Below, in pieces: positions 1-64,000 of a stretch of 64,000 nucleotides of DNA (position 1 is the stretch's first letter; every line of letters starts with the position of its first letter). Both the position numbers and the translations under genes were made by a program. This DNA is from Gautieria morchelliformis (Eukaryota; Basidiomycota; Agaricomycetes; Gomphales; Gomphaceae): the NCBI GenBank assembly GCA_015179125.1, contig WHVA01000078.1, positions 1 through 64,000 on the forward strand, read 5' to 3'. The notes beneath the pieces were generated by a model. It was not told the DNA's origin. It worked only from the letters and a program-made list of their open reading frames with translations, and ran no database searches.

Positions 1-174
1 AGTGAGCACCCAGCCTTGCCACCACTGGTCAATGTCAGAGAGGATCCAACAGTGATAGGATCCAACAGTGATGAAGAAGGCAGCTGGTGGTGCACCTAGA
101 GTTTTTGAAGTACCAGATAGGGATGCCCACCATACCGTAACCTGTATGGCATGGGTCAGCTGACGGCTACTCCC
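1..174. other. Unassigned left edge
   Basis: No gene seen. A short direct repeat (two copies of an 18-base run around 41-70) and a short stretch reminiscent of the 3' internal part of the Gypsy element at 7930-7980 suggest element debris that ends where an LTR begins at 175. Confidence 0.3.
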
Positions 175-980
175 TGTCATGACTCGTTTATTTCTTATAC
201 CCAATAACTCCATTCTCCCTTTCATCACCCCACTTCTATGTTTGCTCCGATCGCTCTTCGCCGAATTTGCTGAATGGTTATTCGCTACTCACGTCATTCG
301 CCAGTAGCCACGCCATCAAACACGATTGACATCCTTTATCTGGCTTGATGGTTCATCACTGGTCCCATCACCTTCTCGACTCAACCCCCTTTGGGTGTTC
401 CTATGGCCAGAATACATTCACGGGACGTCCTACCCGTAGAATGTGTGGGATCAACCTGTCGTGACTTGTTCATTTCCCTTCCCCAGCTATCTCTACTTTT
501 CCCTTGACCACTCCTCCTCTATGTCCACTCCATTCGCTCTTCGCCCCATTCGCTACTCGCATCATTTGCCAGCAGGCATGCCATCAAACATGATCAACGT
601 CCTTTACCCGGCCTGATGGTTCATCACTGGTCCCATTAGATTTCTATCTTTGACCAGAGGAGGACTTAAGCACCACTGGTGAGTTTTCATGCTTCACCTT
701 CATTACCTTAGTCTTCGTACTATTATTGGTGCTGTCGGCGAAGGATTGTTGCTGCTTCAACAACGTTTCTGTGACACCTTGCACGTTACATTGTCAAGTG
801 TGATGGGCTATTTTGCTACGACTGTAGATAGGGAGATCCCTGTTCGAGCAGCCCTCTTACCTTCTGAACATTTATTGGTTCATCTTATTCGCCAAACGGC
901 ACACTTCTTCGCACAAGCTATTCGGGCATTCGCTGTGTTCACTAATACACGATATTAATGCCTAAAAACCAATGTTGACA
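175..980 (+). mobile_element. LTR of the main Gypsy family (LTR-B), rearranged solo copy
   Basis: The copy starts TGTCATGAC and ends in the family tail (CACTAATACACGATATTAA, then CTTGACA-like) at 980. A second LTR head (TGTCGTGACTTG) begins at 457, so the 5' part is present twice, and the middle that carries the TATA box in other copies is missing. No matching five-base target duplication was found at the two ends. It is a fossil without coding sequence, and the divergence from the other copies in this window suggests it is fairly old. Confidence 0.75.
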
Positions 981-1526
981 CCCATAGCCATCAGCCACCC
1001 ATCGCCGTACAATCTGGAAGCACTTACGGTTACAGTACAGCCAGAAAACAGCCGTTTATGGCAATTACGGTCTGTATTTCCAAGGCAGTAAGCATTAGGG
1101 CCCGTTCAGTGCCCGCGCATTGATACGCAATGGTGAAGTAGTTCAGATATAAGCAGGGTAGTTAAATCTGGACAGATTTTATTTTCTTTGTGAATTGAAA
1201 CCAGCCGAACAGCTGCAGTTTTCAACTGTTCTCAACCCAAGCAAGGAGTACTGCCGGCACCGCGGCCCTATCTAGTATTGATGCATCGGCAGATTGATTG
1301 CCAAGAGCGTGTGCAAACATAGCCAATGTTTGCCATTTCAGAGGTTTTCCATGCCTATGTGCAATGTAAGGGAATCAGGCTTACAAGGAGGCTTAAGCAC
1401 TTATCTCATACTACAAAAAATTTACCTGTTTTCTAGTGCAGTACAATAGTCTATGAGTACTAGAGCATTGCGGCACTGGCAACGGACCAGATGATGGGTG
1501 TCGTGGACCGGACGACGGGACGGACG
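981..1526. other. No gene seen
   Basis: This stretch lies between two LTR-B copies. It has no convincing open frame or recognised repeat, and it does not match the minus-strand Gypsy element that flanks the other side of the 1527-9308 fossil. Confidence 0.5.
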
Positions 1527-2795
1527 TGTCATGACGCGTTTATTTCCCATACTCAGAAGCTCAGTTCTCCTATTTTCTCACCCCACCTTCGTGTTCGTTC
1601 CGATCACCATTGTCATGTTCGGCAACCAACTCCCGCTGTTCGCGCCAACTACCATAGCCGCGCCGTCAAACGCACGATCGACGTCTTGGACTGACTCGGC
1701 AGTCATCACTGGGCCTGCCACCTCTGCTTGACCCTCTTCCGATGGTGTTCTAATAGTTGGGTTGTCATGACCTGTGTATCTCCTGCACCTTGGTATCCCC
1801 ATTTTCCCTTTTGCTACTCCTCCTCAGTGTTCGCCCGGCTTCGACCTCGACCTCTCCCTCTCCTCCCCTATGTCACTTCTGTTTGCCCTTCCTTGCATTT
1901 CGCCGAACGGCTATTCGCCGCTCGCATCATTCGCCAGCAGGCACACCATCAGAAACGATCGATACCATTCACCCGGCATGATGGTTCATCATTAACCCCA
2001 TCGTCTTCTTAAATCCAACCCATTGGGCGTTCGTATGGTCAAAGTATGTTCGCAGGACATCCCTTCCATAGGTCATGCGGAATCAAGCCAGTAGACCAAG
2101 AGTCCGTGCAGGGTAGCATGTATGCGGGCCCCAAGACATGGTTTTGTCCATAAGTGCCTTCGCCACCTTTATTCTCCATCGTTTCATGTTCGCATTCTTC
2201 CCTCACTCTATTGTATGTTTATTCCATCTACTTGGTATCATGACTGCGCACCCCTATCCAACCCTGACTCATGACAACCTCTTTCCTATTCGCGGATACC
2301 TTGCGAGCATTCAATATAAGTAGTTTACATTCGCATGTATATTCTCCAGTTCAATTATCATACATCGTCCATCTTGTGCAAACTTGACCTCACTGTGATC
2401 ATTGTCTTGAGCCTTCTCTTGGAGATTTCTATCTTCAACCAGCAGAGGACTTAGGCATCACTGGTGGGTTCTCATACTTCATCTTCGTTACCTTAGCCTT
2501 CGAACTATTTTCTGCACTGTTGGTGAAGGGCTCCGAAGGAGCACCTTCACCGGCAAAGGGATTGTTGCTACTTAGACAGCCCTTCCGTGACACCTTGCAC
2601 GTTGTATCATCAAGTGCCACGGGCCATTTCGCTACGACTGTAGATAGGGCGAGCCCCGTTCGGGCAACCCTCTTACCTTGTGAACATTCATTGGTTCACC
2701 TATTCGCCGAACGGCATACTTATTCGCACAAGTTATTCGGGCATTCGCTGTGTTCACTAATACACGATATTAACGCCTAAAAACCAATCTTGACA
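1527..2795 (+). repeat. 5' LTR of E1, long form with duplicated head
   Basis: It begins TGTCATGACGCG and ends CTTGACA. A second head (TGTCATGACCTG) starts at 1763. The same two-headed layout appears in the solo LTR at 10922-13272, which has a perfect target duplication outside the outer head. The long form is therefore a real LTR variant of about 1.27 kb, not two chance insertions. Confidence 0.8.
2315..2358 (+). promoter_or_regulatory. LTR core promoter and inferred transcript start
   Basis: A TATA-like box (TATAAG, 2315-2320) lies 33 bases upstream of AGTTCAATTAT (2348-2358). The same spacing recurs in the 3' LTR (second motif at 8860-8870) and in the solo LTR (11748-11758). The downstream motif is the complement of the primer-binding site, which marks it as the likely 5' end of the transcript in a self-priming element. 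The start site is inferred, not measured. Confidence 0.6.
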
Positions 2796-2797
2796 GT

Positions 2798-2808
2798 ATA
2801 ATTGAACT
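2798..2808 (+). other. Primer-binding site, self-priming type
   Basis: ATAATTGAACT begins two bases after the LTR end and is the exact 11-base reverse complement of AGTTCAATTAT inside the LTR at 2348-2358. Tf1/sushi-type Gypsy elements are known to prime from the folded-back 5' end of their own RNA instead of a tRNA. The same leader follows the LTR at 31708. Confidence 0.65.
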
Positions 2809-5800
2809 AACAGCTACAGTCAAAGCATTCATTCCACCCATTCATCACCTGTTTTTTTACGCGCACCCCACACCACATCTATTCGCAGGACAGCCTTACT
2901 GTTTCGAAGGTCGCCTTCCCCCGCACCGAACATTTTCTCAGACTCCCGTCCCACTCGGCGGGCCTGCCCTATTACCCCTTCATGGGTCGCCCTTCCCTGT
3001 ACCATTCTTTCACACAGCTTTCTGCCCTACTTGGCTGACCTGGGCCTTTTCTCTCATTAGCCTCTGACTCGTTTTCCACAACTCTTACCCATGCCTGTTT
3101 TATCCATTCGAATAACAACCCTATCAACTCTGTACCACCAACGTGCTTATTCACCTCTATTAGCTCTCATTCCGATTCGTCCTTCATCATCCATGTACAC
3201 CTTCCCGGTCTCTCTAGCTCAATCCCCACCCTCATCGACTCTGGCGCCATTTCCAATTTCATTGATAGCTCCTTTTCCTCCCGTCCTGGTTTTGTATGTA
3301 CATCGCTCCGTTCACCTATCGCTCTCTCGCTTTTCAATGGGAAGCCAGCCACTGCTGGTTTCATTCACGAATACCTAGATACTAGTCTCACTTTCAGCGA
3401 CTCCTCTTGCAGGACATTTCGCTACTTGTCACAAAGTTACACCCTTCGGCCATGATCGTTCTCGGGCTTCCGTGGCTTCGCTCTACGAAACCCATTATTG
3501 ATTGGGGCTCCCTCTCAATCACCTTTCCCTCCAACCCTGATTCTATGCTTCCATGAATGACGGTCGCTATGGCCTGTACGATGATTTCCCCGCCGGCTAT
3601 CTTCGACAGTATCCCCAAACTCCACACTGCATCGATGACATCGCCACCGCCAGTTCCTGGTTCACATTCGTCCCCGCCATCCTTGGGTTACGTCCCGAAT
3701 GCGGCGATTGGGCCACTCTCCTACGTCCCGGTCCTTCCACCGGATGTTGCTTCTTCGCCCGCTCCTATTCCGAATCTTTCTGGTTACAAACAGATGTTCG
3801 ACGTGGATGGCGAACCCTTACTACTCTCAACCAAGCCGATCGAGAATCACTCCTTTGAGTCCTCTATATCGCTTCCTAACAATCTCATTCGTCCATTTTC
3901 AGTCACGAAACAACACATAATGGAAACCGAACCTATTCGACCAAAAACAGAGCCCATTCCTAGTCATTCTCACCCCTGTACACCATGTACAGAATCGCTG
4001 ATCGATGACCACCTCCCATTCCATTCTTCACCTCCTGATCCACCTCCAACGAGGAGGGCAACGCCGCATATAAGCCTAATCAGCGCGGCCGCCTTCGAGC
4101 TAATCATGAAACTTGGCGAAGAAGAAACCTTGATGTTAAACATGCACCCTTCCATCCCTGAGCTGACTTCGCTTCGCGCTGTAGGCAACGCCCCAGCCCC
4201 GACCACACTCCTCCACGAAAACCCTCTACCGAAGGACGAGCTAGAAATGTTCAGGGCTGTGGTACCAGAGGAGTACCATGACTTCTTCGATATCCTTTCA
4301 CGTGCTAAAGCCAAAAACCTTCCCCCACATCGACCTTATGACCACACCATCGAAATCGAAAACGATGGCACACCACCTCACGGCCCCATATACCCACTCT
4401 CAAACAGCGAATTAGAGGCCCTCCGTGAATATCTCGAAGACATGCTTGGCAAGGGATTTATCCGCTCCTCCCAATCACCCGGTGGCGCCCCCGTCGTCTT
4501 CGCGAAAAAGAAGGATGGTACACTGCGAATGTGTGTGGACTATCGAGGGCTGAATCGTATCACGCGAAAGAACAAGTACCCTATCCCACTGATTCCGAGC
4601 CTTATTGACCAACTCAAAAGTGTGAACGTCTATACCAAATTTGACCTTCGTGCCTGGTTCAATAACGTTTGGATCGCCTCTGGCCAAGAGTGGAAGACAG
4701 CCTTCCGAACACGATATGGGTCCTTCGAATATCTCGTCATGCCGTTCAGGTTAACGAATGCTCTGGCGACGTTCCAACACTTCATGAATGACATCTTCCA
4801 AGACATGGCTGACGTCTTCGTTGTAGTCTACCTCGACGACATCCTTATCTTCTCCAAGAACAGGGAGACCACTTAGAGCATGTCCGAATGGTCCTCGCCC
4901 ATCTTCGAAAACACAACCTCTTCGTAAAGCCCGAGAAGTGCCTTTTCCATTCGAACTGGGTTGAGTTTCTCGGATTCATCATCTCCCCTGCTGGGGTCTC
5001 CATGGATATCGAAAAGACAGCTGCCATCACAAAGTGGCCTGCACCGACGAACGTTCGCGAAGTCCAATCATTCCTAGGCTTTGCAAACTTCTACAGGAGA
5101 TTCATCATTTCGTTCTCCGACATCGTCCTGCCACTCACTCGCCTTACCAGGAAGGATACTCCATTCGCCTGGGATGCGGAACAACAGGAGGCTTTCAGAG
5201 CACTCAAAGCCACGTGCTCACAGGCCCCAGTCCTCATCCACTTTGACCCGAATAACCCGATCGTCATCGAAACAGACGCCTCCGACTATGCCATCGCCGC
5301 CATCATCTCTCAGATCACCCCCTCCGATGGTGATATCCACCCGATCGCCTTTTATTCACGAGGAATGGCACCTGCCGAAATGAACTACGAGATCTACGAC
5401 AAGGAGCTGCTCGCCATCTTTTGTGCCTTCAAGCAATGGCGAAACTACCTCGAAAGGGCATCCCACGTCATCCTCGTCCTCTCCGACCACAAGAATCTTG
5501 AGTACTTTGCGACTACGAAACAGCTGACCCGACGACTGGTCTGTTGGTCCGAACACCTGTCAGGGTTCAACTATATCATTTGCTACCGAGCTGGGCGACT
5601 TGGCACAAAGCCGGATGCATTGACCCGTCGGGGCGACGTGTACCCAAAAGAGGGGGATGGTGCTTACGCATTAGCGAATCCCCACAACTTCCAATCGATG
5701 TTTAAAACCGGGCAACTCATTCGCGCCATCATCCTTGACTCTGCATCATTGTTAACATCCATCCAACAGGGCCAGTTGACCGATCCCTGTCCTCAGCCCA

Positions 5801-7319
5801 GATTACTCGTCTTCAGTCTCAATCATTGGCAATCACCCCTTCGAATGTGAAATCAGACCCCTGGTCACTTGGAGAGGATGGAAAAACGCTGTTATACAAA
5901 CAGCGAACGTATGTCCCCGATCATAATGATATTCGTTTGGACATCCTTCGCTCGCTGCATGATCATCAGTTAGCAGGCCACCCAGGGATCAGCAAAACGA
6001 TGAAAAACATTTGGAGACAGTATCATTGGCCGAACATGTCCACTTTTGTCACCAACTATATCGGCTCGTGTTCCAAGTGTCGCCACGCTAAATCCATTCA
6101 TCACAAACCCTTCGGTCCACTTCGCTTTCTACCCATCAGCCAACGACCCTGGGATTCGATCTCCATGGACTTCATCGAAGGACTCCCACTGTCGGATGGG
6201 CATGATATGATCCTTGTCATTGTCGACAGGCTAACAAAGATGGCCCTGTTCATTCCGACATTCTCAGACATCGATTCGGGAGACGTCGCCATGCTCTTCC
6301 TTCGACACGTATTCGCTAAACACGGTAGCCCCAGCGACATCATCTCCGATCGAGGGAAGCACTTCACATCCCGATTCTGGACCTCTCTCTGTGAAATCCT
6401 CGGCATCAAAGGCAACCTTTCTACAGCCTACCACCCCCAAACCGATGGACAGACCGAACGAGTAAACCAAATCCTTGAGCAGTATCTCCGAGTCTATATC
6501 AACTACCAGCAGGACGATTGGGTCGACCTCCTGCCTCTCGCCGAATTCGCTTACAACAACACAGCCCATTCGGCGACTCAGGTCACACCCTTCTTCGCCA
6601 ACAAAGGTTTCCATCCCAAGCTCGAAGTATCGCTCACTTCGGTCGCTTCCGAGGACGCTTATTGCCAGTCGGCAGACCTCAAGGACCTTCGCCAATACCT
6701 TCGAGATCAAATCAAGAAATCAATTATCCAGTACACTTTGGCCACAACCACTCGCCACATTCCGATCCCTGAGTTTCAGGTCGGCGACAGAGTATGGCTC
6801 GACTCGTGAAATATTCGCACAAAATGACCTTCAAAGAAACTCGACCACCGAAGACTTGGCCCATATCCTATCACGGCTAAAATATCTTCTCATGCGTTTC
6901 GCTTAGGCTTACCACTGGACCTTCGCCAGATCCACCCTGTGTTCCATGTATCCCTTCTCGAACCCGCCACGACATCTACCATCCCAGGTCGATACGCAGA
7001 CCCCCCACCACCTGTCGAAATTGACTCCGCGGACGAATACGAGATCACGAAGATCCTCGATAGTCGCATTCGCCGGAAGCGATTGGAATATCTAGTGGAG
7101 TGGAAGGGATACGAACACACTCCCGACGCTACGTCTTGGGAACCCTCTTCGAATGTTACTAATTCTGCTCGCAGACTCGCCGAATTCCATGCGAAGTACC
7201 CCCAGAAACCCAAGGCCTAACATCTACTGAACCCCAAGAAAACGATACTCTGTTCATATTCTACCTATAGATTCAACTCCCTTAATTAATCTCCTCCCAA
7301 TCCTCACCCAACTCCTTTC

Positions 7320-8210
7320 GACTCATTCTATGCCTACACCCGACGCCTCTTCGGATGCTCCGAGCTCCCCATCAACCCCTTCGCTCCCCCCTCGATGGCT
7401 CGTAAGGGTACCTGCGGGTTGCGCATCATACTTGGCCATCGTCCTGACCATACCCCTGGCTATCCTTGCCCTCCTACCTTCGCCATCAGGGGCGAAGCAA
7501 ATGTGCAGTCGCCTCACCTTGACAGGCTCTGCAGCTTTCGCCGACCCAGGAATACCCCCGGCTGACTGCGAACCAGAGCAGGGAACTTTGCCGAGTGAAT
7601 CACTGAGTTAGCATGGACGTCACGAGAATCCAGGAGAAAACCATACCTTCTGGGTCCCCTCTAGTCACCTCCCTTCCTTCGCACCCCTTCGAAGTCAGCG
7701 TAAAGATCGGAGCCGGAGTCGAATCAATATCCGCTTCCGCGGGTACCAATTCCAATGTCGATGCCGAACTCTCCAACCACACCCTCGTTTTCTGGATCTC
7801 CTTTGCCAGCTCGTCTACTTCGGACGGTCTTTCGAACGATTGGTCGGCCACCTCCTCGGCCTGCAGCATTTTCCGAAGCTCCTCCTAGACCTCATCATTG
7901 AGCGAATGAAAGCTAATAAAGAAAAAGGCTGGTGCTCACTTGGACCCCTGCCACATCGACCAACCACTGCTCCACATCCCTCGTGACTCTCCCCAAAGCT
8001 CCGGCCTAACCCTCGACACAACCTGCAATCGACCGAGGAGAGCTGAGTACCCAGGTGTCGTCATAAAGGCAGTACTCTTGGCTGGGGTGCTTAGTTGGGC
8101 CCCATAACCCCGTTCCGCACCGTGTTTTTAAACAGAAAAAGAAGTCGTGCACGGACCACGCAGCTACGCAGGGCCCAGGCTTCAGAGATCCCATCGGGGG
8201 ACCCATTACA
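7320..8210 (-). other. Antisense open region in the 3' part of E1
   Basis: Between the chromodomain and the 3' LTR the longest meaningful open stretches are on the minus strand (7323-7517, 7600-7869, 8006-8206). The middle one has a charged helical segment. The Gypsy fossil at 33343-39554 also has minus-strand open stretches in the same place. It is part of the fossil element, product unknown, and the evidence is positional only. Confidence 0.35.
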
Positions 8211-8276
8211 TCCTTAACGGTTCCACCCCACCATAGGACACAGCGTCGTTGGACTCCGAAGCTAGGAGGGGGGTAC

Positions 8277-9308
8277 TGTCATGACCGGTTTATTTCTCCT
8301 ACCGCGTTACCTCCATGTTCCCCCTCGTCACTCCCTAGCATCTTCGTCAGAGTTCGCCGCACCTACCGACCACTCCTCCTCTACATCCACTCTACTCGTT
8401 GTTCGCCCCATCCTCCGAACCGCTATTCGCTGCTCGCGCATTTCGCCAGCAGGCACACCATCAAATATGATCGATACCATTCACCCGGCATGATGGTTCA
8501 TCATTAGCCCCATCATCTTCTTAATCCAACCCCATTGGGTGTTTGTATGGCCAAAGTGCGTTCGCAGGGCGTTCCTTCCATAGGTCATGCGGGATCAACC
8601 CAGTAAACGAAGAGTCCGTGCAGGGTAGCATGTATGCGGGTCCCAAGACATAGTTTTGTCCATAAGTGCCTTCGCCCCCTTTTACTCTCCGTCGTTCCAC
8701 GTTCACATTCTTCCCTCACTCTATTGTATGTTTATTCCATCTCCTTAGTATCATGACTGCACACCCCGATCCGCCCTAACTCACGATGGCCTCTTTCCTA
8801 TTCGCTAATACCTTGCGAGCATTCGATATAAGTAGTTTACATTCGCATGTATATTCCCCAGTTCAATTATCATACGTCGTCCATCTTGTGCAAACTTGAC
8901 CTCACTGTGATCATCATCTTGAGCCTCTCCTTGAAGATTTCTATCTTCAACCAGCCAAGGACTTAGGCATCACTGGTGAGTTCTCATACTTCATCTTCGT
9001 TACCTTAGCCTTCAAACTATTTTCTGTGCTGTTGGCGAAGGGCTCTGAAGGAGCACCTTCGCCAGCAAAGGGACTGTCGAAACTTAGACAGCCCTTCCGT
9101 GATATCTTGCACGTTACGTCGTCAAGTGCTGCGAGCTATTTCGCTACGACTGTAGATAGGGTGAGCCCCAGTTAGGCAAACCCTCTTATCTTGTGAACAT
9201 TCATTGGTTCACCTATTCGCCTAACGGCATACTTATTCGCACAAGTTATTCGGGCATTTGCTGTGTTCACTAATACACGATATTAACGCCTAAAACCCAA
9301 TCTTGACA
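8277..9308 (+). repeat. 3' LTR of E1
   Basis: It starts TGTCATGACCGG directly after a purine-rich tract and ends CTTGACA at 9308. It has a single head, a TATA-like box near 8827 and the AGTTCAATTAT motif at 8860-8870. Its 5' 200 bases diverge from the 5' LTR more than the rest does. Confidence 0.85.
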
Positions 9309-10921
9309 TAGTTGTGAATGAAGCGTCAATAGAAATTGGCAAAACCGAGGAAGGATTGGATGTCACAAACTTTGTGAGGTTCAGGCCAGTCTTTAATGAC
9401 CTTTACCTTGTCGTCCGCTATAGTGAGGCCTCAGGGGAGAGAATGTAACCGAGGAATTCAACCGAGTCACAATGAAACTTGCACTTGTCCTCCTTTGCAA
9501 AGAGGTTGTTGAGTCATAGTCATCGCAGGACTTCCTTGACATGTTCAATATGTTTGGAGGGGTCACTGGAATAGATGAGGATGTCATCCAGGTACCACCA
9601 CACAAACATCCAACAGGTCGGTGAAAATCTTGTTCATGATTCTCTGGAATGCAGCAGGGCCATTAGTGAGGCGTAACCAACCATTCAAAGGACCCATAGC
9701 AAGTCCTGAAGGTGGTTTTCCATTCGTCACCCTCAGCAACTCGTACGAGGTGGTAAGCATGATGAAGGTCAATCTTTGTATAGATGCGAGTGTTCTTTGG
9801 GGCATCAAGTAAGTCAGCAATCAATGGCAATGGATACCGATCTTTTTTCAAGATCTTGTTTAAACCTTGGAAGTTGACACACAACCAAAGCGAGCCATCT
9901 TTTTTGGGGACAAACAATACCAGTGCACCATGAGGCGAGCATGAAGGTCAAATGAAACCGAGGTTCAAATGCTCGTCAATGAACTCACAGAGCATTTTGA
10001 GCTCGGAGGTGGAGAGGGAGTAGATGGGACCGATAGGTGGTGAGGTCCCTTCTTCAAGGTTGATCTTGATGTCATGAGGTCGGTGGGGGGCTAAAGTGTC
10101 AGCGTGTGCTTTGCTGAACACATCTGCAAATTCATGGTATACTTCGGGAACATATTGTTTAATGTTCTCAGAAAGCTTGGGAGAGCTTTCTCCTGATGTT
10201 GCTCCTCTGGCGAGGAATTCAGGTGAAGCCAGGTTGAGTTGAAACACTTCAGATCCTTCTAATCTAGATGCATGCATAAACATGGGCACATTGACTAGGG
10301 AAATGAGCGGTGCTTGTAACTTCGGAGAGGAGGTCAGAGGTGGGGGTGAAGATGCCATAGGTGAAGTCAAGGTCATAGCCGTAGCTGATCGGGCTGAAGT
10401 CGCTGTGGTCACTGGAGTCGTAGTCAAATTGATGGTCTTGAAAGTAATACTGCCCAATACCCAGTCAATCGATGGGTTGTAGCGGGTGAGCCAGTTGTGG
10501 CCAAGTACCACCGAGCAGCTTGAGTCGAGTGAGGTTACATAGAAGGTAACCCATTGTTGTTCGCCAGTCGGAAAACTGATACAGAGGTCTAGAGCTTGAG
10601 TAATGGTAGTGTTAGTACTACCGTCAAATAGTTTCAGGGGTATAGGAGAGACAGGATAAGCAGGCATAGAGTACTTCTGGACAAATTTGGATTCAATAAA
10701 ACAATCAGAAGACCCGCAGTCAACTAATGCAATAAAAGAGACATTGGGAAGCGAAGGCGAGGTTAGATCTACATTAAGGGAATCTTTGGACAATGAATGA
10801 GAAGTGGTGCTGAGTCTGAGCACATGGGTGAGGTTACTGCAATCCTCGGATCGTGTGGTTCCGAGGTTACTACTTATTTTTTCACCTCCATAATGGAGGC
10901 TGAAGTTCTCTCGTTAGAGGT

Positions 10922-13272
10922 TGTCATGACGCGTTTATTTCCCATACTCAGAAGCTCAGTTTCCCTATTTTCTCACCCCACCTTCGTGTTCGTTCCGATC
11001 ACCATTGTTATGTTCGGCAACCAACTCTCACTGTTCGCGCCAACTACCATAGCCGCGCCGTCAAACACACTCTCGATGTCCTGAGACTGGCTCGGCAGTC
11101 ATCACTGGGCCTACCACCTCCTCTGCTCGACCCTCTTCTGATGGTGCCCGAATAGTTGGGTTGTCATGACCTGTGCATTTCCTGCACCTTGGTACCCCCA
11201 TTTTCCCTTTCGCTACTCCTCCCCAGTATTCGCTTGGCTTCGCCCTCCACCTCGACCTCTCCTCCCCTATGTCACCTCTGTTCACCCTTCCTTGCATTTC
11301 GCTGAACAGCTATTCGCTGCTCGCATCATTCGCCAGCAGGCACACCATCAAAAACGATTGATACCATTCACCTGGCATGATGGTCCATCATTAACCCCAT
11401 CGTCTTCTTAAATCCAACCCCATTGGGCGTTCGTATGGTCAGAGTATGTTCACAGGACATCCCCTCCATAGGCCGTGTGGAATCAACCCAGTAGACCAAG
11501 AGTCCGTGCAGGGTAGCATGTACGCGGGTCCCAAGACATGGTTTTGTCCATAAATGCCTTCGCCACCTCTACTCTCCGTGTTTTCATGTTTTCCCTCTTC
11601 TTACATTCTATTGTATGTTTATTTCATCTATGTTGTATCATGACTGCGCACCCCTATCCAACCCTGACTTGTGACGGCCTCTTTCCTATTCGCTGATACC
11701 TTACGAGCATTCGATATAAGTAGTTTACATTCGCATGTATATTCCCCAGTTCAATTATCATACGTCGTCCATCTTGTGCAAACTTGACCTCGCTGTGATC
11801 ATCGTCTTGAGCCTTTCCTTGAAGATCTCTATCTTCAACCAGCCAAGGACTTAGGCATCACTGGTGAGTTCTCATACTTCATCTTCGTTACCTTAGCCTT
11901 CGAACTACTTTCTGTGCTGTTGGCAAAGGGCTCTGAAGGAGCACCTTCGCCAGCGAAGGGTCCATCGAAACTTAGACAGCCCTTCCGCGATATCTTGCAC
12001 GTTACGTCGTCAAGTGCTGCGAGCTATTTCGCTACGACTGTAGATAGGGCGAGCCCCGTTCGGGCAACCCTCTTGTTTCGTGAACATTCATCGGTTCACT
12101 TATTCACCGAATGGCATACTTATTCGCACAAGTTATTCGTTTTAGATTAAAATGTTAATTAGTGCCTTTTTATCAAATGAAATCTGTTGCTTAGTGGTTG
12201 AAACCACTATATTCGCCTCCCCTCTGTGTGCTGACTAAGCTCTTTGGGGTGCGTACAACACTGATGAATGAGGGTCACGTGACCGTGTCGTCAGAAGAAC
12301 AGTGTCGATCCAAGGGATAGTCAAATCAAAAGCGTTCGCTTTTAAGGTAGTATAGAGTAAACAGTGATAGTAGACTCTCAACGAAGATTTGGAATAAACC
12401 GTTAAGAACTGAGCTCTGTAACTATCAGACAAGATTACAGCAATTTCAGGAGGCAGAAAAATCGATTCTGGATAATTTTGTTCATACATTCGTGCTAGCT
12501 ATTTATACTATTTTAGTAGTAAGTACTAGTACTCAAGATACTAGATAAATGGGTCGGGAAGGCTGTTTGTAACTAGGGAGTGACTAATTAATAGTCATAA
12601 TGTCATGGGGTGATGGGGATGATGTTAGGATTCTCTGGGCTTTGGAGCAAGGGTCTATACCTAGTATACAAAGCCCCTGTCAACATAATACTGAGATAAT
12701 AGCCAGTGAGACGTGTCATGGAGCTAGAATAGAGAATGATACTATATTTGCCCTGCCTAGCATAAATGCTAGGCTTGGAGATGGGGCCGCTGTCTCTGTG
12801 CCTCTCTTGTGTGGCAGCTGATTGAGTATATGTGTTGCAGATGACTTTCTCAGGTCACTCCACAACACCCTGTACCCCTGCGCAGTCTACTATTCTCTGC
12901 GGCGTTTGGTGCCCGTACCCCTCGGTACCTATGGCCTGGCGCCTGTCGACGTCATGGCTGATACCATCACCCGATAGGCGCGCCGTCCCTGATCGACCGC
13001 ACGTGGCCGACGCTCGAACTCCTGTATACTACCCGATCTATGGGTAATATAGCGTGTCGTAAGATTCGTGTGATCGTCGTTTGCGCCGACGTCTATCGTG
13101 AATGTAGTTTGTGTTTCTTTTGATTTTTTTGTTTTGATTTTCTCTTCCCTTTTTTTATTAGTTTCTTTTTATATAAATGATTTGAGTAAGATAATTGCGT
13201 TTATCACAACAATTCGGACATTCACTGTGTTCACTAATACACGATATTAACGTCTAAAAACCAATCTTGACA
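10922..13272 (+). mobile_element. Solo LTR-B inserted into E2
   Basis: TGTCATGACGCG...CTTGACA flanked by a perfect five-base target duplication, GAGGT (10917-10921 and 13273-13277). It has the double head (second at 11162), a TATA-like box near 11716 and AGTTCAATTAT at 11748-11758. It is interrupted by the insert at 12140-13212. Without that insert it is about 1.27 kb. Confidence 0.9.
12140..13212. mobile_element. Unclassified 1.07 kb insertion in the solo LTR
   Basis: LTR sequence stops at ATTCG (12135-12139) and resumes at ATTCG (13213-13217), which marks a five-base target duplication. The insert starts TTTTAGATTAAAATG and ends with TTATCACAACA. No protein of known type is encoded. It has a perfect stem AGTGGTT-GA-AACCACT near 12190-12210, a CACGTG palindrome near 12280 and a T-rich right end. 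The termini are not obvious inverted repeats and not a clean TG...CA, so its class is open. Confidence 0.7.
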
Positions 13273-14053
13273 GAGGTCTTCGTTGCCTGACCTTTGGAGC
13301 CACTACCATTGGTAGACTTGATCTTTGGGCAGTCCTTGACTATGTGGCCCTTGGTGCCACAGAGCAGGCAAAGGCCTTGGTCGATCCAACATTGTCGTTC
13401 ATCAGGAAGTAGTTTACCGTCTTTCCTGAGCTTGCTCAAGATGTCAGGCTGGCTTCTGTTGTTGGCCGAGGTGTTGTTGTTGGAGCTTTTGCTGTTGTTG
13501 TTAGTCTTGTTGCGGTTCTTGTTGTTGTTAGAACCACTGGAAGACTGATTGTTATTAGCGGCATTGTTGCTGGACTGATTAGTGGAGCGTGCAAGTTGAG
13601 GTTTACGACCATTGGCCATAGCATCGTATTCCTTACGCTCCCAATAATGGCTGTCACATTCCAGCGTGAAGTTTCTAAGCTCGGCGAGGCTGCGGAATCA
13701 AGGGAAGTGAAGTAGGTCATCCTTGATTCATTTGGCCAGGCCTCTATAAGCAAAGTGTCGGAGTGCAGCATTGTTCCATTGAGTCCAAGTTGAAGCTCGG
13801 GAGAAGTCGATAAAGAATCGTGCTGCTTTGTGGTGCTCTTTCATAATGACTTTCTTGAGATTGATCTTGGCTTGGGCGGCATTGTCATAGGGGCTGAAGT
13901 TGAGCTCAAGCTCAGGTTTGAAATCTCCCGGTCCTCAAGCCAATCTGACTCAGGTTGGACTTTGCCGAGGATCGCAGGTTCAAAATACTGGAGAGCTGAA
14001 CCAGATAGGTAAGAGATAGCATACTGTACCTTCGATGCCCCAGTCTTGAAAGC

Positions 14054-15524
14054 TGTTTTGGAACCCTTCAAGACTTTGGTGTTATTGCTAACACTTCAAT
14101 CTATCAGAACGTGTCGTTTACGAGACTCAAAGAATATTAAACAATGCTGCAGCACAACTCCGGAAATAATTTAATATTTGTACCTTGGTTGCAATCCGCG
14201 TAAAAACTAGTCCAAGTTAATACGGATGGAAGGCAATACGTTTCTTAGCAGCACTGAACAATAAACTAAAAGAATGTAGGTTCAAGGACACTATCGGGGT
14301 CCAAGCGTATTCCAAAATATAAAGGAATGTACTTAGCAGGCGAGTTTATAAATGGACTGCCCTGATAATCTACCAGCGCACAGCAATAAAACGAGAGGCA
14401 AAGAATAGAATCTAAAGCGGCTTTTACAAGTAACAGGAATTGACTTGTGAAAGATATTAACCAGGAAAATCAACTGATCAACTCTCTTGGGTATTGGAGT
14501 GCGAATGGCAAGACTATCAATTGACAGACTCACTCTGTAGAATTACACCCGGAGGATTAGTCTAGGTGGCTAAGCAGAAAAGTATCTACTTAACAAGGAA
14601 TTAGACACTAAAGTAAGTGAATAACCCTAGCTGGGGTTAGCAGCTTAGTAAGATGCAAGTCACACGAGTCACGTGTAGGATAGAAGCAGTAGATTGCTAG
14701 ATTGGATCAAGGAGGTCAGAATGGCCTCCTTTTATATTGTAAAATACACAGGATTACGTAAAATGGGGTTCTTCTATCTATTAGGCGAGTGATGTCATAA
14801 GTAAATATTTGCACTGCTGAAACACACCCTCGTAACTATTGCGGCGTGTTTGTGCAAAGAAATTGGAAATAGATAGCCAATCACCTTCCCTGGTTTGCAC
14901 AGCCTTACACAGCCTTTCACAGCCTTGCACTGCCCTGCACAGCCCTGCACAGCCGCTATGACATCAAGGGGCCTATTTGGTGTCGTAGCGTTGCGTTTGG
15001 AGGATCCTTCATCCAATAGGCTTTATCAAACCTGCACCTTAGTTTTGGCTTTGTACATCTTTGTGTGACTTTGTACGCAGCCTTGCACAGCCATGGTTGC
15101 TATGATGCAAGTCATGTGCCAGCTGGGTTTGAATTGCACAGGCTTGTGTAAGCGGTAGGGGACACATTCAGACTCAGTGGCTGAGTTTGAGTGAGCCGAG
15201 GTACCGGAGTTGTAGGTGCTTGAGTGCCTGTAACTCCGAGTTTACGGTTCGTGGGAAGCTCCAGTCGGAGTTTGAAACTGAGTGGCTGTGGCAGAGTTGT
15301 GGACGTGTGTGGGTTCATAACTCTGCCTGACAGAATAAGGAGTTTTTGAGCCAGGGAAGCCAAGTTAAATGGCGAAAAAATAAGAGGAAATTCAAGGAAT
15401 ATTTGAATAGAGTTCTCCCAACAATAGCCACGTGTATTAGCTACTATCAGCTGGGAAAACAGGGTTTTAAAGCGATTTTAATCCTTTTTTCGCGAGGCTT
15501 TTCATTAGCAACGGTTCCCACACA
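14054..15524 (-). mobile_element. 1.47 kb TG...CA element in the gag of E2 (solo LTR or short non-coding LTR element)
   Basis: The plus strand runs from TGTTTTGGAACC to GGTTCCCACACA and is flanked by AAAGC at 14049-14053 and 15525-15529. The imperfect inverted ends and five-base duplication fit an LTR-type insertion. On the minus strand a TATA-like run sits near 14735. A short tandem array built on CAGCC(T)TGCACAGCC lies around 14900-14955. No gag or pol was seen. It is much longer than the other LTRs here except LTR-B. Confidence 0.75.
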
Positions 15525-15720
15525 AAAGCATAGGGGCAATCTTGGAAGTTGAGTATGCATTGGAGGAAGAAGATGCGAAGCTTGGCCTGGTCAGTACCAT
15601 CATAAGTGTCTGGTTCCTTGACCTTGGCTTGGGCTTCGGGTTTGCAAGGTTTAGTGAGCTTTATGAATACTCGACGCATTAGCTCATTGTCCTCGAAGTC
15701 ACCGAGGTCTTCCGGTGGTA

Positions 15721-16645
15721 AGATAGCAGCAGTATAAACCGCCCACCCTCTAAGCGCCCATTAGTCATCTTAGGGTTAGGGTTCAGGCGGTGAAAATACA
15801 CAGGATGAAAGTTTCAAATTTTGGTAGAACATCCTGGTAGCTATGGTATATTACTTTGAGGCCTGATCTAAGCTGCTCCATGATTTAAATGTAAGATTGG
15901 ATTAACTAAAATGTCACCTCAGCAACAGTTTAGTAAATGAAGTTGCCGCATTCAATGTGATCTGGGACAAAAAATTGCAAAGTGCACAGTCCAACCAACG
16001 AACATAAACAAAGACAGGAATAATAAACCACTAAAACACAAGAGAGCCCAATGCAAATCAATCATATCTGTCTATTTAGGATGCTCCAAATATTTTATAT
16101 AATACTCTATAAGTGCACCCTTCTATTTCTACTAAATTTTGGTGCAGTTTGAAGACTCTACAAGCAGACACACAATGTATGTATTCAATCAGGGTCAAAG
16201 AAGGGAACGTACCTGTGTCTATGTGGGCATGGTATTGCCTACAGGATCCTTTTGTGGATTTGGCTTCGATACTCAGGATCTTGCGGATTACCAATCTGCT
16301 TGTTTGGGCTCCATCTCCCACGAAAAAATATTCAAACTCCGCCATTTGCTTATATAATGCGGCAAAAATCACTGGGACAGAAAATCGAACTTGTGTTCCC
16401 TGGACAGGGAATCTCGTTTTATGAATTTTGAAATGAAAAAAAAAATGAAAAAAAAAACATGTGATAGAAATTTTTATAAGCTTGATTTCAATTAAATAGC
16501 ACCATAGAGTTGTTGAATAGTGTCTTATGAATAAATCTATGGTCTTACTTTTTTAAAATTTTGAGTGTCTATAATTGGGAATGTGTTCTGGTGAGATGGC
16601 TTAGATGGGTGCTTAGAGGGTGTGCGGTTTATACTGCCGCTATCT
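15721..16645. mobile_element. Terminal-inverted-repeat element, 925 bp, TA target duplication
   Basis: The left end AGATAGC(A)GCAGTATAAACCGC and the right end match as inverted repeats over about 41 bases with three or four mismatches, and TA stands on both sides (15719-15720 and 16646-16647). This fits a non-autonomous Tc1/mariner-type DNA element, though TIR sequence alone does not settle the superfamily. An open stretch on the minus strand (16076-16372) reads like a piece of an unknown protein and may be captured sequence. Poly-A runs lie near 16437-16460. Confidence 0.8.
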
Positions 16646-16906
16646 TAGGTTTGGGAGGTCTTGATCGTTGTCAGAACCTCCAGAGCCATCACCTGGATCA
16701 CCTGAAGGGTCACTGGGGTTAGCCCTACCTTTGCCTTTATTACTAGGCTTGGCTGGGTCTGTGAGGGGTATGCCCGGGACAGTGGTGAATCGTCAGGGGC
16801 CTCGGAGAAACATCATTGTTCTGAGATACCCCGTAGGGTGCAGGAACAGGTCATCATAGACATAGTGAAGAAAGGGATACATTGGGTGTAAGCAGTCTGA
16901 AAATAC

Positions 16907-17426
16907 TGTTACGATGCGATCCTTCCTAAGGCAGACTGAGCTCAGGAGTGAAACCCAAGGTAAGGTCTGAGGTTACGGAGTGAGGTTCAGATGGGGAGGT
17001 CGTAGTGGGACTTGGCTTCAGCTTATGTGCTGCGCTGGCCCTACGTACGAGTCCCAACTTCGGAGGGAAACGAATAAGAGGCAAGGTTTGGCTTAAGAGG
17101 CGAGGACTTAGAAACTAGCTAAGGATCAAAGGGTATGATAGTTGATTTTCAGACTGAAGAGTAGGAATGCATACAAGGGGTTTATATATGGGCAAGAGTA
17201 ATGGTCAGGGGCGAGCATATACAGGGGAATCAGGGCAAGGTCAATATACTAATGATGTGTGATGGAACGGGATAGGTAACTAAGGGAACTCGGGCATGGA
17301 ATCAAGCTCGGATATGAGCTCGGGCTTGGGCTTAGAATCACAGGACTTGGGCACAAGTATCACAAGGCTTGGGCTCAGAAAAAAGGTTGTACCGGTAAGT
17401 AACCGGCCAAAGGCCAGGGTCTTACA
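16907..17426 (-). repeat. LTR-D, inferred 5' LTR of E2
   Basis: It begins TGTTACGATGCG and ends GTCTTACA. It lies directly upstream of the E2 gag start on the minus strand. A related copy sits in the hAT relic at about 30060-30430. It shares a conserved block (TTGGCTTCAGCTT...TGCTGCGCC) with the other minus-oriented LTRs in the window. The outer boundary at 17426 is less certain than the inner one. Confidence 0.65.
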
Positions 17427-17442
17427 CCAAACAACACATTTC

Positions 17443-17515
17443 ATTGCACAAGCTGTTTGGGCATTTACTGTGTTCACTAATACACGATATTAATGCCTAA
17501 CATCCAATCTTGACA
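17443..17515 (+). repeat. LTR-B tail fragment
   Basis: About 70 bases matching the 3' end of LTR-B (CACTAATACACGATATTAA then TCTTGACA). The rest of this copy is absent. Confidence 0.75.
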
Positions 17516-18131
17516 ACAAGGGCTTCTAACCCTGGGAGATATAGATCCAGCTTCCTGGTTCTTTGTATTTGATATCATGGATGGACAAATTCTATACCAT
17601 ACAAGGACATTTTTAAGTATTTAGTAATTGCGTGGTTACCACAATAGGTAGGATTTCTTGAAGTGGTGGAGTGGTTTTTTAGCCTCAGGTGTTTCCATGA
17701 GTGTCTATCTTATCTAGAACCATTTTCAGGCATTGTGTTTTGAACATGTCGTTGTCATGTTTAGCTTATGCTTTCTCCCTAGGGAATCTGTTCCTCCTTT
17801 GTGGTCCTTGTTCATAATTGACAAGGTTTCTGATGGTCGAAGGTACCTCATTTTTAAGGGGGGATACTAGAGCCTTTCCCTGGAGTGCTAAAGTGTATAG
17901 TTCTACAGTCGTCTTGGCTTATTTTAGTTTTTGCAGTTCACTTCCAGTCGGTCACCTATTGTCTTTGGAAATTATATGTGATCCATCCTTGACTAATTTA
18001 ATGCGTTGATTGAACTCGAAGTTGTAGGTGATAATACAAGAGGTGCGTGCAGGAAGCCAATCATTGTTGTACATATTGCAGTGTGTTGCCTGGTCGTGTG
18101 TATGTGACTCCTGTCCTTTAATCTCTACTGC
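17516..18131. other. No gene seen
   Basis: Moderately AT-rich sequence without a convincing coding frame. It may be the 3' part of the unrecognised minus-strand gene fragment that follows. Confidence 0.4.
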
Positions 18132-19134
18132 TCATTGGATGCGTGCCGAGCAGCTTTCCCTTTTGTGGTGTGGGAGGTCATTATGGAAGGGGGGCAGAGG
18201 GGACCATTGTGTAGACTTTTCCTTTTGTAGGGCGAGATGGGCCTCACGGTGGTGGATATTGCCATTGAAAGAGTCAAAACTTTCTCCTTGTTTCCTGATG
18301 TGATTATGGCTTAGGGACAAGTGGACTTCAACAAGAGCCCCGTTGAGTATTTTGGAAGTTTGCTCAGCGGGTACTAGATCGTTCTGGTTGTATGCTGGGA
18401 GGAGGTTAACTGAATAATGGGTTTTGATATGATTGAACTTTTCTTTAAACTCGCTTGGGACAGGGTAGGCGTAGTGTCGTTGTTGACAGTCAATTGCCAA
18501 GACGAGCCCTTGTTGTCTCACGCTTATGATGCATTTGTTAATAGGGGGGTATCGAAAAAAAAAAAAAGGGGGGAGGGGGGGATTACATTTACTTGTGAAA
18601 TCTTCTAGGTAACAGTGGGGAAGGACAGGTGTCCGCTAAAATGATAAACCATCAAACATTGTTTATTACATGGAACAGGCTGGTCTACATACTCTTTTCT
18701 TGAACACTGCCAAGCTTGCGATGATACGTTGTTCGGCGTCCATGGATTCGAGCCAGTATTGATGATCATGAGTTTTGGATATTCTTTCCTGCAAAATGTG
18801 GAATAGGTGTATTGCTTTTTCGCATACCCCTTTTAGCAGAGTGTTGTTGGGAGGGGCACACATCATTCTATACTTTGTTTTCTCCATCATTCCTATGTTA
18901 CCCAAGTATGCGCCCAGCAGACCTACAAAAAGGCTAGGGGGAGGAGGAAAGTATATGATGTTGATGACATAAGGAATCCTTACCAAATGGGAGTTATCTT
19001 CATGGGGAACACAAACATGGCTTCTTGTTTTTCTGTCCTGTCAAAGTTAATGTCCGAGTTACCAATGGCTTCCCACTTTATGTTGTCTATGATCTCGTCA
19101 TTGTCGACAAAGAAAGGGAACTCCTTCATGGCAT
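18132..19134 (-). pseudogene. Unrecognised gene fragment, several exons
   Basis: The minus strand has protein-like open blocks that look like spliced exons. An upstream block ends near 18987 at a GTAAGG donor. A short intron ends at CTAG near 18938, and a block of about 80 codons follows (LLGAYLGNIGMMEKTKYRMM region) to 18666. A further block from about 18560 to 18132 contains LNGALVEVHLSLSHNHIR and DSFNGNI. The blocks do not join into one clean frame by eye, and a purine-only tract (poly-A then poly-G) lies near 18553-18580. I do not recognise the family. The 5' side runs straight into the gag of the neighbouring Gypsy fossil, so the true start is missing. Confidence 0.4.
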
Positions 19135-20839
19135 TGTAGTTGTTGTTTCTAGAGTTAGTCTTCTTATTGTCCTTGTCAGACTTCCTGTCAGAAGACTTGT
19201 CATGCTTGCTCTGGGTGGAAGTTTCGTGAGCAATCTCAGAGTGTCATTCCCAATAGCATGCATCAATGGATTGAGCGAGGTTGTGGAGGTCCGTCAGAGT
19301 GGTCAGCTTTCTGACGCGGGCGATTTCATCCTTGATGTGGGGCAGAAGACCCCAATAAAACTGTCACCAGAGTGTGGCTTCTCCCCATTGAACTCGAGGA
19401 GCAAGCTGCTGGAACGTAACAATATATTTAGCTATCTTATGGGTGTTCATACGAAGCTTATCAAGTTTGTGTTCTGCATCAGCTTCCATATCAAAAGGTC
19501 CGAAGTTGTTGCAGAGTTTGGAAACGAAGTTGGGAAAATTGTGTGCCTAGTTGACAACGGCATAGGGATCCATGAAGGCCGGTTCAAAATAGTCAAGAGC
19601 CATGCCGCGGAGGTAAGAAAGGGCATAGTTGACCTTCTTCTCGTCATTGAAAGGGCATAGTTGACCTTCTTCTCGTCATTGGAAAAGGCATCAGGACAGT
19701 CGCAGAAGTTGAGCTGAAGCTGAACCAAAAAAGGCTGAAGATTCTTTGGGTCAGCAAACTTTGGTCTTGGAGTGCAGTGCTTGAGCCAGGCATTGGAGGC
19801 TACTGGCCAGCATGGCGATAGCCTGCGCAAGGTCTGGGGCTTGGGGTGGTGGAACTGGGTTGGTGGGATTTCAAGGTGGCAGACCGCCTGGAGGACCTAG
19901 AGGTGCTGGTGGTGGAGGTTGTGCTAAGTGTCAAAACTTGGTTGATTTCCATCATCACCTGGATTGCTGGGGTTTGAGTCAGAAACATCCTTGATGTGGC
20001 TTGGTGGAAGATGGTCAGTAAACAGGTCAGGATTGATTTGAGAGCTGGAAGGATCTGTGCATCTTGGTGATGCTGCAGACCTAAGTGCTCCAAAATAAGC
20101 GAGAGCTTCAACAGCTCCTGTGCAAGTTGAGGTAGCTGTTGTATGAGGAGGTATAGTGATCATTATTGGGTGGGAATCAGATAATACTGTTACGTATTGT
20201 GAATCCCAGAAGTTGGAAGTAGAAAGGACAGTGGCTTCAACTTATATGTTGTACCCCCAATGAACTATCGTCCTAAGTATTTCGGATTGGAAGTCGGAAA
20301 GTATCAAGATAAGTCAAGGTTGGAAACTCACTTGGGAGGTGGAAGGCAGAGAGGCAGAGGTCAAGAAGCGGAGGGGCAGAGGTCTTGCAATACTCACTGT
20401 GCTAAGAACAGGAGATAGAGCGAAGGGAATCACGTATCAAAGGTGATTATCTGATTGTAGAATTGCAAGCATACATGAGAGGGTTTTATACAAAAAGCTG
20501 AGGCAACATGTAATGTTGTACTACTAACGATGTTCTGAGGACAGTGGAAGTTGGATAAGATATATGGGGTAAGTAACTAATCAGGAACAAAGAACTACAG
20601 GGGTGCAGGGTAAAGTCAAGAACAATGGGCAAAAGAACAAGGGGACGGAAAGCATATTTGACACAATGGAACAATAGGACTCATATGGTCTTGCTGTGCT
20701 GCAAGTTGAGTCTGGAGGGTCCAAGTAATAGAGTCGAATGGGGAAAGGATATAACAAGGGGTGGGACTATCAGAAGTATTGGAATGTTGGAAATGAGGTG
20801 GAACTGAGTGTCAGAAGTCGGAATAGTACGGTTGTAACA
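19135..20839 (-). mobile_element. Ty3/Gypsy fossil (E5): LTR plus gag, minus strand
   Basis: LTR 20188-20839 (TGTTACGTATTG...GTTGTAACA on the plus strand), then on the minus strand the gag start near 20163 and gag sequence to about 19140, including the conserved block LQPFLVQLQLNF and a Lys/Asn-rich tail. It is the same family as E3 at 33343-39554, whose LTR (38864-39554) aligns with this one in reverse. Protease and pol are missing. It is broken, with several breaks. Confidence 0.8.
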
Positions 20840-21642
20840 CAGAGGAAGAAAGCTTTTTCAGATTGTGAGTTACCAAAACATGCTGTCAGATACTGTAGCT
20901 ACTGGCTTTTATGTTGGAAATAAGGGTGAGGGAAGACAGGAAGGATCATGATGGAAACTTCTAATACATACACAGGAAATAAACAAGAGTGAAGGGAGAC
21001 TACCTACAAGGTGCATAATGATGTCCTACATCTTGCCTACCATTTCTGAGGGGTCCGATGCTCTGCGAGCAGAGCTGAATACCAGGGGAGTGCTCCGGGA
21101 ACCGGGAGACCGCCAGAAAGAGCGGGTGGGGGAGCGGGTCTCAGAAGCCTTCAGGGATGCTCCAGACAGGCCTCGAAAGCAGAGGTGAAACGTGTGGAAT
21201 AGCTCAAAGAGGAATTGGAAGCGGGAGCGGCAATTATTAACTGAGGCAATAGCACTCTACTCAAGTTGGACCTCTTCGCGGTTACTACGGCATAGCATGT
21301 CGGGCATGGGCGGAGACGCCGCTCCTGGGCGCCTGGTTGACAGGTGAGCGCGAGGCGGGGGATCGCGATTGATGAGCTGGCGGGAAGCGCCCCTGATAGC
21401 CGAGGCCTGATATGGGAGCCTCATGGTGTTCTCGGGGGCCGGGCCGCGCGAGAGTGAGCACGCGGGATGTGGCAGCTGGCGGCTAGCGTGTGGCAGGTGG
21501 TGGCCACGCCCCGCGCACGCTAGGCCCGATTCATACCGCGCTATCATGCGGATGCGGATACGCGCGCGGGTGTGACTGTGACGCGCTGCTGCGCCTGCCG
21601 GCCCCAGACTCTCTTCGCTCCCACCACCACCAGGCGCACGAC
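20840..21642. other. Upstream region of the GC-rich zinc-module gene
   Basis: No gene seen. Base composition rises sharply in GC from about 21050 towards the start codon at 21643. No clear TATA box was found. A GTG-initiated reading from 21490 is open in the same frame but has no ATG, so it is treated as 5' leader. Confidence 0.4.
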
Positions 21643-24600
21643 ATGACCAGCAGCGAGAGCGAGTCCCACAGACCTCGCGAGCCCGTCGACGCGGTCGGCG
21701 CCGCCGTCCTCCACGCGCCCGCGGCGCCGTCCCCAGAGCCCGCCCTGCCGCACGCACACACCACCACGAACGCTGCGGCACTTGCGGCGCTGCTCGCCAC
21801 CGCGCTCGCCGATGTGGAACGCCTCAAGCGCGCCCGCGACGCTGCGACGAGGAGGGCCGTGTGTGCGGAGAATGTGCTGAGGGCCATGACGGGCGAGGCG
21901 GGGCGCGGAGGCGCCTCGGACGGGGACGTCCAGATGCAGGACACGCACCCGCACCTGCCAGCGGGCACCGCGGAAACCACCATTACACAGGCCGTGACTG
22001 CACCCACCACCGCGAATACGTCCCCCACCTCGACGAGCAGCCCCACCACAGCTGCAGCCGCCGAGACGTCGACCGCCACCAGGGCAGCTGCATCCCCCAC
22101 AGACAAGCCCAAATCACAGCATCCCGAGGTGCGTAAATGTATATGTATATTATCGACTCCGTTGCTCAGCGCAGAACAGAAACAGGATTCCGCGCACACA
22201 GACCATGCGCACACCCTCACACCGACACCCGCAACAACACCCACAATAACAACGACAACGACAGCGGCAACCACGACGACGACGACGAAGCAGCAGCAGC
22301 ACCCGGGCGAGGCACAGCACCCCCCCGATACAGCACCGCACCCCGAGCCCCAGGACACACAGCCGGCCCCCGCACAGCCCGCACAGCCCGCAGGCGCATC
22401 GCAGGCACCCTTCCCCGCGCGGGACCAGGCCCTGGGTCACGCGCCGGCCCCCGGGCCCGCGCCCGCCGGTGCATATGCGCACGCACAAGCACATGCCAGT
22501 GCGCCACAGCCACACACCCCCGCGCTCGCCGCGCTCCTGGCCGCCGAAGCCCGCGCGCTGCGCGCCGAGGGCCGTGCTGCGCAGCTGGCCCGTGCGGTGG
22601 CTGAGCTGCGTGTGCTGGACGCGAGGCGGAGGAGGTTTGCGGGAGGGCTGGAGGCGTGGGCTGGGCGGGCGTGGGCGAGGGTGGAGCAGGAGGGCAGCGG
22701 GGGCGGGTCTGCGCAGGGAGAGGCTGGGGTTGGGGCTGGGGAGGCGGAGGAGAGGGAGAGGGAGGCGCCGCGCGATAAGGACAGGGCGGGGGGCGACGCG
22801 CTGGGCGCGGATGCTGCGTACGCAGGCGACGGCGTGGGCGTGGGCGTGTTCAGGGATGAGTGGCCGTTCGGCCTCGAGGGGGACCGCGAGGGCGACCGAG
22901 ACGCCCACAGCGAGAGGAAGCGCAGCGACGCGTCAGACCACCCCCGCACCCGGCTCGAGTGGGACGCCGACCCCTACGACCGCACCTTCCCGTACGACGC
23001 CCACGCCCGCAGCCACCACCACCCCTACGATGCACGCCCGTCCGCATTCCCATACAGCCCGTACGCCGGGTACGCCGCGCCCGACAGCGACGCCCTGGGC
23101 GCGGGTGGTCCGCTCCCGCTGTCCCTTCCCCTCACGCTTGGCGACAGGCGCCGCATCGAGGACATCGCGTATGGGCGCGTCGGCGAGATGGCGCATGCGG
23201 ACCGCGAGCGGGAGCGGGGGTCCGCATCCGTGTCTGAGAGGGAGCGCGGGCGGCGCGCACTCCGCCGCCCCACGCTGAGCACCACCGGCACGAGCACGCA
23301 CACGCACACGCACTCCCTCACGCACTCCCATACCCACCCCCACCCCCATCCACATCCGCACCCTCCTGCGTCCGCGCTCAACATCGCGCTTGCGATGAAC
23401 GGCCATGCACTCGCGCAGCCCCGCCCGTCGCAGCACGGCGCGGCGTCCCCGCACCCACATCCGCACCCGCACCCACACCCGCACACGGGCAGCCACGCCC
23501 ACGCGCACACCAACATGTCCGCGTCGCCGCACCAGCACGCGCACTACCCGGGGACGCCGCAGGCCGGGCCCTCGTCCACGCCGGGTCTGGGCACGGGCGC
23601 GGCTGCGGGGGGTGCGCACGCCGGCGCTGGCGCTGGCGCCGCGCACGGCACGTCCTCGCACTTTGCGGGGCCGTCCTTCCCCGCGCCGGGCGCGGGCGGA
23701 GGGGCAGGCACACCAGGCAGCGCAGTTGGAGGCGGCGGGGGACTCACAGCCGCGGGGTTCCAGCCGCCGTCGTTCCCCGTGCCTGCGGCGTCGCCGCGGC
23801 TGATGCACCCGGGGCAGGGGCACGGCACGAGCGCGGGCGGAGGCGGAGGAGTAGGCGGACACGCGCACGCACATGCGCACACGCAGAGTCTGCCGCTGGG
23901 GCTGGGGCGGCACACGGTCGCGGGCGCACAGGGACAGGCGCGGGTGTCGCCGACGATGGGCGCGGGCCGTCCGCGCGGGCTGAGCAGCGCGGGCGCGAAC
24001 GGCGCGCAGCAGCAGCAGGCGCGGAGTCCGCATCTGGCGCCAGGACAGGGGCAGGGGCAGGGGCTGTCGCCGCGCCTGGCGCATGCGGGCGCGAGGGCGC
24101 AGGGGCGGGATGGTACGCAATTGCAGGCGCAGGGCGCACAGGGCCAGCACCACGCCCAGAGCGCGGGCCAGAACCAGGCGCAGGGCCCGAGCCAGAGCCA
24201 CTACCCACACGCCCGCCACGCCACGCACCCCGCGGGGATCGGCAGCAGCAGCAGCAGCGGCGCGTACGCCAACTCCACAGACATGCTACCGTCCTTTCCT
24301 ATCCGGACGTACCTCGACGTCGTCCCGCCGCGCGCGCGCCCCGGCGCCGCGGCCGCCAGTGCAGGGAGCGCGCGGTCGGAGGAGGAGGGTGACGCGGGCG
24401 GAAGCGGAGGCCGTGGCGGGCGGTTCGGGGGGTACGACGACGAGGAGGGCGCAGGGAACCGCAAGCGGCGCCGGGAGGACGACGACGAGGTGAGCCGGGA
24501 CTGGCGTCGCCGCACACAGGATGCCGACGCTGACTGATACGCTCTGCTCCGCCCACAGCACGCCATGTATGCGACGACCCTGAAGCGCGCGCGCACGGCG

Positions 24601-26636
24601 TCGGGCTCCCCGCCCACCCCGCACGCCGCTGCGGGGCTCGAGCACCACCCCAAGCTCAACGGCGTCGGCCTCGCTCACGGGCTCGGCCTGGGACACGGGC
24701 TGGGCCTCGGGAGCACGACCGCCACGCCCGCGGTGGCGGTCGCGGTGGGGACGATCGCGGATGGGGACGTGGAGGGGGATGTCGAAGGCGACTCTGACGG
24801 GGAGGGGCGCGAGGTCGACGAGCTGGAGCGCGATTATGAGCGTGACGGTGTGGAGGGCGCGGGGGCGGGGGTGACGGCTGGGGCGGTGGGGGTGACGGCT
24901 GGGGCGGTGGGGGTGAAGGGGGAGAGAGGGGTGGACGCGGAGCTGGAGATGGAGCTGGAGGCGGATATGGATGCGCTGTCGACGGGGTCGATGGAAATTG
25001 ATGATTTGCTTCTGGAGGTGGCGGGCGCGGGGGATGGGGAGAGGAATGGGAGGGGGGACCGCGGCGGGGACAGGGACAGGGGATATGGGTCGGGGAGCGG
25101 CGGAGAGCGGATGGGCAGGGAGCGCGAACGCGAGAGGCGCGAGCGGGAGCGCCGCGAGAGGGACCGTGAGCGCGAGAAGGAGCGGGAGCGGGAGCGCGAG
25201 GCGCGCCTCACGAAGCCCGCGCGGAGCCGACCGCGAGGGCGCGAACGCGACAGGACGCTCCACGCCGAGGCTGCGCTCGTCGACATCCCACCCGGCATGA
25301 GCGGCGCGCAGGCGCATGCGCTGGGCCAAGGCCAGGAGTCGGGCTACCTGCGCGGCGCACCTGCGGCGGGTATGTCGCTGTCCCTCCCGGCGACGAGCGG
25401 CGCGTCGCTCCTCGGGACCCAGCTGACATCCGCGTCCGCGGCGTCGCTGAAGCCGCTCTTCCTCGCGGCGGGGCTCCCGCCAGGCGGTTTCCCCGCGACG
25501 AACGCGCAGGGGCAACGGACGTGCCGGCAGTGCGGGCACGCGGGGCGGTACAAGGAGGGAAAGTGCGTTGAGAAGTGGGGCCCGGGCCCTGAGGGGCCGG
25601 GGACGGTGTGCGATCGGTGAGCAGTCCTTCCGTCTCGCGGTGCGCGGGGCGTGCTGACGGCGCTTTTCTCGCGGACAGGTGCAGGAAGAAAATGAAGCGC
25701 GTCGAGCGCCGTGGGGACGCGCTTGCGCTTGCGAGCGCGAGCGCGGGCGCGGGCGCCGGGGCTGGCACGGGCGAGCGCCGCGGGTCGATCATAGCCCCGC
25801 TGTCCGCGTCCTCGTCGCTCAGCATGTCCCCGGCGCAATCACAGGCACAGTCGCAATCTCAACCGGTATCGCAGTCCCAGTCCCAATCCCAGCAGCAACC
25901 CCAGTTCGGGCGCCAGGCGCAGGCGCAGGCGTTCCCGCATGGCGCCCGCCCCACCGCACAGGCGCAGCCCCACATCGAGACGCTTCCTCTTCCGACACCA
26001 GCCCGCGCCCGCATGCGCACCAGTTCCGAGGTCTTCCCCAGCCGTGCCCCCGCATCCACGTCCGACCTCGACCACGACGCGCCTGCCGGCCCCGCGAGCC
26101 GCGCAGGCGCCACGCTCTCCGAATTCCTTACCCCCCGCCGCGCGCGCAGACCGCTCACCCCCGCGGCGGGGGCCGACGAGGCGGCCTCCGGCCACTCTGT
26201 AGGCGCCGGCTCCGCGTCCTCCGCGTCGAGTACGTCCCCCGTGTCCGGGGCGCCGCCGCCGTACCATCCCCTCTCTGCACCGGCGACGGAGCTCGCCGGC
26301 ACCGTGGCCACGTCCAAGGCCAAGTCGAAGTCACAGACGCAGTCCCAGGAGGGGTCGCCAGAACGTGAACGGGAGGAGGAGGAGGAGTACAATACGGCCC
26401 CGACCGTGCTGCTTGCTTCTGCTTCTGCCCACGCACACGCGGCGTCGTCTTCCCCGGGGAGCAGCAGCCCCCCGCGCAGGTCAAAAGAGAGGGATCGCCG
26501 TGAGCAGTCAATGCGTTCATTCGCCGTATGTTACACTGTGCATGGATCAAAACAAAATCCTGTCTCCCGCGGCTCGCCCGGTGTCCCCCCCTCACACGAA
26601 TATACCCCTCCCCCGGCGCGGGGAGCGTTGCACTAA
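21643..26636 (+). CDS. Low-complexity nuclear-type protein with a GATA-like CxxC...CxxC zinc module
   Basis: Inferred exons are 21643-22128, 22180-24489, 24559-25616 and 25679-26636, giving about 1603 residues in one frame. The first intron (51 bases) is strikingly AT-rich inside GC-rich exons. Early helical segments rich in Ala/Arg/Glu (about residues 35-90 and 270-340) may be coiled coils. The middle is Gly/Ala/Gln/His-rich with long His-Pro/His-Thr runs. A basic patch (NRKRRRE) and an Arg/Glu repeat precede the zinc module, with Cys at about 1254, 1257, 1283 and 1286, followed by RKKMKRVERRG. The 25-residue gap is longer than in classic GATA fingers. It is likely a DNA-binding or chromatin regulator in the nucleus, inferred from the module and basic tail. 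The last exon could be spliced further, because a GTGAGC donor-like site lies at 26499. Confidence 0.7.
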
Positions 26637-29054
26637 CCCTTCCGGGCGTTGTTGCGTCACGTTACGCCCGGTGTCTCTTCCAATTTTTCTCATTTTCGTC
26701 TCCCACCAACACAATATATGTGATCAGTGTACTTACTGTATTGGTTTTTTCTTTTTTTCTTTCCGATCTCTCAGACATGGCGTAATATGTAGACTTGAGC
26801 TTGAGAATTGAAGATGCATTTGGTGCTTATGTGCGGGCAGCGTCGGCTCATATGTAACATACTGTTCATTACCATGTCAAAAGATTTTTGCAGAAAAGTG
26901 ACGTAGGCCGATTTCGAAGAGCACGGCGGTGCCGCTCCTCCACCGTGGAAAGTAGCGGAAGACACGCCACGGGGTGCGCTGGCCATCAGAGCGGAACTCA
27001 CACAGGGGTACACGGTTCCGCCTCGATTGCTGGCGTCGGGCAGATCAGGCCAGAAGCGCCCAGTTGCGTGCTAAGGCATCACGTGCTTCTCCCGACGCCA
27101 GGAACAAATTACCCGCGGTCCACGGGGGGTTGACGTGTGGTGGAGTGGTAAGGCCGGCGTGGGCGAAGGCACGGTAAGGGCGCCCAGTCGGGTATGGGTG
27201 GCCCGGGAAGCAGCATGACCAGAGAAGCGGGTGCTGGCCCGATACGGGGAGGGAGGCGCGTGGCGATATTCACGCTCGACGCTTTGGGCGGCGGGTGCCA
27301 GGGCGTGGGGTAGCGCGGCATGCGGATGCTGGAGGTCGCCACTGGGCACAGGGTGCGCTTCAGATGGCCCTGCACGCCGTCCTTGCCCTGCCCTTGCCAT
27401 GTACGATGAATTCTCAGGGAACGTGGCTGGCAGAAGCACCCCGGGCGCGGGAGGCGCTGAAACGAGGCATCCAATGCGTCCCAAGGTTTATGCAAGCCGT
27501 GGCCTGGCAATCGCAGTGTGGCTGGCTAGTGGCGCTACCTGACACCTCGGAGGGCGAGGGGAAGCCGGCGAACTTGGAGATGACCTTCGAGCGCAGCAGA
27601 ACTCTAGCGCAAGGACTTGCTCGAATCTAGCGTGCGCTATTATTTGCATCAGCCTTGTTGAAAGGTACAGGGGAGGTGCTAGCTGATGTAAGTGGCACAC
27701 GGCAACCCGGTGCCTCTATGTTGGTACTCAGACGCGTTCGAATCCATTCCCGGGCGGATCTTCTTTCGATGCAGGTAGCGAAGCGTCCGAGCGGCCCAAG
27801 CCGAACCCGGTGGAGGCAATCATAATGCGTCGCGAGTTGCGCACTGAGCAGAAGTAACGAGGAAGAAAATCGTTGAGCTCCAGACCAGAGGAGAAACGCA
27901 AGAAATCGTTGAAAACACGCCAAATAATTCTGCAAACCCGGGTGAGAGTCTGTAATGCTAACATTATCCAGAAGAACCCAGTGGTGTGAATCAATGTATG
28001 AGGTGTCCCGACGCCGACGGATGGAATAATCACGGGCGGTATGGGTGACGCGTCAGAAGCTGTTGGACAGCAAACCAAGAGAAGACCACGAGTATAAGTA
28101 AATCTAGCCGGTGACGACAACGTTTCCAGCAAAATCCGCTCGCGCCCGCGCGGCATCTTGCGCACAGAGTTCAATTACCAACGGCAAATCGGTGCAGCGC
28201 ATCATGAGACGACAGCTTCATTGCGACTGTCAGCTGTAACACATGCCACACGCACCGGAGATCACAAAATTGTATTGTTTAGGGTCGAAGTTTGCCTTGG
28301 CGGGGCCTCACAGGCAATCAAAGCTGTAGACTTACCTGGCGCAGGCGTATTGAGTGGGGCCTGGACGTGCCATCACGACACACTGTACTGTCGGCCCTGG
28401 TGAGACACTCGTCTGCCCCGGATGATGAGCAATCAGCAGAGATCATTGAGCATCACCACGGACTGATTGCCTTCAAATTGGATTCGGCCCTGCTTGACCT
28501 GTCCAACCATCTCAAAAATTCCAGTTAGCAACCCGAGTACGACGTCGCTCCACTGGGTCGGAGAAGCGCAGCAGTGGGGTGTCAACTGCACACAAGTGCA
28601 AATTGGTTATCGGTACGTGCGTGGTGATGAAAAGCGGAGTGGCTTACATAAACGCCAATTATGGTTCCGACTCTACGCGTACCCGTGCTCCGCACGGGGG
28701 TCAGGTCAAACGAGCTGGGATAAATATATCCTATTCCTTGATTTCAACCAACCTTCTTTCTTGCTCGTTCAGGTGTCAAACCCTTGCCATTGTAGCAGTG
28801 AATCATCTCTTTCTGCAGGATTATATGACCACAAAGATGGCTTATTCATCTCTGTCCCTCATTACAAATCCTGACCAGGATCAATCTCAAAAGCCACCTC
28901 ATCAGGGCCACAAAATCTTTCCACTTGCCTATTCATGCATGATTCTCCACTGTGACAAACACATGGACACATGTGCTTTGCAGTCACCAGCCTGGGGAAG
29001 CAGGTCATCATCCTTGAATTCACCTGGCTCCAGGAGCACAACCTTGAGATTGAC
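26637..29054. other. No confident gene
   Basis: GC-rich to about 27600, then average. Several overlapping open frames on both strands (for example 27071-27542) have no recognisable motif and look like by-products of base composition. A pyrimidine-rich block at 26690-26765 may hold the transcript end of the preceding gene. From about 28760 the sequence probably belongs to the decayed 3' side of the hAT relic. Confidence 0.4.
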
Positions 29055-30745
29055 TCAGAACCCCTGGTCTTGCCATTTGTTCTCCTGTTCTAACTCTTTC
29101 TCCTCCCACTTCCAACTAGCCATGAAATCCAGGCATGCCTTCTTAATCATAAATTTGAGCACCTGGAGTTGTTCCATCAGATATGGTGAGATGTGGTTTC
29201 TGCAACATGTATCTGTCTCTGCACTAGCAGAGAAGACCCACTCCACAGGGACTGACAACACTTGTGCTGGGAGGTAGTCGAGTGCCCAATGAGAAAGTCG
29301 CAGATAGTTTCCATCATGGTGCTGGTTATGATTAGAATATTGAATCAGACAAGGAAATTATTACGCACATCCCACCATTTCACTAGGTCGACACTATATC
29401 GGGCCAGTTCGCAGCATGACAGTAAGAGTCCCATTCTTCTTCAATCAATGGTAAGCATGAGGTATGTCCTGTTTGAGTCTCATCGATTCCCTGGCCGAAA
29501 AGGAGAGTGTAGGCATTGTGTGACAAGGCTGGTAGGTTTATAGTCTCTCTGGTAGATTGAATGGCTGGTTGACACTCATCACATTTTGCAAGCTAAGCAA
29601 TCACAGTCACTTTTCATTGCATAGCGGATCGTTAAAACTAACCTCAGGTAGAATAGTCTGTTTTGCAAATGCAACCTGATTGGTCAGCCAATTCCTTTCA
29701 ATCCACCAAAATCTGAGTGATGGATGAAGAACTGGCCAAGGCTTGATTAGCAAACTCATATTGTAACTATTTGCCACATACCAATGGAAATAATATGAGG
29801 CTTTGAAAACTGACACTCGTTGTACTGTGAGGTCATTTTCTCAATTGCTGCATCGATCATCTTTCTTAGGCATGCCTTTGAAGGCTCCTTGCACATCCAA
29901 GTCCAGGAAGATAGGAGGGCATTGAAAGCCAGGAGTATGCAAGCAAGGATAGGGGTGTGTTCAGTGCACATAACAGCTTGTAGAGCATGAGCCAGCTTTA
30001 TGGAATAAGTATTGCACCTAGGTTAAACAGATAAACAAGACTTACCTCTAATACATCTTTTATATCCTTCAGAGGGAGGTTGACCGAGCTCGAGAGCGAA
30101 ACCCGAGGTGAGGAACGAGGTTATGGAAGGTTTGAATAGGGAAGTTGGGGAAGAACTTGGCTTCAGCTTGTGTGCTGCGCCTGCCCTATGTATGAGTCCC
30201 AATTTCTTAAGTCAACAAATAAGAGGGGAGGTTTGAGTCAAGAGGTGAGTGCTTAGAAACTAGCTAAGGATCAAAGTGGGTATGATAGTTGATATTCAGA
30301 ATGAGGAAATGGTGTGCATACAGGAGGGTTTATATACGGGCAAGATACGGATCAGGGGCAAGCATAAGCGGGATACGGGTGAGATAATCATAACTAATTT
30401 GATGCATGATGGAATGGAACAGATAATTGGCATCTTCTGATCATTGAGCCAGCGTGCTCAACAGTTGTCAGTTGAAACAATCTCTTTAAATTCCTCATGG
30501 TGAAGTTGAGAGGACTGAATTGTGTTCACAATGTTGCATGCGATTGCAACTGGATCATGCTGTAAGGCCTGTACAGGTGTCTGACTAGAAGGATTTACTG
30601 GTTTCTCAGTCAGGCCAAAATCACCCCTAGAGTTTTCTAATGTCTTGATGCTTGTGCATTCTTGTAGCATGGTGGCAACGGTGATGTGAAGTCGATGCGG
30701 GAAGCAGCTAAATACAGTAAGAAGACTGAGGATGTTCAATAACAA
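29055..30745 (-). mobile_element. hAT-type DNA transposase relic, split by an LTR
   Basis: On the minus strand three blocks are recognisable by order and motif. 30458-30745 has SCFPHRLHI, the Cys-Phe-x-His-x-hydrophobic pattern found in the middle of basidiomycete hAT transposases. 29607-29971 has the block around FNALLSSWTWM and IDAAIEKM. 29055-29261 is the C-terminal dimerisation region (VPVEWVFSASAETDT). The usual Arg of the ERVFS motif is replaced by Trp. An LTR-D copy (about 30060-30430) interrupts it. Stops and frameshifts separate the blocks, the N-terminal DNA-binding part is absent and no terminal inverted repeats were identified. It is dead. Confidence 0.7.
30060..30430 (-). repeat. 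LTR-D copy inside the hAT relic
   Basis: It aligns with 16907-17426 over much of its length (TGGCTTCAGCTTGTGTGCTG block, GAAACTAGCTAAGGATCAAA block, TTTATATACGGGCAAG). The exact ends are eroded. Its insertion separates the 30458-30745 and 29607-29971 blocks of the transposase. Confidence 0.65.
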
Positions 30746-30791
30746 TGAAACTTACATGATTTGTTGATTAGTGTCATGATTTGTTGATTAG

Positions 30792-31745
30792 TGTCATGAC
30801 CTGTTTATTATTGTATCAAGTTACCCCCTACTTTCCCTTTCATCCCTCCATCTCTATGTTTGCTCAGTTCACTACTCGCATCATTCGCCAGTAGTCATGC
30901 CATCAAACACGATCGACATCCTATAACTGGTATGATGGTTCATCACTGGCCCCATCACCTTCCCAATTTGAGCCCCTTTGGGTGTTCTTATGGCCAGCAT
31001 GCATTCACGGGGTGTCCTACCCATAGATCATGCAGGATTGACCTGTCAGACCAAGAGTCCATGCAGGGTAAGATGTATGCAGGTCTCAAGGCGTGTTTTC
31101 TTACATAGGTACCTTTGGCCACTTTCCTCTCCATTGTTTCATGTTCGCACTTCTGCTTAGTTCTATTGTATGTGTTTCATCTATTTGTATCCTGACTGCA
31201 CATCCCCTATCCAACCCTGACTCACAATGGCCTCTTTCCTATTCGCTGATAGCATACGGGCATTTGGTATAAGTAGTTTACATTCGCTTGTGCAAAACCT
31301 GACTACACTGTGACCATAATCTTAAGCCCTCTTCTCTAGACTACTACCTTTAACCAGAGTAGAGCTTAAGCACCACTGGTGAGTTTCTATATCTCACCTT
31401 CACCACCTTTCTTCAAACCCTTGTCTGTGCTGTTGGCAAAGGGCTCTGAAGGAGTACCTTCACCGGCGAAAGGATTGTTACTACTAAACAACCTTTCCGT
31501 AAAACCTTGCACGCTACATGGTCAAGTGTCATGGGCTATTTCGCTTTGACTGTAGACAGGGTGAGCTCCATTTGGGTAGCCCTCTTACTTCATAATATTT
31601 ATTAGCTTTACATTATTGGCCAAACTACATACCTTATCACACAAGCCCTTCGGGCATTCCCCATGTTCACTAATACACAATATTAACGCCCAAACCCAAT
31701 CCTGACAGTATAATTGAACTAACAGCTACAGTCAAAGCATTCTTT
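30792..31745 (+). mobile_element. LTR-B with a stub of internal leader
   Basis: The LTR runs 30792-31707 (TGTCATGACCTG...CCTGACA) and is followed by the same leader seen after the E1 5' LTR, including the ATAATTGAACT primer-binding site just after 31707. The rest of the element is missing. The segment around the LTR transcript start is shorter than in E1. A 22-base stretch (TGTTGATTAGTGTCATGA type) is duplicated immediately at its left end. Confidence 0.75.
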
Positions 31746-31826
31746 TACCTACTTCTCGTGTCATCTACGCAACAATAACAACCAGTCATTCATAGGACTC
31801 ACTCTACAGGTCCAGTTCCTATCCCA

Positions 31827-33342
31827 TGTTAAGAACATAAGTCATACTTAAGACTCAACCCGAGGGCTGAGCCGAGGTTTGGGAATGGAGGGCTTGGCTT
31901 CAACTTTGTAGGTTGTGCCCACTACAGTGTTCTGCCCTAATTTTGGGAAACGGATTCGGGAAGGGATTCGGCTTCAAGCCAAGGTTCGAAAATGAGATCA
32001 GATAGAGAGGCCGAAGATACGAGGATCTAAGTCAATATCAGAACTGAGGATTTAGCGTACATGGCAGGGGGTTTATATACTAATTGTAAGGAACGGAAAG
32101 AGGGCATCAATGCCTGTATCGAGCAGGAAGAAGGGTAGATGGACGATCATCAGAAATGGAACACGATTATCTAGGAAAGGAAGTCAGGGTGAATGATGAA
32201 CCGATAGGAACCTGAGTTAAGCCGAGAAGGGTTGCCGAGCAAGAGCCGATGCCGAGGCCTCAGGTCCACACTCGGGAATGGGTCTTAACAGTACCTCCCC
32301 CTTATGGCCGAACCCATGAGGCCATAAGTGATATCCCAGAGATTGCCAGGACAAATGGATTATGTAAGCTTTGTTTCACGTCTCTTCTCTTGCTTCCTCC
32401 CATCACCATCAGTAGACCCCATGTCAGACACTCAGGATGCCCAGGAACCCACAGTCGAAGAACTCAATGCGGAGCTTGAACGTGAGGAATGAGAGGCTGG
32501 GGAGAAGAGGAACAGGTTGAGGGAAAAATGTCGCCTTGCCCAGGAGTGAAAGGAAGCGGCGGAGAAGAAGAGGTTGGAGGCAGAATGAAAGCAAAGGAAG
32601 CTGAGGAGGAGCGGGAGCGGCAACGCAAAGCAGAAGCCAAGGAAGAGGCTCACAGGATGAGGGAAGCCAAAGAAGAGGCTTGGGAGACCAAGAAGAAGGC
32701 TCAGGAGGATAAGGCAAGGAAGGCTGACCAACATCAATGGAGGGGCCAAGCGTGCCATCCGACGCGGTGTACCACGACATCCCAGACGGATGGGAGTCTG
32801 ACTCCTCCATTTGGAAGACATACAACCAGGACAAGGCTCAACCCATGGCTGAGCAGCCAAAAAAGAAGCACAAGAAGCTGCGCAGCACCCCCAACAGCCT
32901 AGCCATTGCGAAGGAATGCGCGATCAGCGTGTACCTAGCGGCGTCACCATCACACACCATCAATGACCCTGCCTTACAATGGCAGGTAGCGATGGTCAAG
33001 GCCCAGTACATTGGCCCGCACGTGGACGGGGGCCAGTTCATCTTCCCTACCCGGGGAAGGGGAGATCAAACCACTTGGAGACCCGCTGATCTCCGAGACA
33101 GGCTTCCTACCACATCCCGTAGGAAAGGCACTGCAGCGACGTGTGCAATGGTATGATGTCTGCCCACTCAACGACACCCGCTTCGTTGAGCTCCAGCTGC
33201 ACGCAAAGGACATGCTGCAGTATCTGCACACACGTGAGATGATCAGCATGTTCAAGCACATCGAGCATGAGCAACTCACTTGCAATCCCAAATGGGATTG
33301 TTTCGTGATAGCGAGCAGCACCCAGCTCGACATCACGTCCCA
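31827..33342 (-). mobile_element. 3' end of a minus-strand Gypsy fossil: LTR plus 3' internal region
   Basis: The LTR at 31827-32290 (TGTTAAGAAC...GTCTTAACA) is followed to the right by GTACCTCCCCC, the reverse of a purine-rich tract next to a 3' LTR. From about 32420 the plus strand, antisense to this element, shows open stretches with a Glu/Lys/Arg-rich coiled-coil segment and then a second region to about 33340. The arrangement parallels the antisense region of E3. It is broken, with several breaks. The junction with E3 is marked by a run of ten A at 33341-33350. Confidence 0.55.
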
Positions 33343-36300
33343 AAAAAAAAAGTTCACGAACCTGATCAATTCAACGGTTCCGACCCCAAGAAGCTTCAGC
33401 CTTTTTTGGTCCAGCTTCAACTCAATTTCCGCGACCTTCCCGACACCTTTTCTGACAATGAGAAAAAGATCAATTACACCCTTTCCTACCTCTGAGGCAC
33501 GGCTCTCGACTATTTCAAATCAGCCCTCATGGACCCCTACGCTGTCATCGACTGGGCAGATGATTTTCCCAACTTTGTTTCTGAACTCTGCAACAACTTT
33601 GGACCTTTTGATATGGAAGCTGATGTGGAAAACGAACTCAATAAGCTTCATATGAAAGACACTCATAAGATAGCTAAATATATCGTCACTTTCTAGCAGC
33701 TTGCTCCTTGAGTCCAAAGCCACACTCTGCCAACAATTTTACATGGGCCTGCCATCCCACATCAAGGATGAAATCGCCCGCATCGGAAAACCCACCAGCC
33801 TGACCAATCTCCACAACCTCACCCAATCCATTGATGCACGCTACTGGGAAAGACATTCCGAGATCGCTCACGAAATCCGCCCAGAGCAAGCACAACAAGT
33901 CTTCCAACAAGATGTCCAATAAAGACAAGAAGAAGACCAACTCCGGAAACACCAACACCGGAAACAACAACAACAGTTCCGGCTCCAACTCCGGCAACCG
34001 GAACTCCACTCCCACACCACGCAACAACCAGGCTTCCAGTTCTAACACCAACGCCCGGAAGACCACTCCCAACCTTTCTGACAAACTCGGGAGGGATGGA
34101 AAACTAACCCCCGCAGAACGCCAGTGTCGCATGGACAACAACCTTTGCCTCTTCTGCAGCAAAGGAGGTCACGTCGCTTGTGAATGCACCCGAGCAACTG
34201 CTTCCGCTGCAAAGGCCAAGGGCCGCGCAGCAAAGACGGAAGAGAAATCCGAAACGACTCCTGCTACGGATGCAAAAAATTAAGCAGCAGTCCTCTGGCC
34301 TCCACACAAGCTGAGGGCTGTGTTGACCCCATTTGTGAAACTAACGAGGTTCAACTCAACATGTCCGCTCTTTTGTCCTCCAACTCCCTCTTGATTCCAC
34401 TCACCTCCAACACAATTTATGCACCTCCTTTTACTGCATTGATCGACTCTGGTTCGACTCATTGCTTCCTCAATTCCGACTTTGTTTTGAAGCACAAGTC
34501 GTAGACCTATCCATCCATTTCACTACTGGGGACAACCATGAAGTTACGTTTTACATTACTCTGCTAGATGCTAGCTGTTCCATTGTACTAGGACACAATT
34601 GGCTCACCCGCTATAATCCGTAATGAACTGGGCATTGGGTCAGATACAGTTCCGTACCCCGGATCAACTTCACTCTATCCTGATGTCATCGGCAAAGATG
34701 GCTCAAGCCTCTCCTGCAACTCCGCTCGTGGACTCAGTTCCGCACTCCGGTCCCCCATTAGCAACTCCGTCCCCCCCTCCACTTGAAGCTCCTTGAATTG
34801 CCCTCATCTCCACCACCGCTTTCCGCATGTTGCAATGACAAGAAGATTCGACTGTTTTTCAGCTTCACCTCTCCAATTCAGCTTCAGTCAAGGCTCGTTC
34901 CACCTCGACTTCCGCTCTGGTTGATGAGCTTAGTTCTGGAAGAATATCACGACTTCCCAGACGTGTTCAATAAGGCCAAAGCCAATAGACCTGCTGATCA
35001 TTGACCTTACGACTTGAAGATAGATTTGGAAGAAGAAGCATCTCCACCCCTGGGACCGATCTACTCTCTTTCGCAAGTGAACTCCAGACTCTCCACGAGT
35101 TCATTGATGAACACCTCAACATGGGCTTCATCCGCCCTTCACTGTCTCTGCACAGCGCTCCGGTCCCTTTTGTCAAAAAGAAGGATGGATCTCTCCGCCT
35201 CTGCGTCGATTTCTGCAGACTTAATGCCCAGGTCTTACCATGACAGAGGACAAGGTCAAGGCAATTCAAGAATGGCTGGAACCCCAACGTGTTAAGGATG
35301 TGCAGTCTTTCCTTGGCTTCGCCAATTTTTACCGGCGTTTCATTTATAACTTTTCCGACATTACTGTTCCACTCACACGTCTCACCAGGAAGGGTGCTCC
35401 ATATAATTTCACTCCGGAATGCCATTCAGCATTCGAAACCCTCAAGGCGGCCTTCACTACGGCTCCTATCCTCAGTTTCTGGATTCCTGATGCCCAACTT
35501 GTACTCGAAACCGACGCTTCCGACTATGCACTAGCTGCCATGCTTTCAATCATTTTACCCAACGACAGAGAAATTCATCCGATCACCTCTCATTCCCGCA
35601 CCTTTCCGCCCTGGAACTCAACTACGGCATCCACAATAAGGAATTCCTTGCGATCTTCGAAGCCTTCAAAATTTGGCGACACTACCTTGAAGGTCCAACT
35701 TATCCAATCAACATTGTCACGGATCATAAAAACCTTGAGTATTTTGAAACTACTAAGATTTTGACTCGCCGTCAAGTCCGTTGGTCTGAATATCTCTCGC
35801 AGTTCAACATGGTGATCCACTTCCACCCCAGAAAGCTTGGAGCAAAACCCAACGCACTCACTAGACATTGGGACGTCTACCCAAAAGAGGGAAGTAGCAA
35901 CTATGCCAGTGTTAACCCACATAACTTCCACTTGGTATTCTCAACCGAGCAGCTGGCATCATCCCTGCATGCCACAGCATTGCAATTTCTGCTACTCCAC
36001 ACCTCTATCATCATGGACACCGAGTCTCTCCATTCTGACATCCATTCCACACTCCATTCCAACCCCATCTCTGCACCCCACCTCGATACCCCAACCAGTC
36101 CTGGATGGTCCCTCAATTCCGACAGATTCCTCCACTACAAGTCCCAAATCTACATTCCAGATATCAATGATCTACGACTCCGCGTACTCCAGCAAAGCCA
36201 CGATCATCCGCTCTCAGGACACCAAGGCCAAAACAAGACCCCCAACCTCATCCGACGTACTTACACTTGGCCACTCCTCCGCATGATGGTCCAAGACTAC

Positions 36301-37596
36301 TGCAAGTCATGCACCACCTGTATGCATGCCAAGCCTCAAGGTCACAAGCCCTATGGCCTCCTGAAGCAACTCCCAATCCCAGAACAACCCTGGAATTCGA
36401 TATCCATGGACTTCATCAAGAAACTTCCTAAGTCATCTGGCTATGATACCATTCTAGTTGTCATTGACCGCCTCACAAAGCAGTCTATCTTTATTCCAAC
36501 CTACGACACTATCACTTCTGCCCAGCTCGCACAGCTCTTCATGCTCCATGTCTTTTCCAAACACAGAATCCCCTCCCATGTCACTTCCGACCGCGGATCA
36601 GAATTCGTGTCCTCTTTCTTCCGCACACTCGGCAAGGCTCTCGACATGAAGCTCCACTTCACTTCCAGTTACCATCCTGAAGGTGACAGCCAAACGGAAC
36701 GTACTAATCAGACCCTCGAGCAGTACCTCCACGTCTATTGCAACTACCGACACAGCAACTGGTCCGACCTTCTTCTGCTCGCGGAATTCACTTACAACAA
36801 TGTGCCTTCTGCTACCACCGGAATTTCGCCCTTCTACACCAACAAGGGGTACCACCCAAATCTCGCCATCCACCCTGAACGCGACCTCGCCTCTGCCAGA
36901 GCCCAAGACTTCGTTGTGGAACTCGATGACCTTCACCAACACCTCTGAGAGTACATATCCGCTGCCCAAAATAGATATCAAACTTCTGCCGATCAGAAAT
37001 GTCTTCCACAACCGGCATTCAAAATAGGTGACAAAGTCTTTGTCAAAGCTGAAAACTTCCACACCACTCGCCCCTCGAAGAAGGTCTCTGAAAAATACCT
37101 TGGCCCTTATGAGATCATTGCTAAGGCTGACTCTCAGACTTCCTGACAATATACGCGCAGTACATCTGGTATTCCATGTCTCTACGCTTGAACCCTCAGT
37201 TCCGAATACAATTCCGAATTGAGAACAACCTCCGCCTCCGCCTGTTATCATCAACAGAGAACCGGAATATGAGATTTCGGAAATCCTCAACTCCAAGCTA
37301 GACAAGCGATACTGTTGTCAACTCCAGTACCTAGTCAAGTGGGCAGGCTATGAAAACACCAATGAAGAGACTTCCTGGAGTTCCGCCATGGAACTCGACC
37401 ACGCTTCCGAACTCGTCTCTGATTTCCACAAGGTATACCCTGCCAAGCCTGGACCCCTCCTCGCACACTAAGTCACTCCGACACCTCCGCCATTCTATTC
37501 TACTTTCACTCCTTAAGTCACAAGTTAAATCCCATTATTAATTCCGCTCATCTATTCCCACGTTCCAAGAAATTATTCTACAAGTTATTCCCACCC

Positions 37597-38760
37597 CTAG
37601 TCTTCTTCCACACTGTTGTCACCACCAAAACCAGCCCAATCATCTGCCTCCGGCTCCTCCACAGTTCCGCCGATCCCATGGTCCTCCACGAACCTCATGA
37701 TGTCCTGCACCTCATCGTCCGACACTTCCACCACCGCCTCCAAGTCCTCTGTCTCTTGCATCCACCGCAGTTCTGCGACCACCTGGTCCAAGTGGTCCTC
37801 GAATGCCCCAAGGCGATCAGCGACCGCGCTGTAGAAGTTATGCTGCATTCGCAACTTCTGCTCCCCTTGCTGGAGCAGTCCCCAGAGTGACCATGCGATA
37901 TCCAGGAGTGGATCCGTGGTCCACTCCTGCCCAGTTACCCCACTTCCGCTTGCCTCCGGCCCCTCCTGAGCCGCCCTTGCCTTGGCTGCCCAGGACAGAG
38001 GCTTCTCTGGCCCCACTTCTGACCCTCCAGTTTTCTTCTGCTTGGTTGACACCCAGGCCTTGAGCCCATCCACCACGCATGCCTTCTTTATGTCCTCCAG
38101 TTGCAGGCCGTAGCCTTCCCAGCCAAGTCCCAGATGCAGGGCAGGCTGCGCTCCTGGCATCCCTGGCAGCTTGGCTGCTGTGGGTTGTCATCCTCCAGCG
38201 CCAACCTCTTAACCCCCGCCCAGTGTGCCTCCTTCCGACGATTCTTCTCCTCCTGCGCCGTGCACCATTCCACAGTGGCTTTCCCTTTGCCCTTGTTCTT
38301 GGGCTTAGGCGTTTCTTCCAGAGTATCTTCCGATGGAGTTTCACTCTGCACGGAGATCTCCTCCACGTTGGCAAACTTTTTCTGTTCCAACAGTCAGACT
38401 ACCCTACCGAATGGACTGTGGGACTTACCTTCGCAGCTGCTCGCTCCTTTTCCACCATGGCCGCCTTTTCCATGGATGCTTTTTCTGCAGCAGCTTGCTC
38501 TTCCACAAGTTTTTCCGCCACTTCTTCGGCCTCCCGCTCTTCATGCTCACTCTCGAGCCGCTTGAGCTCCCACTCCCACTCCAGGCATTCGCGCTCCTCA
38601 TGGTCCTTGCACTCTTGTTCGAGCCCTTGTTTTTCACGCTCTTCACGCTCCTGATCTTCATGCTTTTTGCACTCAGCCTCCTTCCACTGCACCAGGAGTT
38701 TTTCTAACTCCTCAGAAGGAAGTTCCGATATGTCTACTAGCATCATGATGGTAGCAAGAA
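37597..38760 (-). other. Antisense open region in the 3' part of E3
   Basis: Minus-strand open stretches at 37597-38160, 38088-38390 and 38399-38760 lie between chromodomain and LTR. The rightmost is a long Glu/Lys/Arg coiled coil (for example SEELEKLLVQWKEAECKKHE). The middle one ends with a Cys cluster (CQGCQERSLPC), which recalls the Cys-rich part of Zn2Cys6-like proteins. The leftmost is acidic at its end. Each is described on its own. The region belongs to the fossil and its role is unknown. Confidence 0.45.
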
Positions 38761-38863
38761 AAGATTCGCACGTTCCACCTATCTTTCGAACTCTGCCAAC
38801 TTTGTTCCAAGTCACGTGACCTGGTACCTGGTCTCGTGGGGCTCGACCTTGAAGGGGAGATAC

Positions 38864-39554
38864 TGTTATGACCATGCCGCTCAACCATCTTTGCCACCTC
38901 TGCAACACCTCCGCAACACCTCCGACTCTATTCCGCATCCTCCACACCCTTTGACCTCGACCCCTTGTTCTTCAGTACCCCTGGTCGACTCCATTCATCG
39001 GCCTCCGAGCTCAACCCTTAGCACAGCAAGATACCATTTCCGGATTTCCATTTGTTCCTCTGTCCATTAGACTTATGCACCCTTTGTCCTTTTGTTCTTA
39101 CTCTACCCTGCACCCCCTTGTTGTCCCCTTGTTCCGCATTAGTTACTTACCCCATATGTCTATCTGATTTCCACTCCCTCTGGGATTTGCTCAGTACTAC
39201 CCTATTACCTGTTGTCTCAGCTCTTTGTATAAAACCCCGCATGTATGTCTGCATTTCTGCAATCAGATAATTGACTTTGATACGTGAGCTCCCTCGCACT
39301 ATCTCCTGTTCTTAGCACAGCGAGTCTTGCAAGCTCTGTTCCTCTCTCTGCCTTCAACACTCTGTCCTCCACCTCTTCCAACCTCTGTTCTCCGACCTCT
39401 GACTCTCGACACTCCAACTCTCGATCTCCGCCTCCTCCAACCTCTGGAACTCAAATCCAAAATACCTAGGATGATAGTTCATCAGGGGTGCAACACATAA
39501 GTTGAAGCCACTGTCCTTTCCAGTTCCGATCTCTGGGATTTCCAATACGTAATA
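38864..39554 (+). repeat. LTR-C, 3' LTR of E3
   Basis: It begins TGTTATGACC and ends near TACGTAATA. It aligns in reverse with the LTR at 20188-20839 (shared block around GTGGCTTCAACTTAT and the TTTTATA box region near 39228). Confidence 0.8.
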
Positions 39555-40360
39555 AGGTACTGCTCTAGCTCTTGATTGAGTCACTCTGTCTGTCAATCAG
39601 TCTGCGGGTGGTACGCCGTGGATGCTGCAATGTGAATGCCCAGGAGGTGATAAAGCTTGCGAGTGAATTCACAAACAAACTGGACCCCGCAATCTGACAC
39701 CACTGTTCGCGGGAGGCCATGCGGCTTCCAGACATGGTGTAGGAAAAGTCACGCTGCTCCAGCTGCAGTGATGATGATGTTGGTGGGGATGAAGTGTGCC
39801 CGCTTGGAGACTGAATCCACTACATTCATCACAGTATCGTAGCCATGTGTGTTGGGCAGTTCCACAATGAAGTCAACACTGATCATGTCCCAGCAAGCTT
39901 CAGGGACAGGGAGTGGATGGAGTTCACCAAGGGCTGGCTGCCTTTGTGCCTTTGTTCACAGGCACAAATCGCACATCTTAGAGTACTCACTAATATACCG
40001 CAACATGTGGGGCCACCAATAATTTCGTGAGATGAGCTCAAGGGTCTTCCATCCCCAAGGATGACCAGCGACACGTGAATTGGGTGACAATTCGTTGCCT
40101 GAGGTCCTGGACATCTGGAACGTACACTTTACCTTGGAATGTGAGCAGCCCATCCATCTCAGCCCACTCTGCAGACACCAGCGATTTCCCACCCAACTCT
40201 TGCAGCTTCTTGACTGCCCCTGCGACCTCATCCTCCAATGACCCATCTCCAAACGCCCGTTTCACGTCGCAAATAATCCCACATTCTTCCCCCACCAGGG
40301 TGAGCCCCTCCAGGGCGTGAACAATGAACAGCTCAATGATAGAATGTAGAAGCAAGTATG
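39555..40360 (-). mobile_element. Minus-strand Gypsy integrase fragment (E6)
   Basis: Minus-strand translation shows the zinc-binding N-terminal part of an integrase (YWWPHMLRYI and a following C-x2-C) and the catalytic core around 39600-39900 (SVDFIVELP). It runs directly up to the end of the E3 LTR. It is a different lineage from E1 and E3 and could be the other half of the minus-strand piece at 31827-33342. It is broken, with several breaks. Confidence 0.65.
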
Positions 40361-40619
40361 GACAATAACTCTACTATATTATTATATATGGTTGATGGAT
40401 ATGATTAGATATGTTTAAACTAATATGCATGTATAGTACAAAGATATATAATTATTGATGTTTGGACAATAGGGTATACACCTTTTCCTGGGGGAGCTGC
40501 AGACTATGAGAAAGATTTTTAGGGTTAGGATTAAGGATGTTTTACAGGTTCTGGCAACTGTCTCAATTGTGATATATTTTATGAGATATAGATTAGCTAA
40601 GGTAGATATACATATATAT

Positions 40620-41145
40620 GACAGTTATAAACATCTGCCATAGTGTATCACATCCATAGTTGTTCAACCCAGTCTGCAGCCAAAATGGTTGTCAGGCAGG
40701 AGGTGGTATCTCTCTGTGATGATCACTAGGTCTTCCACCACACAAGCTGATAGTACTTTTAGAATCATATCTAGCAGGGAGATGGGCCTGTATGCCCCTG
40801 GTACCATGTAATCTGCTTTCCTGGGCTTTCGGAGGACCCTGGTGATCAAGACTCTCTATTCTGCCAGGTATACTCCTAGCTCAAAGGCTGCATGGAAAAG
40901 AAGGCCTATATAGGGTAGGAGAGTGTCAATGAATTGTTTGATGAGTACATTTGGAATACTGCACTCTCCAGGAGCTTTGAAAGGGTTGAGCTTGCCCACT
41001 GCTCTTCTTATCTGCTCATCTGTCACAGGCTTGTACTTGAAGGTGGGGCTGGGATATATGTGGTCTGTTGGCACTCTGATCCAGCTGCTGAGTTTGGAAA
41101 AAATGTGTCGAACAATAGGTCTGTCTTCAAGTCTCAAGTCATGAT
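40620..41145 (-). mobile_element. LINE (non-LTR retrotransposon) reverse-transcriptase fragment
   Basis: Two consecutive minus-strand blocks carry LINE reverse-transcriptase motifs. 40856-41137 has the region GKLNPFKAPGECSIPNVL (the K-x-P-G-D/E-x2-P-N signature). 40664-40849 has PGAYRPISLLDMILKV and HFGCRLG. A stop and frame change lie just past 40664, although the TTMDVIHY-like sequence continues to about 40625. Endonuclease, the rest of the RT and the 3' end are absent. It fits the jockey/Tad-like group common in basidiomycetes. Confidence 0.8.
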
Positions 41146-42304
41146 ATTTGAAGCCATCATCACCGTGATTGCTTTTTATGTTATTTTATATATATATATT
41201 ATATCTGATTTTTCATCTTTTGTGGCCACACCCTATGTAGAACATGTGCCTATTGCTTTTGGCATATCTGTGTATACTCATGCACATCAACACTGTATGG
41301 TGCTTGCATGGAGTTTAAATATACTCTGCTCATACAACAGGAATGTCACAATACACCCAATCCACATGATGGACACTGGTCTTCCTCAGTTTAAACTCAT
41401 TTTAAAGTCATGCTAGACACCTCCATGCATGCTCATTACAATAGGGTCTTGCATACTCCTGCCTGGCAGGGTGTTTGAGGCGGTCATGGGCTTATGACCT
41501 TCGCACTATAGGGTGTATATGGGCCAAGTCAGCACACAGCCTAGGTGTGTGTGGGAGAGACTTCCTCATCATATTTCTCTTCGCATGCTGTGACAGCACT
41601 CCACAGGTGGAACAGAGTACATTTCTCAATGATGGTGTGGTATTGGTATGGACCAGACACTGACACCCATATCCTGGATCATAGGACAGGCTGCTGCCTG
41701 TGATGAATGGTGACCATCATTATGGATGCTATATTTGTGAATGTGCATGTTGGAGTGTTAGTTGGCACTGATGCATCATGAGCCCTGATGTAAGATGGCC
41801 TGGTGCATAAGAATGTGATAGTGGTATGGTATGCCTCATAGCTTTACAAATAACATAACTGAACATATCTTCAGACCAGGTTAGGATCCCAGGCGCATGC
41901 ATGCAGTTCCTTTCTGTGCACTCAGCTGGGCCCATCCCTCCAGATTCCTCAAGATGCAATTTTCCAACCGGCACACAATGAACTGACTCCCAACATCAAT
42001 AGACGAGTGGTACATTCATGAAGCAAAGTAATAACAAATTACAAACAAAGGTAAATTCGAAGCATCACAGCATACATATATATGTATAGATCTCCTATTT
42101 TTATAACTTTTATGGTGACCAATTGCAAAGTGCTGCAATAGATTAGAAAGGTGAAAATGGGATGGTTGATGTAAGTCACTGCATCTTGATTGCTGCAGGT
42201 TTTCTATTGGAATTGTGGCCAGGATGCATTAGCTTGTATGTTATCCTTAAGCCTCTGCCATTCTTCCAGATCCTACCAAGCTATTAATCATCACCTGATG
42301 GAGA
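41146..42304. other. No gene seen
   Basis: AT-rich sequence with short TA-dinucleotide runs (near 41190-41205 and 42070). It may include more degenerate LINE sequence on its left side. No convincing coding frame was found. Confidence 0.4.
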
Positions 42305-42310
42305 CTCAAA

Positions 42311-44049
42311 TCACTCACTGGACACAACAGGCGCTAGTTCTACATCTCCAGAATATCCAGTTTCCCTAGGGAACTCCTCTAACTCTATCCCAGCTGACCT
42401 TGCCTCTTCCAACTCCTGGCTTTCCTGATCACCCACATTGTTTTGAAAGGTCTCCGCACCAAAAGCATGTGGGTTCCCAAATTCAGCCACTATAGCATTG
42501 TGAACACTTTGGCTGGCCACTTGGATGGTGGAGAATAAAAGACTGAATGATGAGGGGTGATTAAGTTGAGAGTGTCTCTCTCTGAGAGCTAGGTGAAAAT
42601 GGCAGATCATAATTGCTGACAGGCTGTACATGCACTGTTAGTACAATCACAGGTCTTTCTCACTGAAAATATACCTGTTCTGAAGAGGGCCTAAGATGCC
42701 ATTAAGGCTTGGCTTTGTATAGCAAAGGAACTGAAATTAGCCATTTTTACTATCAAGATCAATGTCTTACATACCCTCAATACCTGAAATGTAAAAGAAG
42801 ACAGAGTAAGCTCTCAAAGCTTAACAGGTTTATAAGCAACAAGACCTTAGATGTGATAGCATTAGCTACACTAATGGTAAGCACAAATCTGAATATAAAT
42901 CAGATATATGAAATATCAAAGGAATAATACTCCATACCCATATCTAACAAAGCCTTGCCTAGGAATTGTGATAACATATAAGCAATATAGTGTATACTCA
43001 CCTTGGTAAATCAGTAGAGTAAGGAGTGAGTTCTGATATGGAATTTCCACTCTCTGCTGAAGCCTCAGGGCTTGAATTGAGCTCAGAATGGTTGCTATCA
43101 CAACTCCAGTGTCAAAAAGGATTACAGTAACATCACTGATGGTGGCCACTGTCAAAAGTATTCAGAGACAAATCAGGCAAATACAGGCCCCAATCTTACT
43201 CCTGTAGAATTTGTTAGTATAGATCTAAGCAGAAAGTCCTAGTCAGTACTCACAAAGTCAATCTATTCAATTGTGAACTGGTGATATTGCAGTTGCCCCA
43301 AACAGACTGGTACTATATCCAGTGAAATGAGTTTATGCTATTTATATGAAGTCTACACAGGGACATACCACTTCGGTGATAATAGTACCAAGAATAAGCA
43401 GCCCAAGAACACCCAAAACTCTTTGATTCTGAAGGGAAATAGCATAGGTGCGAGCTAGCAGTAGGCCTAGAAAAGTAATTGTGTTGATCTTTCTACTTGA
43501 GAAATCTATGGGTATAATCCCTCACCCTGTACTCCAATGAGAGAAAGAATGGCACAAGTAGCCCCGAGGTGATTGATTGCATTACATTTCCTCCAAGTAT
43601 ATGAGTCTCTAGGTTGCTTTTGCATGAGGAATTAAAGTCATACTAGATGCTCATTCAAATCAGTAGGTGTGTTACACATGAGAACCATAGATGTAATGCA
43701 CCTCAGCAGAAATGTTAGATAAGTTAACATATATCCCAACAAGAAAAAAAACCAAGGGCATGTAACGAGCAAGTAAATAGAGAATGGTGCCGATCATGAC
43801 GGTCTTGCACCAAATGTTGCTGATCTCAGATGGCAGTGTGAGAAGCGTGTCGAAGAAGAGTAGTGCTGTGCAACAAAGTATGGAAGTCGTGGAATTAGAC
43901 GGGACATGTACACATACCAATCGCTGCGAAGACGGCAGAGTTGATCGCAAATCTAGTTGAGGTAAGTTGTTTTGCATCGCACTCAATGTAGTAAGTACGG
44001 ACCTGTCTAATAGTACCTGGATAACAGTCGAGGCGTCCGCCTGAGACAT
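42311..44049 (-). CDS. DUF6533-like multi-pass membrane protein
   Basis: Protein-like exon blocks on the minus strand follow the layout of the basidiomycete DUF6533 family. The blocks are: N-terminal TYYIECDAKQL; a first membrane block (ALLFFDTLLTLPSEISNIW, then hydrophobic) near 43780-43870; NHLGATCAILSLIGVQ near 43530-43590; LLLARTYAISLQNQRVLGV near 43400-43470; a membrane block (TISDVTVILFDTGVVIA) near 43015-43150; and a final exon to the stop at 42311 with a soluble acidic tail. Introns are short with GT...AG. The start is uncertain: the ATG at 44049 and the next block are offset by a segment too short to be a normal intron. One downstream junction could also not be resolved, so the gene may be damaged. 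Function of the family is unknown. Confidence 0.6.
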
Positions 44050-44834
44050 GATATAAGAGAGAAAAACGGGAATGCAGACGAGGGACTAAGTTTTGCGTAG
44101 CGATGTGCCAGGGGTTGGAGTAGCAGATCGCGAAGGTGTATATATAAGATTCTGGCCATGGGTGCTGCCAGGTCAGCAGATATTCATAGCATCCTAGATC
44201 AGTGCCGAAGCATGGCACAACTTGCAAGGTGGGTGGTCTGATGAACGAACATTCTATGTAAAAGAATTAACGTTAGCAATACAACGTCGAGGCATCAGTT
44301 AGCCGGGCACGGGCGAGTAATTGACGCTTGGGTTCTTGGGAGGAATTGGTCATTACATCCGATATGCCTGGGGGGAATGGTCCCCAAGGTCCATATAAAC
44401 TTGTCATGTAGGCACACTGGGCACTCATTGACGACTCACAGTGCAGTGTCAGCCTAACACCACATGAAACCAACTGCGACCCAGCTCACTGATGTGTATC
44501 AAGATGTCACGTAACCGGTGTGTTCCATATAAAGAGGGGAACATGAAGAAGCGAGGTGATAAGAGAGATATAGGCTGTTCAGCTCCATGCCCAGAGTTGG
44601 CACTTGGCTGTAATTCTATAGCGATGTTGGATAAGCTCATATCAGCTCGTGTCAACTTGTTGCTGGATATGGGGGCACGAGACATTTCTCATTTTGGTGG
44701 CATGTGCTGTACGACGTGAGAAGAGATCGTATGAAGAGACTATCGAATTTAAACATAGAGCACAACGACATGGTAAGCGCGATATTCGGTGTATCGGATG
44801 TGACGGTCACTGATGTAGAGTAGTGCCTGGGAGT
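44050..44834. other. Intergenic, no gene seen
   Basis: Only short frames without motif. The left part is likely the promoter of the DUF6533-like gene. The right part leads into the minisatellite-bearing repeat. Confidence 0.4.
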
Positions 44835-45250
44835 CAGACGCCGGCTGTTGTAAAGTACAACCGGTTGTAAACTACATGTACAACCTGTTGTAAACTACAC
44901 GCGTATTCTAATCAGACACACATGCCTGCGCCTCCACATACGGATCACCTGAACCGTCCCTCGTCGCTCGACGGTGCACAGGCACCGTACGCCGCGGCTC
45001 GCCTCATGGTGCACAAGAACCGTACGTCGCCGCTAGCCTCACGGTGCACAGGCACTGTCCGTCGCCTGCCAGTACGGTGCACAAGAACCGTACGCCGCCG
45101 CTCGCCTCAGGGTGCACCGGAACCGTCCGTCGCATCTCCGCTCACAGTGCACATGCACCGCCGTACGCAACGTCCACTTACGGTGCACAGGCGCCGTCCG
45201 TCGCCTCTCGGCTCACGGTGCACATGTACCGACCGCCGACCCCGCCGCGC
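44835..45250 (+). repeat. Minisatellite-bearing repeat element, copy A
   Basis: The head of about 130 bases starts CAGACGCCGGCTGTTG and contains two 23-base repeats built on TACAACC(G/T)GTTGTAAAC (palindrome ACAACCGGTTGT). It is followed by eight tandem units starting at 44971, 45006, 45041, 45074, 45109, 45144, 45180 and 45215 (period 33-36), each centred on ACGGTGCAC plus an inverted ACCGT. A second copy in inverted orientation is at 57060-57594. Open frames across it are by-products of the repeat. Nature unknown. Confidence 0.8.
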
Positions 45251-45479
45251 CGCCGACAGCCGCTTCCGCTTCGACAGCGGCGGCCCCTCGTCCCGCCGCG
45301 CCTCCCCTCCAGCCCGCTCGAGCTCCGCGCACGCTTCCGCACCGCACGCCCGCGGCTGCTGCCACAACCGTCAGTCACGCGCCACACACGCTGCACCCAC
45401 GCACCTCGCCACGCTCCCGTCCGTCCTCCACCCGCTGTCCCCGTCCCCCTCTCCGCGCGCCCCCCCCCCCCCCCCCTCC

Positions 45480-45985
45480 CTCCGCGTCGATCAAGGCCGC
45501 CCCCTCATCCTGCCGCCCCCAGTCCGCGAAGCCACCCCACGTATATTCACCCCTACCGCCTTGCCCAGTCCACCTTGATTGTCCCGCGCTGCACGTGCAC
45601 TTGCGGTGAGCACGCGTGTGTGCGGGGTGTGTGTGACGTTGCGTACCTTTGCGCGACGACGTACACATCCGCTGTCCGCCATATCTTGCTCCTAGCAGCG
45701 CGCGTCGCGCAAAGGGCATCTCAGGGTCAGCGAGCAGCGCAGCGACAGGCACGTACGAGGGCGGGTTCACGTTCAGCGGGATCACGCTCGAGAACAGCAG
45801 ATGTATCCCCGCCCGCGTATCCCCGGGATGATCGTCTGCCGGACATAGTGCATAGTGCGCATGTATACATACATAGGTCAGCGCGCCAATACACACATTG
45901 TTTGGCACCCCCCGGAAACGTACCTCAGGAGAGTCGTCGGCACTAGTTCTGACACCAGGTTTCTCAATATGTAACAATGCCATGT
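45480..45985 (-). pseudogene. Relic of an FCP1-like CTD phosphatase (BRCT region)
   Basis: Minus-strand pieces resemble the BRCT-containing C-terminal part of fungal FCP1, the RNA polymerase II CTD phosphatase. GIHLLFSSVIPLNV lies near 45800. A block near 45670 can be read as WRTADVYVVAQ, and after a candidate short intron RGTIKVDWARR lies near 45580. In-frame stops follow directly, and the expected tryptophan-rich end is scrambled. The phosphatase domain is absent. A run of about 20 C lies just left at 45459-45477. The identification rests on motif memory only. Confidence 0.4.
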
Positions 45986-46035
45986 ACTATGCGAGCTGAT
46001 GGCATGCCCGGCATAGATGTACCAACCTTTAGGAC

Positions 46036-46800
46036 TCATGGTGCACGGTGGTCACCATAGAACCATATGGAATCAGCCAAGTAGGTGAGCAATGTTGCTA
46101 ATTCATGAATCAATGAAATGCCAGTGCTGGCCCTCTGTTCCTTGCCAGCAGACAAGCAAGTTGATACCGACTCACTTGGAGTCTCCGAATCAAGCGCGGA
46201 TGCATGATTGCTCGCTCGCGATTCTACAGCCGATATCGATAGACCCAGATCAAAGGGAGTCGGTAGTGTGTTAGGGTTGAGGCGCGTACTATCAGCTATA
46301 CGTTGTTTCTTGGCACATGGGGGAGTTGCTGTAGCACTTGTGCCCGATTCCAGATTGGACTCCTTACGATTCGTTCCACGCTGGGCTCCGGCAGCGAAAG
46401 GCATGTCCACTTCAGCCTCTTTGCCAGGCCAGCTCGCGTTGTCAGTTCTCGATGGCTCCTGGTTCTGCGGCAACGACATACCTTCAGCCACGATCATCTG
46501 TTTAACCTTCTCAAAATCTTCAAGAAGCTTTGCCTCGCCCTCCGGAATAAGGAGGTCGTGGTTCCAGCCCTCAATAGGAGGTTTTATGTTTGCGCTCTGT
46601 TGCTCATGAAAGGCTGCGAACGTGCCCTTCACACTGATGCCGTAGAGTTTCGGCAGGATGCATAGTGTCTGAAGTTCTTTCATGGTTTCACGCATATGAA
46701 TGTCATGCAGCGTATCCTTCAACTTCAAGTCGTCTGGGGTATCATGAGCCTTGACGTCGAGATAAAGAACAGGTTACAGCTCGACGACAAATGTTGCGAA
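46036..46800 (-). CDS. Hypothetical protein, probably 3' part of a longer gene
   Basis: A minus-strand open frame of 230 codons starts at 46728 and ends at 46036. The same frame can be entered from upstream (VKAHDTPDDLKLKDTLHD), so the ATG at 46728 may be internal and an earlier exon may exist around 46750-46870. The first 80 residues look well ordered (MKELQTLCILPKLYGISVKG), followed by a Ser/Thr/Pro-rich tail with a basic patch (CAKKQRI). I do not recognise the family with confidence. The order of features slightly recalls proteins near fungal FunK1-type kinases. Confidence 0.45.
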
Positions 46801-47105
46801 GTTTTCGGTTATTTGATAAACTTCGAACCACCTGGACCGAAACTGAGGAATTACCACGAAGCCAGAACCGGCTGGGAAGATGGTGCAAAGGAAGTTGTTG
46901 TATGGGCCGTACCACAATTATTGTGGTTTGGTGTCCGGCTACTCTCCTGAGCGCCTGCAGGCCTGGCCGCCCAAACAGTGCGGGTCGGCCGTCTTATCGG
47001 AAGGCAAGTCTCAAATGTTTTGGTATGTTTGCGGCCGGCAATCCAGGTCCCGCCAGCATTTTGAGCCTCGGTGAGTGGTATGGCGTGCTTGCTTAAGTGA
47101 GTTTT

Positions 47106-47115
47106 GTCACGTGAC
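47106..47115. promoter_or_regulatory. CACGTG palindrome upstream of permease 1
   Basis: GTCACGTGAC, a perfect ten-base palindrome with a bHLH-type E-box core, lies about 65 bases before the permease 1 ATG. A related site (ATCACGTGAC) lies at 52496-52505 in the divergent promoter of the membrane protein and permease 2. A regulatory role is inferred. Confidence 0.35.
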
Positions 47116-47178
47116 CTGCTTAGTACAGTATGCCTCTTAGATGTGTTGCGTTTCACCTACTAGGAACCCCTCTAACGA

Positions 47179-49677
47179 CATGTCGGTAACAACCCCGACC
47201 TCAGATCAAGTTGATGAGCGTACCAGTCTCATTGGTACTTACTCAAGTAGTGTGGTTGCGTATTCTGGGCCTGAGGAGGCGGTCCACCCCAGTTGTCTAC
47301 ACGAGGCAGATATAGAAAGAATAGAACGACCAGGGATCACCACCGCTAATACAACAGCCTTCGCAGGGGGTTGTCAGCACGACAGGTGCAGATGATTGCC
47401 ATCGGTGAGTTGAGAGTGACCCAATTGACTCTGTCTGAACCATGTGCTGTAGCGGGTACTATTGGAACAGGTTATTATTCATCGTTTGCATGTAAGACAT
47501 ACCGTTATGAACATTTATGAGCAGGGTTGTTCCTTGGTACAGGCCGATCGTTAGCAGAGGGAGGCCCTGCCTCTATCTTGATATGTTATTCTATCGTCAG
47601 TGGTATTGTTTATATCACCCTTCTTCTCCTCGGAGAGATGGCGACACAATACCCAGTAGCCGGTGCGTCTGACATAGCGCTGATTCATATTCTGCTCTGC
47701 AACACGACCAACACGTATATATATCAGGAAGCTTCAATGCTTACGCCACCCGTTTCGTAGACAATTCATATGGCTTCGCGTTGTCGTGGAACTACTGGTT
47801 AAATGATGCTATCTCCGTCGCCTCCGACCTCACGGCCGCGCAGTTGGTTCTCGCATACTGGGTGGATCGCGACACCTGGGTTATTTCTCTCGTCTTCCTC
47901 ATCTTCCTCCTCGCAGTTAATGCTTTCAGTGTTGGTGCTTATGGAGAATTAGGTTCTGTCATACTTGCGTTACCAACTCACAAAACACTGACACCACTTT
48001 AGAATACTGGATCTCATCTTTAAAGATGCTCACTATCGTAGCCTTTATAATTACTGGTGTGTTTGTCAACATCGGGATCAACAAATCTCACACGTACATT
48101 GGAACTTCTAATTGGCGTATTCCCGGGGCTCCCTTCGTCGGCGGCTTTGGAGGCTTTGCAAAGGTGTTCGTCACCGCAAGCTTTGCCTGTGAGTTCCACA
48201 TCACTACATCCTGAGAATAAAAGACATTGACCCATGGAAGGAGTGAGACTATCTCATCCCTTCCATGGCTCAGAGTCAGTGTGCTATATCGCGTGTATCA
48301 CTGTCCTAAGGTCTCCAGTCATTTCCCTGTGTCTGACAATTTTCAGATGGTGGAACAGAGTCGCTCGGAATCACTGCAGGTGAAACAAAGAATCCAACTA
48401 GAAATATGCCACGAGTTGTCAAATTCGTATTTTTTCGGTTAGTACATTCGTGGACTCACGTTTCAAACTGCTCCAAACCACCGGTGATCACTGTTGCAGC
48501 ATATTATTATTCTATATTTTGAGCATCCTTTTGATTGGTCTGAACGGTAAGATTCGGACGCTCAAAGAGTCCTCGTCTGTGGCAACTCGCTCACATCTAT
48601 GATCTGTTCATCACTAGTCCCCTGGGATTATCCCAATCTTTCAAACCAGGAGATCACGACTTCACCGTTCACACTGGTATTTGCGCAAGCGGGATCAAGT
48701 ACGCCTTGATTACGACCTGATATTTCTAATAAAATAACTTGTTCGTGCAGCCGTAGCCGCCTCCTTCATGAACACTGTGGTGCTGGTGTGTTTTAAACTT
48801 TCTTTTCCGATTATCTTCCCCTTTTTATCCTCCCACGAAAGACGTCGGTGCTGTCTGCTGGGAACCATGCTCTTTTTGCGGGCACTCGCGTTTTGCACAA
48901 CCTCTCACTCCACTCTCACGCTCCCACTTTCTTCGCTCGAACCAATCGGCATGGCGTACCTTACGTGTCATTGTTAGCCACCGCGTCCATATCCGGGTTA
49001 TGCTTTGCAAGCAGGTACGTGGGAAGCGGTCAACTTTGGGTCTGGTTACAGAATCTAGTTGGGGTGTCAAACCAGGTATGTCTTCGTGCATCACTCCTGT
49101 GCCATTCTGTCTCTTCGGACTCATTCATAAATGTCTAGATTGCCTGGTTTTCGATTGGGTTATCTAGCTGGCGCTTTCGTCGTGCCTGGATTTTGCAGGG
49201 ACGGGATAGATCAGAGCTTAAGTTCCAGGGCGCACAATGGACCTGGGGATGGGGTCCGCCCTTTGTGGTGCGTCCACATATACTTGTAGCCATGTCGAGG
49301 AGGTGTATCAACCAATTTTTTGCCAGGTCGTCTCGGTATTTGCAATCATTATCAGTAAGTTTCCTTCTTAACTGTTCTTGAATGGCTTCTTGATATTCCC
49401 TTTTTCCTCAATAACAGTTCAAGGGTACTCTTCTATCATACCTCAGTTTTCTCCGATAAATTTCGTTTCCCTTTACCTGCAACTCCCTTCCATGCTCATC
49501 TTGATCATCGGGTGGAAACTCGTACATCGCATCCGTTCTCCCGATCTCTCCTTGATCGATCTGCATGCGGAGGAACACGTGGATGCAAAGGACGACTGGC
49601 GTGACGATGCCGAGCGGGAACAGCGGACCAAAGGGAATCTTGGTTGGGCATGGAGGACTTGGTATCTGATGGCATAG
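47179..49677 (+). CDS. Amino-acid permease 1 (APC superfamily, fungal YAT type)
   Basis: A plasma-membrane amino-acid/proton symporter is expected. Inferred exons after the first are 47453-47470, 47525-47662, 47728-47952, 48003-48188, 48347-48437, 48500-48546, 48618-48698, 48751-48785, 48842-49075, 49139-49267, 49327-49354 and 49418-49677. All keep one frame, for about 500 residues. The conserved start of the transporter reads GTIGTGLFLGTG, followed by MATQYPVAGSF, FALSWNYWLNDAI, FAYGGTESLGITAGE and NHALFAGTRVL, all typical of the fungal family, with about 12 hydrophobic segments. The C-terminal cytosolic tail ends NLGWAWRTWYLMA. The first exon is uncertain: the ATG at 47179 and the block LSARQVQMIAI (47371-47404) are one base out of phase, so a short intron or a lesion lies near 47300-47370. 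Confidence 0.85.
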
Positions 49678-50213
49678 CCCAGGCAGATGCTGTAAACGGT
49701 AGCAGTAATCTATGATTGGCATCGGCCTCTCCTGAGTGATCTGGTCATTTTGTTGCCCGGCCTTCTGTGGAGCTTATCCCTAAAGCATGGGTTGAAACAA
49801 TGCTACAGGCCGATGGTAGTATAGTACTGCCAGTACGATATGGCTCTATAGTATGTACAATTTGACGGTGTTAATTCACACATAAGTTGTTCATTGATCT
49901 AGTTGACCCCCACCGCCGGCAGTACGCGCTATCAGTAGTTATAGGAAGCTTTATGCAAAAATCTATCACATATGGTCCATATATATTCTGATGCACAAGT
50001 ACAGGTAACTAATTGGAGACAGGACAAAATATGCACCAGTGACACAATGATAATGCAGAAAATGTATGTGGATGGCACTTGAGTATACAAATCATAATGA
50101 ATCAATAATAACGATGCGCAATGGATGGGATAATGAATGGGTGGGAGGTAACAAGCGTTAGGATGATGCCTAGAATAAAAAGAGGAGAGATACTAGGGAG
50201 GTTTATATTACCT
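49678..50213. other. Convergent 3' intergenic region
   Basis: It lies between the ends of permease 1 (plus) and the membrane protein gene (minus). It is AT-rich with no coding frame, and presumably holds both transcript ends. Confidence 0.5.
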
Positions 50214-52364
50214 CTAGAAGGCAATACCCGGGCCCCTCAGCCCTTCCAAGTCATGCTTGTTGATGTCTTTCCTAGACTTTGTCCAGGGAGCCACAGATAG
50301 ATTTGGATGTCTACCTTCCTCAGGATCTGGGTTTCGCATTCCAGTCTCTTTGATGGAGTTAGGCATCAAATCCTTGATGGTAACGCTCGAGTTGCCCGAG
50401 CTCGACGACGAGATGGCCGGAACTGATGAAGCCGAAGATTCATGCGGGATGGCCGTGGAGGTGGACGAAGAAGAATTGGCAAACCCACTCCTATAGATAG
50501 AATACAACGAAATAGACGAGAACGTGGGCGAGGGCGCCACAAAGCCTTGGGGGGAGAGACCCGCTCGTCGTGCATGTGCTGATCCATCAGGCATGTACAG
50601 TCCCCTAGCTTCGTCACCAGCTTCTGTCTCTGCATACTCGCTCACCGAATCGAGGGCTGGCGGGGCAGCCTCGATCACTATCACAGGGCCAACTCCCTGT
50701 GTCGGTTCGTTTGGAAGTTCCGATCTGGCCACAGGGGAGGCTAGGTAAGGCAATACAGGTGTCTGCTCTGGTCTGGGATTCAGAAGGTATGACGACATGG
50801 GGATCGGTGCTGGTGATCGGTTCTTGGTGGGGAAAGCACCGGGAGAAGCAATGCCATCATATACAGATACAGCAATCGAGACACGCCTGTCAGAATGAGG
50901 ACCGTGCTGGGGATCATTTCGACCGAAGTGTTTGTGATTCCATGTCCCAGTACGTGCGTGGTTAGCCATATCTGGAGAAAGCAGCCCAAGTGAGTCGGGT
51001 GCCAGTGGTCGACAGCGCACATGTGCCGGTAGAGGGTCTTTCACGGCCTCCCACCGTTTCTTGGGCTGCCCTCCCTGCAGGTAACTTTGAACTCGAGAAG
51101 TAGAGTTTTGACTGGGTATTGCTACTGGGTGCGAGATCGCGAACCCTGACTGGCCGTAATCATAATCTCCCCGTGTGGCGGTTGGCAGAGCCGGGAGATT
51201 TATCAGTTGTGGCGGTAGGGTACGCGGAAGGTGAGGGGATACACGACTGGGAGCAGTGACCAAACCCGCGCATACAGGAGGAGGTGTGCCAAAAGGGTTG
51301 TCGAAGTTCTATCGAGCCAGGGAGTTCAAAAAGGGAGGCGAGTCTCGCAGGATCTCACTTACCGCCTTCTCTAGCTCCCCATCCAAACTAGTTTCTGCTC
51401 CACTAATATAGCGTATCATGGGTGTTGCTGAATTGGCACTTGCAACTCTATGTGCTCCAATGCCTGCCAGTCCAGCAGTACTATGGATGCATGACACATA
51501 TGCGGGCTTGTCGATATTTCCACCATCTCCGTCCTTGCTTGGAATTACGCGACTAGCGCGACCAGCGCTGACTCGAGAAAACGATGAAAGTCCCGCTCCT
51601 TTCCTCTCTTTACTGTTGAACACGAGATCGCCCCTATCAGATGGTACTTCATTCATCCCAGGCCTCCGCGCAAGGCGTATCCTGCGCCGTCGACTTATGA
51701 TGAAGAATCCCAGAATTGCGAGGACGGGTACACCAGCCAGCACGCCAATAATGGCGAAGCGTATCTTCGAGGCGGAGTTGGTGCTAGTTCCAGCGGCGGG
51801 TGGGGACGACACGCTGGGCTGCCCAATAATAGAGTTAATAGATTCAGCGACCGGTGAGGATGACTGAGTATTATGTTGTTGAGAGGATAAGCTTGCAGTG
51901 TGAAGCCCCGTGCTTGAGGAAAGACGTGTTGCAAATGGTACTGGAAAATCGGGTGTGGAACTATATTTGGGGTTCGTTAATGTTGATGCGATTGCATGTG
52001 TCACTGTCTGGTAATTGGCCACCTGGGTCGTGACAGACGCGGCAAGTGCGAGAGCCCGGTCACTGACAGCTAAAAAGGAGACAGTTATGCAGTATATTGG
52101 AGCACAGACGGGTGGGTACCTTTGGGGGATGGGTGTATTGTGTGATAATCAGGTGCCACAGGCGCCATGGATGGTACTGGTGATGGCGACACACTAAACG
52201 GAAGTGGTCCAGCTTCATCGGGCCTATCTGTACCCCAATGGGTTGGTAAAACAAAAAAACTCCATTTATTTCAACTGACCATTCGACACATATCTCAGCG
52301 TCGGGGTTCCTGCTACAACGCGAAGAAAAAGAACGGGTACAACAAGGAACATGTTGTGATGCAT
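50214..52364 (-). CDS. Secreted or single-pass type I membrane protein, Ser/Thr-rich
   Basis: Four inferred exons (52280-52364, 52120-52227, 51363-52069, 50214-51308) splice to exactly 665 codons. Residues 1-20 form a signal peptide (MHHNMFLVVPVLFL). An ectodomain of about 145 residues is rich in Ser/Thr/Pro, so likely O-glycosylated, with one VANYQTVTHAI helix-like part. A membrane segment at about 168-189 (IIGVLAGVPVLAILGFFII) is followed by SRRRRIR, the positive-inside signal. The long cytosolic tail is disordered and Ser-rich. The layout recalls fungal mucin-like sensors, but no cysteine-rich WSC domain is present, so the role is unknown. The gene is divergent from permease 2. Confidence 0.75.
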
Positions 52365-53032
52365 GAGCTTACAAGGAGCTTCATACGCTACCTTGATTCC
52401 TGAAGTGAATGTGAACTTAAAGAAAGTGTATGTAGTGAGAAAGACGAGACGTGGCTGCCTGGAGGACACCTTTCAGGCTAACGAGCATAGTCGCGATCAC
52501 GTGACTCGGGAACCAGCTTGGTCAGCAGATCGCCGTAACCCTTTTCGGGGCGTTTAGATTCAATGGGCTGGAGCAAATCGAGCAAATCGAGCGCACACCT
52601 GACTCTGGTGCTGTGGCTAGAATATGCTACCCCGCATGGAAGTCGCTGCCCTCCTTACGACATCAAAGACAAGAACTATGGCTTTCTTTCTCACGGCGAG
52701 GGTCCTCATGTATTAGTTCTAGCATATCCGGCGGTTATCAGCGCATATCGTGGGCGCATATACTTATCCAGTACCTTATCAACCTGTCATGGCTCCAGAT
52801 TGGCTACCCTCGCTACAATCGAGATCGGAAGCTTTCCGTCCCTCGCGGTGATGTTACGGTAACGTCATCCGAGGGTTCTATCCACACCGGCCGGAGTGAC
52901 ACCCTTATCGGGATTCAGGACAATGTACAGGAACCAGGACAATGTACATTCAAATGTCTTTGAGCTTCCCACGTTGGATTGCCTCCTACCCGAGGGCGTC
53001 TGGCTGCCTTTTGTCACTTATCCACCTACTCC
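52365..53032. promoter_or_regulatory. Divergent intergenic region
   Basis: It lies between the start of the membrane protein gene (minus) and permease 2 (plus). It carries a CACGTG palindrome (ATCACGTGAC, 52496-52505) and a tandem CGAGCAAAT repeat near 52570. Open frames at 52563-52963 have no motif and no codon signature. Probably a shared promoter. Confidence 0.4.
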
Positions 53033-55383
53033 ATGGCCTCTTCTGATAAGATCGACTCCACTACCAACGACGTGCTGTCTGTAAAAGATACGCTCACTGA
53101 TGATGCCTTGTTAGCCAAATTGGGGTATAAGAGCGTATTCAGACGCGAGTTTTCAGTGAGCCCAGTCAGTACTACAGGCGTTAGATTTGCATCAAATGTG
53201 CGAAGCTCGTAGAAACTGTGTCGTTTGCTTTCAGTATCATGGGCGTCATCTCCTCGGTCTCATCCACGTTATCATTCGGCCTTGTTTCTGGTGGGCATTT
53301 TACTTTGCACAGCAGATGTTTATGCTGATCGACAGAGGGAAGGTGGACACGTGGGAATGGTCTGGGGATGGTTTATACCTTGCCTGTTCGTAATGACAAT
53401 TGCCGCCTCTGTTGCTGAGCTAGCGTCCTCTATGCCGTATGTTCAAATACCTTCACATTGTTATCAGTGTTTATTGGCTCCGAGATAGGACAAGTGCTGG
53501 CCTTTACTACTTCGCGGCCAAAATGGCCCCAGAACGCCATGCGCCCCTTGCAAGCTGGTTCACGGGTTGGGCGAACATAACCGGCCAAGTGACACTGGTT
53601 TGTTCTATTGACTTTACGTGGTGAGTCTTTTGTTTTGTTGCCATCAACTCATGGATGGCCTTCTGAGCTAATTTATGCTTTGTAATATGTAACTCTTACC
53701 TTTACCGTGTCGCTTAATGTTAGCGCCCAGATGATAACCACCGCGATCGCAGTCGGGTCTGATGGTAACGTGTCCCTCGGATCAGGACCTACATTCGGAA
53801 TCCTACTCGCAATACTATTTGTACATGGGATAGTGTGCAGTGCTGCCACGAAAATCCTTGCGCGTTTGAACCTATTCTATGTTGTGGTAAATGGTACTTT
53901 TCTATCTGTATATTCTCATGTCCCTCCTTGATCACATCTTTCTCAGTTGCCACAAGCGTTGCTGCGATAATTACACTACTCGTATGTTCAGGAGGGAATA
54001 AGGTGTCTACCAAAGACGCATTTACACTTTTTGAAAACAACACCGGTTGGGCAAACAGTACGTGATGTGCCTGGCCTATCTCTTAGGCCTATGATTTTTT
54101 ATACGCTCGTATTGACAGACGGTTGGGCGTTTCTGCTCGCTTTCACTGCCCCCATGTGGACGCTTACTGGATGTGCGACTGTTTTTATCTATATCGTTCA
54201 CGTGTGTATTTATGAAGTTGACAGATGACTCGGCGGCACATATCTCTGAAGAGACGTCAGGTGCTGCACGTGCCGCTCCCATTGCTATTCTAGTTGGAGT
54301 TGCAGGTACCGCATCCCTCGGTAAGTGGTTACCTGTATATACCCCTGCATTCAACTAATGCATCTCCCAATACACGTTCCATAGGCTGGCTAATACTCAT
54401 TTCCGCATCATTCGCAACAGCCTCAGTCTCTAACCTCCTAGGGACTTCTCTGGCCCTCCCAATGGGGCAGTTATTCTTAGATGTTCTCGGTAAGAAGGGA
54501 ATGCTCGCCATCTGGAGTTTCATCATTGTTGTCCAGGCTAGTATCTACCATTCTGCACATACTTCATCTCTGATCATTGCTGAAATTCTCCGGTTGTTGT
54601 TGTCCACTAGTTTGTGACTGGTGCTGCGCAAGGTGTAGATGCGTCTCGTGTGGTTTACGCATTTGCACGAGACAATGCACTCCCCGGGTCACGTTTCTGG
54701 CGTCAAATCAACCCACACACTCAGACACCTGTCAATGCTGTGTGGATTGTGATGGTACGTGAAACCAGATCTTTTCCAAAGTCCTCCTGGGTGGAGACAA
54801 TCTAATCGGACGTGACCTTCTCTAGGTTTGCTCTGGAATTTGTGGCCTACTTGGGTTCTCACAGGCAGCTCTAACCTCTCTCGCTGGGTGCGTCAAGTCC
54901 CTTAGCAACTTGGTCTACCTGTTCCCGTCCAACCCGTATCCTGTCGTTTTGTAGCGCTTCTGTGATAGGGTTATATCTTTCGTATGCAGCCCCCGTGTTC
55001 CTACGCATTACGTCTGGACGAGATAAGTTTATCCCGGGCCCCTTCCAACTTGGCGCTTGGGCAGTTCCGATAGGAACCATCGCATGCCTGTGGGTGTCGT
55101 TTATCACAACACTACTTCTATTCCCGTCTAGTAGCCATCCAGGAGTCAATGGAATGAGTGAGTGGTGCTTCGCACAGTGCGTTTCTGACGACATGAATGT
55201 TTATCCTCTTCCGATTCGTCAGATTATGCCATCGTTATTATTGGAGCCGTTGCTGTTTTTGCAGGCGGTTGGTGGATTATAAGTGCCCGAAAGTGGTTCA
55301 AAGGTCCGGTCAGGACTGTCGAGTCGCATACGTTTGAATCGCCTCCAGGGTCTCTGTCGGAGGGCGTTTCAGAGAAGAAGTAA
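53033..55383 (+). CDS. Amino-acid permease 2 (APC superfamily, ACT/GABA-choline type)
   Basis: It resembles fungal Uga4/Hnm1-type permeases for GABA, choline or related amines. The protein starts MASSDKIDSTT. Conserved blocks in order are LGYKSVFRREFS, VETVSFAFSIMG, GHVGMVWGW, SVAELASSMPTSAGLYYFAA, GWANITGQV, TGYDSAAHISEET, QFVTGAAQGVDASRVVYAFAR, NAVWIVM, VIGLYLSYAAPVFL and a cytosolic tail ending SEGVSEKK. It has about 12 membrane segments and about 13 exons with short introns. One intron (54537-54610) has a GC-AG donor (CAG|GCTAGT), needed to keep the QFVTGAAQ block. The junction near 53292-53340 is one base out of frame with normal GT-AG sites, so it is either an unusual splice or a lesion. 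Confidence 0.85.
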
Positions 55384-55942
55384 GGACGGAAGATTGACGA
55401 CCACGTTTAATATGTCGGAAGAATGTTAATGAATGAGGACCAACACATCGTTGATTGCTTGATGAAGAGTCAGAAATGTGCCTGCCTGCTTGCCATGCAT
55501 GTACGTCAATACAATGGGTGGTTGGGGAGTCTTGGAAACCTCGTTCGATCACGTTTCCGGTACAATGACTCAGGGCAGAGCTAGAATCGCAGCTTCAAAT
55601 GTCCCATGAGTGTTTGACTCATGTGACAGTGATAACCCTCACGTAACCTTCACCGGCGAGATGAAAGCAGGGTAGCTACCGTCTTCTCACAGCTTGCTAC
55701 AGGCGAACATCAGGTCATCCACTCCGTCTATCTGCAAGTGTCAATAGTTTCAGTTTCTCGCTGTCCGTGTTATTAGCCAAACCTCTCCTTCCAGGAAGGC
55801 CAGCCTGGACAAAGCATCATGAGTGCTTGAGGCGGAGCTAGCCGAGAGACCAACCATGTCTACACGTTTCCCTTCAACTTCCATATTGCAGGCTCGTTCT
55901 TTCGGTCATTCTCGTTCGAGCTGGCATCTGAAGCTGCGTAAG
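55384..55942. other. Intergenic, no gene seen
   Basis: It holds the 3' end of permease 2 and the downstream side of the kinase-like relic. No motif or convincing frame. Confidence 0.4.
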
Positions 55943-56713
55943 CTATCGGCGACACCTCGGTGAACCAGCGTCGTCTCCGGGACACCCGTTCCCTCTCAAT
56001 AGTCTGGTTAAAGTTGAAACCGCCATAGGGTCCGCGGTCTGGGGCATACGGCGTGCGGTGTCGGACCTGTACAATATTCGGCGACGTACCTCGACTTCTT
56101 CTTCATCCCCCACTCGCTCCTCCCATACCTCGTCGTCCACGTCAGCTTGACGGACGATGGCGTGTCCGAAATCGGTGAGAACGGCCCGGGTAGGTGTGAT
56201 GAGGATGTTATCGGAGCGTATGTCGGCGTGAATGACACCGTATGAGGGGAGGCTGTGTACGGCGGCCGTGAGTCAGTGTGCAGGCGATGAGTAGTCATGG
56301 AGAGAGGAGTCGACGGATGTGAGGCAGGCCCCATCGACATGCTCAGGAATGAGCCCGTAAACAAGAGATGCCGGGGTGTCATTGTCGCCGCTTGAGGGGG
56401 AGACAACGACCGCACCGTAGCATTTGGGGATGATCATCCCTTGCAGAGCATCTAACCGCCGATACGCTTCGCCTTCGTTGTCAAATCTTTTCAATAGGAA
56501 CAAATAGCGTAGTGGACCATATGGCAGTCTGTGAGTTGGTGATATAGAACGTAAACATAGTCGTACGTTACACAGTTGCCGGCACTGCTCCTCCGCCCAG
56601 TCGTGAAGTTCGCTGTAGTCGTCCTCCGGCGTGCGGTCAAAATCGTCCTCCATTTCTCCCGATGTTATCGCCGTCCAGCGCGCTTTGCAGCTGATTCGCG
56701 TGCAGGAGATCAA
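55943..56713 (-). pseudogene. Protein-kinase-like gene with an in-frame TGA
   Basis: The minus-strand frame from 56713 carries a kinase-like N-lobe (FLLKRFDNEGEAYRRLDAL, with likely Lys and helix-C Glu, then IPKCYGAVVV and a hinge-like block LVYGLIPEHVDG). The same frame reads TGA at 56273-56275, then continues without a shift into VIHADIRSDNILIT, the equivalent of the catalytic HRD loop, and TDFGHAIV, the DFG motif. The motif order and HxDIRxDN form match a basidiomycete-specific kinase-like group. The stop between N-lobe and catalytic loop would remove activity unless it is spliced out or read through, and no intron of normal size covers it. The Gly-rich loop is also not clear. Confidence 0.65.
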
Positions 56714-57059
56714 GGCTGGTCATCGAATCTTCTATATGCGCATTGTCTGGCTTTTCGTAAAGGGGAGAAAGACGTTATATATGCGTACGTTGAGAGCGGC
56801 ATGACTCGTGCTCGATGTACAAGAGCCTACAAGATGCTCGAGAGGCAGCACAGAATCTGCAGTGTAATCAAAGCCTGCAGGGCCGCTCGAAGAGAGCATG
56901 AGGGCCAAGTACTGTAAGCGCGGAACACGACGAGATGAAGGTGAGAGACAAAAGAGAGATGTGTATTTGTTAATGGTGATATATGCACTGGATATGCGGT
57001 GGAGGCCACGAAAGTTGGAAGGTCGTATATAGCCTCTAAGCGATTGGCGCTACGAACCT
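56714..57059. other. Intergenic, no gene seen
   Basis: It lies between the start of the kinase-like relic and the minisatellite-bearing repeat. No motif seen. Confidence 0.4.
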
Positions 57060-57594
57060 TGGGGGGTGCCAGTTCACTGTACTGAGGGGCGCGATACGCA
57101 CGGTACTGAGAGGCGGGATACGGTGCACGTGCGCATTATGGAGGGGCAGCCTATGGTGCAGGTCCACCGTACTGAAGGGCGCGATACGGTGCTGAGAGGC
57201 GGCGTAGTGACGGTGCACGTGCACCATACCGAGAGGCGGCGTACGGTGTAGGTGCACCATACTGAGAAGCGGGGTACGGTGCACCTGCACCGTATGGAGG
57301 GGCGGCCTATGGTGCAGGTTCACCGTACTGAGGGGCCGGATACGGTGCGGAGAGGCGGCGTACAGTGCACGTGCACCGTACTGAGAAGCGGGATACGGCG
57401 CGGGTGCACCGTATGCCATAGAGGCGTAAGGACGGTCGGCGGTCACCGTATGTAGATGCGAGGAGACGGTTCAGGTGAACAGGATGTGGAGGCGTAGGAA
57501 TGGGCGTCTGAATTACACATGTATTTTGCAGCAGGTTGCACATGTAATTTACAACAGGTTGTAGTATAGTACTGTTTCCAACAGCCGGCGTCTG
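57060..57594 (-). repeat. Minisatellite-bearing repeat element, copy B (inverted)
   Basis: On the minus strand it reproduces copy A (44835-45250): the head beginning CAGACGCCGGCTGTTG ends here at 57594, followed by the TACAACCTGTTGTAAA repeats, the GCCTCCACAT and TCACCTGAACCGTC blocks, then about ten tandem units. Unit starts on the plus strand are 57120, 57153, 57186, 57210, 57243, 57276, 57309, 57342, 57362 and 57395, mostly period 33. The core ACGGTGCACGTGCACCGT is a perfect palindrome. The head end lies only 134 bases upstream of the NLR-type gene's start codon. Confidence 0.8.
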
Positions 57595-57728
57595 CTGCCT
57601 GCCCACCTTTGGTGTAGAGGCGCTCGCAGTGCCTGTCAAGTCTTCTTTTCCACGTTCTCACCGCAGTTCAACTGCCTTGCACTAGCACTGCCTCCTTCGT
57701 CCCCCATACCACGACCTCTAACTCCTCC

Positions 57729-60700
57729 ATGGACCATATTGAGCAAATCGCCAAAGCTTCCACTTCATCCAGGCATGACGAAACGCTGCCTATCGTAGAA
57801 CCGTCTTTGTTACCCTCGAAGGTAAGCAAGCTTTATTCCAGGAGGCTAAACAATCAATGGGACTGACTTTCTGACGGATCTTCATGAATAGGTCGTATCG
57901 CTGTCTGATTCTGGTCTTGCTGCAAGGAGGACGGGCATCGAATCTACCCCCACGACGCAAACCGATGAGCATAGAGGTGTCGGGCTCAGGTTGCTTTCAC
58001 TCGGTAATCATTTCGTGCTTCTTATATGACACCTTCTGACTCCCTCAGCAGATGGCGGCGGCATCCGTGGCTTGTCCGAACTCATCATCCTGCAAGCAAT
58101 CATGAAAAGAATTCAGCACGAAGAAGGGCGACCCACAACCCCCCTTCCTTGCGAATATTTCGACTTAATCTGCGGCACGAGTACAGGCGGGTAAGTTACT
58201 TTCTTCTCGATCGCAGTCGCTCTCTAATACGTTTCACGCAGGCTCATAGCGCTCATGCTGGGCCGCCTCCGCCTGCCCGTAGATAAAGCGATCGAAGCCT
58301 ATGGCACATTCGCCTCACAAGTGTTCTCGGATAAGAAACCGTTTTGGAAGGACGGAATGTTCAAGGCGAGTAATTTAGAGAAAGCTATCAAGGCAATCAT
58401 CCAGGATTCGACTGGTGACCCTGACGCACGCATGCTCGATCCAAGACCAAGCAGAGAAGTGTGCAAAACGTATGGTCACGTTGCCGCTCGTTCTTGACTT
58501 GGTACATCGCTGACTGGAGCCCAGTTTCGTCTGCGCAATGCCCGCAAATAATATGAGTGCACCCCGCCTCTTTCGTACATACAGTGTAGGCAAGTACGAC
58601 TCATTCGACTGCGCTATATGGGAGGCCGCTCGCGCTACGTCTGCCGCTCCTACCTTTTTCAAACGGATTTTCATCGGCATATCACCTATGCGTGAACCCT
58701 TCGTCGATGGCGGCCTGGGTTGCAACAATCCTATCAAGCAAATCTTCAATGAAGCAGAACATATATCTCCACACCAGCACATTGCTTGTGTCATCAGTAT
58801 CGGCACTGGACATGTCACCACTGCCAGCCTGCCGGCACCTAGTCTGTTTAACAATGTCATACCATTAAGTGTAGCTGAGGCATTGAAGAAGATCAGCATG
58901 GAATGTGAGGCAACAGCAGAGGAAACCGAGCGGCGCTTCAGATCTGCACCAAATGTTTACTTTCGGTTCAATGTGGAGCAAGGATTGCAGAGTGTAATGT
59001 TGGCACAGTGGGAAAGGTTACCTGAGGTGATGACACACACATTGCAGCATCTTCAGCAGGGAAAAGTAGATGAGATGGTAATGGCTGCTGTCATTGCTCT
59101 CAGGGAGCGCCGGGAAGTGATAGCTGCCACACACCTCAGTGTGTACAACTTGCAATGCCTCACAGCTGATGACATATGTTTTATGGTAGACACTGTAGAT
59201 CCAGGCACTATTGGCAAGCCGTCAGGTAAACATGGAGCTTGCCGTAAGGCTTGTCCTCCACCAACAAGCGGATTTACTGGAAGAATAGATATCCTTTTGC
59301 AACTTGAGGGATATTTCTTCCCAGAGCACATATCCACTGTTAAGGAGGAACAGCGCATATTTCTCTTGTATGGGCTTGGTGGGGCTGGAAAAACACAGAT
59401 TGCATTGACATTTGTTGACAAGTTTTATCAACGGTGGGTATTTTACCCAGGTCTGTTATGTGTGGACTAACTGTGTTATGTTTAGTTTTTGGAGAGTCTA
59501 TTATGTTGATGCAAGTAGTATGACCACTTTGGAGTCTGGCCTTGAAGACATTGCTCGGGAAGAGGGTATTGGTGAGACTGCCAAAGATGCTCTTCTCTGG
59601 CTTTCTGGACAACACCAAGCATGGTTGCTTTTCATGGACAATGCTGATGACTGCGACGTAAACCTTCAAAAGTACTTCCCACTGTGCAAGCATGGAAATA
59701 TCATTGTGACAAGTCGCAATGTGGAGTGTTGCATGCATGCACCCAGCTCCAACTGCCATGTGTCAAGTATGAATGCTGAGGAAGCTATTCATTTGCTCCT
59801 TGTGTTTTCTAGAGTCAAAGATTCTGTGAAGAATCTTAGCTTGGCATCTCTGATCGTGAAAGAACTTGGTTACCTTGCCCTGGCCATTGTACAAGCTGGT
59901 GCCTATATCTCAAATGGATGCAGGTTAAATGACTACCTGAAGATTTTCCAGAAGGATCGGGCTCAACTAATGAGCAAGCACTCAGTACAAATGGTAGACA
60001 ATTATCCATGGGCAGTATATGCAACATGGGAAATTAGCTTTAAAAGGCTAAGTCCCATAGCAGCAACCCTGTTACATCTGTGTGCATTTCTACATTATAG
60101 GGGGATTTCCCAAAGCATCTTTCAAAAAGCTTCTCTCATGGATCTTGATGGACCATTTGATGATGCAAAACAATTTCTACATAACTTCCAAACTACAGAT
60201 GGCGGCTGGAGTGACTTTCAATTTCAGGAGATCATTAATGAGTTAGCTTCATACTCATTAATTAGTACCAATGAAGAAGATAGCACATTTTGCCTGCATC
60301 CACTAGTACATGCCTGGGCTCGAGATAACCTAGAGGTGGCAGAGCAGGAGAATAACCAAGGATGCACAATGAAGATACTAGCACATTCTATCTCATATGG
60401 AGATAGTACAGAGGATTATGCTTTTAGAAGATCTCTTCTGTCTCATATTAATGAGCTACATACAAAATGTGTAGATTTAAACATGGTACAAAAATTTGCA
60501 AAAGTGTTCCATGAAGCAGGGCGATGGAAGGATGCTGAAGAACTGCAGGTTAAGGGTGTGGAAGCAAGTAAGAGTATCCTGGGTGAGGAGCATCCTGGCA
60601 CCCTGGCTGCCATGAGAAACCTTGCCTCAACCTATCGGAATTTGGGCCGGTGGAAGGATGCTGAAGAGCTGGCAGTTCAAGCCTTGGAGATAGGAAAGAG

Positions 60701-62990
60701 GGTCTTTGGTGAGGAGCATCCTGACACCCTGACAGCCATGGGAAACCTTGCCTTAACCTATCGGAAGTTAGGCCAGTCGAAGGATGCTGAAGAGCTGCAG
60801 GTTCAAGTCCTGGAGGCAAGGAAGAGTGTCCTTGGTGAGGAGCATCCTGACACTATGAGAGCCATGGGAAACCTTGCCTTAACCTATTGGAATTTGGGCC
60901 AGTGGAAGGATGCTGAAGAGCTGGAGGTTCAAGCCTTGGAGATAGGAAAGAGGGTCTTTGGTGAGGAGCATCCTGACACCCTGATAGCCATGGGAAACCT
61001 TGCCTCAACCTATCAGAATTTGGGCCAGTGGAAGGATGCTGAAGAGCTGCAGCTTCAAGTCCTGGAGGCAAGGAAGAGTGTCCTTGGTGAGGAGCATCCT
61101 GACACTATGAGCGCCATGGGAAACCTTGCCTTAACCTATCAGAATTTGGGCCAGTGGAAGGATGCTGAAGAGCTGCAGGTTCAAGTCCTGGAGGCAAGGA
61201 AGAGTGTCCTTGGTGAGGAGCATCCTGACACTATGAGAGCCATGGGAAACCTTGCCTTAACCTATTGGAATTTGGGCCAGTGGAAGGATGCTGAAGAGCT
61301 GGAGGTTCAAGCCTTGGAGATAGGAAAGAGGGTCTTTGGTGAGGAGCATCATGACACCCTGATAGCCATGGGAAACCTTGCCTCAACCTATCGGAATTTG
61401 GGCCAGTGGAAGGATGCTGAAGAGCTGCAGGTTCAAGTCCTGGAGGCAAGGAAGAGTGTCCTTGGTGAGGAGCATCCTGACACTATGAGCGCCATGGGAA
61501 ACCTTGCCTTAACCTATCAGAATTTGGGCCAGTGGAAGGATGCTGAAGAGCTGCAGGTTCAACTCCTGGAGGCAAGGAAGAGTGTCCTTGGTGAGGAGCA
61601 TCCTGACACTATGAGAGCCATGGGAAACCTTGCCTCAACCTATCAGAGTTTAGGCCAGTGGAAGGATGCCGAAGAGCTGGAGATTCAAGTCCTGGAGGCA
61701 AGGAAGAGTGTCCTTGGTGAGGATCATCCTGACACTATGAGCACCATGGGAAACCTTGCCTTAACCTATTGGAATTTGGGCCAGTGGAAGGATGCTGAAG
61801 AGCTGCAGGTTCAAGTCCTAGAGGCAAGGAAGAGGATCCTTGGTAAGGAGTATCCTGACACCCTGATGGCCATGGGCAACCTTGCCTCAACCTATCGGAG
61901 TCTGGGCCAGTGGAAGGATGCTGAAAAGCTAGAGGTTCAAGCCTTGGAGATAGGAAAGAGGGTCTTTGGTGAGGAGCATCCTGACACCCTGATATCCATG
62001 GGAAACCTTGCCTTAACCTATCGAAGTATGGGCCAGTGGAAGGATGCTAAAGAGCTGGAGGTTCAAGTCCTGCAGGCAGGAAAGAGGGTCCTTGGTGAGG
62101 AGCATCCTAACACCCTGGTGGCCATGGGAAACCTTGCCTTAACCTATTGGTGTCTGGGCCAGTGGAAAGATACTGAAGAGCTGCAGGTTCAAGTCCTGGA
62201 GATAGGGAAGAGGGTGCTTGGTGAGGAGCATCCTGGCACCCTGATAGCCTTGGGCAACCTTGCCTTAACCTATTGGAGTCTGGGCCAGTGGAAGGATGCT
62301 AAAGAGCTGCAGGATCAAGTCCTGGAGGCAAGGAAGAGGATCCTTGGTAAGGAGCATCCTGACACCCTGAGAGCCATGGGAAACCTTGCCTCAATCTATC
62401 GGAATTTGGGCCAGTGGAAGGATGCTAAAGAGCTGGAGGTTCAAGTTCTGCAGGCAAGGAAGAGGGTCCTTGGTGAGGAGCATCCTGACAGTCTGACAGC
62501 CAGGGGCAACCTTGCCTTAACCTATCGGATTCTGGGCCAGTGGAGGGATGCTGAAGAGCTACAGGTTCAAGCCCTAGAGATAGGGAATAGGGTCCTTGGT
62601 GAGGAGCATCCTGGCACCCTGACGGCCATGGGCGACCTTGCAACAACCTATCGGAGTCTGGGCCAGTGGAAGGATGCTAAAGAGATGGAGGTTCAACTCC
62701 TGGAGGCAAGGAAGAGGGTCCTTGGTGAGGAGCATCCTGACACCCTGATCACCATGGGTAACCTTGCCGAAACCTATTGGAATTTGGGCCAGTGGAAGGA
62801 TGCTGAAGAGCTTCAGGTTCAAGTCCTGGAGGCAAGGAAGAGGGTCCTTGGCAAGGAGCATCCTCATACCCTGAGGGCTATGGCAATCCTTGGCTCAACC
62901 TATTTGGGCCTGGGCCAGTGGAAGGATGCTGAAGAGCTGTACATTCAAGTCATGGAGGCAAGGAAGAGGTCCTTGGTAAGGAGCTGTTAG
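57729..62990 (+). CDS. Fungal NLR-type protein: patatin-like phospholipase, NB-ARC, TPR array
   Basis: Six inferred exons (57729-57821, 57892-58003, 58052-58190, 58242-58469, 58525-59433, 59486-62990) splice to 1661 residues. The patatin domain has the oxyanion motif DGGGIRG at about 69-75, the nucleophile Ser112 in GTSTGG and the dyad Asp252 in DGG. NB-ARC has a P-loop GLGGAGKT at about 474-481, the Asp-rich WLLFMDNADD at about 540-549, then NIIVTSRN and GYLALAIVQAGAY. From about residue 840, nineteen full 42-residue TPR units of kinesin-light-chain type run to the end. The architecture is that of fungal NLRs such as Neurospora PLP-1, which trigger cell death in nonself recognition. A similar role is inferred. 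The last unit ends early: one G is missing against its neighbours in AAGAGGTCC (about 62967), shifting into a stop at 62988. Confidence 0.9.
60520..62975 (+). repeat. 126-bp tandem TPR-coding array
   Basis: Nineteen complete 126-base units and a partial twentieth encode G(Q)WKDAEEL...VLGEEHPDTL. Units are nearly identical in DNA as well as protein. A higher-order period of 378 bases (three units) is visible: the block from about 60895 recurs from about 61273 with few differences. This indicates recent unit duplication or gene conversion. Confidence 0.9.
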
Positions 62991-63090
62991 TGGTTGGGTG
63001 GAGGATCAGAGCTTGAGGCTCAGTCTGAACTGGAGTAGTATTGATGCCATGTATGCAGTGCTAGTTTTACAGAGCTCCTACCATGTCTAT

Positions 63091-64000
63091 TGTCAAGGTT
63101 GGTTTTTAGGTGTTAATATCATGTATTAGTGAACACAGCGAATGCCCGAATAACTTGTGCAAAGAGATATGCCGTTCGGTGAATAGAGTGAACCAATAAA
63201 TGTTCAGAAGATAAGAGGGCTACCCAATCGGGGTTCGCCCTATCTACAGTCGTAGCGAAATAGCCCATGGCACTTGACGATGTAATGTGCAAGGTGTCAC
63301 GGAAGGGTTGTTTAAGTAGCAACAATCCTTTCACCGGTGAAGGCGCTCCTTCGGAGCCCTTCGCTGACAGCGCAGATGACAGTTTGAAAGCTAGGGTAAC
63401 GAAGATGAAGTACGAAAACTCACCAGTGATGCCTAAGCCTTCCTCTGGTCGAAGATAGAAATCTACAGGAGAGGGCTCAAGATGATAGTCACAGTGAGGT
63501 CAAGGTTTGCCCAAGATAGACATATGATAATTGAACTGGGGAATATACATGCGAATGTAGACTACTTATATCAAATGCCCGTATGGTATCAGCGAATAGG
63601 AAAGAGGCCGTCATGAGTCAGGGTTGGATAGGGGTGTGCAGTCATGATACAAATAGATGAAATAAACATACAATAGAATGAAAGAGGAGTGTGAACATGA
63701 AACGACAGAGAGGAAAGAGCGAAGGCACCTATGTACGAAAACACGCCTTGGGACCTGCATATATGCCACCCTGCACAGACTCTTCTTCTGCTGGGTTGAT
63801 CCCACACGACCTACGGTAGGATGTCCCGCGAATGCATCCTGGCCATATGAACACCTAAAGGGGTTGGATCGAGAATATGATGGGGCCAGTGATGAACCAT
63901 CACGCCGGGTAAAGGGTGTCGATCGTGTTTGATGGCGTGCCTGCTGGCGAATGATGCGAGGAGCGAATGGTCGTTCGGCGAATGTGGCGAAGAGCGAATG
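63091..64000 (-). repeat. LTR-B copy on the minus strand, cut by the window end
   Basis: It starts TGTCAAGGTTGG on the plus strand, the reverse of the family tail, and continues with the TTAGTGAACACAGCGAATG block, the ATAATTGAACT complement near 63528 and the TATA region near 63565. The head is not yet reached at 64000. Whether it is a solo LTR or part of an element cannot be told from this window. Confidence 0.85.

What the first reader, a model, noticed from the sequence alone, without database searches (positions are those of the whole stretch)
57729..62990. Patatin/NB-ARC/TPR NLR with a nearly homogenised TPR array
The P-loop, patatin dyad and about 19 almost identical 42-residue TPRs are all visible. 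High internal identity in the recognition repeats is a known hallmark of fungal NLRs under diversifying unit shuffling. The 378-bp higher-order period (three units) points to very recent block duplication. This is a strong candidate for a nonself-recognition locus.
Basis: partly seen in the sequence, partly recalled or inferred. Interest (0 to 1): 0.75.

Follow-up and report, generated by a model that had tools for sequence, protein, structure and literature searches.

The report
Fungal immune receptor with repeat array
This is an intact fungal immune-type receptor gene (lipase, switch and repeat sensor), one of dozens of close copies in this genome, whose sensor repeats vary mostly at positions expected to touch a ligand; the kind of gene is already known.

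Summary
The observation largely holds. Window 57729-62990 (+) is one intact six-exon gene of 1661 codons: patatin lipase, NB-ARC/DUF7779 switch, and 18 full 42-residue TPR units with a divergent first and a shortened last unit. "Almost identical" is too strong: units average 87% DNA and 76% protein identity. The 378-bp signal is one tandem duplication of three units. The gene is a fungal NLR of the patatin/NB-ARC/TPR type (as Neurospora PLP-1); diversifying TPR arrays in fungal NLRs are already described (Dyrka 2014). Less ordinary: 39 other near-copies (82-89% DNA identity) were scored in the same genome. Patatin and NB regions are under purifying selection (dN/dS 0.20, 0.32). Amino-acid change among units is concentrated at the TPR positions that an earlier study names as ligand-facing (pN/pS 1.67 in this gene, 1.26 in the family; elsewhere 0.58, 0.54); tree counting confirmed only one of the four most variable. 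Units resemble units of the same gene, arrays change faster than the rest, and no recent exchange between genes was seen in the partly read arrays. No SNARE match lies on this contig. A role in nonself-triggered cell death is likely by analogy but untested. New member of a known kind.

The parts
57729..57821 (+). exon 1 (start ATG)
57892..58003 (+). exon 2
58052..58190 (+). exon 3, patatin DGGGIRG and GTSTGG (acceptor giving 58049 also possible)
58242..58469 (+). exon 4, patatin
58525..59433 (+). exon 5, patatin VDGG (catalytic Asp), linker, P-loop GLGGAGKT
59486..62990 (+). exon 6, rest of NB-ARC (WLLFMDNADD), DUF7779 (LHPLVHAWA), TPR array, stop
60474..60599 (+). first, divergent TPR unit; resembles first units of other copies (0.881) more than its own array (0.667)
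60600..62867 (+). 18 full 42-residue TPR units (126 bp each)
62868..62990 (+). C-terminal shortened unit and stop; end resembles L021, L025 and L026 by eye
60779..61635 (+). three-unit (378 bp) tandem duplication, 4 mismatches over 479 bp
63088..63990 (.). neighbour, not part of the gene: high-copy repeat; related copies at 1903-2795 and 8415-9308 lie either side of a Gypsy-like reading frame (by eye), so probably an LTR

Best explanation
The gene encodes a fungal NLR with a patatin phospholipase effector, an NB-ARC switch and a TPR sensor. Shown: architecture, intact motifs, purifying selection on effector and switch, amino-acid change concentrated at ligand-face positions of the repeats, homogenisation of repeats within genes, and fast array change. 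Inferred: the TPR superhelix binds a ligand on its concave face, binding lets NB-ARC exchange nucleotide and oligomerise, and the clustered patatin domains hydrolyse membrane lipid and kill or damage the hyphal cell. New sensor specificities arise by unequal crossing-over between units, such as the 378-bp duplication. The dozens of copies would act as a repertoire of sensors for nonself or for disturbed self proteins; allorecognition is only one possible use.
For: Gene model and domains. GTSTG, the catalytic Asp and a GxGxxGKT P-loop in 30 of 30 copies read (window plus 29), DGGGIRG in 27 of 30. dN/dS 0.20 patatin and 0.32 NB over 153 pairs of the 18 copies intact by my test. Entropy over 314 stop-free units of 331 is highest at unit positions 3, 13, 10, 14; with my register these are TPR positions 2, 12, 9, 13, among the seven that Magliery and Regan 2005 give as most variable and concave (passages read). 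For their seven positions taken beforehand, pN/pS is 1.67 in the window (elsewhere 0.58) and 1.26 over the genes (elsewhere 0.54); random sets of seven positions reach that pN in 2 and 1 of 20000 draws. Nearest unit in the same gene for 57% of 302 units, shuffled mean 3.4%. For 11 gene pairs with N-terminal identity of 93% or more, N-terminal part 0.947, same-index units 0.869. PLP-1 has the same architecture and its killing depends on the patatin domain and the NB-ARC ATP-binding motif (review PMC12881547, passages). Nearest solved patatins by sequence are CBASS CapV phospholipases, 1.4e-14.
Against: No expression, allele or phenotype data. Tree-based counting gives a significant excess only at positions 10 (p 2e-10) and 26 (3e-5, not in the ligand-face set); positions 3, 13 and 14 come out near 1, and recombination disturbs such trees. 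In the window array positions 31 and 28, outside that set, vary as strongly as 13 and 14, and ligand-face position 5 (unit 6) is G in 17 of 18 window units. NB-ARC is just below Pfam's cut-off. No SNARE match on the contig. The AlphaFold model of the array is poor (mean pLDDT 52), so the concave mapping rests on register, not on a model. 12 of 30 copies fail my intactness test in the first part, so part of the family may be decaying.
Confidence: 0.7

Rival explanations
1. The array is made and homogenised by neutral unequal crossing-over and gene conversion; variation at ligand-face positions is relaxed constraint, not selection for recognition.
For: Tree counting gives ratios near 1 at positions 3, 13 and 14; window positions 31 and 28, not ligand-facing, vary as much; arrays turn over fast in general; 12 of 30 copies fail the intactness test.
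Against: Within-gene pN/pS at the seven positions taken beforehand is 1.67 (window) and 1.26 (genes), against 0.58 and 0.54 elsewhere; position 10 is significant on the tree; patatin and NB are constrained.
Confidence: 0.25
2. The receptor serves symbiosis, development or defence against bacteria, viruses or fungal parasites rather than allorecognition.
For: [quoted passage not shown] another reports NLR genes responding during symbiosis in some fungi (PMC10197012, passages). A large family fits a broad sensor repertoire.
Against: The characterised gene of this architecture, PLP-1, controls allorecognition.
Confidence: 0.5
3. Array length and the 378-bp duplication are assembly artefacts of near-identical repeats.
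For: Short-read assemblies of such NLR repeats are unreliable (PMC12222747, abstract); the sequencing method here is unknown.
Against: The duplicated blocks differ at 4 sites, units are 80-99% alike so most can be told apart, and the frame is open throughout.
Confidence: 0.08

Closest known systems
[not shown]
   Same: patatin, NB-ARC and TPR, as described in PMC12881547 (passages)
   Different: sequence not compared here; no SNARE match on this contig; dozens of close paralogs here
Podospora anserina TPR NLRs with highly conserved repeats (Dyrka 2014, PMC4986451, section 17 read)
   Same: internally similar TPR units, variable unit number, variable sites on the concave face
   Different: the TPR gene analysed for selection there has a sesB-like effector and allelic data; here paralogs and units are compared, not alleles
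HNWD family (HET-D, HET-E, HET-R; PMC2873952 abstract and headings)
   Same: multi-copy NLR family with repeats evolving together; a heading there says repeat rearrangements are intragenic
   Different: HET effector (recalled) and WD40 repeats; recombination between family members is reported there, not seen here (0 of 435 pairs at my threshold)
PDB 4y6c and 4y6w (TPR-like repeats, named after P. anserina); kinesin light chain TPRs
   Same: sequence match of the repeat domain: 4y6c 6e-29, best kinesin light chain 3.2e-38; that 4y6c has 42-residue units is recalled, its alignment was not viewed
   Different: repeat domain only; NLR context of the Podospora protein not looked up
CapV, CBASS cGAMP-activated phospholipase
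   Same: patatin effector of an immune system, best solved sequence match 1.4e-14
   Different: named as activated by cGAMP; the match covers the patatin part only

Membership tests
fungal patatin/NB-ARC/TPR NLR | N-terminal patatin with Ser-Asp dyad | tested here: met
   Pfam 1.9e-25; GTSTG and VDGG
fungal patatin/NB-ARC/TPR NLR | NB-ARC domain with P-loop | tested here: met
   P-loop, WLLFMDNADD and LHPLVHAWA present. Pfam 22.9 bits against 23.5, so just below for this copy, and this copy is not among the 34 NB-ARC matches; all those 34 are over the cut-off and include close copies on C915 and C1037
fungal patatin/NB-ARC/TPR NLR | C-terminal TPR array | tested here: met
   19 stretches, 8.5e-255
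NLR with highly conserved repeats (over 85% identity over 100 aa or more, Dyrka 2014) | internal repeat identity over 85% at protein level | tested here: not met
   mean 75.8% protein, 87.4% DNA over 18 units; the duplicated block is near-identical; their program T-reks was not run
diversifying recognition repeats | excess amino-acid change at ligand-face positions | tested here: inconclusive
   pN/pS 1.67 and 1.26 at seven positions taken beforehand; tree counting significant only at position 10 of the four most variable
diversifying recognition repeats | repeat number polymorphism between strains | not testable with these tools
   one assembly only. Between paralogs with the array end in hand, units detected are 20 (window), 11, 7, 15 and 8 (L010, L012, L013, L014); L013 and L014 have a stop inside repeat-like sequence, and L011 and L015 are out of register
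PLP-1/SEC-9 system | linked polymorphic SEC-9 SNARE | tested here: inconclusive
   SNARE family: 3 matches of 16 candidates, none on C870; a six-frame search can miss spliced genes
heterokaryon incompatibility gene | controls death on fusion of unlike strains | not tested
   needs genetics

The most novel reading that the evidence does not exclude
One fungus keeps a repertoire of several dozen close patatin NLRs that differ mainly in independently shuffled TPR sensors. Effector and switch are held fixed while each gene re-invents its own sensor by unequal crossing-over inside the gene, with little or no exchange between genes. This would be a germline-encoded repertoire generator of unusual size for this NLR class.
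Probability: 0.35. Interest if true: 0.55.

Novelty: new member of a known kind. Interest (0 to 1): 0.35.

Why it matters
Patatin NLRs were reported at a mean of 1.7 per species that has them (Dyrka 2014, passages), though from annotation that reached only 13% of basidiomycete sequences. A genome with dozens of close copies gives a within-genome series for measuring how fast repeat sensors change while effector and switch stay constrained, and for asking what selects them.

Tried and rejected
Mobile-element carriage of the gene: the longest matches of 28 of 29 copies to the window begin at 57607-57741, close to the ATG (L023 at 57933). By eye, several copies share more upstream sequence with each other (whose output was cut), which fits ordinary duplication and decay; not tested further. 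The high-copy repeat at 63088 is a separate element, probably an LTR.

Frameshifted last unit: noted early as damage, then dropped because L021, L025 and L026 end in a similar way (ELSKRSW, EARKRSIHPP, EARKRSIHP, 16 distinct loci printed; others end differently).

NB-ARC replacing NACHT in this genome: suggested by 0 NACHT matches at 1e-8, rejected because 32 pass 0.001 and NPHP3_N gives 154 (a lower bound).

Exchange of units between genes: 0 of 435 pairs with a unit of 97% or more and an N-terminal part under 93%; most arrays were read in part only, so exchange is not excluded.

Selection test on positions 3, 10, 13, 14: these were picked after seeing the entropy, so its ratios (2.28 window, 1.56 all) are biased upward; one search repeats it with the published seven positions.

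Prokaryotic relatives of the NB region: 27 pattern matches, none confirmed (single-sequence query, so close relatives only). The AlphaFold model of the array was too poor for a fold search, which I did not run. Ten reading frames between 40919 and 63997 gave no Pfam match above cut-off (best zf-4CXXC_R1, E 0.034); frames before 40 kb were listed but not scanned.
Full report
Setting. The window is G000:C870:1-64000 of an unnamed 122-Mb assembly in 1113 contigs. It carries reading frames that look like Gypsy-type pol by eye, the NLR gene has short introns, and the genome holds fungal-type kinases (PF17667, 16 matches at 1e-20 or better, 107 of 377 candidates scored), so I take it to be a filamentous fungus. 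A basidiomycete is my guess; no call names the organism.

The gene. ATG at 57729, five introns of 45-70 bp with GT-AG ends, stop ending at 62990, 1661 codons (exon 3 begins at 58049 or 58052). Pfam finds patatin (1.9e-25), NB-ARC (5.9e-05, 22.9 bits against a cut-off of 23.5) and DUF7779 (1.9e-08) in the first 823 residues, then TPR_10 in 19 stretches. One search gave 40 matches, the window itself and 39 others; 29 of those 39 were held as loci and the ten lowest-ranked were not read. In the 30 copies read, GTSTG, the Asp of [VI]D[GA]G and GxGxxGKT are present in 30, DGGGIRG in 27. The kinase-2-like and MHD-like strings were found by pattern in a part of the copies only.

The array. 18 full units at 60600-62867, a divergent unit before and a shortened one after. 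Mean pairwise identity of the 18 is 87.4% DNA and 75.8% protein. Units 3-5 and 6-8 (counted from 60600) match at 98.4-99.2%; the block runs 60779-61257 against 61157-61635 with 4 mismatches in 479 bp. Against the family's mean dS of 0.34 and intron distance of 0.19 this is recent in relative terms. The tail resembles the ends of L021, L025 and L026.

The family. Only 40 of 124 candidates were scored, so 39 other copies at 82-89% identity is a lower bound; two of them (L032, L033) are identical and might be an assembly palindrome. Patatin gives 129 matches, which I clustered into 90 loci, 60 of them with an NB-ARC match or a close copy within 4 kb; some of the other 30 may be housekeeping lipases. 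NB-ARC gives 34 matches. NACHT-type switches are abundant too: 32 by NACHT, 154 by NPHP3_N with 150 of 585 candidates scored. Large NLR repertoires and strain-specific expansions are known in fungi, up to 602 genes in Fibularhizoctonia (PMC10197012, passages). Dyrka 2014 (PMC4986451; abstract, section 17 and passages) gives patatin NLRs a mean of 1.7 per species having them, but its N-terminal annotation reached only 13% in basidiomycetes, so the contrast is indicative.

Constraint. 18 of 30 copies are free of stops and frame breaks from ATG to the array by my alignment. The 18 include both L032 and L033, whose first intron lacks a normal donor in that alignment, and L020, whose first intron ends in AT there; L023 fails partly because its 5' end does not match. 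dN/dS over 153 pairs: patatin 0.20, linker 0.30, NB with DUF7779 0.32.

Repeat variation. In 314 stop-free units out of 331 (17 with stops dropped; 12 of the 314 are L033's duplicates of L032), entropy is highest at positions 3 (3.18 bits), 13, 10 and 14. With the invariant TPR residues as register (my alignment), these are TPR positions 2, 12, 9 and 13; Magliery and Regan (PMC1261162, passages) name 2, 5, 9, 12, 13, 33 and 34 as most variable and exposed on the concave face. For these seven taken beforehand, without L033, within-gene pN/pS is 1.67 in the window and 1.26 over the genes, against 0.58 and 0.54 elsewhere, and random sets of seven reach that pN in 2 and 1 of 20000 draws. For the four positions picked afterwards the ratios are 2.28 and 1.56, biased upward. 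Against this: counting on a tree of 298 distinct units is significant after correction for 42 positions only at 10 (p 2e-10) and 26 (3e-5), with 3, 13 and 14 near 1; in the window, positions 31 and 28 vary as strongly though not in the published set; and unit position 6 (TPR 5) is nearly fixed in the window. Selection is suggested, not proved.

Concerted evolution. Without L033, 57% of 302 units have their nearest relative in the same gene (shuffles: mean 3.4%, maximum 8.4%); for the window 82%; genes range from 0 (L012, L025, L026) to 92%. The window's first unit is instead closest to first units of other genes. Among 11 gene pairs with N-terminal identity of 93% or more (406 pairs in all), the N-terminal part is 0.947 identical, same-index units 0.869 and best-matching units 0.904, so arrays change faster than the rest. 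Unit-1 values there are disturbed by index shifts in some loci. No pair of 435 shows a unit of 97% or more with an N-terminal part under 93%; most arrays were read only in part, so exchange is not excluded.

Mechanism. By analogy with PLP-1 as described in PMC12881547 (passages; the primary paper was not read): ligand binding, NB-ARC oligomerisation, patatin-dependent cell death. The nearest solved patatins by sequence are bacterial CBASS CapV chains. The nearest solved repeats are kinesin light chains and the Podospora-named TPR-like chains 4y6c and 4y6w. The low-confidence AlphaFold model shows helix pairs (mean pLDDT 52).

Partner. SNARE family: three matches, none on C870. Ten neighbouring reading frames gave no Pfam match above cut-off.

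Print. The listings of searches in the open library showed no paper whose title or abstract start reports a patatin NLR expansion of this kind. Eight papers were opened, in abstract, passages or single sections only (PMC4986451, PMC1261162, PMC12881547, PMC12258605, PMC9815663, PMC2873952, PMC12222747, PMC10197012); most subscription journals are not held.

Verdict. A real, intact fungal NLR of known architecture, in a large family, with repeat behaviour already known for this class.

Noticed in passing
window 1903-2795, 8415-9308, 63088-63990: About 0.9-kb repeat: two copies in direct orientation, 90% alike, either side of a Gypsy-like reading frame, and a further one in reverse orientation about 100 bp after the NLR stop; 4326 first-look candidates in the genome, 40 scored.
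   Followed up: partly
window 44971-45231 and 57075-57410: Two related minisatellite stretches in opposite orientation, the second just upstream of the NLR gene.
   Followed up: partly
L032 and L033 (G000 C670, 604031-606790 - and 585430-588189 +): Two identical NLR copies in opposite orientation about 16 kb apart: a recent inverted duplication or an assembly palindrome.
   Followed up: no
genome G000: 154 NPHP3_N (NACHT-type) matches with 150 of 585 first-look candidates scored: a very large NLR repertoire overall.
   Followed up: no
window 46036-46773 (-), 50214-51308 (-), 51309-52148 (-): Open reading frames without a Pfam match; 51309-52148 looks by eye as if it holds a membrane-spanning stretch.
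   Followed up: no
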